A stretch of DNA of 48,692 bases from Patescibacteria group bacterium (GTDB taxonomy: Bacteria > Patescibacteriota > Patescibacteriia > Patescibacteriales > JAQTRU01), in contig JAQUPG010000011.1 of the NCBI GenBank assembly GCA_028716725.1, positions 1 through 48,692 on the forward strand, given 5' to 3'. This document shows, piece by piece, positions 1-48,692 of the stretch. The position numbers and the translations under genes are program-made. The notes under the pieces were generated by a model, which was not told where the DNA came from, searched no databases, and was given only the letters and a program-made list of their open reading frames with translations. Within the stretch, counting starts at the first letter, position 1, and the number at the start of each line of letters is the position of its first letter.

Positions 1-827
1 GCGCCGGTCGGGTATTTGTCAAGGTCGGACTTATCGACGACGATTACCTTGTTCGGGTCAAACCTTGAGGTCAGGGCAGCTTTGGTTAAGAATGGACGTT
101 TTTTGCCGTTCTGAATCAGCCAGACGCCGGATTCGCCGTCAGCCTGCAATAAAGCGCCGTCATAGTATTCCCGGGTAAAATACCTTTGCCAGATATTGTA
201 AAAATTAAAATTGCCATTATAGACATGGGGCGTGTAATTATAAAGGGCGGCTGTAGCTTTATTATATGGGGTGACGATTGTGGTGCCGGTTGCGGTCGTG
301 GAATAGGGGTTGGTAAAAGTATAAGTTTCCCCGGCTTTGTAAGTATAAAGCTGGGGATTATCCATATAATCCCGGAATTGGAGAGAAGCGCTATTGACCT
401 GCTTCCAGAACCCCTGCCAGCGCGGGTTGCAGCCACCTCCGTCCGGACAGCCATATCCGGCCGCCCAGTCCAGCTGGCTTTGTTTTGGTGAAGTATCCTC
501 AATTAAACTCTGCTCTTTTTGGAGAAGGACTAATAAAAACTTAGGGTTGACTAAATTGGTTACGGCCCGGTCATAAATTATTTCCGCCGCCGTTTTAATA
601 TTTCCGTCCGGGTCAGGGCAGGAATAATTAGCCAGATATCCGCCCCTGTCCTTTAAGAATTCTTTTATATCTTCAAGGTCCATAGCCGTATAATCAAGAA
701 TTTCCGAGTCGCCGATTATGTAATTGGGGTTGAAATTGTCATCAGCCAAAGAGATTTTGGCAGTAAACAGTAAGCAGACAACAGTAAACAACAGAATGAA
801 AAGAAGTTTTATTTCATTATTTTCCAT
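1..827 (-). CDS. Secreted FNPNYII-type protein, 3' end cut by window edge
   Basis: I translated this open frame by hand from ATG at 827 down to base 1 without a stop (275 codons, C-terminus missing). Residues 1-28 form a hydrophobic signal peptide ending near SLADD. It is followed by FNPNYIIGDSEILDYTAMD and a region containing KFLLVLLQKEQSLIED, which I know from a family common in Patescibacteria and Gram-positive surface proteins and which may have a lysozyme or glucosaminidase-like fold (family knowledge, not proven here). The visible C-terminal part (YDGALLQADGESGVWLI, then NGKKRPFLTKAAL) resembles repeated wall-associated modules. It is probably exported and acts at the envelope. No upstream partner is seen; an AT-rich inverted repeat lies behind its start. 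Confidence 0.75.
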   Translation of the reverse strand, partial: MENNEIKLLFILLFTVVCLLFTAKISLADDNFNPNYIIGDSEILDYTAMDLEDIKEFLKDRGGYLANYSCPDPDGNIKTAAEIIYDRAVTNLVNPKFLLVLLQKEQSLIEDTSPKQSQLDWAAGYGCPDGGGCNPRWQGFWKQVNSASLQFRDYMDNPQLYTYKAGETYTFTNPYSTTATGTTIVTPYNKATAALYNYTPHVYNGNFNFYNIWQRYFTREYYDGALLQADGESGVWLIQNGKKRPFLTKAALTSRFDPNKVIVVDKSDLDKYPTG

Positions 828-837
828 AAAAATTATA

Positions 838-953
838 AATTCAAAATCACAAATTCCAAATAAATCACAATAATTAAATTCAAAATTCAAAACGGTTTTA
901 GAGTTTAGTTATTTGGATTTTGAATTTATTTGAGATTTGAGATTTCGGATTTG
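838..953. repeat. AT-rich imperfect inverted repeat (CAAATTC type)
   Basis: The left arm (838-862) reads AAATTCAAAATCACAAATTC and onward; the right arm (910-953) contains ATTTGGATTTTGAATTT. Each arm is itself made of short repeats of AAATC/GATTT. Similar elements lie at 14608-14739 and 41069-41143. The stretch 828-1181 holds this repeat and the terminator of the next gene; I see no coding sequence in it. Confidence 0.6.
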
Positions 954-1085
954 GTGCCTTAGAATTTCTATAAATATTCTTAATTCTTAAATCTTAATTC
1001 TATTATAGTATACGTTTAGATTTAAGACAAATTACAGCTACAAATACTACAAATATGGCATTCGAATTAAATTACTGAAAAGAAA

Positions 1086-1115
1086 AAGCCCTAATCTGTC
1101 TCCAGTTCAGGGCTT
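1086..1115 (-). terminator. Rho-independent terminator of the 1182-1841 gene
   Basis: Read on the minus strand, AAGCCCT (1109-1115) pairs with AGGGCTT (1086-1092) around a 16-base loop and is followed by TTTTTCTTTT. It lies 67 bases past the stop of the minus-strand gene. Confidence 0.7.
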
Positions 1116-1181
1116 ATCGTTTTTATCGCTCCGCGGTTTTTGCTTAAATGTTCTTTCGAGATTCTCCACTTGGGCTTTACG

Positions 1182-1841
1182 TCACTTCGTGCGCGGTCGG
1201 ATAAATATATATTTGGCATCAGGCTCGAAAGTTAAGTTGCATCCTTCAATGGAATGCAAAACATATAACTTTTCGTCTTCTCGACCAATGTAGAATACAA
1301 TATAGTCGAGATTCACACGCGTGACCATAAGCAATTGTTCTCCCTTGGGTTGGTCTTGATAGTCCAACCGAAGTTTTGGAGCCATCCAGTTTGAGCAACG
1401 CTTCAAGCCGATCCAATCGGCCGCGGCGCAAATTTCCTCCAAAGACGCCTTACGTTTTTCCCCAACAAGATCAGAAGCCGTATAAATAACTAAATCGAAC
1501 CCTTGGCCAAAATCGATTTTTTCTAGCTCTTCTTTTAACTTCCAGGTCAAGGAATCAATTCTGCCAGAACCAGAACAAGATTCCAGGCCGCTGGCTTTCA
1601 CCAGATTCTCGACATCGGCGGGAGTTCTGAAATTCCCGCCTAACTCAATTTCGCGCCAGACTTCCAAAAAAGCCGGAGGTCTTTCTTTGCGGAGCATTTT
1701 CTTCAACGCAAAAATCCAAAACGCAGCGTTGTCGCTGTTCAGCTTTTTGAGCAGATCGACGAGAGTCCCGTACATCGCAGGAACCGTCATCAATAAGCTC
1801 ACAATGTGACCGAGCATGTCATACTTTTTCTCTTTCGACAT
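1182..1841 (-). CDS. Stand-alone hypothetical protein, 219 aa
   Basis: I do not recognise the family. The protein is soluble, with no signal peptide or clear membrane segment, beginning MSKEKKYDML. The start at 1841 is preferred over an upstream in-frame ATG at 1871 because AAGGAAGG lies 8 bases before it. The C-terminal half alternates charged strands (LDYIVFYIGREDEKLYVLHS) and suggests an alpha/beta fold. The gene has its own promoter (1907-1935), a leader hairpin (GAGG-AAAGA-CCTC near 1882-1894) and a terminator, so it is a monocistronic unit set between a secreted protein gene and clpB. Nothing in the neighbourhood indicates its role. Confidence 0.7.
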   Translation of the reverse strand: MSKEKKYDMLGHIVSLLMTVPAMYGTLVDLLKKLNSDNAAFWIFALKKMLRKERPPAFLEVWREIELGGNFRTPADVENLVKASGLESCSGSGRIDSLTWKLKEELEKIDFGQGFDLVIYTASDLVGEKRKASLEEICAAADWIGLKRCSNWMAPKLRLDYQDQPKGEQLLMVTRVNLDYIVFYIGREDEKLYVLHSIEGCNLTFEPDAKYIFIRPRTK

Positions 1842-1906
1842 GGTCAGTTCCTTCCTTAAAAAGGTTGTCAATTGATGAGAGGTCTTTCCTCCATCATTCT
1901 GGTAAT

Positions 1907-1935
1907 TTTATACTCTTTAATTGTTTATTTGTCAA
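1907..1935 (-). promoter_or_regulatory. Promoter TTGACA-17-TATAAA
   Basis: On the minus strand TTGACA (1935-1930) is followed after 17 bases by TATAAA (1912-1907). It drives the 1182-1841 gene through a leader of about 60 bases that contains a GAGG-AAAGA-CCTC hairpin. Confidence 0.75.
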
Positions 1936-1977
1936 CTCTTGTAATTTTTGTAATTTTTTAAACTTAGAATAATTAAA

Positions 1978-2016
1978 AAAGACCTGTCTTTCAACATCAT
2001 GAAATATCAGGCCTTT
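1978..2016 (-). terminator. Terminator of clpB
   Basis: On the minus strand AAAGGCCTG (2016-2008) pairs with CAGGTCTTT (1986-1978) around a 21-base loop, followed by a T-rich run. It lies about 30 bases past the clpB stop. Confidence 0.65.
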
Positions 2017-2045
2017 TTATTTTATTTTTATATTTTTATATTATT

Positions 2046-4688
2046 TTACTTAACTTTCATCATCACTCTATCTTTTATTCCCAAATCAATTAAGACATCA
2101 TCTCCGCCCTTGATTTTCCCTTCAATGATCTCCAAAGCCAGTTCGTCTAAAATCATATTTTGGATAATGCGCTTTAAAGGCCGGGCACCAAAAGTTATGT
2201 CATAACCTTTTTCCGCGAGCATCTTTTTCACTTTCGGGCTTATCTTTAAGCTGATTTCCTTGTTTTTTAATCTTTTCTCGACCCTGTCCAGTTCTAAGTC
2301 AACGATTTTTTCCAGAGCTTCTTTATCCAAGCTCTTAAAGACTACGATTTCATCAATCCGGTTTAGGAATTCCAGTTTAAAATTTTCTTTCAAGATTTTG
2401 TCTATTTTTTCCTTCATTTCATCTTCGCGGTTTTCCCTGGCCTCTCTTTCATTGCCGTTGTCATGAAAGCCGATGGAGTATTGCTTAATTACTTCATTGC
2501 CTAAATTGGAAGTCATGATGATAATGGTATTTTTGAAGTTAACGACCCGGCCCTTTGAATCGGTCAAACGGCCGTCATCCAAAATTTGGAGGAGGATATT
2601 AAACATTTCCGGATGGGCTTTTTCTATTTCATCAAAAAGAATTACGCTATAAGGCCGGTGCCGGATTCTTTCCGTTAATTGTCCGCCTTCTTCATAGCCG
2701 ACATAACCGGGAGGGGAGCCGATAATTTTGGCCACGCTGTGCTTTTCCATAAATTCGCTCATATCCAGCCGGAGCAAAGCGTTTTCGTCGTTAAACATAA
2801 ATTTAGCCAAAGATTTAGCCAGCTCGGTTTTCCCGACGCCGGTCGGGCCCACAAAGAGGAACGAGCCGATCGGCTTTTTTTCTTCGCTGATGCCGGCGCG
2901 GGAGCGGCGGATGGCGTTGGCCACGGATTTAATCGCCTGGTCCTGCCCGACCACGGATTTTTTAAGTTCTTCCTCGGCTTTGCCTAATTTTTTTATTTCG
3001 CTTTCCAGCATTTTTGAAACCGGGACTCCGGTCCAGCGGGAAACGACTTTGGCGATATCTTCCTCGTCAACTTCTTCTTTTAGAATATGTTGGCCTTTTT
3101 TCTGGATTCTTATTAGTTCTTCTTCCTGGGTTTTTACTTCTTTTTCTAACTCGGGGATTAAGCTATAGCGAATTTCCGCGACGCGTGTTAAATCATCGCC
3201 CTTGCGCTCGATAATTTCGGCCTGGGCTTTTAATTCATCTATTTTTCTTTTTGATTCCCGAATTTTTGAAATTATTCCCTTTTCATTCTGCCAATGGAGT
3301 TCCAGTTGGTTGGCTTTTTCCTTAAGCTGGGCCAAATTTTTATTTATGGTTTTTAACTTGCCTGATTCCGGGGCGCCTTCTTTATTGGTTTTTAAGCCGG
3401 CTTTGGCGATTTCCAGGCGCTTTATTTCTCTTTTCAGACCGTCCAATTCTTCCGGCATAGAATCAATTTCCATGCGTAAAGAAGAAGTGGCTTCGTCCAT
3501 CAAATCCACGGCTTTATCCGGCAGAAACCGGTCCGTAATATAGCGGGAGGAAAGCTTGGCGGCCGCGATTAAAGCGTCATCCGTAATGCGGACGCCGTGA
3601 TGGACTTCGTATTTTTCTTTAATGCCGCGCAGGATAGAGATAGTATCTTCAATACTAGGTTCCGCTACGTAAATCGGCTGGAACCGGCGTTCCAAAGCCG
3701 CATCTTTTTCAATATATTTCTGGTATTCTTTAGTGGTGGTGGCGCCGATGGTGCGCAGATCCCCGCGAGCTAAAGCCGGCTTTAGCATATTGGAAGCGTC
3801 CATAGCCCCTTCCGAAGCGCCGGTGCCGACAAGGGTGTGTAATTCGTCAATAAAAAGAATAATTTTTCCGCCCTGGGATTTTATTTCTTTTAAAACGGCT
3901 TTTAAGCGGTCTTCAAATTCTCCTCGGAATTTTGAGCCGGCGACCAAAGAGCCTAAGTCCAAACTGACGATTTCTTTATTTTTTAAATTATCCGGAACGT
4001 CTCCAGAAATAATCCTTTGTGCCAAGCCTTCAACAATCGCGGTCTTTCCGGTTCCGGCTTCACCAATCAAAACCGGGTTATTTTTCGTCCGACGAAGAAG
4101 AACTTGCATAATCCTTCTGATTTCTTCATCCCGGCCAATAACCGGATCTAGTTTTTCTTTGCGGGCCAGATCGGTCAAATTAACCGTGTATCTTTCCAGG
4201 ACCCTGTATTTTGATTCTGGTTCAGGATCAGTAATGGTCTGCGAACCGCGAAGCTGCGACAGGATTTTTAAAACCTCGGCGTACTCAACCCCGAAGTTTA
4301 TTAAAATTTCCTGGGCCTTTGATTTTATCCCGACTAAAGCGAGTAAGATGTGTTCGGTTGAAACGTACTCATCTCCCATTTTGTCCGCTTCCTTCTTAGC
4401 CCGCTCAAGTAGCATTGCCACTTCGCCCGTGCCCTGGACCATGCCGACGTTATCCGAAGGGAAGGTTCTTACCTTAGGCAGGCTTTCAATCTCTTCCAAA
4501 GTTTTTTTCTCCACGGCGTCAGCGTCAATTTTTAATTTTTCAAAAACCGGCCGGATTAAACTTTCCGACTGGTCGAGTAGGGAAGCCAAAACATGCAAAG
4601 CTTCAATGTGCTGCTGCCCGTTATCCTGGGCAATGATTTGCGCGTTAATTATGGCCTCCTGGGATTTACTAGTAAATTTGTTAAACAT
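2046..4688 (-). CDS. clpB: ClpB disaggregase
   Basis: AAA+ chaperone that, with the DnaK system, pulls proteins out of aggregates in the cytoplasm. The 880-residue protein has a Clp N-domain (about 5-145), a first ATPase domain with Walker A GEAGTGKT at 209-216 and Walker B ILFIDE at 277-282, a long coiled-coil middle domain (about 405-535) that identifies ClpB rather than ClpA or ClpC, and a second ATPase domain with GPTGVGKT at 614-621. I chose ATG 4688: the longer frame would start at a GTG inside the CIRCE operator. There is no strong ribosome site. It stands alone with its own promoter, operator and terminator; expression should be induced by heat through loss of HrcA repression. Confidence 0.96.
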   Translation of the reverse strand: MFNKFTSKSQEAIINAQIIAQDNGQQHIEALHVLASLLDQSESLIRPVFEKLKIDADAVEKKTLEEIESLPKVRTFPSDNVGMVQGTGEVAMLLERAKKEADKMGDEYVSTEHILLALVGIKSKAQEILINFGVEYAEVLKILSQLRGSQTITDPEPESKYRVLERYTVNLTDLARKEKLDPVIGRDEEIRRIMQVLLRRTKNNPVLIGEAGTGKTAIVEGLAQRIISGDVPDNLKNKEIVSLDLGSLVAGSKFRGEFEDRLKAVLKEIKSQGGKIILFIDELHTLVGTGASEGAMDASNMLKPALARGDLRTIGATTTKEYQKYIEKDAALERRFQPIYVAEPSIEDTISILRGIKEKYEVHHGVRITDDALIAAAKLSSRYITDRFLPDKAVDLMDEATSSLRMEIDSMPEELDGLKREIKRLEIAKAGLKTNKEGAPESGKLKTINKNLAQLKEKANQLELHWQNEKGIISKIRESKRKIDELKAQAEIIERKGDDLTRVAEIRYSLIPELEKEVKTQEEELIRIQKKGQHILKEEVDEEDIAKVVSRWTGVPVSKMLESEIKKLGKAEEELKKSVVGQDQAIKSVANAIRRSRAGISEEKKPIGSFLFVGPTGVGKTELAKSLAKFMFNDENALLRLDMSEFMEKHSVAKIIGSPPGYVGYEEGGQLTERIRHRPYSVILFDEIEKAHPEMFNILLQILDDGRLTDSKGRVVNFKNTIIIMTSNLGNEVIKQYSIGFHDNGNEREARENREDEMKEKIDKILKENFKLEFLNRIDEIVVFKSLDKEALEKIVDLELDRVEKRLKNKEISLKISPKVKKMLAEKGYDITFGARPLKRIIQNMILDELALEIIEGKIKGGDDVLIDLGIKDRVMMKVK

Positions 4689-4717
4689 AAAAATAATTAT
4701 AAGTATAAGTAATTTTT

Positions 4718-4744
4718 TTAGCACTCTCTTCTTTAGAGTGCTAA
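4718..4744. promoter_or_regulatory. CIRCE operator (HrcA binding site)
   Basis: TTAGCACTC (4718-4726), a 9-base spacer and GAGTGCTAA (4736-4744) match the CIRCE consensus exactly in both arms. It covers the predicted transcription start of clpB, the classic arrangement for HrcA repression of chaperone genes. hrcA itself is not in the window. Confidence 0.96.
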
Positions 4745-4748
4745 TTTA

Positions 4749-4777
4749 AATATAGTATAGAGAGAATTTTATGTCAA
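4749..4777 (-). promoter_or_regulatory. clpB promoter TTGACA-17-TATATT
   Basis: On the minus strand TTGACA (4777-4772) and TATATT (4754-4749) are separated by 17 bases. The start point would fall inside the CIRCE element just downstream. Confidence 0.85.
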
Positions 4778-4874
4778 GTTATGCTAAATATATCTGTATT
4801 TTTAAAAATGATTTTTTATAATAATTTAAAAATATTTAATATTAGCTAAATTTATTATTGATTATAGAAAATAC

Positions 4875-4911
4875 TTGACATAATTTTATAAATATGATAT
4901 AATGATATAAT
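4875..4911 (+). promoter_or_regulatory. Strong promoter with doubled extended -10, cassette leader type A
   Basis: TTGACA (4875-4880), a 17-base spacer and TATAAT (4898-4903) preceded by TGA form an extended -10 promoter. A second TGA-TATAAT copy follows at 4903-4911. The same spacer core TTTATAAATATG recurs in the promoter at 12956-12984. The leader of about 90 bases holds a hairpin (TCCCGGA-AAG-TCCGGGA, 4940-4956) and then ATCCACCGCAC (4958-4968). Upstream, 4778-4870 is AT-rich and shows nothing else. Confidence 0.8.
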
Positions 4912-5002
4912 GTTCATTGAAATTTTTTTGCAGTCTCACTCCCGGAAAGTCCGGGAAATCCACCGCACCGCCTCATAAAAGGGCAAAGCAAAGGAGAAGG
5001 TC

Positions 5003-5554
5003 ATGCAAAGCTTTACTACGGTATCCGCTTTTGAAAAGTTTTTGGGCAAAAAAGTTCAAGATTTTCTACCCGAAGGCGTTTCCGGTATTCCGACGGAAGT
5101 GAGAATAAAAGTTACACTTTTAAGCCAACTGACTGGCACAACTCCAACTGATTACTATTGCAGCGGCGGGCTGGGAGAAACCGAGATAGTGTTTTCTTTC
5201 ACCGCCGTCCTAAACGATGGGGAACTCCTGGAGTCTCCATTACCCCAGTATACAAGAGAGAGCACACAAGCTCACTCAAGTACAATAGCCAAGCCCGGAG
5301 TTTCTCTGGGCGAGGCATGGGGTGAAAAGCTCGGCGAAATTAAATACATCGTCGAATATCACAGAGATTTCTGTGAATGGGAGGGGGGTAGCAGTAATTG
5401 TGATGAGGAATATATTGTTTTGTATATTGTTAGAGAAGATGGTAAAGAACGGATCTCAAAAATTCGTAGGCGTATCGAAGATGCCCTGCGGAAATGTGAT
5501 GACCCCATGGTCATACTCCGACTCGGCGCGATGCTCGGAGTGAAATTCGAATAA
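5003..5554 (+). CDS. Stand-alone hypothetical protein, 183 aa
   Basis: I do not recognise the family. The protein is soluble, without signal peptide or membrane segment. It carries four cysteines (residues 53, 127 and 136 among them) and a strand-rich middle part (EIVFSFTAVLNDGELLESPL); the C-terminus is a charged helix region. The ribosome site AAAGGAG sits 8 bases before ATG 5003. It has its own strong promoter and structured leader upstream and a hairpin plus terminator downstream, and is followed by a second such unit at 5745. Neighbours give no hint of function. Confidence 0.7.
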   Translation: MQSFTTVSAFEKFLGKKVQDFLPEGVSGIPTEVRIKVTLLSQLTGTTPTDYYCSGGLGETEIVFSFTAVLNDGELLESPLPQYTRESTQAHSSTIAKPGVSLGEAWGEKLGEIKYIVEYHRDFCEWEGGSSNCDEEYIVLYIVREDGKERISKIRRRIEDALRKCDDPMVILRLGAMLGVKFE

Positions 5555-5563
5555 GAACAGTAT

Positions 5564-5591
5564 CCCATCCTGCTAACAATAGCGGGTTGGG
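5564..5591 (+). other. Stable 3' UTR hairpin
   Basis: CCCATCCTGCTA (5564-5575) pairs with TAGCGGGTTGGG (5580-5591) over a 4-base loop, with one T-T mismatch and one G-U. It has no T tract and lies between the stop codon and the real terminator, so it may protect the 3' end of the transcript. Confidence 0.5.
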
Positions 5592-5606
5592 TTCGAAACA
5601 GATAAG

Positions 5607-5634
5607 GGTCGTCTTTTACAGACGGCCTTTTTTA
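5607..5634 (+). terminator. Terminator of the 5003-5554 gene
   Basis: GGTCGTCT (5607-5614) pairs with AGACGGCC (5620-5627) around TTTAC, followed by a T run. Confidence 0.8.
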
Positions 5635-5648
5635 TTTTTCTAACGGAA

Positions 5649-5677
5649 TTGACGAATTTTGTTAAAAGTGTTAATAC
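5649..5677 (+). promoter_or_regulatory. Promoter TTGACG-17-TAATAC
   Basis: TTGACG (5649-5654), a 17-base spacer and TAATAC (5672-5677), with TG one base before the -10. It serves the gene at 5745 through a leader of about 60 bases. Confidence 0.7.
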
Positions 5678-5744
5678 GTAAGCACTAAGCCATCCCAAAA
5701 GTGGAGGGCGAAATACTAATAACCAAACAGAAGGAGGTAGCGCC

Positions 5745-6701
5745 ATGAGTGCTACTACAGTAAAAACACTAAATCTCAGAGGGCTCTTTGAAAAAGTTGC
5801 CGCGGGAAATGTGACGGAAGAGGCAGTAAAACTTTTAATGTCTAATCTTATTGAGGCAACCAGAGCAGAGAAGCCATACCTTGCGGAAATTAATTCCCTG
5901 ATTTTCAGATTAAGTACTCGGCTTCATGATTATCACCATGATAGAGTGTGGTATGTCCATGGAAAAATTTTTGAGCCGAGAGATCCGGAGTGGGATGCAA
6001 TCCGTTTGTTAATGGAAATTGCTGATCTGGGGGAGAATAAAGAATCCAGATTCCAGATTAAGACGTCAAAATTCGATACTTTTTCGGAATTGGAGAAATA
6101 TGAAAAAAAAGCATACGAGTTCATTGTGTTGAAGATTTTTCGCACTATCACTGAAGCATTGAAAGATGAAAGCGACAGAAACGGTCGGAGGTTGCAGAGA
6201 TATCCGTTATTTCTTCCTTTAATAGAATGGTTGGGTAGTAAAGAAAACCAGCTCGGCCATCCTAAAGGCGTCGAGAATATTGGTCTCTTTCTCGCTCAAA
6301 TGACAGACCGGTTTTGGGGAAAATGGCATGTAAAAAGGTGTGAATATCGATTTCCTTGGTTTGAGCCCGTGTTGGCTCGAATTACTGAAGATCTCAAAAT
6401 TACTTTTGAACAGGCGGAAAAGCAATTTTTTGAAAGCTTGGCGCGCGCTTGCGTAATTTATCTTTCCAATGCTCAATGCGATGAACTATTTTTCAATCTG
6501 GCTGAAGGCGGATTTGATGAAATTTTGCCTGTTTTGGCGGATGCGATATTCCCAGGGCATGGGCAAACGGTATTAGCCAAAATTCTTGAAGGCGGAAAAA
6601 TTGATTATCTGCCTCATACCAGTGAATTTTCCGCAAATCTGTTTTGGATTTTTCAAAAACGCGCCTTAAGGGTGATTGAGAGGAAAAAGAGTCAAAACTA
6701 G
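5745..6701 (+). CDS. Stand-alone hypothetical protein, 318 aa
   Basis: I do not recognise the family. It is a mostly helical, soluble protein rich in charged residues, with no signal peptide. The ribosome site AAGGAGG lies 7 bases before the ATG, one of the best in the window. Its own promoter (5649) and a sharp terminator (6724) make it monocistronic. It follows the 5003 gene in the same orientation but is separated from it by a terminator and promoter. There is no catalytic motif I can name. Confidence 0.7.
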   Translation: MSATTVKTLNLRGLFEKVAAGNVTEEAVKLLMSNLIEATRAEKPYLAEINSLIFRLSTRLHDYHHDRVWYVHGKIFEPRDPEWDAIRLLMEIADLGENKESRFQIKTSKFDTFSELEKYEKKAYEFIVLKIFRTITEALKDESDRNGRRLQRYPLFLPLIEWLGSKENQLGHPKGVENIGLFLAQMTDRFWGKWHVKRCEYRFPWFEPVLARITEDLKITFEQAEKQFFESLARACVIYLSNAQCDELFFNLAEGGFDEILPVLADAIFPGHGQTVLAKILEGGKIDYLPHTSEFSANLFWIFQKRALRVIERKKSQN

Positions 6702-6723
6702 TCGAATAATTCAAAGATGATAG

Positions 6724-6752
6724 ACGGACGTTAAGGAGACGTCCGTTTTTTT
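6724..6752 (+). terminator. Terminator of the 5745-6701 gene
   Basis: ACGGACGT (6724-6731) pairs perfectly with ACGTCCGT (6739-6746) over a 7-base loop, followed by seven T. Confidence 0.85.
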
Positions 6753-6755
6753 ATT

Positions 6756-6830
6756 ACGAATGCCACGAATTATGGCATCCGAATAAGAGGTTTAAATTTT
6801 TACTTTGATACTTTGGAGTATCAAAGTAAA
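6756..6830. repeat. ACGAATGC-type repeat and adjoining 13-bp inverted repeat
   Basis: 6756-6784 reads ACGAATGCCACGAATTATGG and onward, with TGCCA/TGGCA arms; related ACGAATGC sequence lies at 18327-18437. Next to it TTTACTTTGATAC (6799-6811) and its exact complement (6818-6830) form a 13-bp hairpin with a 6-base loop, just past the stop of the minus-strand radical SAM gene, so it may also end that transcript. Confidence 0.6.
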
Positions 6831-6841
6831 GGAAGACTGCT

Positions 6842-7858
6842 TTAATCTAAAATATCTAAAATTTTCCCGCATTTGGCGCATTTACCATTTTTATCCAATC
6901 TTTCGATTTGATAACCCAGCCGTTTTATGGCTAATTGCCCGCATTTGGGGCAATATGTGTTTTCTTTATCATCTCCGGGCATATTGCCGGCATAAATATA
7001 TTTTAAGCCGGCTTGTCTGCCTATTTCATACGCTTCATAAATAATTTTATTTTCAGTTTCCGGCAGGTTTTTTAATTTCCAGGAAATTATTGGAGAAAAT
7101 TTACTGATATGCCAAGGGGTTTCCGGACCTAATTGACTAACTATGAATTGGGCGATTTTTTTAAGCATTTTCGGATTGTCAGATAAAGAGGGGATTATAA
7201 GAGTGGTAATCTCGGTATGGATTTTTTCTTTTTTAAGTGTTTTTAAATTATCTAAAACCGGCGCGAGTTTTCCCTCACAATTTTTCAAATAAAAATCCTC
7301 GTCCATTGATTTTAAGTCAATGTTAGCGGCGTCAAGATAGGGGAGGATGACGTTTAGGCAATTAGGGGACATATAGCCGTTGGACACCCAGACGTTTTTC
7401 AATTTATTTTTTCGGGCCAGCTTCATAATATCCATGGCGTATTCGGTCCAGATAGTTGGCTCGTTATAAGTGTAAGCGACAGAAGAGCAATTCGCGGTCA
7501 AAGCACTCTTAATAATTTCTTCCGGCTTAATAAAATCTAAATATTTTATTTTGGCTTCAATGTCGGTTGCTTGGCTAATATCCCAGTTTTGGCAATTGGC
7601 ACAGCGGAAATTACAGCCCAAAGTGCCAAGGGAATAAGAAAGCGAGCCGGGAAGAAAATGGAATAAAGGTTTTTTTTCAATCGGGTCAATATTTAAAGCT
7701 ATCGGATAGCCATAAACTAAGGAATATAATTTCCCTTTTTCATTTTTGCGAGCGCGGCAAATTCCGGTCTGGCCGGGACTGATGGTGCAAAAATGAGAGC
7801 AAAGCTGGCATTGGACTTTGCTGTTATTTTGGCTTTTGTAGAATTTTGCTTCTTCCAT
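6842..7858 (-). CDS. amrS: AmmeMemoRadiSam-type radical SAM enzyme (PflA-like)
   Basis: Radical SAM iron-sulfur enzyme of the group that is often encoded with Memo and AMMECR1 proteins; its substrate is unknown. The 338-residue protein has the cluster motif CNFRCANC (C82, C86, C89), an extra N-terminal cysteine group (CQLCSHFC at 17-24) typical of this group, and a C-terminal zinc ribbon (CPKC ... CAKC). I chose ATG 7858 over an in-frame TTG at 7870 because the protein then starts as its relatives do. Neither Memo nor AMMECR1 is in the window. It is divergent from thpR, with the two starts about 50 bases apart. Confidence 0.88.
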   Translation of the reverse strand: MEEAKFYKSQNNSKVQCQLCSHFCTISPGQTGICRARKNEKGKLYSLVYGYPIALNIDPIEKKPLFHFLPGSLSYSLGTLGCNFRCANCQNWDISQATDIEAKIKYLDFIKPEEIIKSALTANCSSVAYTYNEPTIWTEYAMDIMKLARKNKLKNVWVSNGYMSPNCLNVILPYLDAANIDLKSMDEDFYLKNCEGKLAPVLDNLKTLKKEKIHTEITTLIIPSLSDNPKMLKKIAQFIVSQLGPETPWHISKFSPIISWKLKNLPETENKIIYEAYEIGRQAGLKYIYAGNMPGDDKENTYCPKCGQLAIKRLGYQIERLDKNGKCAKCGKILDILD

Positions 7859-7870
7859 ACTTTTTGTCAA

Positions 7871-7899
7871 TTGCTATAAAACATTATATCAAGTATAAT
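7871..7899 (+). promoter_or_regulatory. thpR promoter, probably giving a leaderless mRNA
   Basis: TTGCTA (7871-7876), a 17-base spacer and TATAAT (7894-7899). Only six bases separate the -10 from ATG 7906, so transcription should begin at or next to the A of the start codon. Confidence 0.7.
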
Positions 7900-7905
7900 G
7901 AAAAT

Positions 7906-8469
7906 ATGACAGGAAATGACCGAAAAAGGCTTTTTATAGCCCTAAATCTGCCAAGAGAAATTAAAGAGAAATTAGTTGGTTTTATTGATGATTTATCCAG
8001 GCAAAACAGGGGGGTGAAATGGGTTAATTCGGAGGGCTTGCATTTAACTTTGCATTTCCTGGGTTATTTAGATGAAAAAAAAATTGAAGAAGTGAAAAGC
8101 ATGATGAACGGTTTAGCGGGTAAAATAGGGGATATGGAATTTTCCCTAAAGCGGATTGATGCTTTCCCGAATCTGACCCGGCCAAGGATTATTTTTTTAG
8201 AAGCCAAGCAAACCGGCGACCAATCAGTTTTTGACTTGCAGGAGCTACTTGGGCTGGAACTGATAAAGTTAAAAATAGACATTGATGACCGGCCTTGGCG
8301 CTCGCATATTACTTTAGGTCGGGTTAAAACACCGAATATCAATTTGCGACTAGTGCCGGAGCCGGAAATATTACCCCTTAATTTTGAAATTTCCAGTTTT
8401 GAATTAATGGAATCGGAGTTAACGCCAAGTGGCGCAAAATATAAAGAGGTCGCCAGTTTTAAATTATAG
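7906..8469 (+). CDS. thpR: RNA 2',3'-cyclic phosphodiesterase (2H family)
   Basis: Member of the LigT/ThpR 2H phosphoesterases, which open 2',3'-cyclic phosphate ends of RNA. The 187-residue protein carries both catalytic H-x-T-L motifs: HLTL at 46-49 and HITL at 134-137 (followed by GR). Length is normal. The start at ATG 7906 follows the TATAAT by six bases and has no ribosome site, so translation is probably leaderless. Only 2 bases separate its stop from the next gene, so the two are cotranscribed. Confidence 0.9.
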   Translation: MTGNDRKRLFIALNLPREIKEKLVGFIDDLSRQNRGVKWVNSEGLHLTLHFLGYLDEKKIEEVKSMMNGLAGKIGDMEFSLKRIDAFPNLTRPRIIFLEAKQTGDQSVFDLQELLGLELIKLKIDIDDRPWRSHITLGRVKTPNINLRLVPEPEILPLNFEISSFELMESELTPSGAKYKEVASFKL

Positions 8470-8471
8470 TT

Positions 8472-9674
8472 ATGATAAATATTTTAGGAATTAATATATC
8501 GACTTTAAAGAGGGGAGAAGTTCTAAAAAAAATAGAGCAATTTTTAAAAGACGGGAAGCAACATTATATTGTTACGCCTAATCCGGAAATAGTTTTAGGC
8601 GCGCACCGGGACGAAGAATTTTTTTACATTTTAAATAAAGCCGATTTGGCCATTCCGGACGGAGCGGGTTTGAAATTCGCGGCCTGGGCGATGGGGAAGA
8701 ATTTAAGAAGAGTAACGGGGGCGGACTTAGTTTCGGATGTCGGATATCGGATGTCGGACCTTGCCTACCGGCAGGCAGGTTTAAGATTAGCAGTGGTGAA
8801 TTGGCGAGATGGATTGTCTAAGAAAGAAGATATTGAAAGGGCTTTGGCTGGGTTTAAAATAAAAGAGTTTTTTGTTAAAGATGTCTCGCGGGGCATTAAA
8901 CAGGATTTAAGCGATTTAACAGAATTTAAGCCGGATATATTGTTCTGTACTTTAGGCGCGCCTTTTCAGGAAAAATTTATTTACCATAACCTGAAAAATT
9001 TGCCTTCGGTTAAAGTGGCAATCGGAGTAGGCGGAGCATTTGATTTTTTAACAGGAAAAATAAAAAGAGCTCCGAAAATTTTAAGGTGGTTATGCTTAGA
9101 GTGGCTTTGGCGCTTGATAAAGCAGCCACAGCGGGTAAAAAGGATTTATCAGGCCGTCATAGTTTTTCCATATAAATTTTTTAAATGGAAATTTATCCGG
9201 CCCTGGCAATACCGTCCGAACGTAGTTTGCCTGTTATACAAGAAAGACAAAGGACAGTACAAAGTTTTGTTAGCCGAGAGAAGAGAGGCCCCAGGACATT
9301 GGCAGTTATTGCAAGGCGGGACTGATAATGAAGATTTAATGACGGCCGGGGCCAGAGAGTTAAGGGAAGAAATTGCTACTGATAAATTTAAGGGAGTGGT
9401 GGTTTTTCCGAATTTATGGAAATACAAATTCGGCAATTCAATGTGCCGCGGAGTTTTATCAAAATATATTGGCGGCTACAAGGGGCAAAAACAGGGATTA
9501 TTTATTGCGGAATTTATGGGCGAAGATAAGGATATAACTATAAATTTTTGGGATCATAGGAACTGGAAATGGGTTAAGGCGGACAATCTAGTAAATGAAG
9601 TTTATCCAATTCGCAGAGAAGCGACCAAAATATTTTTAGAAAAGTTTAAGAATCACATAGCGCATAAAGCATAA
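8472..9674 (+). CDS. WecG/TagA/CpsF glycosyltransferase fused to a Nudix hydrolase
   Basis: Residues 1-230 are a GT26 glycosyltransferase, which transfers a sugar from a UDP-sugar to a lipid-linked acceptor in teichoic acid or capsule synthesis. TPNPE (35-39), PDGAG (62-66) and the C-terminal appendage RAPKILRWLCLEWLW (199-213) are clear. Residues 248-395 are a Nudix domain with QGG (281-283) and the catalytic helix RELREE (295-300); the box is one residue shorter than the usual spacing. I see no stop or frame change between the halves. Residues 88-103 (SDVGYRMSDLAYRQAG) replace an ordinary helix and are encoded by two dispersed repeats. It may make a surface polymer, with the Nudix part acting on a nucleotide sugar, which is inference. 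Confidence 0.85.
   Translation: MINILGINISTLKRGEVLKKIEQFLKDGKQHYIVTPNPEIVLGAHRDEEFFYILNKADLAIPDGAGLKFAAWAMGKNLRRVTGADLVSDVGYRMSDLAYRQAGLRLAVVNWRDGLSKKEDIERALAGFKIKEFFVKDVSRGIKQDLSDLTEFKPDILFCTLGAPFQEKFIYHNLKNLPSVKVAIGVGGAFDFLTGKIKRAPKILRWLCLEWLWRLIKQPQRVKRIYQAVIVFPYKFFKWKFIRPWQYRPNVVCLLYKKDKGQYKVLLAERREAPGHWQLLQGGTDNEDLMTAGARELREEIATDKFKGVVVFPNLWKYKFGNSMCRGVLSKYIGGYKGQKQGLFIAEFMGEDKDITINFWDHRNWKWVKADNLVNEVYPIRREATKIFLEKFKNHIAHKA
8733..8780 (+). repeat. Two dispersed repeats inside the TagA-Nudix frame
   Basis: 8733-8758 holds a tandem GGATGTCGGATATC-type unit also found in prmC (36429-36466). 8759-8780 holds TTGCCTACCGGCAGGCAGG, nearly the same as the insert in lysS (26272-26291). Both are read in frame. 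Confidence 0.8.
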
Positions 9675-9687
9675 CGCGCAACATCAT

Positions 9688-9870
9688 ATGAAATTTAAAA
9701 TTAAAAAATTTGTTTATTTAGTTAACGATGTTACCAATATCCTTCTAAAAAAGAGTAGGGAAGAGGCGGAAGATAAAGCAAACAAACTAAGGCTAGTTTT
9801 TATTATTGTTAGCATTATTTTGGTTCTATCAATTATTTTAAATTTTTATTTATACCTAAAATATGTCTAA
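9688..9870 (+). CDS. Small single-pass membrane protein, 60 aa
   Basis: A charged N-terminal half (residues 1-33, Lys and Glu rich) is followed by one membrane segment at about 35-57 (LVFIIVSIILVLSIILNFYL). It lies 13 bases after the TagA-Nudix stop and overlaps the gltX start by 8 bases, so it belongs to this operon. I do not recognise a family; it could be a small membrane anchor. There is no strong ribosome site. Confidence 0.6.
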   Translation: MKFKIKKFVYLVNDVTNILLKKSREEAEDKANKLRLVFIIVSIILVLSIILNFYLYLKYV

Positions 9871-11356
9871 AGTACGAGTGCGTTTTGCGCCCAGCCCGAC
9901 CGGGTTTCTTCATATTGGCAGTCTGCGCACAGTTTTATTTAACTATTTGATTGCCAAAAAGGAAAACGGTCCTTCGGCAGGCTCAGGGCAAGGCAAGCTG
10001 ATTTTGCGCATTGAAGATACGGACCAAAAAAGGGAAGTTAAGGGTGCAGTTGAAAGTTTAATTGAAGTTTTAGATTGGCTGGGTTTGAAGTTTGACGAGG
10101 GACCAAACCTTGGTGGAAAATTCGGGCCATATATCCAGTCACAACGGCTGGAAATTTATAAAAAATATGCGGCTGAAGCTTTGAAGAAGGGCGGGGCTTA
10201 TTATTGCTTTTGCTCTCCGGAAAGACTGGAAAAAATGCGATCCGACCAGCAGGGAAATGGCGAGCCACCGCATTATGACCGAACTTGCCGAGATTTATCC
10301 GAAAAAGAGGTAAAGAGGAGATTGGACGCGGGGGAGAAGGTTGTTTTAAGGCAAAAAATGCCCCTTTCCGGGGTGGTTAAGGTAAAAGACGAGTTAAGGG
10401 GCGAAATCGAGTTTAAAGCCGCGGATTTAGAAGACCATGTTCTTATCAAGTCAGACGGCATGCCTACTTACCAGTTTGCTTCCGTGGTTGATGACCATCT
10501 GATGGAAATCTCCCATGTCCTGCGCGGGGAAGAGTGGATTCCTTCTTTTCCGAAAAATATTTTACTTTATAAAGCCTTTAACTGGACACCGCCGAAATTT
10601 ATCCATATGCCTTTAACCTTAAATAAAGAGGGCGGAAAATTAAGCAAACGGCAGGGAGACGTGGCGGTTGAAGACTACCGGGCCAAAGGATATCTGCCGG
10701 AAGCTTTGCTTAATTTTTCTGTTTTATTGGGCTGGTCCCCCTATACGGAAAATGTAAGCGGGCAGTCGCAGAGTGAGATATTAAGTCTTGGAGAAATGAT
10801 AAAGAAATTTGAAATCAAGGATTTGCGCACCAGCGGCGCGGTTTTTGACATTGAAAAATTAGATTACTTTAATGGTTATTATATCAGGCAGAAAAATTTG
10901 GACGAGTTGGCGGAATTATGTCGGCCGTATTTAGTAAAGCAATGGGAAAAGAAGGGCGAAAGATTCGTGAAAAATGTAATAAGGCTGGAGCAGGAAAGAT
11001 TAAAAAAATTATCTGATATAAACGAGGCGACGGAATTTTTCTTTGCTGATAGATTAAAATATGAGCCAAAATTGTTGATTTGGAAAAAATTAAGCGCCAA
11101 AGAGGTAAAGAAAAATTTGGAAGAAGTTTATGAGCAACTGGAAAAAATTCCGGAAGGTAATTGGACAAATGATTCTATTGAAGACGCTTTGATGAGTTAT
11201 ATAAAAGCTCGGGAGGTAAAAGTAGGGGATTATCTCTGGCCAATGCGCGTCGCTTTAACCGGTAGGCAGGCCAGCCCGGGCCCGTTTGACGTGGCGGAAG
11301 TTTTAGGCAAGCCAGAAAGTTTAAAAAGAATAAAATTTGCCATAAGTTTACTTTAA
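9863..11356 (+). CDS. gltX: Glutamyl-tRNA synthetase
   Basis: Class I synthetase charging tRNA-Glu (and probably tRNA-Gln where GatCAB is used). The 497-residue protein has the HIGS motif at 17-20, RIEDTD at 49-54, the C115/C117/Y138/C142 zinc-type site and KLSKR. Length is normal apart from about eight extra residues, GPSAGSGQ (36-43), placed where relatives run straight from AKK to GKL; they are encoded by the dispersed repeat at 9968-9990. The gene is last in the operon starting at thpR and is followed by a terminator at 11381. Confidence 0.96.
   Translation: MSKVRVRFAPSPTGFLHIGSLRTVLFNYLIAKKENGPSAGSGQGKLILRIEDTDQKREVKGAVESLIEVLDWLGLKFDEGPNLGGKFGPYIQSQRLEIYKKYAAEALKKGGAYYCFCSPERLEKMRSDQQGNGEPPHYDRTCRDLSEKEVKRRLDAGEKVVLRQKMPLSGVVKVKDELRGEIEFKAADLEDHVLIKSDGMPTYQFASVVDDHLMEISHVLRGEEWIPSFPKNILLYKAFNWTPPKFIHMPLTLNKEGGKLSKRQGDVAVEDYRAKGYLPEALLNFSVLLGWSPYTENVSGQSQSEILSLGEMIKKFEIKDLRTSGAVFDIEKLDYFNGYYIRQKNLDELAELCRPYLVKQWEKKGERFVKNVIRLEQERLKKLSDINEATEFFFADRLKYEPKLLIWKKLSAKEVKKNLEEVYEQLEKIPEGNWTNDSIEDALMSYIKAREVKVGDYLWPMRVALTGRQASPGPFDVAEVLGKPESLKRIKFAISLL
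9968..9990 (+). repeat. In-frame repeat insert CCTTCGGCAGGCTCAGGG in gltX
   Basis: The sequence CCTTCGGCAGGCTCAGGG (9971-9988) encodes PSAGSGQ between two conserved blocks of the catalytic domain. I know this motif as a recurring intergenic and intragenic repeat in related metagenome sequences; only one copy is in this window. Confidence 0.65.
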
Positions 11357-11380
11357 GAAAAATAGAGTTATATATTATAA

Positions 11381-11405
11381 AAAGAGGTTATTCCGCCTCT
11401 TTTTA
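11381..11405 (+). terminator. Terminator of the gltX operon
   Basis: AAAGAGG (11381-11387) pairs with CCTCTTT (11396-11402), followed by T-rich sequence. Confidence 0.75.
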
Positions 11406-11432
11406 TTTAATGTAAGGTAAAAATTATGTTAT
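11399..11432 (+). repeat. Cassette junction repeat J1
   Basis: 34 bases beginning CTTTTTATTTAATGTAAGG match 12919-12952 at 31 positions. The two copies lie in direct orientation on either side of the secreted-protein unit at 11617. A shorter relative lies at 13221-13252. Confidence 0.75.
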
Positions 11433-11451
11433 GCTATAACAAAACATTCAT

Positions 11452-11480
11452 TTGACAATTTTTTAATATTTTGGTAGTTT
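11452..11480 (+). promoter_or_regulatory. Likely promoter of the 11617 unit
   Basis: TTGACA at 11452-11457 is clear. The best -10 at 17 bases is TAGTTT (11475-11480), which is weak; TATAGT and TATTAT lie a few bases further on. I am sure of the -35, less of the -10. Confidence 0.5.
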
Positions 11481-11547
11481 ATAGTATTATAAACGCGATC
11501 TTTGATAATTATATCCCTCGTAAAACTCTCTATAGAAAGGAGGCCGT

Positions 11548-11601
11548 GTGGGAACATTAAGAGTGATAGAAGTAAAATTGCAGGAGCTACAAACATTCTA
11601 A
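11548..11601 (+). CDS. Possible 17-residue leader peptide
   Basis: GTG at 11548 follows AAAGGAGG by a few bases, the strongest ribosome site near here. The frame reads MGTLRVIEVKLQELQTF and stops 15 bases before the ATG of the secreted protein, which itself has a GGGAG site. It could couple or time translation of the main gene. There is no obvious run of one amino acid, so classic amino-acid attenuation is not indicated. An alternative GTG at 11546 gives only four codons. Confidence 0.4.
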   Translation: MGTLRVIEVKLQELQTF

Positions 11602-11616
11602 CTTGGGAGAACTGAA

Positions 11617-12873
11617 ATGAAATCCGCGTCTATCTTTATTCTGATTCTTATCGCCATCTTTGCCGTTTCCGGCTTAAGCTATGGCTATGAGTGGGAGCGG
11701 GTTGTTATTGCGCCTGAAATCGGGGAAATCCAAGATCTTGTCGGAACCGATGAAGCTCTTTTCGCGATTACCCACGAGGCGCTATACAAGAGCCTTGACG
11801 CCGGGAACACCTGGGAAAACACTACCCCGAGCACTTATCTTGAGTATAAAGGCCGGGGTAAGCAAGGTGGTTTTTACTCGTTGGACCTGGATGGAAAAAT
11901 ATTATACGTCGGTACTAAACCGGGTTTAATGGTAAGTCGGGATTATGTTGATTTTGCATGGGAATTTGAGTGGGGGTGGGATCCGGTGTGCGACGTAGAT
12001 GTAGAACAGGGCTATGGCTATATGGCTATATCGCGTTACGGGTCTAGTTCAGGAATATTTATAAAAACACCCGGCTCTGGCTGGATGTACAATAAAGGTT
12101 CTAGCGCGACTATGGTTATAGCTGACCCCTTGCAGCCCGATAAAGTGGCTTATGCCCATATGGGTGATTTTAAATATTACCGTACCAGGGATGGCGGTCA
12201 GCAATGGACTGCCTTAACTGATCTGCCGGCTACGATGGTAAACGTCGCGGTAATTAATAATATCTCTTGCGTTGTTGCCTCCGACGGGTACAGTTTTGAT
12301 AGCGGAGACACCTGGTTGAATTTCCCGTCACTTAAGGGGTATAACTATGGGCGTTACTATTGGTATGGCTATGTGACTGCCTGTATTGGATATAAAAATG
12401 GAATGTTGATTGCCTCTTCTGATAGTAAAATTAATAAAGTATGGTTAGGATCTCCGGATAAGATGATTGACACGGGGTTACGCCACCAAGACCGCCTTAA
12501 GACTCTTGCCGTATCGCAAGACCATCTCTTCAGCGTTTCTTCCGGTGGTAATCTTTTTCGTTGGGGAATTCCGGATGTAATTATGGGCGTTGAAGAAGAA
12601 ATCGAGCCGGCTGGATTTTTTCTGGCGCAGAATTATCCGAATCCGTTCAATCCGATTACGACGATCACTTATTCCCTGCCCGTGGATCAAAATGTGCTCT
12701 TGACAATTCATTCTATCACCGGGCAGGAAGTAGCGACTCTGGCCAACGGCTACAAAACCGCCGGTCAATACTCGGTCTCTTGGGACGGCAACGGATATTC
12801 TGCCGGAGTATATATCGCAGTTATCCGGACAGGGGATTATTATGAGGCAATAAAGATGATTTTGCTTAAATAA
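11617..12873 (+). CDS. Secreted beta-propeller-like protein with type IX-like C-terminal sorting domain
   Basis: The 418-residue protein has a signal peptide (about 1-23), then repeats with Asp-box/BNR features (SLDAGNTWENTTP, TRDGGQQWTALTD, SFDSGDTWLNFP), suggesting a beta-propeller. The last 85 or so residues, from FFLAQNYPNPFNPITT to YEAIKMILLK, match the FlgD-Ig-like / type A sorting domain that directs proteins through the type IX secretion system in Bacteroidota and relatives. That system is not expected in a Patescibacterium, so the gene may be acquired or the domain reused. It sits in a self-contained unit bounded by junction repeats J1 and J2, with a terminator at 12895. Confidence 0.85.
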   Translation: MKSASIFILILIAIFAVSGLSYGYEWERVVIAPEIGEIQDLVGTDEALFAITHEALYKSLDAGNTWENTTPSTYLEYKGRGKQGGFYSLDLDGKILYVGTKPGLMVSRDYVDFAWEFEWGWDPVCDVDVEQGYGYMAISRYGSSSGIFIKTPGSGWMYNKGSSATMVIADPLQPDKVAYAHMGDFKYYRTRDGGQQWTALTDLPATMVNVAVINNISCVVASDGYSFDSGDTWLNFPSLKGYNYGRYYWYGYVTACIGYKNGMLIASSDSKINKVWLGSPDKMIDTGLRHQDRLKTLAVSQDHLFSVSSGGNLFRWGIPDVIMGVEEEIEPAGFFLAQNYPNPFNPITTITYSLPVDQNVLLTIHSITGQEVATLANGYKTAGQYSVSWDGNGYSAGVYIAVIRTGDYYEAIKMILLK

Positions 12874-12894
12874 CATATATTCATTTTTCATCGT

Positions 12895-12925
12895 AAAGCT
12901 CGCGTCTTCGGTCGTGAGCTTTTTA
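12895..12925 (+). terminator. Terminator of the 11617 gene
   Basis: AAAGCTCGCG (12895-12904) pairs with CGTGAGCTTT (12913-12922) with one G-U, followed by T-rich sequence that runs into junction repeat J2. Confidence 0.8.
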
Positions 12926-12952
12926 TTTAATGTAAGCTAAAAATTTGGTTAT
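12919..12952 (+). repeat. Cassette junction repeat J2
   Basis: Direct copy of J1 (11399-11432), 31 of 34 bases identical. It starts in the T tract of one unit's terminator and ends just before the promoter of the next unit. Confidence 0.75.
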
Positions 12953-12955
12953 TTA

Positions 12956-12984
12956 TTGACAATACTTTATAAATATGCTATAAT
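12956..12984 (+). promoter_or_regulatory. Strong promoter, cassette leader type A
   Basis: TTGACA (12956-12961), a 17-base spacer containing TTTATAAATATG, and TATAAT (12979-12984) preceded by TGC. Spacer and flanks are clearly related to the promoter at 4875-4911. Confidence 0.85.
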
Positions 12985-12990
12985 TATATT

Positions 12991-13230
12991 ATAATCATCA
13001 AAATATTTTTTTGTACTTTTTATTTTTCTCTCGGGGCAAAGAGCTCTGAGGACATCCACCGCACGGTATTAGGCCTAAAAAAATTCGCCGGCGCGTGGAA
13101 GAGTTTCTTCACAAAACCAACGATTCTATGGCGGTATTAGGGATCGCGGCGAGGCTTGAATTAAGTATGAATTGATCTTACTCTCTTGCCTAGCAAAACC
13201 TCAGTGTGAGTTTTCACTGGGGTTTTTTAT
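12991..13230 (+). ncRNA. Transcription unit without a clear protein, about 240 nt
   Basis: Between a strong promoter and a perfect terminator there is no good coding frame with a ribosome site. Near the 5' end a hairpin CTCGGGGC-AAAGA-GCTCTGAG (13030-13050) is followed by ATCCACCGCAC (13054-13064), the same order as in the leader at 4940-4968. A 26-residue frame from GTG 13095 to 13175 (EEFLHKTNDSMAVLGIAARL) looks protein-like but lacks a ribosome site. The unit is either a small RNA or a leader for a very short peptide. It does not match 6S, SRP, RNase P or tmRNA signatures that I know. Confidence 0.5.
13195..13228 (+). terminator. Terminator of the 12991 unit
   Basis: AAAACCTCAGTG (13195-13206) pairs with CACTGGGGTTTT (13215-13226) with a single G-U, followed by T. 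Confidence 0.85.
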
Positions 13231-13244
13231 TTTATTTAAAATTA

Positions 13245-13253
13245 TGTTATAAT
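13245..13253 (+). promoter_or_regulatory. Extended -10 upstream of the M23 peptidase gene
   Basis: TGTTATAAT (13245-13253) is an extended -10. The predicted start falls on ATG 13261, which opens a nine-codon frame (MNPVRNLVK) inside the left arm of the repeat at 13266. The peptidase GTG is 120 bases further on. Confidence 0.55.
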
Positions 13254-13265
13254 AAGAATTATGAA

Positions 13266-13381
13266 CCCCGTTAGAAATTTGGTTAAATAAAAAGGATGAT
13301 AGAATTTTTAATGGGAAAAATATTTTAAAAAATAGATAAATATTATTACGGAAGAAAAAAATAAAAAAATTTCTAACGGGG
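13266..13381. repeat. Inverted repeat with CCCCGTTAGAAATTT arms
   Basis: CCCCGTTAGAAATTT (13266-13280) and its exact complement (13367-13381) enclose 86 AT-rich bases. The last base of the right arm is the first base of the GTG start of the M23 peptidase. A compact copy of the same arms lies inside the O-antigen ligase gene (28762-28799). Confidence 0.8.
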
Positions 13382-14604
13382 TGAAAAAGGTAATAAAATT
13401 ATTTATTCCTATTTTTGTTTTGGGGATTTTTTTAAATTCCCCGGTTTTTGTTTATGGCCAGAACGAGGAAGAGGTTAATGCCGAAGTAAAAGAGATAAAT
13501 AGCCAAATTCAGGCGAAAAAGAAAGCCCTGGAGGATATTCAGGCGCAGCAGGAAAAGTATTCGCAAACCATAAAACAAAAGCAGAAAGAGCAGGCCAGCC
13601 TAAGCAACCAATTGTCTATCTTGGATAACCGATTGGCTAAGGCGGAACTCGATATTACCGCCGCCGAAACCGAAATAGACCGGACTAATTTGGAAATCGA
13701 AAAAGTCAACCGGGAAATAGCCGGCAAAGAAGAAGAGATAAACAAGCAAAGGGATAATTTGGGCAATGTCCTTAACCTTATTTATCGGCGGGACCAGGTG
13801 ACGACTTTAGAGGTGGTGCTTTTAAATGATTCTTTGACCGATTTTATCAGCCAGCTTAAATACCTTGAAGATATAAACAAGGGGATAGGAGAAAGCCTTG
13901 ACACTTTAAAAAGATATAAGAGCGATTTGGAAAAAAGCAAGGTGGTGTTAGGAGATAAAAATAAAGAGATGGAAAATTTAAAGAAAGACTTGGCGGGCAA
14001 AAAAGACTCTTTAGAAGGGGAGAAAGGTAATAAGGCGTTTATTTTAACCCAGACTAAAAATTCGGAAAAAGAGTACAAAAGATTATTGGCCCAGGCCAAA
14101 CAGGAGCAGGAACAAGCGGCCGCGGATATTGCCAGTCTGGAAAAAACGGTGCGCGCCAAAATCGCCCAAATGTCCGGCCAGGAACTGCAATTTAATGATA
14201 ACGGTTTAATCTGGCCGGTTCCCCAAAATACCATTACTTCTTATTTCCATGACCCCGATTATCCTTTCCGCTATATTTTTGAGCATCCGGCCGTTGATAT
14301 CAGGGCCGGGCAGGGGACAACTATAAAAGCGGCCGCTTCCGGATATGTAGCCCGGGCTAAGGACGCAGGCAAGGGTTATAGCTATATTATGCTTATCCAC
14401 GGCGACGGCTTATCAACCGTTTACGGGCATGTTTCCGCGATTTATGTGGCGGAAGACGAATATGTTGTCCAAGGCCAGGCTATAGGGCGCTCCGGGGGAA
14501 TGCCGGGCACGCCCGGGGCCGGGCCTTTAACCACCGGCCCGCATCTTCATTTTGAAGTCAGATTGAACGGCATTCCGGTTAATCCGTTGGAGTATTTGCC
14601 GTAA
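13381..14604 (+). CDS. EnvC-like murein hydrolase (M23 peptidase) with coiled coil
   Basis: Exported cell-wall protein of 407 residues: signal peptide (1-26), long coiled coil (about 28-265) rich in Lys, Glu and Gln, then a LytM/M23 domain (about 275-405). The zinc site is complete: H302 and D306 (HPAVD) and HLH at 388-390. EnvC-type proteins act in septal peptidoglycan splitting, either as hydrolases or as amidase activators; the intact zinc ligands favour hydrolysis. The only plausible start is GTG 13381, at the edge of an inverted repeat and with no ribosome site. It is followed by an AT-rich inverted repeat. Confidence 0.9.
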   Translation: MKKVIKLFIPIFVLGIFLNSPVFVYGQNEEEVNAEVKEINSQIQAKKKALEDIQAQQEKYSQTIKQKQKEQASLSNQLSILDNRLAKAELDITAAETEIDRTNLEIEKVNREIAGKEEEINKQRDNLGNVLNLIYRRDQVTTLEVVLLNDSLTDFISQLKYLEDINKGIGESLDTLKRYKSDLEKSKVVLGDKNKEMENLKKDLAGKKDSLEGEKGNKAFILTQTKNSEKEYKRLLAQAKQEQEQAAADIASLEKTVRAKIAQMSGQELQFNDNGLIWPVPQNTITSYFHDPDYPFRYIFEHPAVDIRAGQGTTIKAAASGYVARAKDAGKGYSYIMLIHGDGLSTVYGHVSAIYVAEDEYVVQGQAIGRSGGMPGTPGAGPLTTGPHLHFEVRLNGIPVNPLEYLP

Positions 14605-14607
14605 ATT

Positions 14608-14739
14608 AATAAATAATCAATACCCAATAATCAAATTCCAAACAATAATCAATAACTAAATTTCAATAACCAAACTTTTTGGTTATTGGTTATTAAATAT
14701 TGTAATTTGTTTGATTATTGATTCTTGGTTATTGGATTC
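14608..14739. repeat. AT-rich inverted repeat (CAATAATC type)
   Basis: The left arm (14608-14670) is built from AATAATCAATACCC-like units; the right arm (14676-14739) from GGTTATTGGTTATT and TGATTATTGATTC. The arms are imperfect complements. It occupies the whole gap between the M23 peptidase and the next gene. Confidence 0.7.
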
Positions 14740-14741
14740 TT

Positions 14742-15137
14742 ATGGATTATTCAGAATTAGTGCAGTCTGCTTGCGATTACGCCCTTAGAATTCTGCGGGC
14801 GGAAGATAAAATAAAATTCCGGCCGATGAGAAGGAAAATCCGCGTCGATCCAGGGCGCGGTTTTGTGATTGGCCGGACTAACTTAAAAACCGGCTTGATA
14901 ACAATTGATATTTTTACGCCCAGAAAACGCGAGCCGAAAAAAATGGCAAGCATTCTGCGCACGCTCTGCCATGAAGTTGCCCATTATCAAAAAATGCCCT
15001 ATAGGCAATTTTATAAAAGGCATTGGATCAGCCGCCAGCATTACCCGCAATTTTATAAGCAAGTTGAGAAAAATATTAAAATTTTAAAAGATGATAAGAT
15101 TTCAAAACGATTTTTTATTGCTAGAGCAGGGGATTGA
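14742..15137 (+). CDS. Small putative zinc metallopeptidase (HExxH)
   Basis: 131-residue soluble protein with HEVAH in the sequence LRTLCHEVAHYQKMPYRQF, a gluzincin/SprT-like metal site, and a conserved tail WISRQHYPQFYKQVEKN. I know similar short proteins from Patescibacteria but no characterised member. ATG 14742 was chosen because the upstream frame lies in the inverted repeat. There is no strong ribosome site. The promoter at 15134 overlaps its end. Confidence 0.7.
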   Translation: MDYSELVQSACDYALRILRAEDKIKFRPMRRKIRVDPGRGFVIGRTNLKTGLITIDIFTPRKREPKKMASILRTLCHEVAHYQKMPYRQFYKRHWISRQHYPQFYKQVEKNIKILKDDKISKRFFIARAGD

Positions 15138-15161
15138 TATTTTTTCAATTTTGGTTAAGAT
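15134..15161 (+). promoter_or_regulatory. Promoter TTGATA-16-TAAGAT
   Basis: TTGATA (15134-15139) and TAAGAT (15156-15161), 16 bases apart, at the very end of the zinc peptidase gene. Drives the unit ending at 15344. Confidence 0.55.
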
Positions 15162-15167
15162 ATAAAT

Positions 15168-15344
15168 AAGTGGACGTAAAAAAGATTGTGCCCGTATCAA
15201 TGGGTAAAAAAGAAGAGAACGTGTGTTTATGCCAGTCCGCCGCAGCAAAGATTAGATTGAGCCAAGGTCGGCCAACTATATTCCTCTTTAACAATCAATT
15301 CTATGCCCGCCAGGGAGGGGATCACATGGTTCCCTCCTTTTTTT
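15168..15344 (+). ncRNA. Short transcription unit, about 175 nt, no closed reading frame
   Basis: It lies between the promoter at 15134 and a clear terminator. A frame from GTG 15170 (MDVKKIVPVSMGKKEE) is open but has no stop before the terminator, so it would not give a normal protein. An ATG at 15230 gives only eight codons (MPVRRSKD). A small RNA is the simplest reading. I see no match to a known RNA family. Confidence 0.45.
15314..15344 (+). terminator. Terminator of the 15168 unit
   Basis: GGAGGGGA (15314-15321) pairs with TTCCCTCC (15330-15337) with one G-U, then seven T. Confidence 0.85.
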
Positions 15345-15361
15345 ACCTTAAATACTTGGGG

Positions 15362-15389
15362 TTGACAATATTTTTGTTTTTGTTAAAAT
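15362..15389 (+). promoter_or_regulatory. Promoter TTGACA-16-TAAAAT, extended -10
   Basis: TTGACA (15362-15367), a 16-base spacer and TAAAAT (15384-15389) preceded by TGT. Confidence 0.75.
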
Positions 15390-15471
15390 CAGATATAGGT
15401 ACATTAGGGAGGAGGCGGATATTCTCAAGCGGATATCCTCTCATATGGGACATTGTTGAATGAGGACCAAC

Positions 15472-15567
15472 ATGGTCTGCTCCTCATGGAAATTTGTCCT
15501 CGACGGCATGGGGAAAACTATCTTTTCACAAGCAGATCCCCCCGGAGCGCGGATTTTTTCTCGCTAA
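15472..15567 (+). CDS. Possible 31-residue peptide
   Basis: ATG 15472 lies 7 bases after GAGGA in the leader of the 15396 unit. The frame reads MVCSSWKFVLDGMGKTIFSQ and ends after a further 11 residues. Unrecognised; the evidence is position and ribosome site only. Confidence 0.3.
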   Translation: MVCSSWKFVLDGMGKTIFSQADPPGARIFSR

Positions 15568-15787
15568 ACGGGACCATCGGGATCGGTCTCCATGCCATTT
15601 TCAAAAAGGCGTAGGAATCGGGCGGCCCTCTCCATTTGGGCCACGTCAGAACGGGCTTCGTTTTTTTCTGCGGTTATCAAGACATATAAGATTGAAGTAA
15701 GAGAAAGTAATATCTCAGATTGTTGTATAAACGTAACAGTTTTTTTAACCCCCGTTCTCTGCCGACAACCTATGCCTTGCATCAAAA

Positions 15788-15826
15788 GGGAAGCTTCTTT
15801 CCTCATCAGAAGCTTCCCTCTTTTTT
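15788..15826. terminator. Bidirectional-looking terminator
   Basis: GGGAAGCTTCT (15788-15798) pairs perfectly with AGAAGCTTCCC (15808-15818), followed by seven T on the plus strand and preceded by AAAA, which gives a weaker T run on the minus strand. It ends the plus unit and may end the Xer transcript coming from the right. Confidence 0.8.
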
Positions 15827-15843
15827 ATTCTCAAATTTCTTAT

Positions 15844-16806
15844 TTACTTTTTTAAATTCTTCCCGCTGTGGAGCCGGCGGTGGACATCGCGAAGCTGCTT
15901 ATTGGTAACATGAGTGTAGATTTGCGTCGTAGCGATATTGCGGTGGCCTAAAAATTCCTGGACTAAGCGCAAATCAACGCCCTGGGTAAGTAAGTCTGTG
16001 GCAAAAGAGTGCCTAATGGTGTGGGGCGTAGCCATTACGGGCAGGCCGGCGATTTTCACGTATTTTTTTACAATATCTTCAATGCTTTTGGCGGTTAAGC
16101 GCCTGGATTTATCGGTTTTGGCAATACCCGGCTTATAGTTAACAAACAGGGCTTCATCCATATCCTGCCTTTTTTCTAGGTATTGCCTTAAGGCGTCAAT
16201 CGCCCTTTGAGAAAAATAAACGGTCCTGACTTTATTGCCCTTGCCCAAAATAGAAATTTCCAAATCAGCCGTAGAGTTTTTAATCCGCAATTGGTCGCGG
16301 TTTAAACTTATCAATTCCGCTACCCTAAGGCCGGTAGAAAAAAAGGTTTCTAAAATCGCCCGGTCCCTTAGGCCGATGGCGGTTTTTTTATCAGGAGCAA
16401 GAAGCAGGCGCTCAACCTGGTCTAAGTTTAAAAATTTTATTTCTTTGTCCGCTTTGTCCCGGGCCAGCTTAATTTTAGTAGGGGAGAGGGAAGTGATGTT
16501 CTTTTCCACGAAAAATTCCAATAAGGAGCGCAGGGCGATTAAATAATAATTCTGCGTGGTTTTTTTTAAAGATTTTTTCGTCCGCGGGTCAATATGCCGG
16601 GCTAAAAAAATTCTGTATTTAGAGATATGAAGAGGGGAGAGGGCGTTCGGTTTTAAGCCGGTCAGGTTGCTTTCCTTTAACCATTTAAAAAATTTATTTA
16701 AAAAGCGGGTATAGTTCTCCTGCGTTTTAGCCGAAAGCCCCTTCTCTATTTCCGAATAGTCGAGAAAATCATTTAGATATTCTATTATGGGTTTATTCTT
16801 TTCCAT
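15844..16806 (-). CDS. xerC: Xer-type tyrosine recombinase
   Basis: Site-specific recombinase that resolves chromosome dimers at dif. The 320-residue protein has a SAM-like N-terminal DNA-binding domain (5-105) and a complete catalytic set: R161 in TGLRVAEL, K189, H262 and R265 in PHTIRHSF, H288 in LGHRN and Y297. It lacks the extra helix of integron integrases. ATG 16806 gives the normal length; an in-frame TTG at 16857 is less likely. Patescibacteria often have a single Xer, so XerC or XerD cannot be told apart. A dif-like site lies just behind its start. Confidence 0.9.
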   Translation of the reverse strand: MEKNKPIIEYLNDFLDYSEIEKGLSAKTQENYTRFLNKFFKWLKESNLTGLKPNALSPLHISKYRIFLARHIDPRTKKSLKKTTQNYYLIALRSLLEFFVEKNITSLSPTKIKLARDKADKEIKFLNLDQVERLLLAPDKKTAIGLRDRAILETFFSTGLRVAELISLNRDQLRIKNSTADLEISILGKGNKVRTVYFSQRAIDALRQYLEKRQDMDEALFVNYKPGIAKTDKSRRLTAKSIEDIVKKYVKIAGLPVMATPHTIRHSFATDLLTQGVDLRLVQEFLGHRNIATTQIYTHVTNKQLRDVHRRLHSGKNLKK

Positions 16807-16858
16807 ATTGGGGGAGAGGACGAGGCGATCTTTTTGGCCTTGTTTAGTATATAACAAT

Positions 16859-16886
16859 ACTTCGCATAATGTAGATTAATTAACCT
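16859..16886. other. Candidate dif site next to xer
   Basis: ACTTCGCATAATGTAGATTA (16859-16878) and the next eight bases fit the left arm and centre of bacterial dif consensus (CGCATAATGTA is identical to E. coli dif), while the right arm fits poorly. A complementary CTACATTAT lies at about 16892-16900, so the site also forms a hairpin with the Xer promoter region. Confidence 0.4.
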
Positions 16887-16966
16887 ATAGCCTACATTAT
16901 ACCTTTTGCCCGGCGCTGGCAAGGCCCCCTTATAATTAATTTTAGTCCTTGCCGCCGCTTTATCCT

Positions 16967-17110
16967 TTAAGTAATCGTTAATCCCATTATATTTATTTCC
17001 GGCATGAATAATAATAGAATTTTTAAGAATACCAGAAAGATTCCGACAAAAACGAGGCCATAGACCAAGGCGGCCAGGATAAATAAGAATCTAAATATCT
17101 TCTCGTCCAT
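16967..17110 (-). CDS. Small single-pass membrane protein, 47 aa
   Basis: Hand-translated frame starting MDEKIFRFLFILAALVYGLV, followed by an unbroken hydrophobic stretch to about residue 36, then a short tail. It lies between ftsQ and xer on their strand. It has no strong ribosome site; a repeat of the CCCGCACCTTT family begins 11 bases behind its start. Hydrophobicity is the main support. The rest of 16807-17384 holds the dif-like site, this repeat and a palindrome. Confidence 0.45.
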   Translation of the reverse strand: MDEKIFRFLFILAALVYGLVFVGIFLVFLKILLLFMPEINIMGLTIT

Positions 17111-17120
17111 AGGTTTGTAA

Positions 17121-17198
17121 AATTTATCCCGCACCTTTACCCAATACTTAATTGATTTGTTGCCAGTAATATTTGTTGATAAAGGTGCGGGATAAATT
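17121..17198. repeat. Terminal-inverted-repeat element, copy 1 (CCCGCACCTTT family)
   Basis: Perfect 19-bp arms: AATTTATCCCGCACCTTTA (17121-17139) and its complement (17180-17198) around 40 AT-rich bases. Relatives: 20728-20794, 31046-31108, 37437-37541, 39200-39240. Confidence 0.85.
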
Positions 17199-17240
17199 TA
17201 TAATTTAATGATTTATTTATAATTTAAGTTTTTTACATTG

Positions 17241-17260
17241 AGACGAACGGCCGTTCGTCT
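17241..17260. repeat. Perfect 20-bp palindrome
   Basis: AGACGAACGGCCGTTCGTCT is its own complement and is followed by TTTTC on the plus strand. It lies 125 bases past the ftsQ stop. It could be a hairpin terminator or a dyad for a DNA-binding protein. Confidence 0.55.
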
Positions 17261-17384
17261 TTTCATTATTTATAATTCAAATTTTTTACTTTAGGATAGT
17301 TTCTCCCATTAAGTTTAACAGCTGCTTACCTTTACTTTATAATTTTTGGCTAATTTTAGATATTTTTGCTAAGATTAGCAAAAT

Positions 17385-18281
17385 TTATCGATAATAAACC
17401 CGGTCTCCGTACCTTAAGTCTATATAGCTTTTGTTTTTAAAATCGTCCTTTAGTGTCTCCCCTTTTATGGTTAATAATTTTCTTATTTGTTTTTCCTGGT
17501 CTTCATCGGTGTTGAAGTATACGGTCGGGCCTTCGGCTAAAACCATCTTTACCGTATTGGCATCCTTGTCTATTATAAATTTTTCAATAGCCAAACCCTC
17601 AAAATTTCCTCCCGCCTCCCCTGCTCCGGTTTTCTCAGCCGAAAAGCTATTGGAGAGATTTATAATATAATTTATATAGTTTTCATTGATATCAATTCTG
17701 CCCAATCCGGCGCCGGAATCATTAATTATTTTCCCGTCGCCCTGGTTCTGAATTATCGGATATTTTTTTTGTTTAATCTCAAGGGGGCTTACCTCATTTA
17801 TCAGATAGCCGTCGATATCGGCGTAGTAATATCTTTCCCCTTCGCACCAGATAAAAGCGTATGATTTTTCCTGGATATCAATTATTAAGGCATGAGGGGG
17901 GTCTTTCTTAATGGTTAATTTTTCGAAAGAATAACTTTTTTCTAATTTTTTTTTGACTCCGTTTTTACTGAAGGCCAAAATATTTTTTTGCGGAAAAAAT
18001 AAAAATCTTTTTTCACTTGCCTGCTGCCAGGCCAGATTTTCAATTTCTCCCGGCGGGATTCTGATTGCCCCCGTAACGGTTATATTATTGATTGAAAAAA
18101 CGGCCTGAGAGAAAATAAGCCAAATCAGCCCGCCGGCCAATATTAAAATCAGAAGAGCTGTCAATTTTTTCTTTCCCGACCAGTGGCCGGAAAAGCTTAT
18201 TCTCTTTTTTCGCCGGCGGTGAAAGAACGGATTAGCCAGGTTTTTGTCGTAATAATCAATTTTTTTCCTCCTTTTATACAT
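17385..18281 (-). CDS. ftsQ: FtsQ/DivIB-type division protein
   Basis: Membrane-anchored divisome protein. A basic cytoplasmic tail (KRRKK, HRRRKKR) precedes one membrane segment (about residues 40-58, LTALLILILAGGLIWLIF), a POTRA domain (about 62-133, FSINNITVTGAIRIPPGEI) and an extracellular FtsQ domain. At 298 residues it has the usual length. ATG 18281 follows a TTG alternative at 18287. It lies downstream of ddl, as in many dcw clusters, though about 160 bases of repeat-bearing sequence separate them. Confidence 0.8.
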   Translation of the reverse strand: MYKRRKKIDYYDKNLANPFFHRRRKKRISFSGHWSGKKKLTALLILILAGGLIWLIFSQAVFSINNITVTGAIRIPPGEIENLAWQQASEKRFLFFPQKNILAFSKNGVKKKLEKSYSFEKLTIKKDPPHALIIDIQEKSYAFIWCEGERYYYADIDGYLINEVSPLEIKQKKYPIIQNQGDGKIINDSGAGLGRIDINENYINYIINLSNSFSAEKTGAGEAGGNFEGLAIEKFIIDKDANTVKMVLAEGPTVYFNTDEDQEKQIRKLLTIKGETLKDDFKNKSYIDLRYGDRVYYR

Positions 18282-18326
18282 GTTCAATGCGTTCGTTAAT
18301 TTTTAAACCCTTAGATGAACCATTAA

Positions 18327-18437
18327 TACGAATGCCTCGGTGATTTTTAAATGTTTTCAGAGGGATGCGAATGCTACGAATTATTATTTATAGCATTCGC
18401 AATTTATATTATTAGTATCATTCGTATACATTCGTAT
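18327..18437. repeat. ACGAATGC-type repeat cluster
   Basis: Contains TACGAATGCC, the inverted pair GCGAATGCT (18367-18375) and AGCATTCGC (18392-18400), and several ATTCGTATA units. Related to 6756-6784. It fills the ddl-ftsQ gap. Confidence 0.6.
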
Positions 18438-18445
18438 ATTAGTAT

Positions 18446-19378
18446 CTATAATGCTTGGCTGATTAGCTTATCTAAGAATTTAGAGAAGGGCAGGCCGGCG
18501 GCCTTGGCCGCTTGCGGTACTAAAGAAGTGGCGGTCATGCCCGGGATCGTATTTATTTCTAAAAAACAAAGCTTATCGCTCCCCTTTTGCCAGATAAAAT
18601 CAACCCGGGCTAAATCTTTGCAGCCAATGGCCTTATAAGCGGCCAGGGCCTGGCTTTGGGCTTCTGCCCTGATTCTGGCGGGGATTTTAGCCGGGCACAC
18701 TTCTTCGCTGCCTCCGACTTCGTATTTGGCCCTATAATCAAACCAGGTGGAAACTTTAGGAATTATCTCAATCACTGGCAAGGCGCGAGGCGGGTTATTG
18801 CCCATAACCGGTACGGTTAATTCCCTTCCCTTTATAAATTTTTCCAGGAGCACTTCCCTATCGTATCGGAAAGCAGTGCGTATCCCCTCTTCAAGCTCTT
18901 TCTTGGTTTTGGCAATGGACATGCCGACAGACGAGCCGAGTTCAGACGGCTTAACGACTATGGGCAGGGACAATTTTTTTATAATTTTATCTAAACTATA
19001 TTTTTCATTTTTTCTGATTAAAATATCAGGAGCCATCAGTATTCCCTCTTTGCCGGCAATTACCTTGGTTTTATATTTATTCATGGCCAAGGCGCTGGCC
19101 AAACAGCCGGAGAATAAATAAGGAATGCCTAAAATATCAAGCAATCCCTGCAGTTTTCCGTCTTCGCCAAAAGGGCCGTGCAGGGCCGGAAATATTAAAT
19201 CAAATTTTTTCTTCAAAGCGTCGCTAAAAAATTTCCCTAGATTATTTTTCGGGTCAAACTTAAAAATCTGATATTTCTCTTTATCAAGCGCTTTGTAAAT
19301 TTGTTCTCCCGTTTTTAAGGAAATCTCCCTCTCCCCTCCCCGCCCTCCGGAAAGCAAAGCGATTTTTATTTTTGGCAT
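18446..19378 (-). CDS. ddl: D-alanine--D-alanine ligase
   Basis: ATP-grasp ligase making D-Ala-D-Ala for peptidoglycan. At 310 residues the length is normal. SGGRGGEREISLKTG at the N-terminus, LHGPFGEDGKLQGLLD, VKPSELGSSVG and the metal-binding end EINTIPGMT are all present. It precedes ftsQ on the same strand. Directly upstream lies a gene unit bounded by inverted repeats (19392-19762), whose left arm is only about 15 bases from the ddl start, so that unit may alter ddl expression. Confidence 0.96.
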   Translation of the reverse strand: MPKIKIALLSGGRGGEREISLKTGEQIYKALDKEKYQIFKFDPKNNLGKFFSDALKKKFDLIFPALHGPFGEDGKLQGLLDILGIPYLFSGCLASALAMNKYKTKVIAGKEGILMAPDILIRKNEKYSLDKIIKKLSLPIVVKPSELGSSVGMSIAKTKKELEEGIRTAFRYDREVLLEKFIKGRELTVPVMGNNPPRALPVIEIIPKVSTWFDYRAKYEVGGSEEVCPAKIPARIRAEAQSQALAAYKAIGCKDLARVDFIWQKGSDKLCFLEINTIPGMTATSLVPQAAKAAGLPFSKFLDKLISQAL

Positions 19379-19391
19379 ATTTATTTTAGTT

Positions 19392-19762
19392 TTAAGGATT
19401 TTGGAAGCAAGAGAGATATTTTCTTGCCTCCTAAAAATTAATCGATAATTTGTACGAATTCTATCGGCTCGCCATTTTTTCCCTTTAATAACATAAGATC
19501 TTTCTCGGAATTACAGCAATCCCCTTTCCCCGAGGGTGGTGTGTGCTTAAGCAGTCTTCCATCCACTTTCTTTCCGCTTATGTGCTTTAGGGCCAGTGAT
19601 GCATTTCGTCCGCAAGCAGGGCAGATAACAGGAGGCGCTCCACCCATTCTGGTATAAGCCATCCACCCTAATTTTTTAACTGCTATTCTCCTTTTCACAA
19701 CTACCTCCTTGTTTGTAATTTTTAAAAACGTGCGTGAAATATCTCTCTTCCAAAATCCTTAA
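19392..19762 (-). mobile_element. Inverted-repeat-bounded single-gene cassette
   Basis: The left arm TTAAGGATTTTGGAAG + CAAGAGAGATATTTTC (19392-19423) and the complementary right arm (19736-19762, which as complement reads TTAAGGATTTTGGAAGAGAG and onward) match except for a 4-base and a 1-base insertion in the left arm. They enclose one gene (19438-19698). Both outer ends read TTAA. There is no transposase, so if mobile it would need one in trans. The arms could alternatively be a transcript hairpin. Confidence 0.6.
19438..19698 (-). CDS. Small zinc-ribbon-like hypothetical protein, 86 aa
   Basis: Basic N-terminus (MKRRIAVKKLGWMAYTRMGG) followed by CPAC and a later CC pair (GDCCNSEKD), which could form one zinc site. 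I do not recognise the family. The GTG start at 19698 is supported by AAGGAGG a few bases upstream. It is enclosed by 27-32 bp inverted repeats between an HD-domain gene and ddl. Confidence 0.6.
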   Translation of the reverse strand: MKRRIAVKKLGWMAYTRMGGAPPVICPACGRNASLALKHISGKKVDGRLLKHTPPSGKGDCCNSEKDLMLLKGKNGEPIEFVQIID

Positions 19763-19772
19763 ATATTTTATT

Positions 19773-20339
19773 TTATATATTTATAGAATCAGAGATGAAC
19801 TTTTTAAATATTTTATAATACTCATTTAGTTCGTTTTTGCAGATTTCAAGGGAAAGAATATTATGTTTTTCCTCTAATTTTTTCTCCATTTGGTTCAGGC
19901 AATCAGAAAAATTATCATATCTTTTACCCAATAATGTTAAATAGGCGAAGAATCCTTTAGGATGAATAAAACGATAACAATCAGCATTGGCGCAGATTTC
20001 CGCCTCAATGCATTCAAACGGCACATTTTTATGGTGGGCTTCTATGCAGTTAATAATTTTTCTCATTGTTAAGTTATCAATATTAAATTTTTTCAGAAAT
20101 TCTTTTGCCGCTTCCGCGCTCATCTGGACATGTTCAGCCAGCTTATTTTCTTTTAAGGCCTGGCCCAATTTTAAATCCATTAAATACACGCCAACCCGGG
20201 TTATGGTTTTGTCTGCCCCCAATTTGCTCGCTAGTTCAATAGCTTTTTTTTCGGAAATTTCAAAATGAGTCAGAACGGGAGTCCCGAATTTTTTGATTTC
20301 AGATAGAGCATATTTTTTTGATTTTTCTATAAGTTCCAT
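19773..20339 (-). CDS. HD-domain-like protein with altered metal motif
   Basis: 188 residues with the overall layout of an HD phosphohydrolase: H (THFEISEKKAIELASKL), a motif where HD is expected but YLMDL is found, EAHHKN and a late ANADCYRF. The His of the HD pair is missing, so catalysis is doubtful or uses another ligand. Similar short HD proteins act on nucleotides or are of unknown role. Two other HD proteins lie nearby (22642, 23818), but sequences differ. Confidence 0.65.
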   Translation of the reverse strand: MELIEKSKKYALSEIKKFGTPVLTHFEISEKKAIELASKLGADKTITRVGVYLMDLKLGQALKENKLAEHVQMSAEAAKEFLKKFNIDNLTMRKIINCIEAHHKNVPFECIEAEICANADCYRFIHPKGFFAYLTLLGKRYDNFSDCLNQMEKKLEEKHNILSLEICKNELNEYYKIFKKFISDSINI

Positions 20340-20357
20340 TTATTGATAAATTAAATT

Positions 20358-21332
20358 TTATTCTATTTCTAAAACATCAATCACTGGCGGCATTAAGAAT
20401 CTGAATGGCAATCCGGCCATGCCCAGTCCGGCCGTGATAAAAACCTTAGTGCCCCGGAATTCCCGCAAGCCCTTATCAAAATCGCGTTTCATTAGGGCAA
20501 TGTATTTATAAGCGTATTTATAAAAAGGATAAATTCGAACTTGCCCGCCGTGGGTATGCCCGCAAATAACCAAATCCATATCATAAGACGGGAATTCATA
20601 AACCGCATCGGGGTTATGAGTTAAAATTATATTAAGGCTACTCCCGGAAATATTTTTTATTAAACTATAATCGGGCTGCCTGGTTTCAAAATCGCTCAGG
20701 CCGATTAGTTTAATCCCCTGCCCTTTTATCCCGCACCTTTCCTGAATATCCCGTCCCGCTTTTTGGAGGAACACCCTACTAAAAGGTGCGGGATTTATTT
20801 TTATCTCTTCGGTTTTATCATCAATAACTCTAATTCCACATTTTGATAAAACTTCTGTTAATTTTCCGGAAACGTCTTTTTCATATTGGCTGCCGCAGTC
20901 GTGGTTGCCTAAGACGGCGAAAACCGGGCTAGATAAATTTTTTAAACCGGTTAGATCTTTTTCTATTTTATTTTCGGGCAAATGCCAAGTGAAATCTCCC
21001 GGAATAAGGATAAGGTCGGGATTCAGCCCGTTTAATTTTTTTACGGCTTTTGCCAATAATCTCTTTTTAGTAAAAAGGCCGATATGAATGTCGGAAATTA
21101 TGGCAATTTTTAAGGGTGCTATTTCGTTTTTAGTTAATTTTATCCGGTGGCGTTTTATTCTTATGATATTGGGTTCAAGAAAACGGGCATAAAGAAAAAG
21201 AAGGCAAGCCAGAATCAGAAAAATTCCAATCGGTTTATCTAACCCGTTGTATGGCCAGATTAAATAAGCTAAGAAAAAAATGACCAAATAACTAAAGTAG
21301 AAAGCGGCTACGCCGATAATCGTTAAAATCAT
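20358..21332 (-). CDS. Membrane-anchored metallophosphoesterase
   Basis: Calcineurin-like phosphoesterase of 324 residues. Two N-terminal membrane segments (about 3-27 and 33-50) precede the metal motifs SDIHIG, GDFTW, GNHDC, LTHNPD and GHTHGG. The family (YkuE/YaeI type) hydrolyses phosphate esters such as UDP-sugar-lipid products at the membrane. About 27 residues (NPAPFSRVFLQKAGRD and onward) between ILDD-like and GIKLIGL strands are encoded by a copy of the CCCGCACCTTT element and are not part of the family core. It lies 2 bases after serS. Confidence 0.88.
   Translation of the reverse strand: MILTIIGVAAFYFSYLVIFFLAYLIWPYNGLDKPIGIFLILACLLFLYARFLEPNIIRIKRHRIKLTKNEIAPLKIAIISDIHIGLFTKKRLLAKAVKKLNGLNPDLILIPGDFTWHLPENKIEKDLTGLKNLSSPVFAVLGNHDCGSQYEKDVSGKLTEVLSKCGIRVIDDKTEEIKINPAPFSRVFLQKAGRDIQERCGIKGQGIKLIGLSDFETRQPDYSLIKNISGSSLNIILTHNPDAVYEFPSYDMDLVICGHTHGGQVRIYPFYKYAYKYIALMKRDFDKGLREFRGTKVFITAGLGMAGLPFRFLMPPVIDVLEIE
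20728..20794. repeat. Terminal-inverted-repeat element, copy 2, inside a coding region
   Basis: ATCCCGCACCTTT (20728-20740) and AAAGGTGCGGGAT (20782-20794) are perfect 13-bp arms within the metallophosphoesterase frame; the 67-bp element is read through without a stop. Confidence 0.85.
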
Positions 21333-21334
21333 AC

Positions 21335-22600
21335 CTATTTCCTTTTTATAACTTTCATTTTTCCGGGCAGATATTTTCTTAAGACTTTTGGAATAATAAC
21401 CGAACCGTCAGCTTGCTGAAAGTTTTCTAAAATAACCAAGGGCACGCGGCTGGAAGTGATAGCGGTGCCGTTTAAGGTATGGACATATTCGGTTTGGCCG
21501 CTTTTGGTTTTATATTTTATATTCAGGCGCCTGGTCTGATAATCGGTGCAATTGGAACAACTGGTGATTTCTCCCCAGTTATCTTTCATTGGCATCCAGG
21601 CTTCTAGGTCATATTTCCGGTAAGCCGGCCCGCCTAAGTCGCCGGTGCAGATTTCCATCACCCGGAAAGGAATATCCAGCTCTTTATAAATTTCTTTTTC
21701 AATTTCTTTCATCTCCTGGTGCCTTTCTTCCGAGGTTTCCGGTTTAGAAAAAACAAACATTTCCACTTTGCTGAACTGGTGGACGCGGTAAAGGCCGCGG
21801 GATTCTTTGCCATAAGCCCCGGCTTCCTTTCTGAAGCAATGGGAAAAGCCGACGTATTTTATATCCAAATCCTCTTCTCTAAGAGTTTTATTGGCTAAAT
21901 AGCCGCCTAAGGTAATTTCCGCGGTCGCGATTAAGGAAGTGTCTTCGCCTTTTACTTCATAAATCTGCTCTTCATTGCCGCGCGGGTTATAGCCCGTGCC
22001 GTTCATAATAAAGCTTTTAGCTAAATCGGGCGTGGAAAAGGGAGTAAAACCCTTTTTTACCAGTTTTTCCAAGGCAAATTGGATTAAAGCGAATTCCAGC
22101 AGAGCCAGTTCGTTTTTTAAGTAGAAAAACCCGGCTCCAGAAACCTGGGCCGCGGTTTCAAAATCAAGGACATCTAATTCTTTACCTAAAGTTACATGGT
22201 CTTTTGGGGTAAATTTGAATTTAGTCGGCTCCCCTATTCTTTCGATTTCCTTGTTTTCCGAATCATCTTTGCCAATCGGCGTGGCCGGATGATAAAGATT
22301 TGGAACTTTTTCCATTAAATCCTGGTACTGGCTTTCAATTTCTTCGGATTTTTTTTCTAAGTCGGCAATTTCTTCCTTAAGCTTCTTCCCCTCTTCAATC
22401 TGGGCCGGCGCAGGCTTGCCTCCCTTAGCCGCGGCCGCCAATTCGTTGCGTTTTGTCCTCAGCTCGTCAATTTTTCTCTGGCTTTCTCTTCTGGCTTCGT
22501 CAATTTTAAGCAATTCATCAATATCAACCTTTATATTCTTATTTTTCGCCGCCTCCTTGATTTTAGCCGCGTTGGCGCGGATGAATTTTATATCCAGCAT
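21335..22600 (-). CDS. serS: Seryl-tRNA synthetase
   Basis: Class II synthetase of 421 residues: an N-terminal coiled-coil arm (about 28-105) that grips tRNA-Ser, then the catalytic core with motif 2 around CFRKEAGAYGKESRGLYRVH and motif 3 near NGTAITSSR. Length and order are normal. It is read together with the metallophosphoesterase gene 2 bases downstream. Confidence 0.96.
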   Translation of the reverse strand: MLDIKFIRANAAKIKEAAKNKNIKVDIDELLKIDEARRESQRKIDELRTKRNELAAAAKGGKPAPAQIEEGKKLKEEIADLEKKSEEIESQYQDLMEKVPNLYHPATPIGKDDSENKEIERIGEPTKFKFTPKDHVTLGKELDVLDFETAAQVSGAGFFYLKNELALLEFALIQFALEKLVKKGFTPFSTPDLAKSFIMNGTGYNPRGNEEQIYEVKGEDTSLIATAEITLGGYLANKTLREEDLDIKYVGFSHCFRKEAGAYGKESRGLYRVHQFSKVEMFVFSKPETSEERHQEMKEIEKEIYKELDIPFRVMEICTGDLGGPAYRKYDLEAWMPMKDNWGEITSCSNCTDYQTRRLNIKYKTKSGQTEYVHTLNGTAITSSRVPLVILENFQQADGSVIIPKVLRKYLPGKMKVIKRK

Positions 22601-22641
22601 AATGTTAATTTATAATTAATAATGAAAAATGAATAATTAAT

Positions 22642-23268
22642 TTAAATATCGTATTCTTTTTTCCAGGGAAAGGGGCTTTTCTTAAATTCATTTTTTAATT
22701 CTTTTTTTATCAGCTTAAAAATATTTTTTAACTCCGGAAATTGGTCTGCCTGCTTATTTCCGTAAGCGCCGATTAAATCCGGCGCATCAATTTTATTTTT
22801 ATTTTTAACTTCATTAAAAAATAATATACTCTCTATTTTATCAAGGGTTTTGATAAATTTCGCTTCTCTCGTCTTTCCCGTTTCATATTCAAGCCAAAGA
22901 TTATAAATTTCTTGGCCGATTTTCGGCGGCAAAAGTTTTTTAAACTTTTTCATCGCCCTGGCTTCAAGTTTATTTTTTTCTTCTTTGGTTATTTTTCCGG
23001 CCGCGATTAATCGGAAATCAATATCTCCGGTTATAGCTTCCGGCAAATCATGGACAAGGGCGATTTTTAAGACTTTTAAAATATCCAGATTAGCTTTAAT
23101 CTCTTCGGCGATCACGAAACCCATTAAAGCCAGGCGCCAAGAATGGTCAGCGCTGGAATCGCCGAATTTTTCTTTACATAGATTCTCGCTGAACCGGTAA
23201 GCTTTTTTTAATTCTCCGGCCTGATGGAGAAAATTTAAAATCTGTTTTAAATTTTTATCTTTAGGCAT
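22642..23268 (-). CDS. HD-domain phosphohydrolase (YfbR/HDDC2-like)
   Basis: 208 residues with the expected motifs H..(ADHSWRLAL), HD in ALVHDLPEAITGD, and a late D in KTLDKIESI. The family hydrolyses deoxynucleoside 5'-monophosphates. It lies 41 bases upstream of serS on the same strand. Its start at 23268 overlaps by position the promoter of the divergent unit at 23272. Confidence 0.82.
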   Translation of the reverse strand: MPKDKNLKQILNFLHQAGELKKAYRFSENLCKEKFGDSSADHSWRLALMGFVIAEEIKANLDILKVLKIALVHDLPEAITGDIDFRLIAAGKITKEEKNKLEARAMKKFKKLLPPKIGQEIYNLWLEYETGKTREAKFIKTLDKIESILFFNEVKNKNKIDAPDLIGAYGNKQADQFPELKNIFKLIKKELKNEFKKSPFPWKKEYDI

Positions 23269-23271
23269 TTG

Positions 23272-23300
23272 TTGACAAAAATCGGATGATATAATATTAT
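23272..23300 (+). promoter_or_regulatory. Promoter TTGACA-17-TATTAT
   Basis: TTGACA (23272-23277) and TATTAT (23295-23300). It begins four bases from the start codon of the divergent HD gene. Confidence 0.7.
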
Positions 23301-23359
23301 ATTATATTCCCAAGAAATAAAGTTCATTCTAATTAAACAATCTAACAGGGAGAAATATC

Positions 23360-23767
23360 ATGCTTTTTAAGGAATTACGACACGGAGATTGGTTCATCTT
23401 CCCGGAAGCTGTTAAAGACGGCGATCCTGACCTTATGGTAAAACTTGAGTTTCCTGCCCACCCCAGAAATTTTAAGGGCGAATTAGAGCCATACACAGCC
23501 CTTTCCATCCGTTCAGTAACGTTTTTCGCGGTTCCGGACGAAACAGAGGTAATAAAAGTTTCTCTGACTTTCGAGGAACTGCCGACTGACGCCAGGTTCA
23601 TCCTGGTAGACGATCTTGGTAAACCTACTGGCGTGGTGATTTACAGAAAGGTTTTGACGGACCCCAATGGCGTACCTTCATCAGGGAATCCCTTTCTCGC
23701 TTTAAGCGAAGACGGGGCTGTTAAGACCTCGGTTCCGGAAGGCAGAAAAGTCATCAAAATAAGGTAA
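23360..23767 (+). CDS. Stand-alone hypothetical protein, 135 aa, shares a motif with the 24483 product
   Basis: Soluble protein of unknown function. FKELRHGDWFIFPE near the start, VKLEFP and VTFFAVPDETEVI correspond in order to FGELSGGGIFTIKG, EKLEAP and YTFACISDDTEVI in the 24483 product, so the two belong to one small family (seen by eye). The ribosome site GGGAG lies 8 bases before ATG. It has its own promoter and terminator. The C-terminal half (residues 75-135) is extra compared with the shorter relative. Confidence 0.7.
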   Translation: MLFKELRHGDWFIFPEAVKDGDPDLMVKLEFPAHPRNFKGELEPYTALSIRSVTFFAVPDETEVIKVSLTFEELPTDARFILVDDLGKPTGVVIYRKVLTDPNGVPSSGNPFLALSEDGAVKTSVPEGRKVIKIR

Positions 23768-23788
23768 ATTTCACATTCCTCTTAACGC

Positions 23789-23816
23789 GCCCAGCTATTT
23801 TAGCTGGGCTTTTTTA
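23789..23816 (+). terminator. Terminator of the 23360 gene
   Basis: GCCCAGCTA (23789-23797), three bases, TAGCTGGGC (23801-23809), then seven T. Confidence 0.9.
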
Positions 23817-23817
23817 T

Positions 23818-24399
23818 TCATAATCCTAATTTATCACTAATACTTTGCAAAGCTTTCAAGCCAATGGCTAAAAATTCATCCAAAGACAACCCAATTTTCT
23901 CGCATTCCATAATAATCTCGCGGTCGCATTTGGCGGCAAAGGCCTTGGCTTTAAATTTCTTTTTTAAGGATTCTAACTTAACGCTAGCTAGTTTTTTCTC
24001 CGGCTGGACTAGGGCGCTGGCAATAATTAAGCCGGTTAAAGTTTCGGCCGCGGCCAAAGCATGCTGGATTTTTGTAGTTCTCGCTTTATCTTGGTTAATT
24101 CCGCAAAGCTCGCTGCCGTAGCCATGCGAAACAATGGTTTCTATTAAAAAGTCGCTGGCTCCGGCCTGTTTCAAAATTTCTACGGCCTTTACCGTATGTT
24201 CTTTCGGGTTATCTTTAGTCAAATCCCAGTCAATATCATGTAATAAGCCTATAATCCCCCATTCTTCTTCATCCTCGTTAAAATGTTTAGCCAGTTCCCG
24301 CATTATAGCTTCGCTCTCTAAACAATGCATCTTGACGATGTCATCTTTTACATATTTATCCAACAGCTCTTCAGCTTGTTGTCGGTTAACATTTAACAT
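23818..24399 (-). CDS. HDIG-type metal-dependent hydrolase
   Basis: 193-residue HD protein with an intact motif GLLHDIDWD, upstream H (KMHCLESEAIM) and later SHGYG and AAETLTGLI. This subgroup is annotated as predicted hydrolase; the substrate is unknown. ATG 24399 is chosen over a TTG three codons upstream. It overlaps the -35 region of the divergent unit at 24402. Confidence 0.8.
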   Translation of the reverse strand: MLNVNRQQAEELLDKYVKDDIVKMHCLESEAIMRELAKHFNEDEEEWGIIGLLHDIDWDLTKDNPKEHTVKAVEILKQAGASDFLIETIVSHGYGSELCGINQDKARTTKIQHALAAAETLTGLIIASALVQPEKKLASVKLESLKKKFKAKAFAAKCDREIIMECEKIGLSLDEFLAIGLKALQSISDKLGL

Positions 24400-24401
24400 T
24401 T

Positions 24402-24430
24402 TTGACAAATTACTTTTTTATGGCTATTAT
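24402..24430 (+). promoter_or_regulatory. Promoter TTGACA-17-TATTAT
   Basis: TTGACA (24402-24407) and TATTAT (24425-24430). Same layout and same distance from a divergent HD gene as the promoter at 23272. Confidence 0.75.
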
Positions 24431-24482
24431 AGGAGTATATTTATTATTATAATTATTTGCTCTTAACTAAAAGGAGGCAGCG

Positions 24483-24749
24483 ATGGCACGAGATAAGAAA
24501 GAAGTAATACATAGGACTGCGACCTTTGGCAAGGGAGGTGGGCCTATAAAAAAATTATTCGGAGAATTGTCGGGCGGGGGAATATTTACCATTAAAGGTA
24601 AAAGATCAAGAGTTTATGAAAAACTGGAAGCACCGACGACTCCGGAAGGTAACACAGCTAAATGGTTTGACGGTAGAGCCAAAGGCGAACCTGTATATAC
24701 CTTTGCGTGTATCAGTGATGATACTGAGGTGATACTGGGTACAATGTGA
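24483..24749 (+). CDS. Stand-alone hypothetical protein, 88 aa, shares a motif with the 23360 product
   Basis: Small basic protein of unknown function. It carries the pattern GELSGGGIFTIKGKRSRVYE, KLEAP, then YTFACISDDTEVI at the end, matched by the 23360 product. The ribosome site AAAAGGAGG lies 7 bases before ATG. It has its own promoter and terminator. Confidence 0.7.
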   Translation: MARDKKEVIHRTATFGKGGGPIKKLFGELSGGGIFTIKGKRSRVYEKLEAPTTPEGNTAKWFDGRAKGEPVYTFACISDDTEVILGTM

Positions 24750-24771
24750 TCTAAATGATAAAATTATTCCA

Positions 24772-24799
24772 AGGCTCGACTTAGTCGAGTCTTTTTTTA
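24772..24799 (+). terminator. Terminator of the 24483 gene
   Basis: AGGCTCGAC (24772-24780), TTA, GTCGAGTCT (24784-24792), then T. One G-U pair. Confidence 0.85.
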
Positions 24800-24853
24800 G
24801 CATGGGATTTAGACAAGATTAAAACAGATTTAGACAGATTTCTTAATTACTAT

Positions 24854-26362
24854 TTACTGATTACTGTTGTCTCGCCCTTTAGGGCGCATTAAAGGAAAAA
24901 TTTGAGTCTCACGCAGGGGTTTATCCATAAAGAAGGCGAAGAGCCGCTCGGAAAAGCCGAATCCGCAAGTCGGGGGCATGCCATATTCCAAAGCTTCCAC
25001 GAAATCCTTATCAAACATCTGGGCTTCCTCGTCTCCGGCTTCCCTTAATTTCTGCTGCTGCCTGAATCTTTCTTCCTGGTCAGTCGGGTCATTCAGCTCG
25101 CTGTAGCCGTTGCCCAGTTCTGATCCGGCCAGAATTACCTGAAAACGCTGGGCAATTTCCGGATTTTTATCATCGCGCTTGGCCAAAGGCGAAACCGTGA
25201 TGGGCGCGCCAACCAAGAAACCCGGGCCGGCAATTTGCTTACGGCAGTATTTCCAGAGATTATCAATGGCCCGCGTAATATTAAAGCCTTTCTTGTCATA
25301 CTCCACGCCCAGTTTATTTAACTTATCTTTTATTTCCTTTTCCGATGTTTTTAGGATGTCGATGCCGGTCTTCTTTTTTATGGTCTGGCAATAATCGTAT
25401 TTTTCCCATTTTTTCCCCAAGTCAATTGTAAAGCCCTTGATTTTAAATTTAAGCGTGCCAAAAGTTTCTTGGGCAATATATTTATACATTTCCTCCACTA
25501 AGTTCATTCCCTCTTCGTAGTCGGCATAAGCCCAATAAAATTCCATCTGGGTATAATCCTGCAGATGCTCCGAATCCATGCCCTCATTCCGGAAAATCCG
25601 GCCGATTTCAAAAACTTTTTCCAAGCCGGCCACCATTAATTTTTTCTGCCAGAGCTCGCCGGCCGAGATGCGCAGATAAGCGTCAAGGCCTAAGGCGTTA
25701 TGGCGGGTTATGAACGGCCGGGCATCGGCGCCGCCGGTGGTAATTTCCAGAACCGGCGTTTCCACTTCTAAAAATCCCTTTTTAATTAAAAATTCCCGGG
25801 TAGCTTGCCAAAATTTGGCTCTTTTAGCTATCATTTCCTTTACTTCCGGGTTAAACAGGATATCCAAGTATCTTTTCCTGAAGCGTTCTTCCTCATCTTT
25901 AAATCCGGACCATTTATCCGGCAAGGGCCTTAAGGTTTTAGCCAGTAATTTCCAGTTTTTCACCAGAACGCTTTTTTCGCCTTTGTGGGTTATAAAGCAC
26001 TCCCCTTTTACTTCAATAAAGTCGCCTATATCTATAAATTTTTCAAAAATTTTGTAATTTTTATCCCCAACTTCTTTTTTAGAAACGGCAATCTGGATCT
26101 TTCCGCTTTCGTCTTCCAAATTGGCAAAAGTCAGGTTGCCGTGGGAGCGCAGGCTGCGCAGCCGGCCGGCCAAAGCCACCGGGTCATGGGTTTTTTCCAG
26201 TTTGGCAAAATCTAAAAGAACCGCCTTGGCCAAATGCGTTCTTTTAGATTTTGCCGGATATGGGTTTATCCCCTGCCTACCGGCAGGCAGGCCTTCTTTT
26301 TTAAGATTGGCCAGCTTTTTAATTCTTTCCTCATATTCGCTTACCTTGTTTATATTGGGCAT
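24854..26362 (-). CDS. lysS: Lysyl-tRNA synthetase (class II)
   Basis: 502 residues: N-terminal OB-fold anticodon domain (about 40-160) and class II core with motif 2 (FRNEGMDSEHLQDYTQMEF) and motif 3 (GFGFSERLFAFFMDKPLRET). Motif 3 differs from the usual GIDRL form but keeps the catalytic Arg. Residues 25-31 (LPAGRQG) are an insert in the N-terminal GINPYP region, encoded by a palindromic repeat. Otherwise the gene is ordinary and stands alone. Confidence 0.94.
   Translation of the reverse strand: MPNINKVSEYEERIKKLANLKKEGLPAGRQGINPYPAKSKRTHLAKAVLLDFAKLEKTHDPVALAGRLRSLRSHGNLTFANLEDESGKIQIAVSKKEVGDKNYKIFEKFIDIGDFIEVKGECFITHKGEKSVLVKNWKLLAKTLRPLPDKWSGFKDEEERFRKRYLDILFNPEVKEMIAKRAKFWQATREFLIKKGFLEVETPVLEITTGGADARPFITRHNALGLDAYLRISAGELWQKKLMVAGLEKVFEIGRIFRNEGMDSEHLQDYTQMEFYWAYADYEEGMNLVEEMYKYIAQETFGTLKFKIKGFTIDLGKKWEKYDYCQTIKKKTGIDILKTSEKEIKDKLNKLGVEYDKKGFNITRAIDNLWKYCRKQIAGPGFLVGAPITVSPLAKRDDKNPEIAQRFQVILAGSELGNGYSELNDPTDQEERFRQQQKLREAGDEEAQMFDKDFVEALEYGMPPTCGFGFSERLFAFFMDKPLRETQIFPLMRPKGRDNSNQ
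26272..26291. repeat. In-frame palindromic repeat in lysS
   Basis: CCTGCCTACCGGCAGGCAGG forms a hairpin (CCTGCC/GGCAGG) and encodes LPAGRQ on the minus strand. It is nearly identical to the insert at 8759-8780 in the TagA-Nudix gene. Confidence 0.85.
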
Positions 26363-26426
26363 ATATTTACCAGCTTAGATACGTTAATTAATATTAATAT
26401 TTTAGGATATTTCCGCATAAAAGTCA

Positions 26427-26454
26427 AAAAAACAGCGTTCAAGTGCTGTTTTTT
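26427..26454 (-). terminator. Terminator of the aspartic-protease pair
   Basis: AAAAAACAGC (26427-26436) and GCTGTTTTTT (26445-26454) pair around 8 bases. T and A runs on both sides make it work in either direction; it lies 20 bases past the stop at 26474. Confidence 0.8.
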
Positions 26455-26473
26455 GTTGCTATAGAGAGTTTAT

Positions 26474-26890
26474 TTATTTTTTAGTTTCTCCTTCACTCCC
26501 TTTAATTTCTTGTGGTTCTTCTGCCTTCGGTTCTTCTATAACTAAACTTTTAGTTTTGAAGTTTACGAACAATGTATAGTTTGTTAATAAGCGCATACCT
26601 AAAAGAGGCGTGTCTCCTTTATCAACATCTACTGACGCAAGTTTATTTTGAGATCCCCACTGAATTGACGCTACAAATTTTAGAGGATTATAAGAAGTAC
26701 CACCAGCAATTTTATATTCACTTTCGCCAACTAGCGCAAGACCTAAAGGAATAGCTAAACTAACGGGTAATGAAAGTTCACCGTCGAATCCTGTATCAAT
26801 TAAAAAGTATATCTCCTTAGACCCATGGTAACCAGCAAGTTTCAATTTTACCCATAATTGGTCATTATGGATTATGCCGTTTATCAGCAT
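26474..26890 (-). CDS. Clan AA (retropepsin-like) aspartic protease
   Basis: 138 residues with the catalytic motif FLIDTGFDGELSLP (D32-T33-G34) and a second hydrophobic-Gly strand (PLLGMRLL), as in single-domain retropepsins that act as dimers. The tail is charged (EEPKAEEPQEIKGSEG). No signal peptide. Its ATG overlaps the stop of the upstream small gene by 7 bases, so the two are coupled. Confidence 0.82.
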   Translation of the reverse strand: MLINGIIHNDQLWVKLKLAGYHGSKEIYFLIDTGFDGELSLPVSLAIPLGLALVGESEYKIAGGTSYNPLKFVASIQWGSQNKLASVDVDKGDTPLLGMRLLTNYTLFVNFKTKSLVIEEPKAEEPQEIKGSEGETKK

Positions 26891-27162
26891 ACACTTATTA
26901 GTAGCTTCTCATTTTTTACTTTATATGGAGAAAGTTTTATAAAATATATTAGATTTGTATTACCTTCTTTGTTTCTCTGTTCTAAAATGCTAGACTCTGT
27001 TTTTCCAACCCAATATTTTCTACCTTCCGGATCCAAACCAACAATAACATCCTCTTTTTCATCTCTATATTTTTCCAATGATGATTCTATTTCCAAATAA
27101 TATTTTTTTGCCCGGTCGGCAAGTGTTGTAATACCATTATTTTGATTTAAAATATCATCCAT
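26884..27162 (-). CDS. Small partner protein of the aspartic protease, 92 aa
   Basis: Helical N-terminal half (ADRAKKYYLEIESSLEKY) and a strand region with DPEGRKYWVGKTESS. I know similar small proteins encoded directly before clan AA proteases in other bacteria; their role is not established and the pair looks like a toxin-antitoxin-sized module. Overlaps the protease gene by 7 bases. Confidence 0.65.
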   Translation of the reverse strand: MDDILNQNNGITTLADRAKKYYLEIESSLEKYRDEKEDVIVGLDPEGRKYWVGKTESSILEQRNKEGNTNLIYFIKLSPYKVKNEKLLISVC

Positions 27163-27230
27163 AAATTTGTTATTATTAATATGACTTCTAAATATATTAT
27201 ATACTATTTTTTAAAAATGCCAATAATATT

Positions 27231-27695
27231 TTATTCAATTTTTATTATCTCGTATTCCACTTCGCCCTTGGGAGTGCTGACTCTTACTTTATCTCCCTGC
27301 TTTTTCCCCAAGAAAGCTACGCCTAAGGGCGACTCGTTAGAAATTTTTCCGGCCATTGGGTCGGCTTCGTTAAAGCTTACAATCGTATATTCTTTTTCTA
27401 TCCCACCATTGTTTTTTACGGTTACTTTTGAGCCCATGGCCACGCCGCTCTTTTTTTCATGGTTGCCCTCCACGACCGTTAAATTTTTCAGAAGGTTGGT
27501 TACTTCCATAACCCGGCCTTCGTTAAAAGCCTGTTCGTCTTTAGCGTCCTGATACTCAGCGTTCTCGCTTAAGTCCCCCAGTTCTTTGGCTTTCTCAATT
27601 CTTTCCGCAATTTCTTTTCTCCTGACGTTTGTTAAATAATCAAGTTCTTTTTTTAGTTTGTCATAACCGTCTTGAGATATTATTTGGTCAGGCAT
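27231..27695 (-). CDS. greA: Transcription elongation factor GreA
   Basis: 154-residue factor that rescues backtracked RNA polymerase. N-terminal coiled coil (about 8-75) with the tip acidic residues DLSENAEYQDAKDEQ, then the C-terminal FKBP-like domain (ISNESPLGVAFLGKKQGD). Start at ATG 27695; an upstream in-frame ATG at 27728 would add 11 residues not seen in relatives. Confidence 0.95.
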   Translation of the reverse strand: MPDQIISQDGYDKLKKELDYLTNVRRKEIAERIEKAKELGDLSENAEYQDAKDEQAFNEGRVMEVTNLLKNLTVVEGNHEKKSGVAMGSKVTVKNNGGIEKEYTIVSFNEADPMAGKISNESPLGVAFLGKKQGDKVRVSTPKGEVEYEIIKIE

Positions 27696-27784
27696 ATTTT
27701 CATATAACACATAGCGGGCGATACGCAACCGGCCATGTGGAAAAATTAAATAACATAATCTTTAATATACAGGATAATAAAAAA

Positions 27785-29296
27785 TTAGGCAAGGGCGGCG
27801 CCTGCTTTTAGGCGTTCTATGGCTGTGGCGGCAATTATCAAATAGCCGATTCCCAGGGGATGGTTGGTATAGGGGCTAAAAAAGCTTACAGCCGCAATAA
27901 CTATAAGCCCCAGCCCCAGCCCAAGGCCTAAATTAGTCTTTGTGATAAAACCGTCATAGATAATTTTGCTTATTAGCCCCAAATAAACCAGTAAGCCGAA
28001 GAAACCTAATTTTAGCCAGATATCCAGCCAGCCCCATTCAAAAGCGTAAGTCGTATATTCGCCGGTTGCGCTGGATTGCCTAATGCGGGGATCCTTTGAT
28101 TCATAGGTAATAGTGGCGCCAAAACCAGATCCCAAAACCGGGGCTTTTTTTATGGATGACCAAAGGGGCGGGAGAAGCTGCCAGCGGGAAGAAACAGCCG
28201 CTTCTCCCATATCACTTAAGCGGTTAGAAAAAAGCGAAGCGGCATTAAAACCGCCGATGGGTTCGGGATAAGGGAATTTTACGATAACCAAGGTTAAGAT
28301 TATAGCCGCCAGAGCTGCGCCCAGCAGAACTCCCGACATTCTAACTATATTTCTCCCCTCTTTTCTGAAAATTAAAATTAGATAATAAAACAGAAGACCG
28401 ACGCCCAGGCCGAGCCAGAAACTTCGGGAAAAACTTACAAGGATAACGGACAAAGCTAAAACTAAAAACGAAAAACTAAAAACGAAAAACTTTTTATTTT
28501 TTGGTGGTTGATACAGTAAGAAGGCTAAAAGTAAAAAGAAGCCGATGAGAATAAAGATATGGGACTGGAAAAATATGCGGTAAAAACCGCCTTCAACCGG
28601 CGTAATTTCGCCGACCCCGGTAGTCCTTACCCATTGGTAAAGCTCAAGGATTATGCCGGGGCAGTCATGGGAAAAAGTAAAAAGGAAAAAGAAAGTTTTA
28701 AAACTTAGCCAGGCCGCGGCTGCTAAAAATACTCTGCCCAAATCATAAATATTCTCTCTCGCCCCGTTAGCCCCGCTTAGAAAATTATTTCTAACGGGGT
28801 TAATAAAATCATAAATTGGAAAAATCAAGACAAAATAAAGCCAGCCGTTAAAATCGAAAAAGATATTAGAAAAGCCGTTATGATTTAGAAAGCCGTTAAT
28901 TAAACCCCAGACAATAAAGATAAATAAGGGGATGAAATATCTGAAGGAGCTCAGCTCCGAAGCTTCGGAGCTGAGCTCCTTGTGGATCGTTTTATTTATA
29001 ATCTTCCCCAGCCAGACTGCCATAACAATAAGCCAGAGAGCAATGCGGATAGAAATTATCGCCCCGCCGATATCGAGATAAAATAAATAGCCCTTGGAAC
29101 CGATAAATAATTCGGTTAGAAGTATTAAAATTCCGTATTCCAGCTTAACTAAAGATAAAATTAAAACTAAAGTTATGATAATAAAAAAAGCCGCTTTTTC
29201 AAAATTAGGCAGCCAAAAAGCAAAAATAGAAAATAATTCCGCTAAAAATATGATTAAAATAATTCGCCCTGTTTTTCTATCAAATAAATTTTCCAT
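27785..29296 (-). CDS. O-antigen ligase / Wzy-like membrane protein
   Basis: 503-residue membrane protein with about 12 hydrophobic segments and a large extracellular loop (about 225-370) typical of the O-antigen ligase/polymerase family, including RSFWLGLGVGLL and PVLGSGFGATI. It probably polymerises or attaches a surface polysaccharide made by the neighbouring glycosyltransferases and flippase. Two in-frame palindromes interrupt cytoplasmic or surface loops: residues 106-118 (ELSSEASELSS) and 166-179 (NPVRNNFLSGANG). Confidence 0.82.
   Translation of the reverse strand: MENLFDRKTGRIILIIFLAELFSIFAFWLPNFEKAAFFIIITLVLILSLVKLEYGILILLTELFIGSKGYLFYLDIGGAIISIRIALWLIVMAVWLGKIINKTIHKELSSEASELSSFRYFIPLFIFIVWGLINGFLNHNGFSNIFFDFNGWLYFVLIFPIYDFINPVRNNFLSGANGARENIYDLGRVFLAAAAWLSFKTFFFLFTFSHDCPGIILELYQWVRTTGVGEITPVEGGFYRIFFQSHIFILIGFFLLLAFLLYQPPKNKKFFVFSFSFLVLALSVILVSFSRSFWLGLGVGLLFYYLILIFRKEGRNIVRMSGVLLGAALAAIILTLVIVKFPYPEPIGGFNAASLFSNRLSDMGEAAVSSRWQLLPPLWSSIKKAPVLGSGFGATITYESKDPRIRQSSATGEYTTYAFEWGWLDIWLKLGFFGLLVYLGLISKIIYDGFITKTNLGLGLGLGLIVIAAVSFFSPYTNHPLGIGYLIIAATAIERLKAGAALA
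28762..28799. repeat. In-frame CCCCGTTAG palindrome in the O-antigen ligase gene
   Basis: CCCCGCTTAGAAA (28771-28783) and TTTCTAACGGGG (28788-28799) form a hairpin with a 4-base loop; a further CCCCGTTAG precedes it (28762-28770). The arms are the same as at 13266-13381. Confidence 0.8.
28944..28981. repeat. Perfect 38-bp palindrome inside the O-antigen ligase gene
   Basis: The left half AAGGAGCTCAGCTCCGAAG (28944-28962) and the right half (28963-28981) are exact complements with no loop base. It is read in frame as ELSSEASELSS. Confidence 0.92.
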
Positions 29297-29302
29297 CTTT
29301 GT

Positions 29303-29761
29303 TTATTTTAAATATTCTACCTTATCCCCTTCCCTAATATCATTTTCTAGACAAAAACCGCCATTTACTTCCAAAACATAATTGACCGGCTGCCCACTTT
29401 TATATTTTTTTAAATCTAGAGGGCCAGGAGCTGGCGGTGGCAACTCTTTATCTATTTTAACAATTTTTACGTCATCAATCCAGATAATGTCTATAGGAAA
29501 AAGCATGTCGCGCATAACAAAGGTTCTTTCTATTTTGTTCGGAAATATAAAAAGCATGCCGCAATCTCCGCATAAGCTGTCCCGGCCGGATAGCCCCCGG
29601 TATTGCTCAATCGGAGTTTTCGCAATTTCCGCCTTAATTTCCGCGCCGTTTATTTTGATAACTTTAGTCTGATTTTGCGCATCAGAAAGGAAAAAAATTA
29701 AAAAAGTGGCAATAATTAAAACCGCCAGAAGACAGGAAAGGAACAATATTTTTTTAAACAT
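29303..29761 (-). CDS. DUF192 protein, membrane-anchored
   Basis: 152 residues: one N-terminal membrane segment or signal (about 5-26), then a DUF192 domain with the conserved RGLSGR, GMLFIF, FVMRDMLFPIDIIWID and YVLEVNGGF blocks. Function of DUF192 is not established. It lies 6 bases from the O-antigen ligase start and 3 bases from the GT2 stop, in one operon. Confidence 0.88.
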   Translation of the reverse strand: MFKKILFLSCLLAVLIIATFLIFFLSDAQNQTKVIKINGAEIKAEIAKTPIEQYRGLSGRDSLCGDCGMLFIFPNKIERTFVMRDMLFPIDIIWIDDVKIVKIDKELPPPAPGPLDLKKYKSGQPVNYVLEVNGGFCLENDIREGDKVEYLK

Positions 29762-29764
29762 ATC

Positions 29765-30475
29765 TTAGGGCAGATTATGCTTATTTTTTATTATTTTTAC
29801 CGCCTCTCTATATTTTTTTACCGTTGGCAAAAACGGCAATAATTTATAGGCGAAAGACGGCAGCCAGGAGCTTATAGTTCCACCCGGCTTGATTTTAAAT
29901 AAAACTTTATCAATCCAAAAACCTTTGCGGCCGTTTTCGGACATTGCTAAATACAAATCCCAATCCTGCAGTTTTTTTATGGATTCATCCCAACCTCCTT
30001 TTGGGAAAGCTTCCCGCCTGATTAAAGACATAGTATGGATGCACGGTCCGGCTTTTAATTTTTCCGTAGAGAAAGGCCCCACTTTAAAAAGCTTTTTGCC
30101 CCAAAGGAAGGAAGAATAGGCGAAACTCGCCTCAGGATGGCTTTCTAGGGCTCCCAGCATCGTTTCCAGGGCTTCCGGGATTAAAACCGCGTCAGCATCG
30201 CAGAAGAAAAGAAAATCCCCTTCTGACTCCTCAAATCCCCTATTCCTAGCCGAAGGTGCCCCCAAATTCTCTTGATTAACAATTTTTAATTTTACATTGT
30301 GATTTTTATTTTTTATTTTTGATTTTTGATTTTCTAAGACATCTTTTATATTATCCATTGAACCATCGTTAACAATGATTACCTCATAATCTTTATAGGT
30401 CTGGGCCAAAATACTATCTAAACATTTTGATAATTTGTCCGCTTGGTTATAAATTGGAATAATTATGCTGATCAT
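29765..30475 (-). CDS. Family 2 glycosyltransferase
   Basis: 236-residue cytoplasmic GT-A enzyme: IPIYNQADKLSKCLDSI, nucleotide-binding VNDGSMDN and the DxD-type FCDADAV (D93, D95). It likely adds a sugar to a lipid-linked surface glycan. Residues 50-64 (QKSKIKNKNHNVKLK) are a Lys/Asn-rich insert from AT-rich repeat-like DNA (30284-30328) not needed by the fold. First gene of the operon GT2-DUF192-O-antigen ligase. Confidence 0.88.
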   Translation of the reverse strand: MISIIIPIYNQADKLSKCLDSILAQTYKDYEVIIVNDGSMDNIKDVLENQKSKIKNKNHNVKLKIVNQENLGAPSARNRGFEESEGDFLFFCDADAVLIPEALETMLGALESHPEASFAYSSFLWGKKLFKVGPFSTEKLKAGPCIHTMSLIRREAFPKGGWDESIKKLQDWDLYLAMSENGRKGFWIDKVLFKIKPGGTISSWLPSFAYKLLPFLPTVKKYREAVKIIKNKHNLP

Positions 30476-30503
30476 TTGACTTTTAGGTTAAAAGTATTAA
30501 TAT
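30476..30503 (+). promoter_or_regulatory. Promoter TTGACT-16-TAATAT
   Basis: TTGACT (30476-30481) begins one base from the GT2 start codon; TAATAT is at 30498-30503. Drives the small membrane protein pair. Confidence 0.6.
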
Positions 30504-30550
30504 GGAGATAATATAGAGATAATCTGGTAATTCTAAAAGGGAGGATTTCC

Positions 30551-30718
30551 ATGGAATTGCTCTTTGATATGTTGCGATGGGCTGGCAGCGAGGAGGAAAT
30601 TTTTTCTTACTTCATTTATTTTTCCTCCTTGTTCCCGTTCGTTTTTCTGTTTAACGCCCTTTTTGCCGCCATCGGGGCAATAGGCGATTACGCCGCAAGC
30701 AGTTGGGAGGAAACATGA
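30551..30718 (+). CDS. Small membrane protein, 55 aa
   Basis: Hand-translated frame MELLFDMLRWAGSEEEIFSY followed by a strongly hydrophobic segment (FIYFSSLFPFVFLFNALFAA, about 20-40). The ribosome site GGGAGG lies 8 bases before ATG. Its stop overlaps the ATG of the next gene (ATGA), so the two are translationally coupled. Unrecognised; inserted between two glycosyltransferase genes on the opposite strand. Confidence 0.65.
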   Translation: MELLFDMLRWAGSEEEIFSYFIYFSSLFPFVFLFNALFAAIGAIGDYAASSWEET

Positions 30719-31002
30719 CAATCGGCTGCTTCTATTTTTGGGGCTGTAGGCTCCTTCTTCTCTTCATTCTGTCGATGCTGCTTATTATTTTTTTCAGCGC
30801 CCTTCAGCAGAAAAGCATTTCGGCGATGGATAAAGTCTTTTATTTCCTAGGACTTCTTTGCCTGGCAACGTATTACGCCTTGTGGTTTTTCGGTCAGGCA
30901 TCGCCCTTTTACTTTCAACTGGATTTGCCCTTGCTGTTTAATCTGATGTTGCTTATCGGCACGTTCCTTATTTTCAGGGGGTTGAGGATTCTTTTTAAAT
31001 GA
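30715..31002 (+). CDS. Small membrane protein, 95 aa
   Basis: Three hydrophobic segments (about 6-28, 39-58 and 68-88) and a basic end (FRGLRILFK). The start at ATG 30715 overlaps the previous stop and has GGGAGG 8 bases upstream. Unrecognised. With the 55-residue protein it forms a two-gene stand-alone unit with promoter and terminator. Confidence 0.65.
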   Translation: MTIGCFYFWGCRLLLLFILSMLLIIFFSALQQKSISAMDKVFYFLGLLCLATYYALWFFGQASPFYFQLDLPLLFNLMLLIGTFLIFRGLRILFK

Positions 31003-31006
31003 CAGG

Positions 31007-31044
31007 AAGCGTTTGTTCTGTTTCGGACGCTTCCTTTTTTATTT
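31007..31044 (+). terminator. Terminator of the small membrane protein pair
   Basis: AGGAAGCGT (31007-31015) pairs with ACGCTTCCT (31030-31038), followed by T. Confidence 0.8.
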
Positions 31045-31045
31045 T

Positions 31046-31108
31046 ACCCCGCATCTTACCTCCGGTCCCTGACCGCAGGGTTTAACCTCGTGCGTCAAAG
31101 TGCGGGGT
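31046..31108. repeat. Terminal-inverted-repeat element, copy 3
   Basis: ACCCCGCATCTT (31046-31057) and AAAGTGCGGGGT (31097-31108) are imperfect arms. The right arm overlaps the last codons and stop of the GT4 gene. Confidence 0.7.
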
Positions 31109-32180
31109 TTATCAAATTATATATTTTTTCAATTTGTTTTTTCCAGCTAAACCCTTCCATCGTTCTCTCCCTTCCCTGTCTGCCCAATTTTTCTCTTAAA
31201 TTTTCATCTTTAGCTAATTTTATAATGGCAGCGGTGATTTCTTCTTTATTTTCCGGGTTAACCATTAATCCGTTTAAGCCGTCAACGACCGCATCTCTTA
31301 CTCCCCCGCTATCTCCGGCAATAACCGGCTTTCCGGCTAAATTCGCTTCCAAATAGACAATGCCAAAACCTTCAAAGTCATCGTTTATCTTCCTGGCCGG
31401 CATAATAAAAATATCGCTAAGTTCAAGCCAGGCATTCCTTTCTTCATCATCGGCGTTGCCAATCGTTAAAACATTTCTCTCTAATTTTAAGCTGGCAACA
31501 AGTTTTTTAAAATTTTTTTCTTCCGGCCCATCGCCGATTACAGCGTAAACTAAGTTTGGCGTTTGTTTTAAGACTTCCGGCAGGCAGGCCAGAACCATAT
31601 CAATCCCCTTTCTTTTTACTAAGCGCCCCACGGTTAGTAGCACGAGCTTGCCCTTAAGATTATATCCTTCCTTGATTTGCGTTACGCGTTCTACGTTATG
31701 CGTTATGCGATTATCAATTCCCGGGTTAACTATTATTATTCTATCTTTACTACCCAAGAAATTCCCCACTAATTTCGCCGTATAGCTATTAGCGCAAATT
31801 ACATTTTCCGCTTTTTTTAAAATTTTCCTGGTGAGCCATCTTTTCCTGGGGGTGCGGCAGGCAAAGGCGAAATCCATACCATGGAGGATTACGGAATATT
31901 TAAAGTTCATCCTTTTGGATAAAAAATAAGCAGCGGTGCCCAGAGGTAAAATGTTCCCGGCTACAACATGGTCTATTTTATTTTTTTTTATCTCTTTCTT
32001 AAGCTGCCGGATAGCCGGCAGCCATTTTGGCAAAAGCCAGTTTTTTACCAGCCGGTTGCCGCTATTATCTAAAACAAAAATTTCCCCTGGTTGCGGCCAG
32101 TATTTAACTAAATTACCGTAATAATTGGCAACGCCCCCGTAAAAAGGTGGATATTCTAATGTAAATAAAAGAGTTTTCAT
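31095..32180 (-). CDS. Family 4 glycosyltransferase
   Basis: 361-residue GT-B enzyme. N-terminal TLEYPPFYGGVANY and the C-terminal nucleotide-sugar site EGFGIVYLEANLAGKPVIAG with GGVRDAV are typical. ATG 32180 is used; a TTG three codons earlier is possible. It lies 9 bases after the flippase stop, so the two share a transcript. Its last residues (INPAL) run into the right arm of a CCCGCA repeat. Confidence 0.9.
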   Translation of the reverse strand: MKTLLFTLEYPPFYGGVANYYGNLVKYWPQPGEIFVLDNSGNRLVKNWLLPKWLPAIRQLKKEIKKNKIDHVVAGNILPLGTAAYFLSKRMNFKYSVILHGMDFAFACRTPRKRWLTRKILKKAENVICANSYTAKLVGNFLGSKDRIIIVNPGIDNRITHNVERVTQIKEGYNLKGKLVLLTVGRLVKRKGIDMVLACLPEVLKQTPNLVYAVIGDGPEEKNFKKLVASLKLERNVLTIGNADDEERNAWLELSDIFIMPARKINDDFEGFGIVYLEANLAGKPVIAGDSGGVRDAVVDGLNGLMVNPENKEEITAAIIKLAKDENLREKLGRQGRERTMEGFSWKKQIEKIYNLINPAL

Positions 32181-32189
32181 AAAAAGCAA

Positions 32190-33644
32190 TTATTCTGTGC
32201 TTAAATCCTGTTTTTTAGCAAAAGATTTGTATATACTGATTATGTCCTCCTTTTTAAATCCGCCGAGCAAAAAGAGGAGGATGAAATAAAGGATTGCGGC
32301 TGACGGGACTAAAATAAAAATATTCACCAGGGGTTTAAAGTATAAAACCAGGCCGCCCATCAGCCCCGCGGCTATAAGCGATTTCAAGAAAACCAAGATA
32401 ATTTTTATCTTGCGATAATCGATAATTTTTCCCACCCAATAGATTCCTAAAATAAACATTAAGATATTGCTAAACAAAACTGTTAAGCTGGCGCCGATAG
32501 CCTGGAATCTGGAGATTAAAAATAAATTTAGAACCACGCTGAAAGCCATAACAATCCCCATATTGATAGTATTCGTCTTTTGCCGGTCGCAGGCGTTAAG
32601 TAAAGAGCCGATCGGAAAATTTACAAAAAGGAACACCAGACTGGCAATTATAATCTGCATGGGCAGGACCGCTTCGGCGAACCCGGACTTAAAGACTAAG
32701 ATAATTTTATTGGCAGTAACAATCGTGCCGACAGTAATGGGCAGGGAGATAATAATCAAATAATTCATGGCCCGTTCAAAGGAAACGGACAATTGCTTCC
32801 GGTTATTTACCCAATAAGAGCTCATGGCCGGATAAAGCGAGGCGGTAAAAGCCAGGGGGAGAAACTGCAGGGCAAAAATTATTTTAAAGGCAATTTGGTA
32901 AAGCCCGACGTACTTATCTCCGGCCATAATAGATAAAAGGACCGAATCAAGATAAGTGTAAACTCTTTGGAAAACCGCATAGAGGCCGAAAGGGATAGCG
33001 ATATGCATGATCAATTTTACCAGAGCCCGGTCGTAAACCGGCCTTATTTTTATTCCCATCTTCCGCCAAAGGACGAGAAAAGAATAAATAAAATTAAAAG
33101 TGCTGGCCATAACCAAAGCGCCCATTATCCAATAGAGCCCCTGCCCCGAGTAAAGGGCCGTCAGGCCAAAGGCCATAATAATCAGCTGGAAAGCCACGGC
33201 GGCAATGCTTTCAAACTTTAAATTATGAAAGCCGCGGATAACCGCGAAAAAAGTCGTGGTAAAAGAGTCTAAAACCATGCAAGCCGAAGAAAGATAGACC
33301 AGATTGCGGGTGATTTCCGGGTAATCCATTAAATTTATCATTACTCCCACTACCAGCAAGGCTAGGGCGGCTAAAGGTATTTTTATAACCAAAACGCTGC
33401 CCAATAATTCTTTGGCTCTTTCCTGCGATTTAGCCACTTCCCTGGTTAAAACGTTTATCAGGCCCAAATCAATAAAAATGGCGAAAATCGTGGTAAAAGA
33501 AATGGCAAAATAATATTTGCCCAAATCTTCCGGCCCTAAATTGCGCGCTAAAAGCGTAAAATAGGTAAAAGAAATGACCTTTTGCATGATTAAAGCCAAG
33601 GTCAAATAAGAGGTGTTTTTGGCGATATTGGTAATTTTCGTCAT
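32190..33644 (-). CDS. Wzx-type oligosaccharide flippase (MOP superfamily)
   Basis: 484-residue membrane protein with about 12-14 helices; NTSYLTLALIMQKVISFTYF and LGPEDLGKYYFAISF are typical of the polysaccharide transporter family. It would flip lipid-linked glycan repeats made by the nearby glycosyltransferases. The start ATG 33644 is six bases after TATAAT (minus strand, 33656-33651), so the mRNA is probably leaderless; the longer open frame upstream runs into another gene's terminator. Confidence 0.88.
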   Translation of the reverse strand: MTKITNIAKNTSYLTLALIMQKVISFTYFTLLARNLGPEDLGKYYFAISFTTIFAIFIDLGLINVLTREVAKSQERAKELLGSVLVIKIPLAALALLVVGVMINLMDYPEITRNLVYLSSACMVLDSFTTTFFAVIRGFHNLKFESIAAVAFQLIIMAFGLTALYSGQGLYWIMGALVMASTFNFIYSFLVLWRKMGIKIRPVYDRALVKLIMHIAIPFGLYAVFQRVYTYLDSVLLSIMAGDKYVGLYQIAFKIIFALQFLPLAFTASLYPAMSSYWVNNRKQLSVSFERAMNYLIIISLPITVGTIVTANKIILVFKSGFAEAVLPMQIIIASLVFLFVNFPIGSLLNACDRQKTNTINMGIVMAFSVVLNLFLISRFQAIGASLTVLFSNILMFILGIYWVGKIIDYRKIKIILVFLKSLIAAGLMGGLVLYFKPLVNIFILVPSAAILYFILLFLLGGFKKEDIISIYKSFAKKQDLSTE

Positions 33645-33650
33645 GCCCTT

Positions 33651-33656
33651 ATTATA
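33651..33656 (-). promoter_or_regulatory. -10 box of the flippase gene, leaderless arrangement
   Basis: TATAAT on the minus strand, six bases from ATG. No clear -35 at 16-18 bases; the upstream sequence is the T tract of the preceding terminator. Confidence 0.5.
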
Positions 33657-33670
33657 ACAGAAAAAAATAA

Positions 33671-33703
33671 TAAAAAAAATCCTGCAAGTTGTAAACTCGC
33701 AGG
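33671..33703 (-). terminator. Terminator of the 33730 gene
   Basis: On the minus strand CCTGCGAGTT pairs with AACTTGCAGG around TAC with one G-U, followed by a T tract. Confidence 0.85.
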
Positions 33704-33729
33704 AATTTTGTAAATCTGATGAATATTCC

Positions 33730-34380
33730 TTATGGTTCAGTGGGCAACAAGTGGTAGGGCACAATTCTTTTTAGGATTAGACTAATCATTAAATTTGATA
33801 TCAAGAACCAGAATAAAATTGTAATTAGGCCGAATATTAAGCCAAAACGCAGGCTAATAGCTAACCCTAAAAAAGAAAGATCGATTATCCAAAAGAAAAC
33901 TACATGACTGATGGCTTTGAGACGAATAAAAGTGGAAAGAGAAATAACGCAAAGAATAGCAAGTCCAAAAATCAAAACATGAATAACTATATCGGAAATA
34001 AGACTAAAAATTAATAAAACCAACAATCCGACAGTAACCAATGAAAGCATCCAACGAAAAATTTTTCTAGCGCCCGTAAAATCAAAATCAGGATTAACAA
34101 TAAATCTCATGGTATGATGAATGGCTCTCATGTATTTATCTGTCACTATATACAAGAAAAGAGCTGACCAAACTGGACCAAGAAAAATGTCCCACCAGCG
34201 AGAGATTTCTAAAGGCAGAACAAGAATCCAGTTTTTCGTTATTTTAGCACTATTAACAACAGGAACACTACCATTAATTAAATAGTAAGCCGTCCAAAAC
34301 AACATAATTAGTAAAGATAGTGCTATTGTTGATTCCTTGAGATAAAATAATCTCTTCCCATAATTTATAATGAACCTCAT
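33730..34380 (-). CDS. Stand-alone hypothetical membrane protein, 216 aa
   Basis: About six hydrophobic segments and a basic first loop; a cytoplasmic stretch contains DKYMRAIHHTMRFIVNPDFD. I do not recognise the family. A GGGGG tract lies 8 bases before ATG. It has its own promoter and terminator and is divergent from rpmE. Confidence 0.65.
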   Translation of the reverse strand: MRFIINYGKRLFYLKESTIALSLLIMLFWTAYYLINGSVPVVNSAKITKNWILVLPLEISRWWDIFLGPVWSALFLYIVTDKYMRAIHHTMRFIVNPDFDFTGARKIFRWMLSLVTVGLLVLLIFSLISDIVIHVLIFGLAILCVISLSTFIRLKAISHVVFFWIIDLSFLGLAISLRFGLIFGLITILFWFLISNLMISLILKRIVPYHLLPTEP

Positions 34381-34424
34381 TGCTAAACCCCCTTATTTTA
34401 AGTTTTAACAATTACCATGCAACT

Positions 34425-34452
34425 ATAATAGCATTTTTTCATATACTGTCAA
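34425..34452 (-). promoter_or_regulatory. Promoter TTGACA-16-TATTAT, extended -10
   Basis: On the minus strand TTGACA (34452-34447) and TATTAT (34430-34425) preceded by TGC. Drives the 33730 gene. Confidence 0.75.
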
Positions 34453-34465
34453 AACCTTAGAACTC

Positions 34466-34494
34466 TTGCCTTATTTTTCTTTTTATGTTAGTAT
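34466..34494 (+). promoter_or_regulatory. rpmE promoter TTGCCT-17-TAGTAT, extended -10
   Basis: TTGCCT (34466-34471) and TAGTAT (34489-34494) with TG one base before the -10. Confidence 0.6.
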
Positions 34495-34500
34495 CTAGAC

Positions 34501-34560
34501 AGCACTTAATTCTCGTGCTTTTTTATTTATTAATCCCCCCTACCCCCTTTGTCAAGGGGG
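34501..34560 (+). promoter_or_regulatory. rpmE leader: terminator-like hairpin then a hairpin covering the ribosome site
   Basis: AGCAC (34501-34505) pairs with GTGCT (34515-34519), followed by six T, a small terminator or attenuator right after the transcription start. Then CCCCCTT (34543-34549) pairs with AAGGGGG (34554-34560); the G run is the only ribosome-site-like sequence before ATG 34568. Both could limit L31 synthesis. Confidence 0.45.
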
Positions 34561-34567
34561 CGAAAAT

Positions 34568-34882
34568 ATGAAAAAAGATATTCATCCGAAATATTACAAA
34601 GAGGCAAAAGTAAGCTGCGCCTGCGGCCATACTTTTGTTACTGGCTCAACTTCACCGGAAATTAGAACCGAGCTTTGTTCGGCCTGCCATCCTTTTTATA
34701 CGGGCAAACAGAAGCTGGTTGACTCCGCCCGCCGGGTAGAAAAATTCCAGGCCAGGGTTACGGCGCAAAAAGAAGTGTCCAAAACAAGAAAGGGAAAAAA
34801 GGTTAAGAGAACGGCTAAAGCCAAAGTAAGGGCGAAAAAAGAAGTTACGGTTAAAGCAGAGAAGAAAATCGACAAAAAATAA
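34568..34882 (+). CDS. rpmE: Ribosomal protein bL31 with Lys-rich tail
   Basis: 104 residues. The first 65 are a standard zinc-type L31 ([20 protein letters not shown], then [13 protein letters not shown], with the four Cys at 17, 19, 37 and 40 or nearby). The last 40 residues are a Lys/Ala/Val tail absent from most bacterial L31 proteins, probably binding rRNA. Lies upstream of prfA, a common order. Confidence 0.95.
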
Positions 34883-34887
34883 CAACC

Positions 34888-34960
34888 CAAAAAGTAATTA
34901 GCAACTGGTAATTAGGCTTAGATATGATAAAATATAATTACCACGGCTAATTACTTTTTT
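34888..34960. terminator. Long inverted repeat between rpmE and prfA, terminator-like
   Basis: AAAAGTAATTAGC (34889-34902 region) pairs with GCTAATTACTTTT (34946-34958), with a second inner pair TGGTAATTA / TAATTACCA. It ends in T. The loop contains TATGATAAAAT, which might serve as a -10 for prfA. Confidence 0.55.
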
Positions 34961-35003
34961 ATTTAATCCCCCTTAGTCACCCTCTTTGAAAGGGAGTAAA
35001 AAT

Positions 35004-36035
35004 ATGTACGAAGACATAAAGAAAAAATTTAAAGAGCTTGAGGAAAAGCTGGCTGACCCGAAAGCCATGTCCGGCCCCCAAAAACTGGCTGAAATTAGAA
35101 AGCAGTATGCGGAAATTAAGGAAACGGCGGGGATGGTTTTGGAATTGGAAAAAATAAGCGTCCGAATTGAAGAAAATAAAAAAATAATAAAACAGGAAGC
35201 GGGCGGAGAGCTTAAGGAAATGGCCGAGGAAGAGCTTTCGGAACTTGAAAAAAAACATGAAGATTTAAAAAATGAAATAGAGATTAAATTAAAACCGTCT
35301 GACCCGCGGGACAAAAAGAACGTTATTATGGAAATCCGGGCCGGTACGGGCGGAGACGAATCGGCTTTATTCGCGGCCGACCTTTTCCGGATGTATTCCC
35401 GGTTCGCCGAACGGCAGGGATGGAAAACGGGAATTTTAAATTCCAACCGCATCGGCATCGGCGGATTTAAGGAAATTATCTTTGAGATAAAAGGCAAGGA
35501 TGTTTTTGGCAGCCTAAAATATGAAGGCGGGACCCATCGCGTGCAAAGGGTGCCGGAAACGGAAAAGCAGGGCCGGGTTCATACTTCTACCGCGACCGTG
35601 GCAGTTTTGGCCGAAGCCGAAGAGGTGGATTTAGTTATAAACTCTAACGACATCAGGATTGATACTTTCGCCTCTTCCGGTCCGGGCGGCCAGTCGGTTA
35701 ATACCACTAATTCCGCTATCCGCATCACTTATCTGCCAACCGGTTTAATAGTCCAATGCCAGGACCAAAAATCCCAGCACCAAAACAAAGAAAAAGCTAT
35801 GCAGATTCTCCGCTCGCGCCTTCTGGAGAAAGCCGAGGAAGAAAAGCGGGAAAAAGAATCGGCGGAAAGAAAGCAGCAATTCGGTCATGGAGAAAGAAGC
35901 GATAAAATAAGAACTTATAATTTTCCGCAGGACCGTGTGACTGACCACCGCATCCAGGAAACCTGGCATTCCATTACCCGGATTATGGACGGAGAAATCG
36001 GGGATATTATTAAAGAACTAAAAGCGAAATTATAA
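35004..36035 (+). CDS. prfA: Peptide chain release factor 1
   Basis: 343-residue factor releasing peptides at UAA and UAG. The catalytic GGQ is at 228-230 ([12 protein letters not shown]) and the codon-reading PxT is PET at 184-186. ATG 35004 has GGGAG 9 bases upstream; a TTG at 34986 would extend it into a repeat. Its last codons overlap the apparent start of prmC, its modifying enzyme. Confidence 0.95.
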
Positions 36036-36922
36036 TAAGGCAAATCCTACAAAAAGCAACAGGCCAGCTCGCAAAAAGCAAAATTAAAAATCCGGCTTTA
36101 GAGGCGGAAATTTTATTATCTTATATTTTAAAGAAAAACCGGGAGTTTTTATTTACCTATCCGGAGAAAGGATTAACTGCTGAGCAAGTTGAAAATTATA
36201 AAAAGTTGATAGCCAGAAGACTGGCGGGCGAGCCGATTGCTTATTTAACCGGCCGGAAAGAATTTTACGGCCTTAACTTTTTTATTGATAAAAACGTTCT
36301 TATCCCCCGCCCGGAAACGGAATTGATGGTGGAGGAAGCGCTAAAACGCATAACACGCAACGCGGAATTCATAACGTTAATAGACATAGGAACGGGTAGT
36401 GGTTGTATTATTATAAGTTTGGCGAAACGGATTTCAGATGTCGGATTTCAGATGTCGGATTTCAGATTGTTCGCTGTTGATATTTCAAAGCCGACCCTAG
36501 CTGTTGCCAAAAAAAATGCCGAATTGCATGGAACTGGCAATAAAATAAAATTCATCCTTGGCGATTTACTTAAGCCCGTTATTCTTAATTCTAAATTCTT
36601 AAGTAATAACTCTAAAATAATAATTTTGGCGAATTTGCCTTATTTGACCCCTCTCCAGATAAAATCCTCCCCTACCGTCAAATATGAACCCAAGAAAGCC
36701 CTGGATGGAGGCAGGGACGGGTTAAAATACTATAAAAAGCTGTTTAGGCAAGTTAAACAACTGATAAAATCAAACGCCGCCGCCATTTATCTTCTCTGCG
36801 AAATAGACCCGGGGCAGGCTCAAAAAATAAAAAGACTTGCGCAAAACGAATTGCCAAAAAATAAACTCCAAATAAAAAAAGACCTCTCCGGTCGTAATCG
36901 TTTAGCGATAATAGAAATATAA
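36029..36922 (+). CDS. prmC: Release factor glutamine methyltransferase, probable ATT start
   Basis: Methylates the Gln of the GGQ motif of release factors. The frame is open upstream of TTG 36206 and encodes a normal PrmC N-domain: [16 protein letters not shown], then [14 protein letters not shown]. No ATG, GTG or TTG precedes this part; the frame must begin at ATT 36029 or ATA 36032/36035, overlapping prfA by up to 7 bases. The methyltransferase core has DIGTGSGCI and NLPY (NPPY in most bacteria). Residues about 134-146 ([10 protein letters not shown]) are an insert of a 14-base tandem repeat. With ATT the protein is 297 residues, the usual size. Confidence 0.88.
36429..36466 (+). repeat. 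In-frame tandem repeat GGATTTCAGATGTC in prmC
   Basis: Two full 14-base units and a partial third. Translated as [10 protein letters not shown]; the related insert in the TagA-Nudix gene (8733-8758) gives SDVGYRMSD. Confidence 0.8.
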
Positions 36923-36924
36923 AT

Positions 36925-37422
36925 TTAATCAAAGGCCTGGACAGTATAGCCGTTTGGTGCATCTTCCCCCCAGTCCATTTCCGGGCATAGGCCCCGGCCA
37001 GTATTGCCTGTCGGCAATTCGAAATTTATAATTTGCAAGATATAGAACGACTGGCTGCAGCCGAAACTGCCGGCCGGATATTTCTGGTAGCGGTAAAGGA
37101 AAGTGGCATTATTCATCGGATCAGCTACCGCCTTGTCTATAAACCCCTCCTCTTTTAAAACATTTAAAAAGCGGATTTCTCCCGCGGCCGAGTCGTAGGT
37201 TAGATCCCAACCCCGCTGATCGTCATCAGACTCGGGGTAATAACCATATTTATCATGATAAAGGTCAAGGGCTTTGGCAAGAACTTTTATATCCGCCCGC
37301 CTTTTTACGTCGTGAGCTTTAGCAATAATCAGGTTAAAGCTCGAAAAAAAAATTGCCGCTAAGCAGCAGACGAGAACAATAAAAGTTATTTTTCTTAATT
37401 TTAGGCTAGTTAAATTTTCCAT
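36925..37422 (-). CDS. Pseudopilin-like (GspG-type) protein
   Basis: 165 residues: membrane segment (about 13-33), then KAHDVKRRADIKVLAKALDLYHDKYGYYPESDDD, the helix-plus-YP pattern of type II/IV pseudopilins. It lacks the G-F-T-L-I-E processing site, so it may be an unprocessed minor pilin or an anchored relative. Lies next to a canonical prepilin gene on the same strand. Confidence 0.7.
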   Translation of the reverse strand: MENLTSLKLRKITFIVLVCCLAAIFFSSFNLIIAKAHDVKRRADIKVLAKALDLYHDKYGYYPESDDDQRGWDLTYDSAAGEIRFLNVLKEEGFIDKAVADPMNNATFLYRYQKYPAGSFGCSQSFYILQIINFELPTGNTGRGLCPEMDWGEDAPNGYTVQAFD

Positions 37423-37436
37423 TCTCTCCCTTTTTT

Positions 37437-37541
37437 ATCCCGCACCTTTTGGATGGAGCTTAATACTTCACCGCAAAAAAATTTATTTTTTATCCTGCCC
37501 GCGCCGGCGGGTAAAACAAGGTGAGTTAAAGGGTGCGGGAT
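37437..37541. repeat. Terminal-inverted-repeat element, copy 4
   Basis: ATCCCGCACCTTTT (37437-37450) and AAAGGGTGCGGGAT (37528-37541); the 105-bp copy is the longest. It contains a second small palindrome (CCCGC/GCGGG near 37497-37511). Confidence 0.8.
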
Positions 37542-37546
37542 TTTAT

Positions 37547-38020
37547 TTAATTTTGGGCTCCGGCCGGAGCAGTGACATGGATGCCGGCTGAACCCGACTT
37601 TGAGTTTGATTCAAGGTAATAGCTGATGTAATAATTTTTATTGGTTCCCATGTAATAATAGCAGAAATTACTGGCCGCGCCTTCGGCATAACCGTCTTCA
37701 TTAACGCTGGTTGGCACGGTGGTCGGCCAAAGCGGATCAAGGGGGACATCGACAATTACGTCGGAATCTAAGAGGTCCTTGCCCGAGCCGCTGGCCGCCT
37801 TCAGGCATTCGCCGGAGGCAATTGGATAACTGCCCTGGTCGTTCATGTACATAGCCAAAGCTCGGTTTAAAGTAGCGACATTCCCGACCCGGATGGCGTC
37901 CCGGGAATGCATCCTTACAATATTAAAGCTAAAAAGGGCCGCCACGGTTAAAAATCCGATGATAGAAATAATTACTAAAAGTTCTATAAGGGTGAACCCC
38001 TTTAAATTAATTTTTCCCAT
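37547..38020 (-). CDS. Type IV prepilin / GspG-like pseudopilin
   Basis: 157 residues with a canonical class III signal KGFTLIELLVIISIIGFL (G8/F9 cleavage, Glu at +5) and the pseudopilin helix RDAIRVGNVATLNRALAMYM followed by GSYP. Likely a subunit of the type IV pilus used for attachment or DNA uptake, as is common in Patescibacteria. No assembly genes (pilB, pilC, pilD) are in the window. Confidence 0.85.
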   Translation of the reverse strand: MGKINLKGFTLIELLVIISIIGFLTVAALFSFNIVRMHSRDAIRVGNVATLNRALAMYMNDQGSYPIASGECLKAASGSGKDLLDSDVIVDVPLDPLWPTTVPTSVNEDGYAEGAASNFCYYYMGTNKNYYISYYLESNSKSGSAGIHVTAPAGAQN

Positions 38021-38065
38021 ATGAATTAAATTTTATTAATAATTCATGCTAAATCCGGCTGGCAA

Positions 38066-39190
38066 TTATTTAGCGGGGTAGGCTATTTTCAACTCCGGCC
38101 TGACTACTTCTATCCAGATTTTTCCGGGATTAAATTTTGCTTCCTCCCCGTTTATATAATATCTGGTGCGGGCGGCCGGACTGCTCTTTTGCCACTCCCC
38201 TTCTTGGCAGCCGCCGTCTAAACAAATAATAGCCTTGCCGGAGCCCAAAGTTTCCATTTTCAGCCTTAACTCTTTATCAAGAACTTTTGCCGCTTCGGTC
38301 TGGATAATAACATTTTTCGCCCGAATTTCACGGCTGTCTTCCCCGTCAAACTGAACCTCGCCGGCCAAATACCGGATATACTCATTATCTATTTTATCAT
38401 ATTTCCATTTTACCACAAAATCAGGAGATTTAAAACCTATCTCTATATCCTCGGTTTCGAGCCCGGCCGGCGCCTCTTCTTTAAATTGCCAGCTTAAAAA
38501 TTTTCCCTCGGTTAAATTTTTGCTTTCCAGATATTTCTCCAAATTGGCCGAAGAAGTAAAGACATTATAGGGGCCCGGCTTTTTTTCGTCCCGCCAGAAA
38601 TAAGACCCCTGATAAAATTCGTTGAAGTCAAAAATATTCTCTTTATACACTTTTGCTAAAGCTTCCGGGCTGCCGCCGCAATGGACAAAAAGGGCGGACA
38701 TCTCTTTTATCCAGTCAATAAAATAAGGCCGGGCGCTTCTTATCGGCCCGATTTTTTTTATATCCGTTCCGTTGGCAAAAAAGGCCAAATATCTGGTAAT
38801 CCCGCCCTCAACTTCGGCTTCATAAACTAAATTAGCTTCCCCGAGGCCAAAAGCCGGCCGTCCGTCCGGGTGGTTGCCTATGACCACGGCCATTGGAAAT
38901 AAATTTTCCTCGCCGGCCGGAACCGGATAGCCGTCAATAAAACGGGGCAGTCCGCCGGGGCAGATATTTTCCGTTGGCTGACTGTTTCTTAGAGTATTTA
39001 AATTACGGCCCACCCGGTTAAATAAATCGGGATAAAAAGTAATTAAATAAGTAAAAGTTATAAAAGTCAGGACTAAAAATAGGAAAATAAAAATATAGCA
39101 AATAACCCGCCAGTTCGGACCGGCGGGTTTGCCGTCTTTTTTTTCTCCCGTGTCGGAAACGGAAAAATTTTTTAGATCCCTTATTGCCAT
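38066..39190 (-). CDS. DUF3048 protein, membrane-anchored
   Basis: About 374 residues: one N-terminal membrane segment (about 25-50) and a DUF3048 (YerB-like) extracellular region with MAVVIGNHPDGRPAFGLGEA, GGITRYLAFF, GPIRSARPYF and YNVFTS. Function is not established; in Bacillus the YerB family is a lipoprotein. ATG 39190 is used; a GTG at 39208 lies within a repeat. Confidence 0.85.
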   Translation of the reverse strand: MAIRDLKNFSVSDTGEKKDGKPAGPNWRVICYIFIFLFLVLTFITFTYLITFYPDLFNRVGRNLNTLRNSQPTENICPGGLPRFIDGYPVPAGEENLFPMAVVIGNHPDGRPAFGLGEANLVYEAEVEGGITRYLAFFANGTDIKKIGPIRSARPYFIDWIKEMSALFVHCGGSPEALAKVYKENIFDFNEFYQGSYFWRDEKKPGPYNVFTSSANLEKYLESKNLTEGKFLSWQFKEEAPAGLETEDIEIGFKSPDFVVKWKYDKIDNEYIRYLAGEVQFDGEDSREIRAKNVIIQTEAAKVLDKELRLKMETLGSGKAIICLDGGCQEGEWQKSSPAARTRYYINGEEAKFNPGKIWIEVVRPELKIAYPAK

Positions 39191-39199
39191 CCCCCTTTT

Positions 39200-39240
39200 A
39201 CCCCGCACCCTATAAATGCCCTGCAGTCAGGATGCGGGGT
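39200..39240. repeat. Terminal-inverted-repeat element, copy 5
   Basis: ACCCCGCACCCT (39200-39211) and AGGATGCGGGGT (39229-39240); the shortest copy, 41 bp, fills the gap between DUF3048 and rplY. Confidence 0.75.
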
Positions 39241-39253
39241 TTATTTAGAAGAT

Positions 39254-39943
39254 TTATTCTTTTTTCTTATTTTCCTTCTCTGGCGCTTCGGTTTCTTCTT
39301 TTTCGCCTTCCCCTTCTTTTCCGCCCGCTTGCCCTTCTTCGCCCTCAACCGGAACTTCTTCGGCCGGGGCTTCTTCAACTTCAACTTTCGGTTCTATAAC
39401 ATTAACCACGATATCATTGGTTTCATTAACCAGTTTCATTCCGGCCGGCAGATTCAAGTCGTTTGTTTTTATAGCATCATGAAAATTTTTAAGAACCGAC
39501 AAATCAACGTCAATGTGGTTTACTAAGTCTCCCGGTAAACATTCTACCTCCACGCTGTCGATGTTTTTCACTAAAACCGCGCCCAATTCTTTTACGGCCT
39601 CGGATTCGCCGATAAAATGCAGAGGAATCTCGGTCGTAATTTCTTTATTCATATCTACCTGATATAAATCAACATGGATAATCGCGTCTTTTATCGGATC
39701 TTTTTGCACTTCCTTAATGAGAACTTTAGCCGGAGCTTCTCCGGAAATTGTCAGGTCAATCAGACTCGATTCCCCGGCCTGGGCAAAAATTTTTTCAAAA
39801 TCGATTTTTTTTATTTTTAAATTCCGGCTCTCCGTACTCGGCCCGTATAAAACCGCCGGAATAAAATTCTGGCTTCTAATTTTATTCGGCTTTCCGTTCT
39901 CCTTGGTTCGGCTTATAGCTTCTAGCTTTATTCCCTTAGTCAT
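39254..39943 (-). CDS. rplY: Ribosomal protein bL25 (CTC/TL5 type) with acidic tail
   Basis: 229 residues. The 5S rRNA-binding domain (AVLYGPSTESRNLKI) and the beta domain (VDLYQVDMNKEITTEIPL) are followed by a Glu-rich tail (EEAPAEEVPVEGEEGQ). Normal for long CTC-type L25. Confidence 0.92.
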   Translation of the reverse strand: MTKGIKLEAISRTKENGKPNKIRSQNFIPAVLYGPSTESRNLKIKKIDFEKIFAQAGESSLIDLTISGEAPAKVLIKEVQKDPIKDAIIHVDLYQVDMNKEITTEIPLHFIGESEAVKELGAVLVKNIDSVEVECLPGDLVNHIDVDLSVLKNFHDAIKTNDLNLPAGMKLVNETNDIVVNVIEPKVEVEEAPAEEVPVEGEEGQAGGKEGEGEKEETEAPEKENKKKE

Positions 39944-39960
39944 AAGTTTTGTAATTGAAA

Positions 39961-41067
39961 TTAGTAATTAATTTTTGATCTGATTATGATGCTTTCTATG
40001 ATTCCCACCAAAATAAAGGCGGAAAATATGGCGCTGCCGCCATAACTGACAAAAGGCAGGGAAATCCCCACCACGGGCAGAATCCCTATATTCATACCAA
40101 TATTAATAAACATTTCTATAAAAATCAAGCCCGCCGCGCCTAAAATGAAAAATATGCCGAAATCATTGTTTATCTTGCTGAGGCTTGAGAGGCATCGGTA
40201 AAAGAAAATGGCGAATAATAAAATTATCAGGGAAACCCCGAGAAACCCAAGTTCTTCCGAAGTAACCGCAAAAATAAAATCGTTTTGGGCTTCGGGCAGG
40301 AATTTAAGCTGGGATTGGGAGCCGAAGCCTATGCCCCGGCCGGTGAGCCCGCCGGCGCCGACAGCGATTATGGCCTGGGCAACATTATAGCCCTGGTTTA
40401 GCGGGTCGAAAGACGGGTTCAGGAAAGTCAGGACGCGTTGCTTCTGATAGTCCTTAAAAGAAAACAGCCAAAGGCCGGAAAGAACGGTTAAAAGAATCAG
40501 GGCGATAATAAAAAGATGCTTTTTATTAAAACCGGCCATAATTACCATTACTAGCCAGATTAGAAGCAAAATCAGGGCCGAACCGAAATCGGGCTGAAGG
40601 AGAATTAGGATGATAAAGAGCAGTCCGCCGGCGCCGGACAGAATGAGATGCTTCCAGGGCCTTAATTGGGTAGCCAGGACTGAAAAAAATCGGGCCAAAA
40701 ATATTATTAAAATAATTTTTATAAATTCCACCGGCTGGAAGCTCCAGGTGCCGAAAAAGAACCAGCCGCGCGTGCCCCTGACCGTTTCTCCGAAGATAAG
40801 GACGATAATTAAAACGGCGGTTCCCAAAAGATAAAGATAGTGGCTTGAATTTCTTAAAAAATGGTAATCCAAAAATGAAAAAAGAAATAAAAGTATAACT
40901 CCGACGCCAATAAAAAAAATCTGCTTTTTAAAATTAAGCAAACTGACTGTTTCCTGGCCTAAAGCGACGCTGTATATTTCCGCTAATCCGAAACAGGCTA
41001 ATAAAAAAACAGACGAGAACATTATCCAGTCAAAGTTTTTTAAATATAATGATATTTTATTAAACAT
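39961..41067 (-). CDS. rodA: RodA/FtsW/SpoVE SEDS glycosyltransferase
   Basis: 368-residue membrane protein with about ten helices that polymerises lipid II. QAIIAVGAGGLTGRGIGFGSQ and the signature NIGMNIGILPVVGISLPFVSYGGSA are intact. RodA rather than FtsW is favoured by overall length and lack of dcw neighbours, but this is not certain. Lies 17 bases upstream of rplY. Confidence 0.9.
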   Translation of the reverse strand: MFNKISLYLKNFDWIMFSSVFLLACFGLAEIYSVALGQETVSLLNFKKQIFFIGVGVILLFLFSFLDYHFLRNSSHYLYLLGTAVLIIVLIFGETVRGTRGWFFFGTWSFQPVEFIKIILIIFLARFFSVLATQLRPWKHLILSGAGGLLFIILILLQPDFGSALILLLIWLVMVIMAGFNKKHLFIIALILLTVLSGLWLFSFKDYQKQRVLTFLNPSFDPLNQGYNVAQAIIAVGAGGLTGRGIGFGSQSQLKFLPEAQNDFIFAVTSEELGFLGVSLIILLFAIFFYRCLSSLSKINNDFGIFFILGAAGLIFIEMFINIGMNIGILPVVGISLPFVSYGGSAIFSAFILVGIIESIIIRSKINY

Positions 41068-41068
41068 A

Positions 41069-41143
41069 AGATTCTTAGGATCTTTGGGATTTTTGAGATT
41101 TTTAAGATTATCCTGAATATCCTAAAAATCCTGAGAATCTCAA
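41069..41143. repeat. Imperfect inverted repeat (GGATTTTTGAGA type)
   Basis: The left part reads GATTCTTAGGATCTTTGGG and the right part CCTAAAAATCCTGAGAATC; imperfect complements. It fills the gap upstream of rodA and resembles the elements at 838-953 and 14608-14739 in style. Confidence 0.6.
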
Positions 41144-41153
41144 TTGCTCAATT

Positions 41154-42101
41154 TCACTTCTCCTCCCCTATTCCCCCTTCGTATTTAATATAGATATCAT
41201 CTTTAAGAATATTGATCTCCGGAACAATTTTTATATTGTCCGAGGCGCTTAAGCCGCCCAGCCAGCTCATCTCTACTTTGCGTTTTTCCCCTGACATTAA
41301 CTCTAAAACAGTGTATTTGTTTATCCCCATGATTGAACCGCCCCGATAAAGAAGAATGTTAAAGGGAACTTCCCAATAATTGAAGGGGGTCCTGTTGTTA
41401 ACAATGAATTCCAAACTATTTAAATTCAATTTTTCCGACAAGCCGCTTCCGGAAGCCGGGGTGAACTTTATGCCTTCCACGGCAATATTAAGGTGCTCAT
41501 CGCGGAAATTTTTCCAATCAGGAAACTGGCGCGGATTAATTCTCGACCAGGAAATTTTTGTTATGGCGAAAATAAGGTTGGTCGGCCTTGATTTAAACGT
41601 TTTGGCTAAAGCGGAAATAATTTTCGTCTCTTCGGGCAGGATAAAATTCTCTCCGCAGTCCGCTTCTTTGTTGCTAACGGAGAAGCAATAACTAAAACTC
41701 GCCCAATGCCTCGGATTAGGATTTTTTATTTCCGCTAAAAAATCGTATTTGTCTTCGTTGCCTTTAAAAATCTGCGGCGAGGAAAAAATAAGATCTGCCG
41801 GCGCCTGCCCCAAAATATAATCATGCCCGACGACCTGGGTTTGGACGATTTGCCTGGACAGGGCTTCATCTTCGTTCATTCCTTTGGCTAAATAGTAGGC
41901 GAAACCATAAATAGTGTAAGACCAAGAAACCCCGGCTACCAGAGCTAGAAATATAACCAAAGCTGCCCTGAGTTTCTTCTTATTCTCAATCAGCCATAAC
42001 CCTAAGGCCAATTTTTTGCTGGACGGGCCAAAATCAGACGGAAAATGGCTTATATCCACTTCCTTTTCCTGGTTTTCATTTTGTAAATTTTTTTCTTCCA
42101 T
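41154..42101 (-). CDS. Single-pass membrane protein of unknown function, 315 aa
   Basis: Charged cytoplasmic N-terminus (about 1-42), one membrane segment (about 44-66, AALVIFLALVAGVSWSYTIY) and a beta-rich outside part with a cysteine pair (FSYCFSVSNKEADCGENF). I know similar unnamed proteins from Patescibacteria next to rodA-type or pilus genes, but cannot name a function. Confidence 0.65.
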   Translation of the reverse strand: MEEKNLQNENQEKEVDISHFPSDFGPSSKKLALGLWLIENKKKLRAALVIFLALVAGVSWSYTIYGFAYYLAKGMNEDEALSRQIVQTQVVGHDYILGQAPADLIFSSPQIFKGNEDKYDFLAEIKNPNPRHWASFSYCFSVSNKEADCGENFILPEETKIISALAKTFKSRPTNLIFAITKISWSRINPRQFPDWKNFRDEHLNIAVEGIKFTPASGSGLSEKLNLNSLEFIVNNRTPFNYWEVPFNILLYRGGSIMGINKYTVLELMSGEKRKVEMSWLGGLSASDNIKIVPEINILKDDIYIKYEGGIGEEK

Positions 42102-42120
42102 AAAAACATTCTACCATATT

Positions 42121-42582
42121 TTAAGGCTGATATGAATACGGCTTTTTTAAACGACGATAAAGCCAATAAAACAGGGAGATGCTTATCAAAATCCGTAAAA
42201 TATGGAAATAAATCGCCTGCGCCTCCCCTACCCCGATTACCAGATTTAAAAAATCAAGCGTAAACCATCTTTCCAGGCTGTCGCTTATCAACTTTCCGCG
42301 TGTCAGGACCGAATAAATCAAATCCCATAAAACACTGCCGGAAAAAGCTGCGGATAAATATAAAATCAGGGTATTAAATTTTGGCTTTATGGCCAACAAA
42401 ACGAGCAAGGGCAACAAAAATTGGTTTAAAACCAGCCAAAAAAGGTGCAAATTTTTAATAAGCCAGTCCGGAGTTCGGTAAGTTTCATGCCCCCACAAAG
42501 CCGTATCAACCACGGCTCCGCTTGCCCAAAAGGCAAGTAAAAGACAAAAAATTAAAATTGATCTTTTAAGCTCTCCGTTCAT
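42121..42582 (-). CDS. Small polytopic membrane protein, 153 aa
   Basis: Four hydrophobic segments; the loop contains DTALWGHETYRTPDWLI. Lies 19 bases upstream of the 41154 gene, same strand. Unrecognised. Confidence 0.6.
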   Translation of the reverse strand: MNGELKRSILIFCLLLAFWASGAVVDTALWGHETYRTPDWLIKNLHLFWLVLNQFLLPLLVLLAIKPKFNTLILYLSAAFSGSVLWDLIYSVLTRGKLISDSLERWFTLDFLNLVIGVGEAQAIYFHILRILISISLFYWLYRRLKKPYSYQP

Positions 42583-42612
42583 ATTTTTTATTATAACATA
42601 AATTTATTTTTC

Positions 42613-42641
42613 TTGACAGCAATCCGATTTCGTACTAAGAT
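42613..42641 (+). promoter_or_regulatory. Promoter TTGACA-17-TAAGAT
   Basis: TTGACA (42613-42618) and TAAGAT (42636-42641), drives the 42691 gene. Confidence 0.75.
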
Positions 42642-42690
42642 GTTTTAATCCAATAAATTTAATCTCTCTTTCACAAAAAGGAGGTGACTC

Positions 42691-42879
42691 ATGGCCAAGG
42701 TAAAACCCGAGGGAAAAGAGACGGGCATTGGCTTTTTAGAAACAACACCGCCTCAAGCTGAGCAATCGAGAGCGACCAAGAAGAAGCCTTGCGTCGCTCG
42801 TATTCTCCCCGATCCGTTTCCCCCTCAACACAGCCCGCGTGATCTTCCGTGGGAAGGTCCTAAAACACAGAGGCCATAA
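42691..42879 (+). CDS. Small Pro/Lys-rich protein, 62 aa
   Basis: Likely disordered, with many Pro and Lys residues (ILPDPFPPQHSPRDLPWEG). One cysteine. The ribosome site AAGGAGG is 7 bases before ATG. Its own promoter and terminator show that it is a stand-alone unit even though the protein has no recognisable fold. Confidence 0.6.
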   Translation: MAKVKPEGKETGIGFLETTPPQAEQSRATKKKPCVARILPDPFPPQHSPRDLPWEGPKTQRP

Positions 42880-42885
42880 TTCGCA

Positions 42886-42931
42886 AAAACCGCTTATCAG
42901 GACTTTCCTAAAGTTCATAGGCGGTTTTTTT
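42886..42931 (+). terminator. Terminator of the 42691 gene
   Basis: AAAACCGC (42886-42893) pairs with GCGGTTTT (42921-42928), with a partly paired inner stem, then T. Confidence 0.75.
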
Positions 42932-42998
42932 CTTTAATAAAATACTGGCTTATTATTAAAGCGAAATTTACAGTTTTAAATGCTGCAAATTCATAATA

Positions 42999-43628
42999 TT
43001 AATCTTTCGTTATATCTATGATTCTATACTTATTCCCTTCAACTGCGACATATTGATTATCATTTAAGAGTATTAATTTATATCCATCTTTATAAACATG
43101 TTCTAATCTTTGCTTTAAATATCGCTCCCGGAAATGTTCGCTTCCCCAATGCGGGAGAACCGTAAAGTCAACCAAGCCAATGCCCTTATAATCTTTAAGA
43201 TTTTTCGCTTCTTTAGCGCTGTCTAAATAATAGACCGGAAAAATATCAGGACCCGCGACAATTGAACCGGCGCTTGTCCCGATATAAATCTTTCCCTTAG
43301 CGACAAAATTTTTAACAATTTTATCGAAATGGCTTTCTTTAACTTTCTCAAGCAAATAAAAAGAATTTCCACCAGAAACGTAGACAATATCAACGTTTTT
43401 TAAGTCCTCTGTAATATCCTCTTCTTTCTTGCCGGTAATCGTATAATCAAAAACGTCAAATCTGGCTTTTATTAAAGCATTCCTGTCATCATCTTGCCAC
43501 GTTAAATCGCTTTCTGACTTCGGCTCAGAGGCGGTTGTTATAAAAACAAGTTTGCCCTTTATATTAAATCTCTTGGCAATGTCTTCCGCGGAAATATTTA
43601 CGCTTGAGGTTAAAAATATATTTTCCAT
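42999..43628 (-). CDS. Peptidase S51 (dipeptidase E-like)
   Basis: 209-residue Ser peptidase of the class I glutamine-amidotransferase fold, cleaving N-terminal Asp dipeptides in characterised members. The nucleophile elbow is GTSAGS (S119); VSGGNSF and a late H (VLPHWGSEHF) fit the family. Soluble, stand-alone. The first copy of the 40-bp repeat lies 22 bases behind its start. Confidence 0.85.
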   Translation of the reverse strand: MENIFLTSSVNISAEDIAKRFNIKGKLVFITTASEPKSESDLTWQDDDRNALIKARFDVFDYTITGKKEEDITEDLKNVDIVYVSGGNSFYLLEKVKESHFDKIVKNFVAKGKIYIGTSAGSIVAGPDIFPVYYLDSAKEAKNLKDYKGIGLVDFTVLPHWGSEHFRERYLKQRLEHVYKDGYKLILLNDNQYVAVEGNKYRIIDITKD

Positions 43629-43650
43629 ATATATGGCTCAGAGCCGTGCG

Positions 43651-43690
43651 TGAACTTCGAACCGTAATCATGAACGGCTGGCACTCCTAC
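43651..43690 (+). repeat. 40-bp direct repeat, copy 1
   Basis: TGAACTTCGAACCGTAATCA and the following 20 bases to CTCCTAC. The second copy (48218-48287) matches except for one base and a 30-bp insertion. Confidence 0.85.
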
Positions 43691-43755
43691 GAAATGGACG
43701 CGGCCGTCAAAATGCTTCGCCGAGAGTCGCCGTTTGATTGGATTGAATGAAATGA

Positions 43756-44736
43756 TTAATCAACAAAATGGAATGAATCGGATATCTTCTGATCAAAACA
43801 GTTTTCATACATAAATCCCAAGCCAATCTGACATTCCTGGCCGGTACTCCAGAAAGCCACTTTCCCGCGGGCTGGATTGTAGATTATATAATTAGCGTAA
43901 TTTACCGGACACAAAGTCTCTCCTAAATCCTTACCATCGCCGCTGATCTCCACACGGTAATTTCCGTCAAACTCGGTGGGAACCTTATCTTTGTAACTGC
44001 AACCCGGGCCAAGTTTCTTTTTAATGACTTTATCCAAATCGCCTTCATTATCCGCGTCCAGAATAACTATATGCCAAGCCAGCGGATAATTATAAGAGCC
44101 GTCATATTCCGGGATAAAAGTATTTTCCGTTTTAAAAACCAATCCGGTTCTTTGATCCCGTGTCAAACTGTATTTCTGGTGCAAATAGAAATTATTGCCC
44201 TTGCTTAATACTTGATTGGGAAGCAAAATTTCGGATAAGGGCAATGTTTCGGTTAAATTGCCCCAGAGCTGATTGTCGACTGATAATGCCGGATAGCTAA
44301 AAGTAAAATTGTAATCATCGTTTTTATAATCCAGCCATGCAATTGAACTCTGGGCATTATCCGATTTATTGATAGTCCAAATTGTATAAAACCGGCTATA
44401 CTGGCGTCTGGTTATAACGATATTGCCCTTGGGCGACTTGTAAAAATATCCCGATCCCATTTGATCGGTAAATTCGTACCCATGGTTTTCCATATAGGTC
44501 TCCACGGTTTGGGGTCCGCCCCGGCTTTTCGTCAGATACTTATTATCCGAGCCGGACAATTTGATTATGCCTGACTTGCTAAAAGCCAGCTCCGCAATGC
44601 CTTTGATTTCCGGCCAGGGATTGCCTTCCTGAAAAATAACCGGGGAGTAAAAAATAATAAAAACGCCAACCACCAAGATAATAAGGGAGACAATAAGCAG
44701 AAGTTTTTTATTTTTTGATTGGTGTTCAAAAATCAT
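43756..44736 (-). CDS. Membrane-anchored hypothetical protein, 326 aa
   Basis: N-terminal membrane segment (about 11-31) and a soluble outside part; WLDYKNDDYNFTFSYP is a motif seen in many Patescibacteria surface proteins. Four Cys in the C-terminal third (CSYKDK, TLCPVN, QECQIG, ENCFD) may form disulfides. Its ATG overlaps the hydrolase stop by 4 bases; last gene of the six-gene operon. Confidence 0.65.
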   Translation of the reverse strand: MIFEHQSKNKKLLLIVSLIILVVGVFIIFYSPVIFQEGNPWPEIKGIAELAFSKSGIIKLSGSDNKYLTKSRGGPQTVETYMENHGYEFTDQMGSGYFYKSPKGNIVITRRQYSRFYTIWTINKSDNAQSSIAWLDYKNDDYNFTFSYPALSVDNQLWGNLTETLPLSEILLPNQVLSKGNNFYLHQKYSLTRDQRTGLVFKTENTFIPEYDGSYNYPLAWHIVILDADNEGDLDKVIKKKLGPGCSYKDKVPTEFDGNYRVEISGDGKDLGETLCPVNYANYIIYNPARGKVAFWSTGQECQIGLGFMYENCFDQKISDSFHFVD

Positions 44737-45848
44737 ATTTTTATTTTATTCAAATTCTCTAAATAACTATCTACTGCGTTAATAAATATTCCTGGTTTTG
44801 CCAGATGAACATCATGCATGGCATTTACTTTCACTACCTGAATACCTTTTACGATCGAACGGATTTTTTCGACGTCCTTATCGTCCAACGCCCCTAGTAA
44901 GCCCCATGTTTCGTGCCTGGACCAATAGGCCCATATCAATAAAACCGGACATTTGATTTTTTTCAGGGTTTCCTCCGGATCGAATCCCTCGCTTAATCTT
45001 CCGTCTATTGTCGCTTTCGAAAAATCAACGTCGTATTCGCTTATGAATTTTAAGCCTGCCCTTTCATCAAATCTCGCATTAAACAAATCATATGGCTTAG
45101 ATGGTCTAATTTTTTTATTAAGCTTAAGGCTAATCGCCCTATAACTTGCTATAAAAGAAGGCATCATTAAGAGCTTTTCTTTGCCTTTTATGGGAATCCC
45201 CTGTTTTGCAAAAAATCCTTTTATATCTCTCTTCGGCTTATCAAGCGTTTCTATCGCGGTTTGAAAAAGACGATGCATAAATTTTTCTTCTTTGATCCTT
45301 GGGTATATCGATGAAAATAACGGCGGATCTTCTGATATAGCGACAGACACATACTGAGGTGTGTTAGCAGCAAGCCAAAGTGAAAGAACAGCTCCAGAAG
45401 AAAGCCCTGAAACAATCGCAGGCTTTTTAATTACTTTTTCTAAAAAAAGCTTCAAATCTTCTCCGCAGATATTGTAAGAATATCTTCCAGAGGTTCTTGT
45501 GGATTTTCCGTGACCCCTAAGATCAATAACGAAGACATGATATTTTTTTGAAAAGTGCGGCATTACCGGCATATATCCCTGCCAGAATTCCATTTGCCCG
45601 GGGATGAACAATAATGGCGGACCGTTATCCGGTCCCTCAACATAATTCAAGACAACCTCGCCGGTATTGAATTTCTTTTCAGTAAATCCTTCCGGGATGG
45701 TTTCAACGGAAAGCCTAAATGGATTGAAGGTTTTTATAAGTAAAATAGCTACTACTCCCAGAAACATCCAAAATCCGGGCACATGATAAATTACCACAGC
45801 TAAAATCGCCAATATCCCTAAAACGCCGTAAAGAATTGTCTTACTCAT
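44733..45848 (-). CDS. Membrane-anchored alpha/beta hydrolase
   Basis: 371 residues. Two N-terminal membrane segments (about 6-22 and 26-41), then an alpha/beta hydrolase: oxyanion region FIPGQMEFW, DLRGHGKST, nucleophile GLSSG (S150) and a late H in NAMHDVH. Substrate unknown; esterase or lipase-like. ATG 45848 overlaps the previous stop by 8 bases; an earlier in-frame ATG at 45863 is possible. Confidence 0.82.
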   Translation of the reverse strand: MSKTILYGVLGILAILAVVIYHVPGFWMFLGVVAILLIKTFNPFRLSVETIPEGFTEKKFNTGEVVLNYVEGPDNGPPLLFIPGQMEFWQGYMPVMPHFSKKYHVFVIDLRGHGKSTRTSGRYSYNICGEDLKLFLEKVIKKPAIVSGLSSGAVLSLWLAANTPQYVSVAISEDPPLFSSIYPRIKEEKFMHRLFQTAIETLDKPKRDIKGFFAKQGIPIKGKEKLLMMPSFIASYRAISLKLNKKIRPSKPYDLFNARFDERAGLKFISEYDVDFSKATIDGRLSEGFDPEETLKKIKCPVLLIWAYWSRHETWGLLGALDDKDVEKIRSIVKGIQVVKVNAMHDVHLAKPGIFINAVDSYLENLNKIKI

Positions 45849-46173
45849 ATTTTTTATATCCATCTATCAAATATAGAATCCCTGGAATAATAGGAATAGC
45901 TAAGTTGACACTGAGGTTTGCCTCTGTCAAAAGTCCGACGATAAAACCGACTGCAATAGCACCAACAATTAACCAGCCTGCGACTTTAGGATATTTCCAG
46001 CCCAAAGCCAAACCGACAAAAACTAACGGCACCATGGCCAACGCGACGTTTTCCCACAACGAATAATCCGGCTTGGCAAAAGGCAGCGGATTGCCGTATC
46101 CGAAATAAAACGGCAAAGCGAAAATTAAAATGCCTAACGCGAGTACCCGGGCGGTCCATTTAACTGTTTTCAT
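45841..46173 (-). CDS. Small membrane protein, 110 aa
   Basis: Three to four hydrophobic segments (about 6-25, 40-58, 65-85, 89-104). Unrecognised. Starts 9 bases after the upstream stop and overlaps the next gene by 8 bases. Confidence 0.6.
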   Translation of the reverse strand: MKTVKWTARVLALGILIFALPFYFGYGNPLPFAKPDYSLWENVALAMVPLVFVGLALGWKYPKVAGWLIVGAIAVGFIVGLLTEANLSVNLAIPIIPGILYLIDGYKKYE

Positions 46174-46182
46174 AATGATATT

Positions 46183-47106
46183 TTAATTTTTAATATTACT
46201 ATTTTTCGTTCGAAATAGTAAATACATTTGGATAACGATCAACGACCCGGAGAAGAAAGCCAGATTCATTCCAATCGGAATCCAAAATGCCGGCACCACT
46301 TTTTCAACCTCATAAACCGGCAGATTAAGCAGGTTCAAAAAGTCGTTTGAATTATGCTTTAAAAAGGTCGGTATAAAAGCGATAAATAAAATTACATAAT
46401 AACCCAACATTAGGTACCTCGCATAATACCTGTTTTTGTAAAACAGGTATGCCAATACGAGCAAAACAAAAATAGCAATACTCAAATAATAAGTGCCATC
46501 CCTTTTGACAACAAACTCTCCGAATAAAGGAAAAACGCCTTTAAAAAATAAAAACAAATAAAAAATTGAAGCCCAAAATAAATTTAACAACACTACCGTC
46601 AATTTTTCAGAAGATTGTTTCTCAAAATAGCCTTCCACCTTCGATTTTTTAAACAGTTGCTTGGTATTTGGATCTTTGTAAAATTTGATTAAAAGACAAG
46701 GCAAAGCAATTAAAAACAATAATAAAAACGTTGAAATGATGATTGTCTGATGTAGCTCAAGCGTGTGCAAGAGATTGAAAGAAAACAAAAAGCTTGTTAA
46801 TAATGCCAAACCCAACATTAGAACAGTTTTCGCCGTGGCAATAGACAAATTTAAGCCCCATTTTTTCAATGAAAAGTTTCCAATTCCCAACGGGATGCCC
46901 AAAGACGCGAGAATAAAATACGCCATCGCGTTAAATATTATGAACGCGAACATCAAGCTGCCAAAACCAAAACCAGCGTAATGAAAATTACCGCCATCCA
47001 TAAAAATGTAGAAACTCGTGAATTCGGCGGGAACATGGAAGAGCGAGAATAACCCAATTACAAGAAACAGGACGCCGAAAATTTTAATTAAAATTTCTCT
47101 TTTCAT
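46183..47106 (-). CDS. Polytopic membrane protein, 307 aa
   Basis: About eight hydrophobic segments, with a soluble loop carrying KFYKDPNTKQLFKKSKVEGY. Unrecognised. ATG 47106 lies one base after the stop of the RibD-like gene, so the two are coupled. Confidence 0.65.
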   Translation of the reverse strand: MKREILIKIFGVLFLVIGLFSLFHVPAEFTSFYIFMDGGNFHYAGFGFGSLMFAFIIFNAMAYFILASLGIPLGIGNFSLKKWGLNLSIATAKTVLMLGLALLTSFLFSFNLLHTLELHQTIIISTFLLLFLIALPCLLIKFYKDPNTKQLFKKSKVEGYFEKQSSEKLTVVLLNLFWASIFYLFLFFKGVFPLFGEFVVKRDGTYYLSIAIFVLLVLAYLFYKNRYYARYLMLGYYVILFIAFIPTFLKHNSNDFLNLLNLPVYEVEKVVPAFWIPIGMNLAFFSGSLIVIQMYLLFRTKNSNIKN

Positions 47107-47107
47107 A

Positions 47108-47785
47108 TTATTTATCAATCTTGTAATGCAGATGAATGTATCCCCCGGGGAAAGTCCTTTCTTTGAGTTCGGTGAGTTTTACCTGTTTTGCAATATTGCT
47201 GAATAAATTTTCTGATTTTCCTCCCACGATAACAGGCAAAACAAGCAAGCTAATTTCATTCACTAATCCCTGATTAAGCATGGCATTGGTCAGCCCGCGC
47301 CCCGAATCCACTAAAACGGTGCTTGTTTTATATCTGTCGGATAAAACATCAAAAGACTTCTTTAAATCTACCTGTTTCTTTCCGGCAACCAAAAAATCAT
47401 ATTCTCTTTCCTTTAAATAATCCAAATAACTCTTATCAGTGCTTTCCGAAACCAAAACGATTATATCCCGACAATATTCCGATCGGCGGTAAAAATGTAA
47501 TTTTCCCTTAAGAACAGCTTCCGAATCTACAACAACCCAGTATGACAAATCTTCACTTTTTTGCGGTCTCATAAAATCATCTTTTGTTTCCGGTGTTAAT
47601 CCGCCAAACATTTCTATCGCGACCTTAGCGGTATTTGAACCGAATAGATAAAGAACTTTGCCAAAACTACCTACGATTTGATAATGCAAGCCCATCACTT
47701 CCTGAGACGTCTCAAAGTTGATAAACGAGCCGTCTAAGCTGATCGTGTTCTGCATCACTACTTTTGTTTTTTTATTGTTAGTCAT
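47108..47785 (-). CDS. RibD C-terminal / dihydrofolate reductase-like protein
   Basis: 225-residue NADPH-type reductase fold: QNTISLDGSF, VLVDSGRGLTNAMLNQGLVN and LLVLPVIVGGKSENLF match the RibD C-domain family. The family includes pyrimidine reductases and many proteins of unknown substrate. Unusual next to membrane genes. Confidence 0.82.
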   Translation of the reverse strand: MTNNKKTKVVMQNTISLDGSFINFETSQEVMGLHYQIVGSFGKVLYLFGSNTAKVAIEMFGGLTPETKDDFMRPQKSEDLSYWVVVDSEAVLKGKLHFYRRSEYCRDIIVLVSESTDKSYLDYLKEREYDFLVAGKKQVDLKKSFDVLSDRYKTSTVLVDSGRGLTNAMLNQGLVNEISLLVLPVIVGGKSENLFSNIAKQVKLTELKERTFPGGYIHLHYKIDK

Positions 47786-47798
47786 AGTTTTTACATGT

Positions 47799-48155
47799 TT
47801 AACGATTATTAATGCCGTCCAATATTATCTTTTGAATATCTATCCCAAATTGCGACAGAATAAAAAAGATAATTTGTTTCAATATGATATATGCTAGGAC
47901 AAAAGCGATTACTACAATTATTTTTTTGACGCGAGGACTCTGCCTGGAAAGAAATGGTAATTTAGCGGTCAAAAAGGCATCTATCTTGTTAAAGAGTTTA
48001 CCCTTCAATAGAACGAGCAATAAAATAAAAATTCCCATTCCAATAACGAAATAGAATGAGAAACCTAATTTATAAAAAACAAACAGCAAGATTGCTGATG
48101 TTGTTATCTGTAAGTATGTTTTTGAGTTATTTTTTGATGTCATTTCACCTTTCAT
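47799..48155 (-). CDS. Small membrane protein, 118 aa, first gene of six-gene operon
   Basis: Three hydrophobic segments (about 16-29, 33-50, 78-98) and a basic loop (RQSPRVKK). A second ATG four codons later has AAAGGTGA directly upstream, so the true start may be 48143. Lies 13 bases before the RibD-like gene. Confidence 0.55.
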   Translation of the reverse strand: MKGEMTSKNNSKTYLQITTSAILLFVFYKLGFSFYFVIGMGIFILLLVLLKGKLFNKIDAFLTAKLPFLSRQSPRVKKIIVVIAFVLAYIILKQIIFFILSQFGIDIQKIILDGINNR

Positions 48156-48217
48156 ATGTGTAATCGTAATCCAATGTGATTATAACAAAAAATTGCCAAT
48201 CCAACGACTTTTTGGTA

Positions 48218-48287
48218 TGAACTTAGAACCGTAATCATGAACGGCTGCCTGCCCGCCGAAGTCTTGACGTAGGCGGGGCACTCCTAC
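48218..48287 (+). repeat. 40-bp direct repeat, copy 2, with nested insertion
   Basis: TGAACTTAGAACCGTAATCA to GGCTG (48218-48247) and GCACTCCTAC (48278-48287) match copy 1. Between them 30 bases (CCTGCCCGCC ... GGCGGG) form a palindrome. Directly after, CCTGCCTGCGCAGGCAGG (48287-48304) is a perfect 18-bp palindrome. Confidence 0.85.
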
Positions 48288-48314
48288 CTGCCTGCGCAGG
48301 CAGGCGATCCCCAA

Positions 48315-48563
48315 TTACTTTTTTATGCTTTTCCTGAATTCATTTATAATTTTCTCTTTTTCGATTCTACATTGTTTGAGTTTCTTTTCGTAAAATCTAG
48401 CTTCTTTTTCGGTGAAAAATTCCTTTTTAAATATTGGAATAAAAGGTTTGTAGATCTTTGTTGATTTCACTAAACCTTTATTATGTTCCCTAATTCTTCC
48501 ATATAATCCGTTTATACTGCCAACATAATACCATCCTTTTTTGATGCTTTTTAAACATACCAC
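48315..48563 (-). CDS. GIY-YIG nuclease domain protein, N-terminus short
   Basis: 82 residues from GTG 48563. KKGWYYVGSINGLYGRIREHNKGLVKSTK and PFIPIFKKEFFTEKEARFYEKK carry the second half of the GIY-YIG pattern (YVG, R, EHN). The usual first motif (YYVYILKS) is reduced to VVCLKS, because the frame upstream is tRNA sequence. It may be translated from GTG or be a decayed remnant. It begins 4 bases past tRNA-Gln. Confidence 0.65.
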   Translation of the reverse strand: MVCLKSIKKGWYYVGSINGLYGRIREHNKGLVKSTKIYKPFIPIFKKEFFTEKEARFYEKKLKQCRIEKEKIINEFRKSIKK

Positions 48564-48566
48564 ATG

Positions 48567-48637
48567 CTGGGAGACTTGGAATCGAACCAAGATTGACGGA
48601 GCCAGAATCCGTCGTCCTACCTTTAGACGATCTCCCA
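48567..48637 (-). tRNA. tRNA-Gln(CTG)
   Basis: On the minus strand the cloverleaf folds: acceptor TGGGAGA/TCTCCCA, D arm GTC/GAC, anticodon arm ACGGA-TTCTGGC-TCCGT with anticodon CTG, T arm CTTGG-TTCGATT-CCAAG. 71 nt; 3' CCA is not encoded (GCAT follows). Confidence 0.95.
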
Positions 48638-48692
48638 ATTCTTGCCAATTTTTTTGGATGTGCTAAAATATAATTAAATCCAGTTTTCATGT

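Follow-up and report, generated by a model that had tools for sequence, protein, structure and literature searches.

An orphan gene between inverted arms upstream of ddl: a possible single-copy cassette in a Patescibacteria genome

Inverted arms around a single gene

The window analysed, the whole stretch of 48,692 nt from contig JAQUPG010000011.1 of a Patescibacteria group bacterium, contains a gene for a small CPxCG protein that lies between ddl and an HD-domain-like gene and is bracketed by a pair of inverted arms. The features of the locus are:

18446-19378, minus strand: ddl (D-Ala-D-Ala ligase), the conserved downstream neighbour
19378-19390: ACTAAAATAAATA, partner copy of the 13 nt repeat at 19764-19776, abutting the left arm
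19391-19421, plus strand: left inverted arm, 31 nt, on the 3' side of the gene and 12 nt ahead of the ddl start
19403-19431, minus strand: local hairpin GGAGGCAAGA-AAATATCTC-TCTTGCTTCC, 10 bp, -14.9 kcal/mol, completed by the 4 nt insertion in the arm
19438-19698, minus strand: CPxCG protein gene, 86 aa, GTG start, non-host codon usage, without significant homologue
19703-19710, minus strand: full Shine-Dalgarno sequence AAGGAGGT, 4 nt ahead of the GTG
19737-19763, minus strand: right inverted arm, 27 nt, on the 5' side of the gene and 9 nt past the stop of the HD gene
19764-19776, minus strand: imperfect 13 nt direct repeat ATAAAATAAAATA, abutting the 5' arm
19773-20339, minus strand: HD-domain-like gene, the upstream neighbour (RNase_Y 1.4e-7, HDIG 4e-4, both below the curated cut-offs)

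The inverted repeats reported around this gene in a preliminary description of the sequence are real and lie where they had been placed. Reverse-complemented, one arm agrees with the other at 27 of 27 positions; the left (3') copy has four additional bases and reads TTTAAGGATTTTGGAAG-CAAG-AGAGATATTT on the plus strand. Both arms have TTTAAGG as their outer end and therefore carry TTAA at both ends, as had been noted. Read on the gene strand, from 19763 to 19391, the unit starts with TTTAAGGATTTTGGAAGAGAGATATTT and finishes with AAATATCTCTCTTGCTTCCAAAATCCTTAAA, and the end sequence of the arms to be compared with transposase ends is TTAAGGATTTTGGAAG. The same description had a single gene with a strong ribosome site between an HD gene and ddl; there is indeed exactly one ORF between the arms (19438-19698, minus strand), with the full site at 19710-19703, and the placement is borne out, the HD gene being assigned on sub-threshold profile matches. 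The arm-bounded unit occupies nearly all of the space between the stop of the HD-like gene (19773) and the start of ddl (19378).

In dinucleotide-shuffled windows, exact inverted pairs of 17 nt, no more than 2 kb apart, occur at a mean of 0.017 per window; the real arms are longer still, so that the pair is unlikely to be due to chance. When the upstream region of one strong-Shine-Dalgarno gene was swapped against the downstream region of another, 17 nt was reached in 2 of 3080 cases. Most of the window's other long inverted pairs are compact hairpins. The arrangement is real and statistically unlikely, and it surrounds a lineage-specific orphan gene.

The enclosed gene and the slot before ddl

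The product of the gene had been called a zinc ribbon. The CPACG knuckle is present, but the second cysteine pair is CC, not CxxC, and neither two CxxC-type knuckles nor a significant family match was found in the 86 aa protein, for which the top Pfam match is rubredoxin-like, weak (E 0.013), and below cut-off. With CC as the would-be second metal pair, the label is a loose description. The single-sequence AlphaFold model (pLDDT 51) is uninformative and too poor for a fold search.

There are no convincing homologues of the protein in Pfam, PHROGs, NCBIfam, phages, plasmids, viral contigs, or PDB sequences, nor in 84,980 species genomes searched for close patterns; a match in Novosphingobium was judged not to be one. 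The gene is absent from 97 relatives, with both same-genus genomes among the comparisons, and from the 380 other genomes of the class (the class-level search covered 381 genomes, including its own). Weak matches within the order have the CPxCG knuckle alone in common with it, the protein behind them presumably being of the KOW type and similar to ribosomal protein L24. In codon usage the gene scores 0.062 bits per codon, where window genes cut into pieces of 86 codons have a median of 0.354; only one of the 105 window pieces is lower, which makes its score the second lowest. Deviant codon usage, together with the lack of a homologue, would mean that the gene either is of foreign origin or has newly arisen. 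Its translation seems probable from its ribosome site and ORF length rather than from conservation.

Most genes in the window have no Shine-Dalgarno sequence, unlike the enclosed gene. Within the stretches of the genome that were fetched, AAGGAGG precedes about 39 ORFs, many of which are solitary, with a promoter-like sequence and an intrinsic terminator; some strong-Shine-Dalgarno genes are common to the same-genus genomes (e.g. L105/L154, L147/L174), while others are orphans. Since stand-alone genes of this kind are normal in the genus, and some are common to several genomes, the ribosome site alone is not proof of foreign origin. The enclosed gene is in the same style, yet has no terminator, the arms occupying the terminator's position. 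The window also has orphan genes that stand alone, each with a full AAGGAGG site and a terminator of its own, at 5745-6701, 24483-24749, and 42691-42879 (plus strand).

The end of serS is no more than about 130 bases from the start of ddl in eight relatives (L032, L034, L036, L037, L039, L043, L047, L048), which means that the two genes are directly adjacent there, and this adjacency, the usual arrangement in the order, is seen in several of its families. Both same-genus genomes have a metallophosphoesterase and a NUDIX gene upstream of ddl, and the present genome has the metallophosphoesterase gene, then the HD-like gene, then the cassette. The HD-like gene is also lineage-specific, with matches of just ~30% in relatives. 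Judging from these gene orders, genes are taken up at the slot before ddl, and the cassette is specific to this lineage; the missing gene in relatives, the variable slot, and the non-host codons together point to a lineage-specific insertion. Removal of the unit in silico leaves ddl with an A+T-rich leader that has no Shine-Dalgarno sequence, like other ddl genes of the order. The idea that an arm had disrupted an original ribosome site of ddl was rejected, as nearly all ddl genes of the order are without one.

Across the serS-ddl junction as a whole (window 19378-21335), every examined member of the genus is expanded with different genes. In the slot upstream of ddl in one same-genus genome there is an inverted-repeat element of ~190 nt (L030 797-983), which has ends TGTCATTGCGAG and carries GACGAAGCAATCT within its arms. 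A separate family of palindromic repeats, in which the arms ATCCCGCACCTTT / AAAGGTGCGGGAT are conserved while the cores are unrelated and differ in length (whole elements of 49-126 nt), is represented in the genome by nine or more paired copies, at window 20728-20794 and 17120-17199 and in L070, L073, L075, L077, L079, L086, and L088. The copy at 20728-20794 adds 23 in-frame codons to the metallophosphoesterase gene (20358-21332), is missing from the G002 orthologue (L030), and resembles the Rickettsia palindromic elements. This in-frame family may merit more attention than the cassette itself.

Possible origins of the arms

A single-copy cassette without a transposase, resembling a mobile insertion cassette, is tentatively favoured as the explanation of the locus, ahead of closure of a transcript by its own ends and, third, template switching during replication. 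In such a history, DNA with a single gene, either foreign or newly arisen, would have been inserted into the variable slot that separates ddl from the metallophosphoesterase/HD genes. The inverted arms would be the two ends of the inserted unit, recognised by a putative transposase that moved the cargo between them in trans, with a target duplication of perhaps TTAA or about 13 bp. The copy would now be single and is probably immobile, and the 4 nt insertion in one arm may stem from a later, local template-switch event. The arms coincide with both boundaries of the DNA that is missing in relatives, and other small elements with inverted-repeat ends and unrelated interiors exist in the genome.

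As for a target duplication, TTAA is palindromic and part of the arms themselves, and the imperfect 13 nt repeat has a p of about 0.02-0.03 against shuffled or A-rich flanks; for these reasons neither is convincing, and the 13 nt repeat is a possible but weak candidate.

It had been proposed that the unit is a mobile cassette, with copies of the arms elsewhere, an empty site in relatives with the HD gene joined to ddl, and a transposase with matching ends as the things to look for. The arms are present only here among the sequences searched (its own genome, 97 relatives, and viral contigs), an 86% partial match at C4:77709 apparently being due to chance. No empty site was found in the relatives, none of those compared having an orthologue of the HD gene beside ddl, for which reason the exact empty site is unreadable. 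A transposase of the DDE_Tnp_1 family, the sole transposase family searched, is absent from the 92.5% complete assembly, and the only Phage_integrase-family gene in the genome encodes an Xer-like recombinase (15847-16860). Arms confined to this locus, with the gene at the same place in all relatives, were to have counted against mobility; the former is the case, while the latter is not so. With unique arms, no DDE_Tnp_1 transposase, and no empty site, mobility of the cassette is no more than plausible, and what stands of the proposal is that the gene is not found at this place in relatives.

That recombinase gene, 3 kb away, and the inverted arms around one gene are what would be expected if the segment were an invertible switch, flipped by site-specific recombination between the arms to turn the gene on or off. 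As the sole gene of its family found, however, it looks like a housekeeping Xer protein, and the arms have no sequence in common with other loci. Inversion by a tyrosine recombinase was demoted to a minor rival and is very improbable.

The four additional bases of the left arm bear on a different explanation, in which replication would have switched templates in the short intergenic gaps on either side of the gene and left an accidental inverted copy, the second arm, with neither a function nor a link to mobility. Template switching has been documented to create and homogenise inverted repeats (PMC8794818, PMC8604942, PMC7202029). On the gene strand the four bases are TTGC, which exactly complete the 10 bp hairpin formed by GGAGGCAAGA and TCTTGCTTCC (z about -4), with GCAA on its other side, an insertion of TTGC opposite GCAA being the outcome expected of quasipalindrome correction (PMC7202029, PMC8794818). 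From these hairpin-perfecting bases we infer that template switching has touched the locus, and the single-copy state of the arms fits such an origin. The source and copy of a whole arm would, however, be ~330 nt apart, whereas most events on record are local (in PMC8794818 the criteria limited the gap between source and target to 8 bp), and the position of both arms at the boundaries of lineage-specific DNA is left unexplained. As the origin of the second arm, it is unlikely. The 3' hairpin was also considered as a terminator, and rejected, since no T run follows it.

The preliminary description had offered, as its other suggestion, a transcript closed by its own ends. In this case the arms would pair at the 5' and 3' untranslated ends and a 26 bp stem would close the short message, protecting the RNA or isolating its translation from ddl, with no mobility involved. 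Folding predictions give this good physical support: the predicted mean probability of arm-arm pairing in the folded unit is 0.96, the predicted energy of the arm duplex is -32.6 kcal/mol, and the whole unit folds better than shuffles (z = -2.74). Pairing in silico is, however, expected for any two inverted arms; there is no scoring promoter that would start an RNA at the 5' arm and no terminator after the 3' arm, and the local hairpin competes for the 3' arm when the 5' arm is unavailable. A second single gene with a strong Shine-Dalgarno sequence is also bracketed in this genome, by a 14 nt exact inverted pair, which speaks for closure, but just 2 of 56 such genes have arms of at least 13 nt, against about 0.4 (0.36) expected from swaps, a frequency measured on the fetched stretches of the genome and suggestive only. 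Closure of the message is a doubtful second choice; if the arms are RNA ends, closing a message in this way would be unusual.

The second bracketed gene encodes a protein of 157 aa, and its inverted pair is at G000:C1:79419-79432 / 80010-80023 (L094 1619-1632 / 2210-2223), with one arm near the promoter-like TTGACT/TAATAT and the other just ahead of an intrinsic terminator. That stand-alone orphan genes with strong Shine-Dalgarno sequences form a class, with transcripts whose complementary 5' and 3' ends can seal them, as at the present locus and at G000:C1:79.4-80.0 kb, is improbable. If true, sealed ends would be an unusual means by which a reduced genome insulates its single-gene messages or makes them more stable.

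Comparison with known systems

The likeness to a quasipalindrome-associated template-switch mutation (PMC7202029, PMC8794818) is in the 4 nt insertion that perfects a local hairpin; it differs in the ~330 nt reach needed here to explain the arms. With MITEs (reviewed in PMC10969869) the unit has in common a size below 400 bp, terminal inverted arms of typical length, the lack of a transposase, and an A+T-rich intergenic site. Unlike a MITE, it contains one apparent protein gene, has no proven target duplication, and is not multi-copy, no further copies being present in the genome or the related genomes searched. For the comparison with empty sites that is made for MITEs, the relatives that lack the gene also lack the adjacent HD gene.

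The single-copy cassette favoured here is closest to the mobile insertion cassettes, whose cargo lies between inverted repeats, without a transposase in the vicinity and as a rule with a target duplication (PMC3913671). Like MIC231 and mic-qnrD (PMC3913671), the unit has cargo with its own ribosome site, two inverted repeats, and no nearby transposase; the inverted repeats of mic-qnrD are 24 bp and imperfect (PMC3913671). It differs in having no convincing target duplication and no insertion sequence with the same ends, in being a single chromosomal copy, and in that its cargo is an orphan small protein. Two inverted repeats around a cargo gene, with no transposase inside (one 86 aa ORF), are present, and an insertion sequence with matching ends was not found in its own genome, 97 relatives, or viral contigs (DDE_Tnp_1); the unit is therefore not filed as a proven member of the group, and by analogy may at most work like one. 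The likeliest reading is a cassette of an ordinary kind that was inserted once, by a putative mechanism. Should the arms be insertion ends, it would represent a small, transposase-less entry route for orphan genes into compact and apparently transposase-poor genomes.
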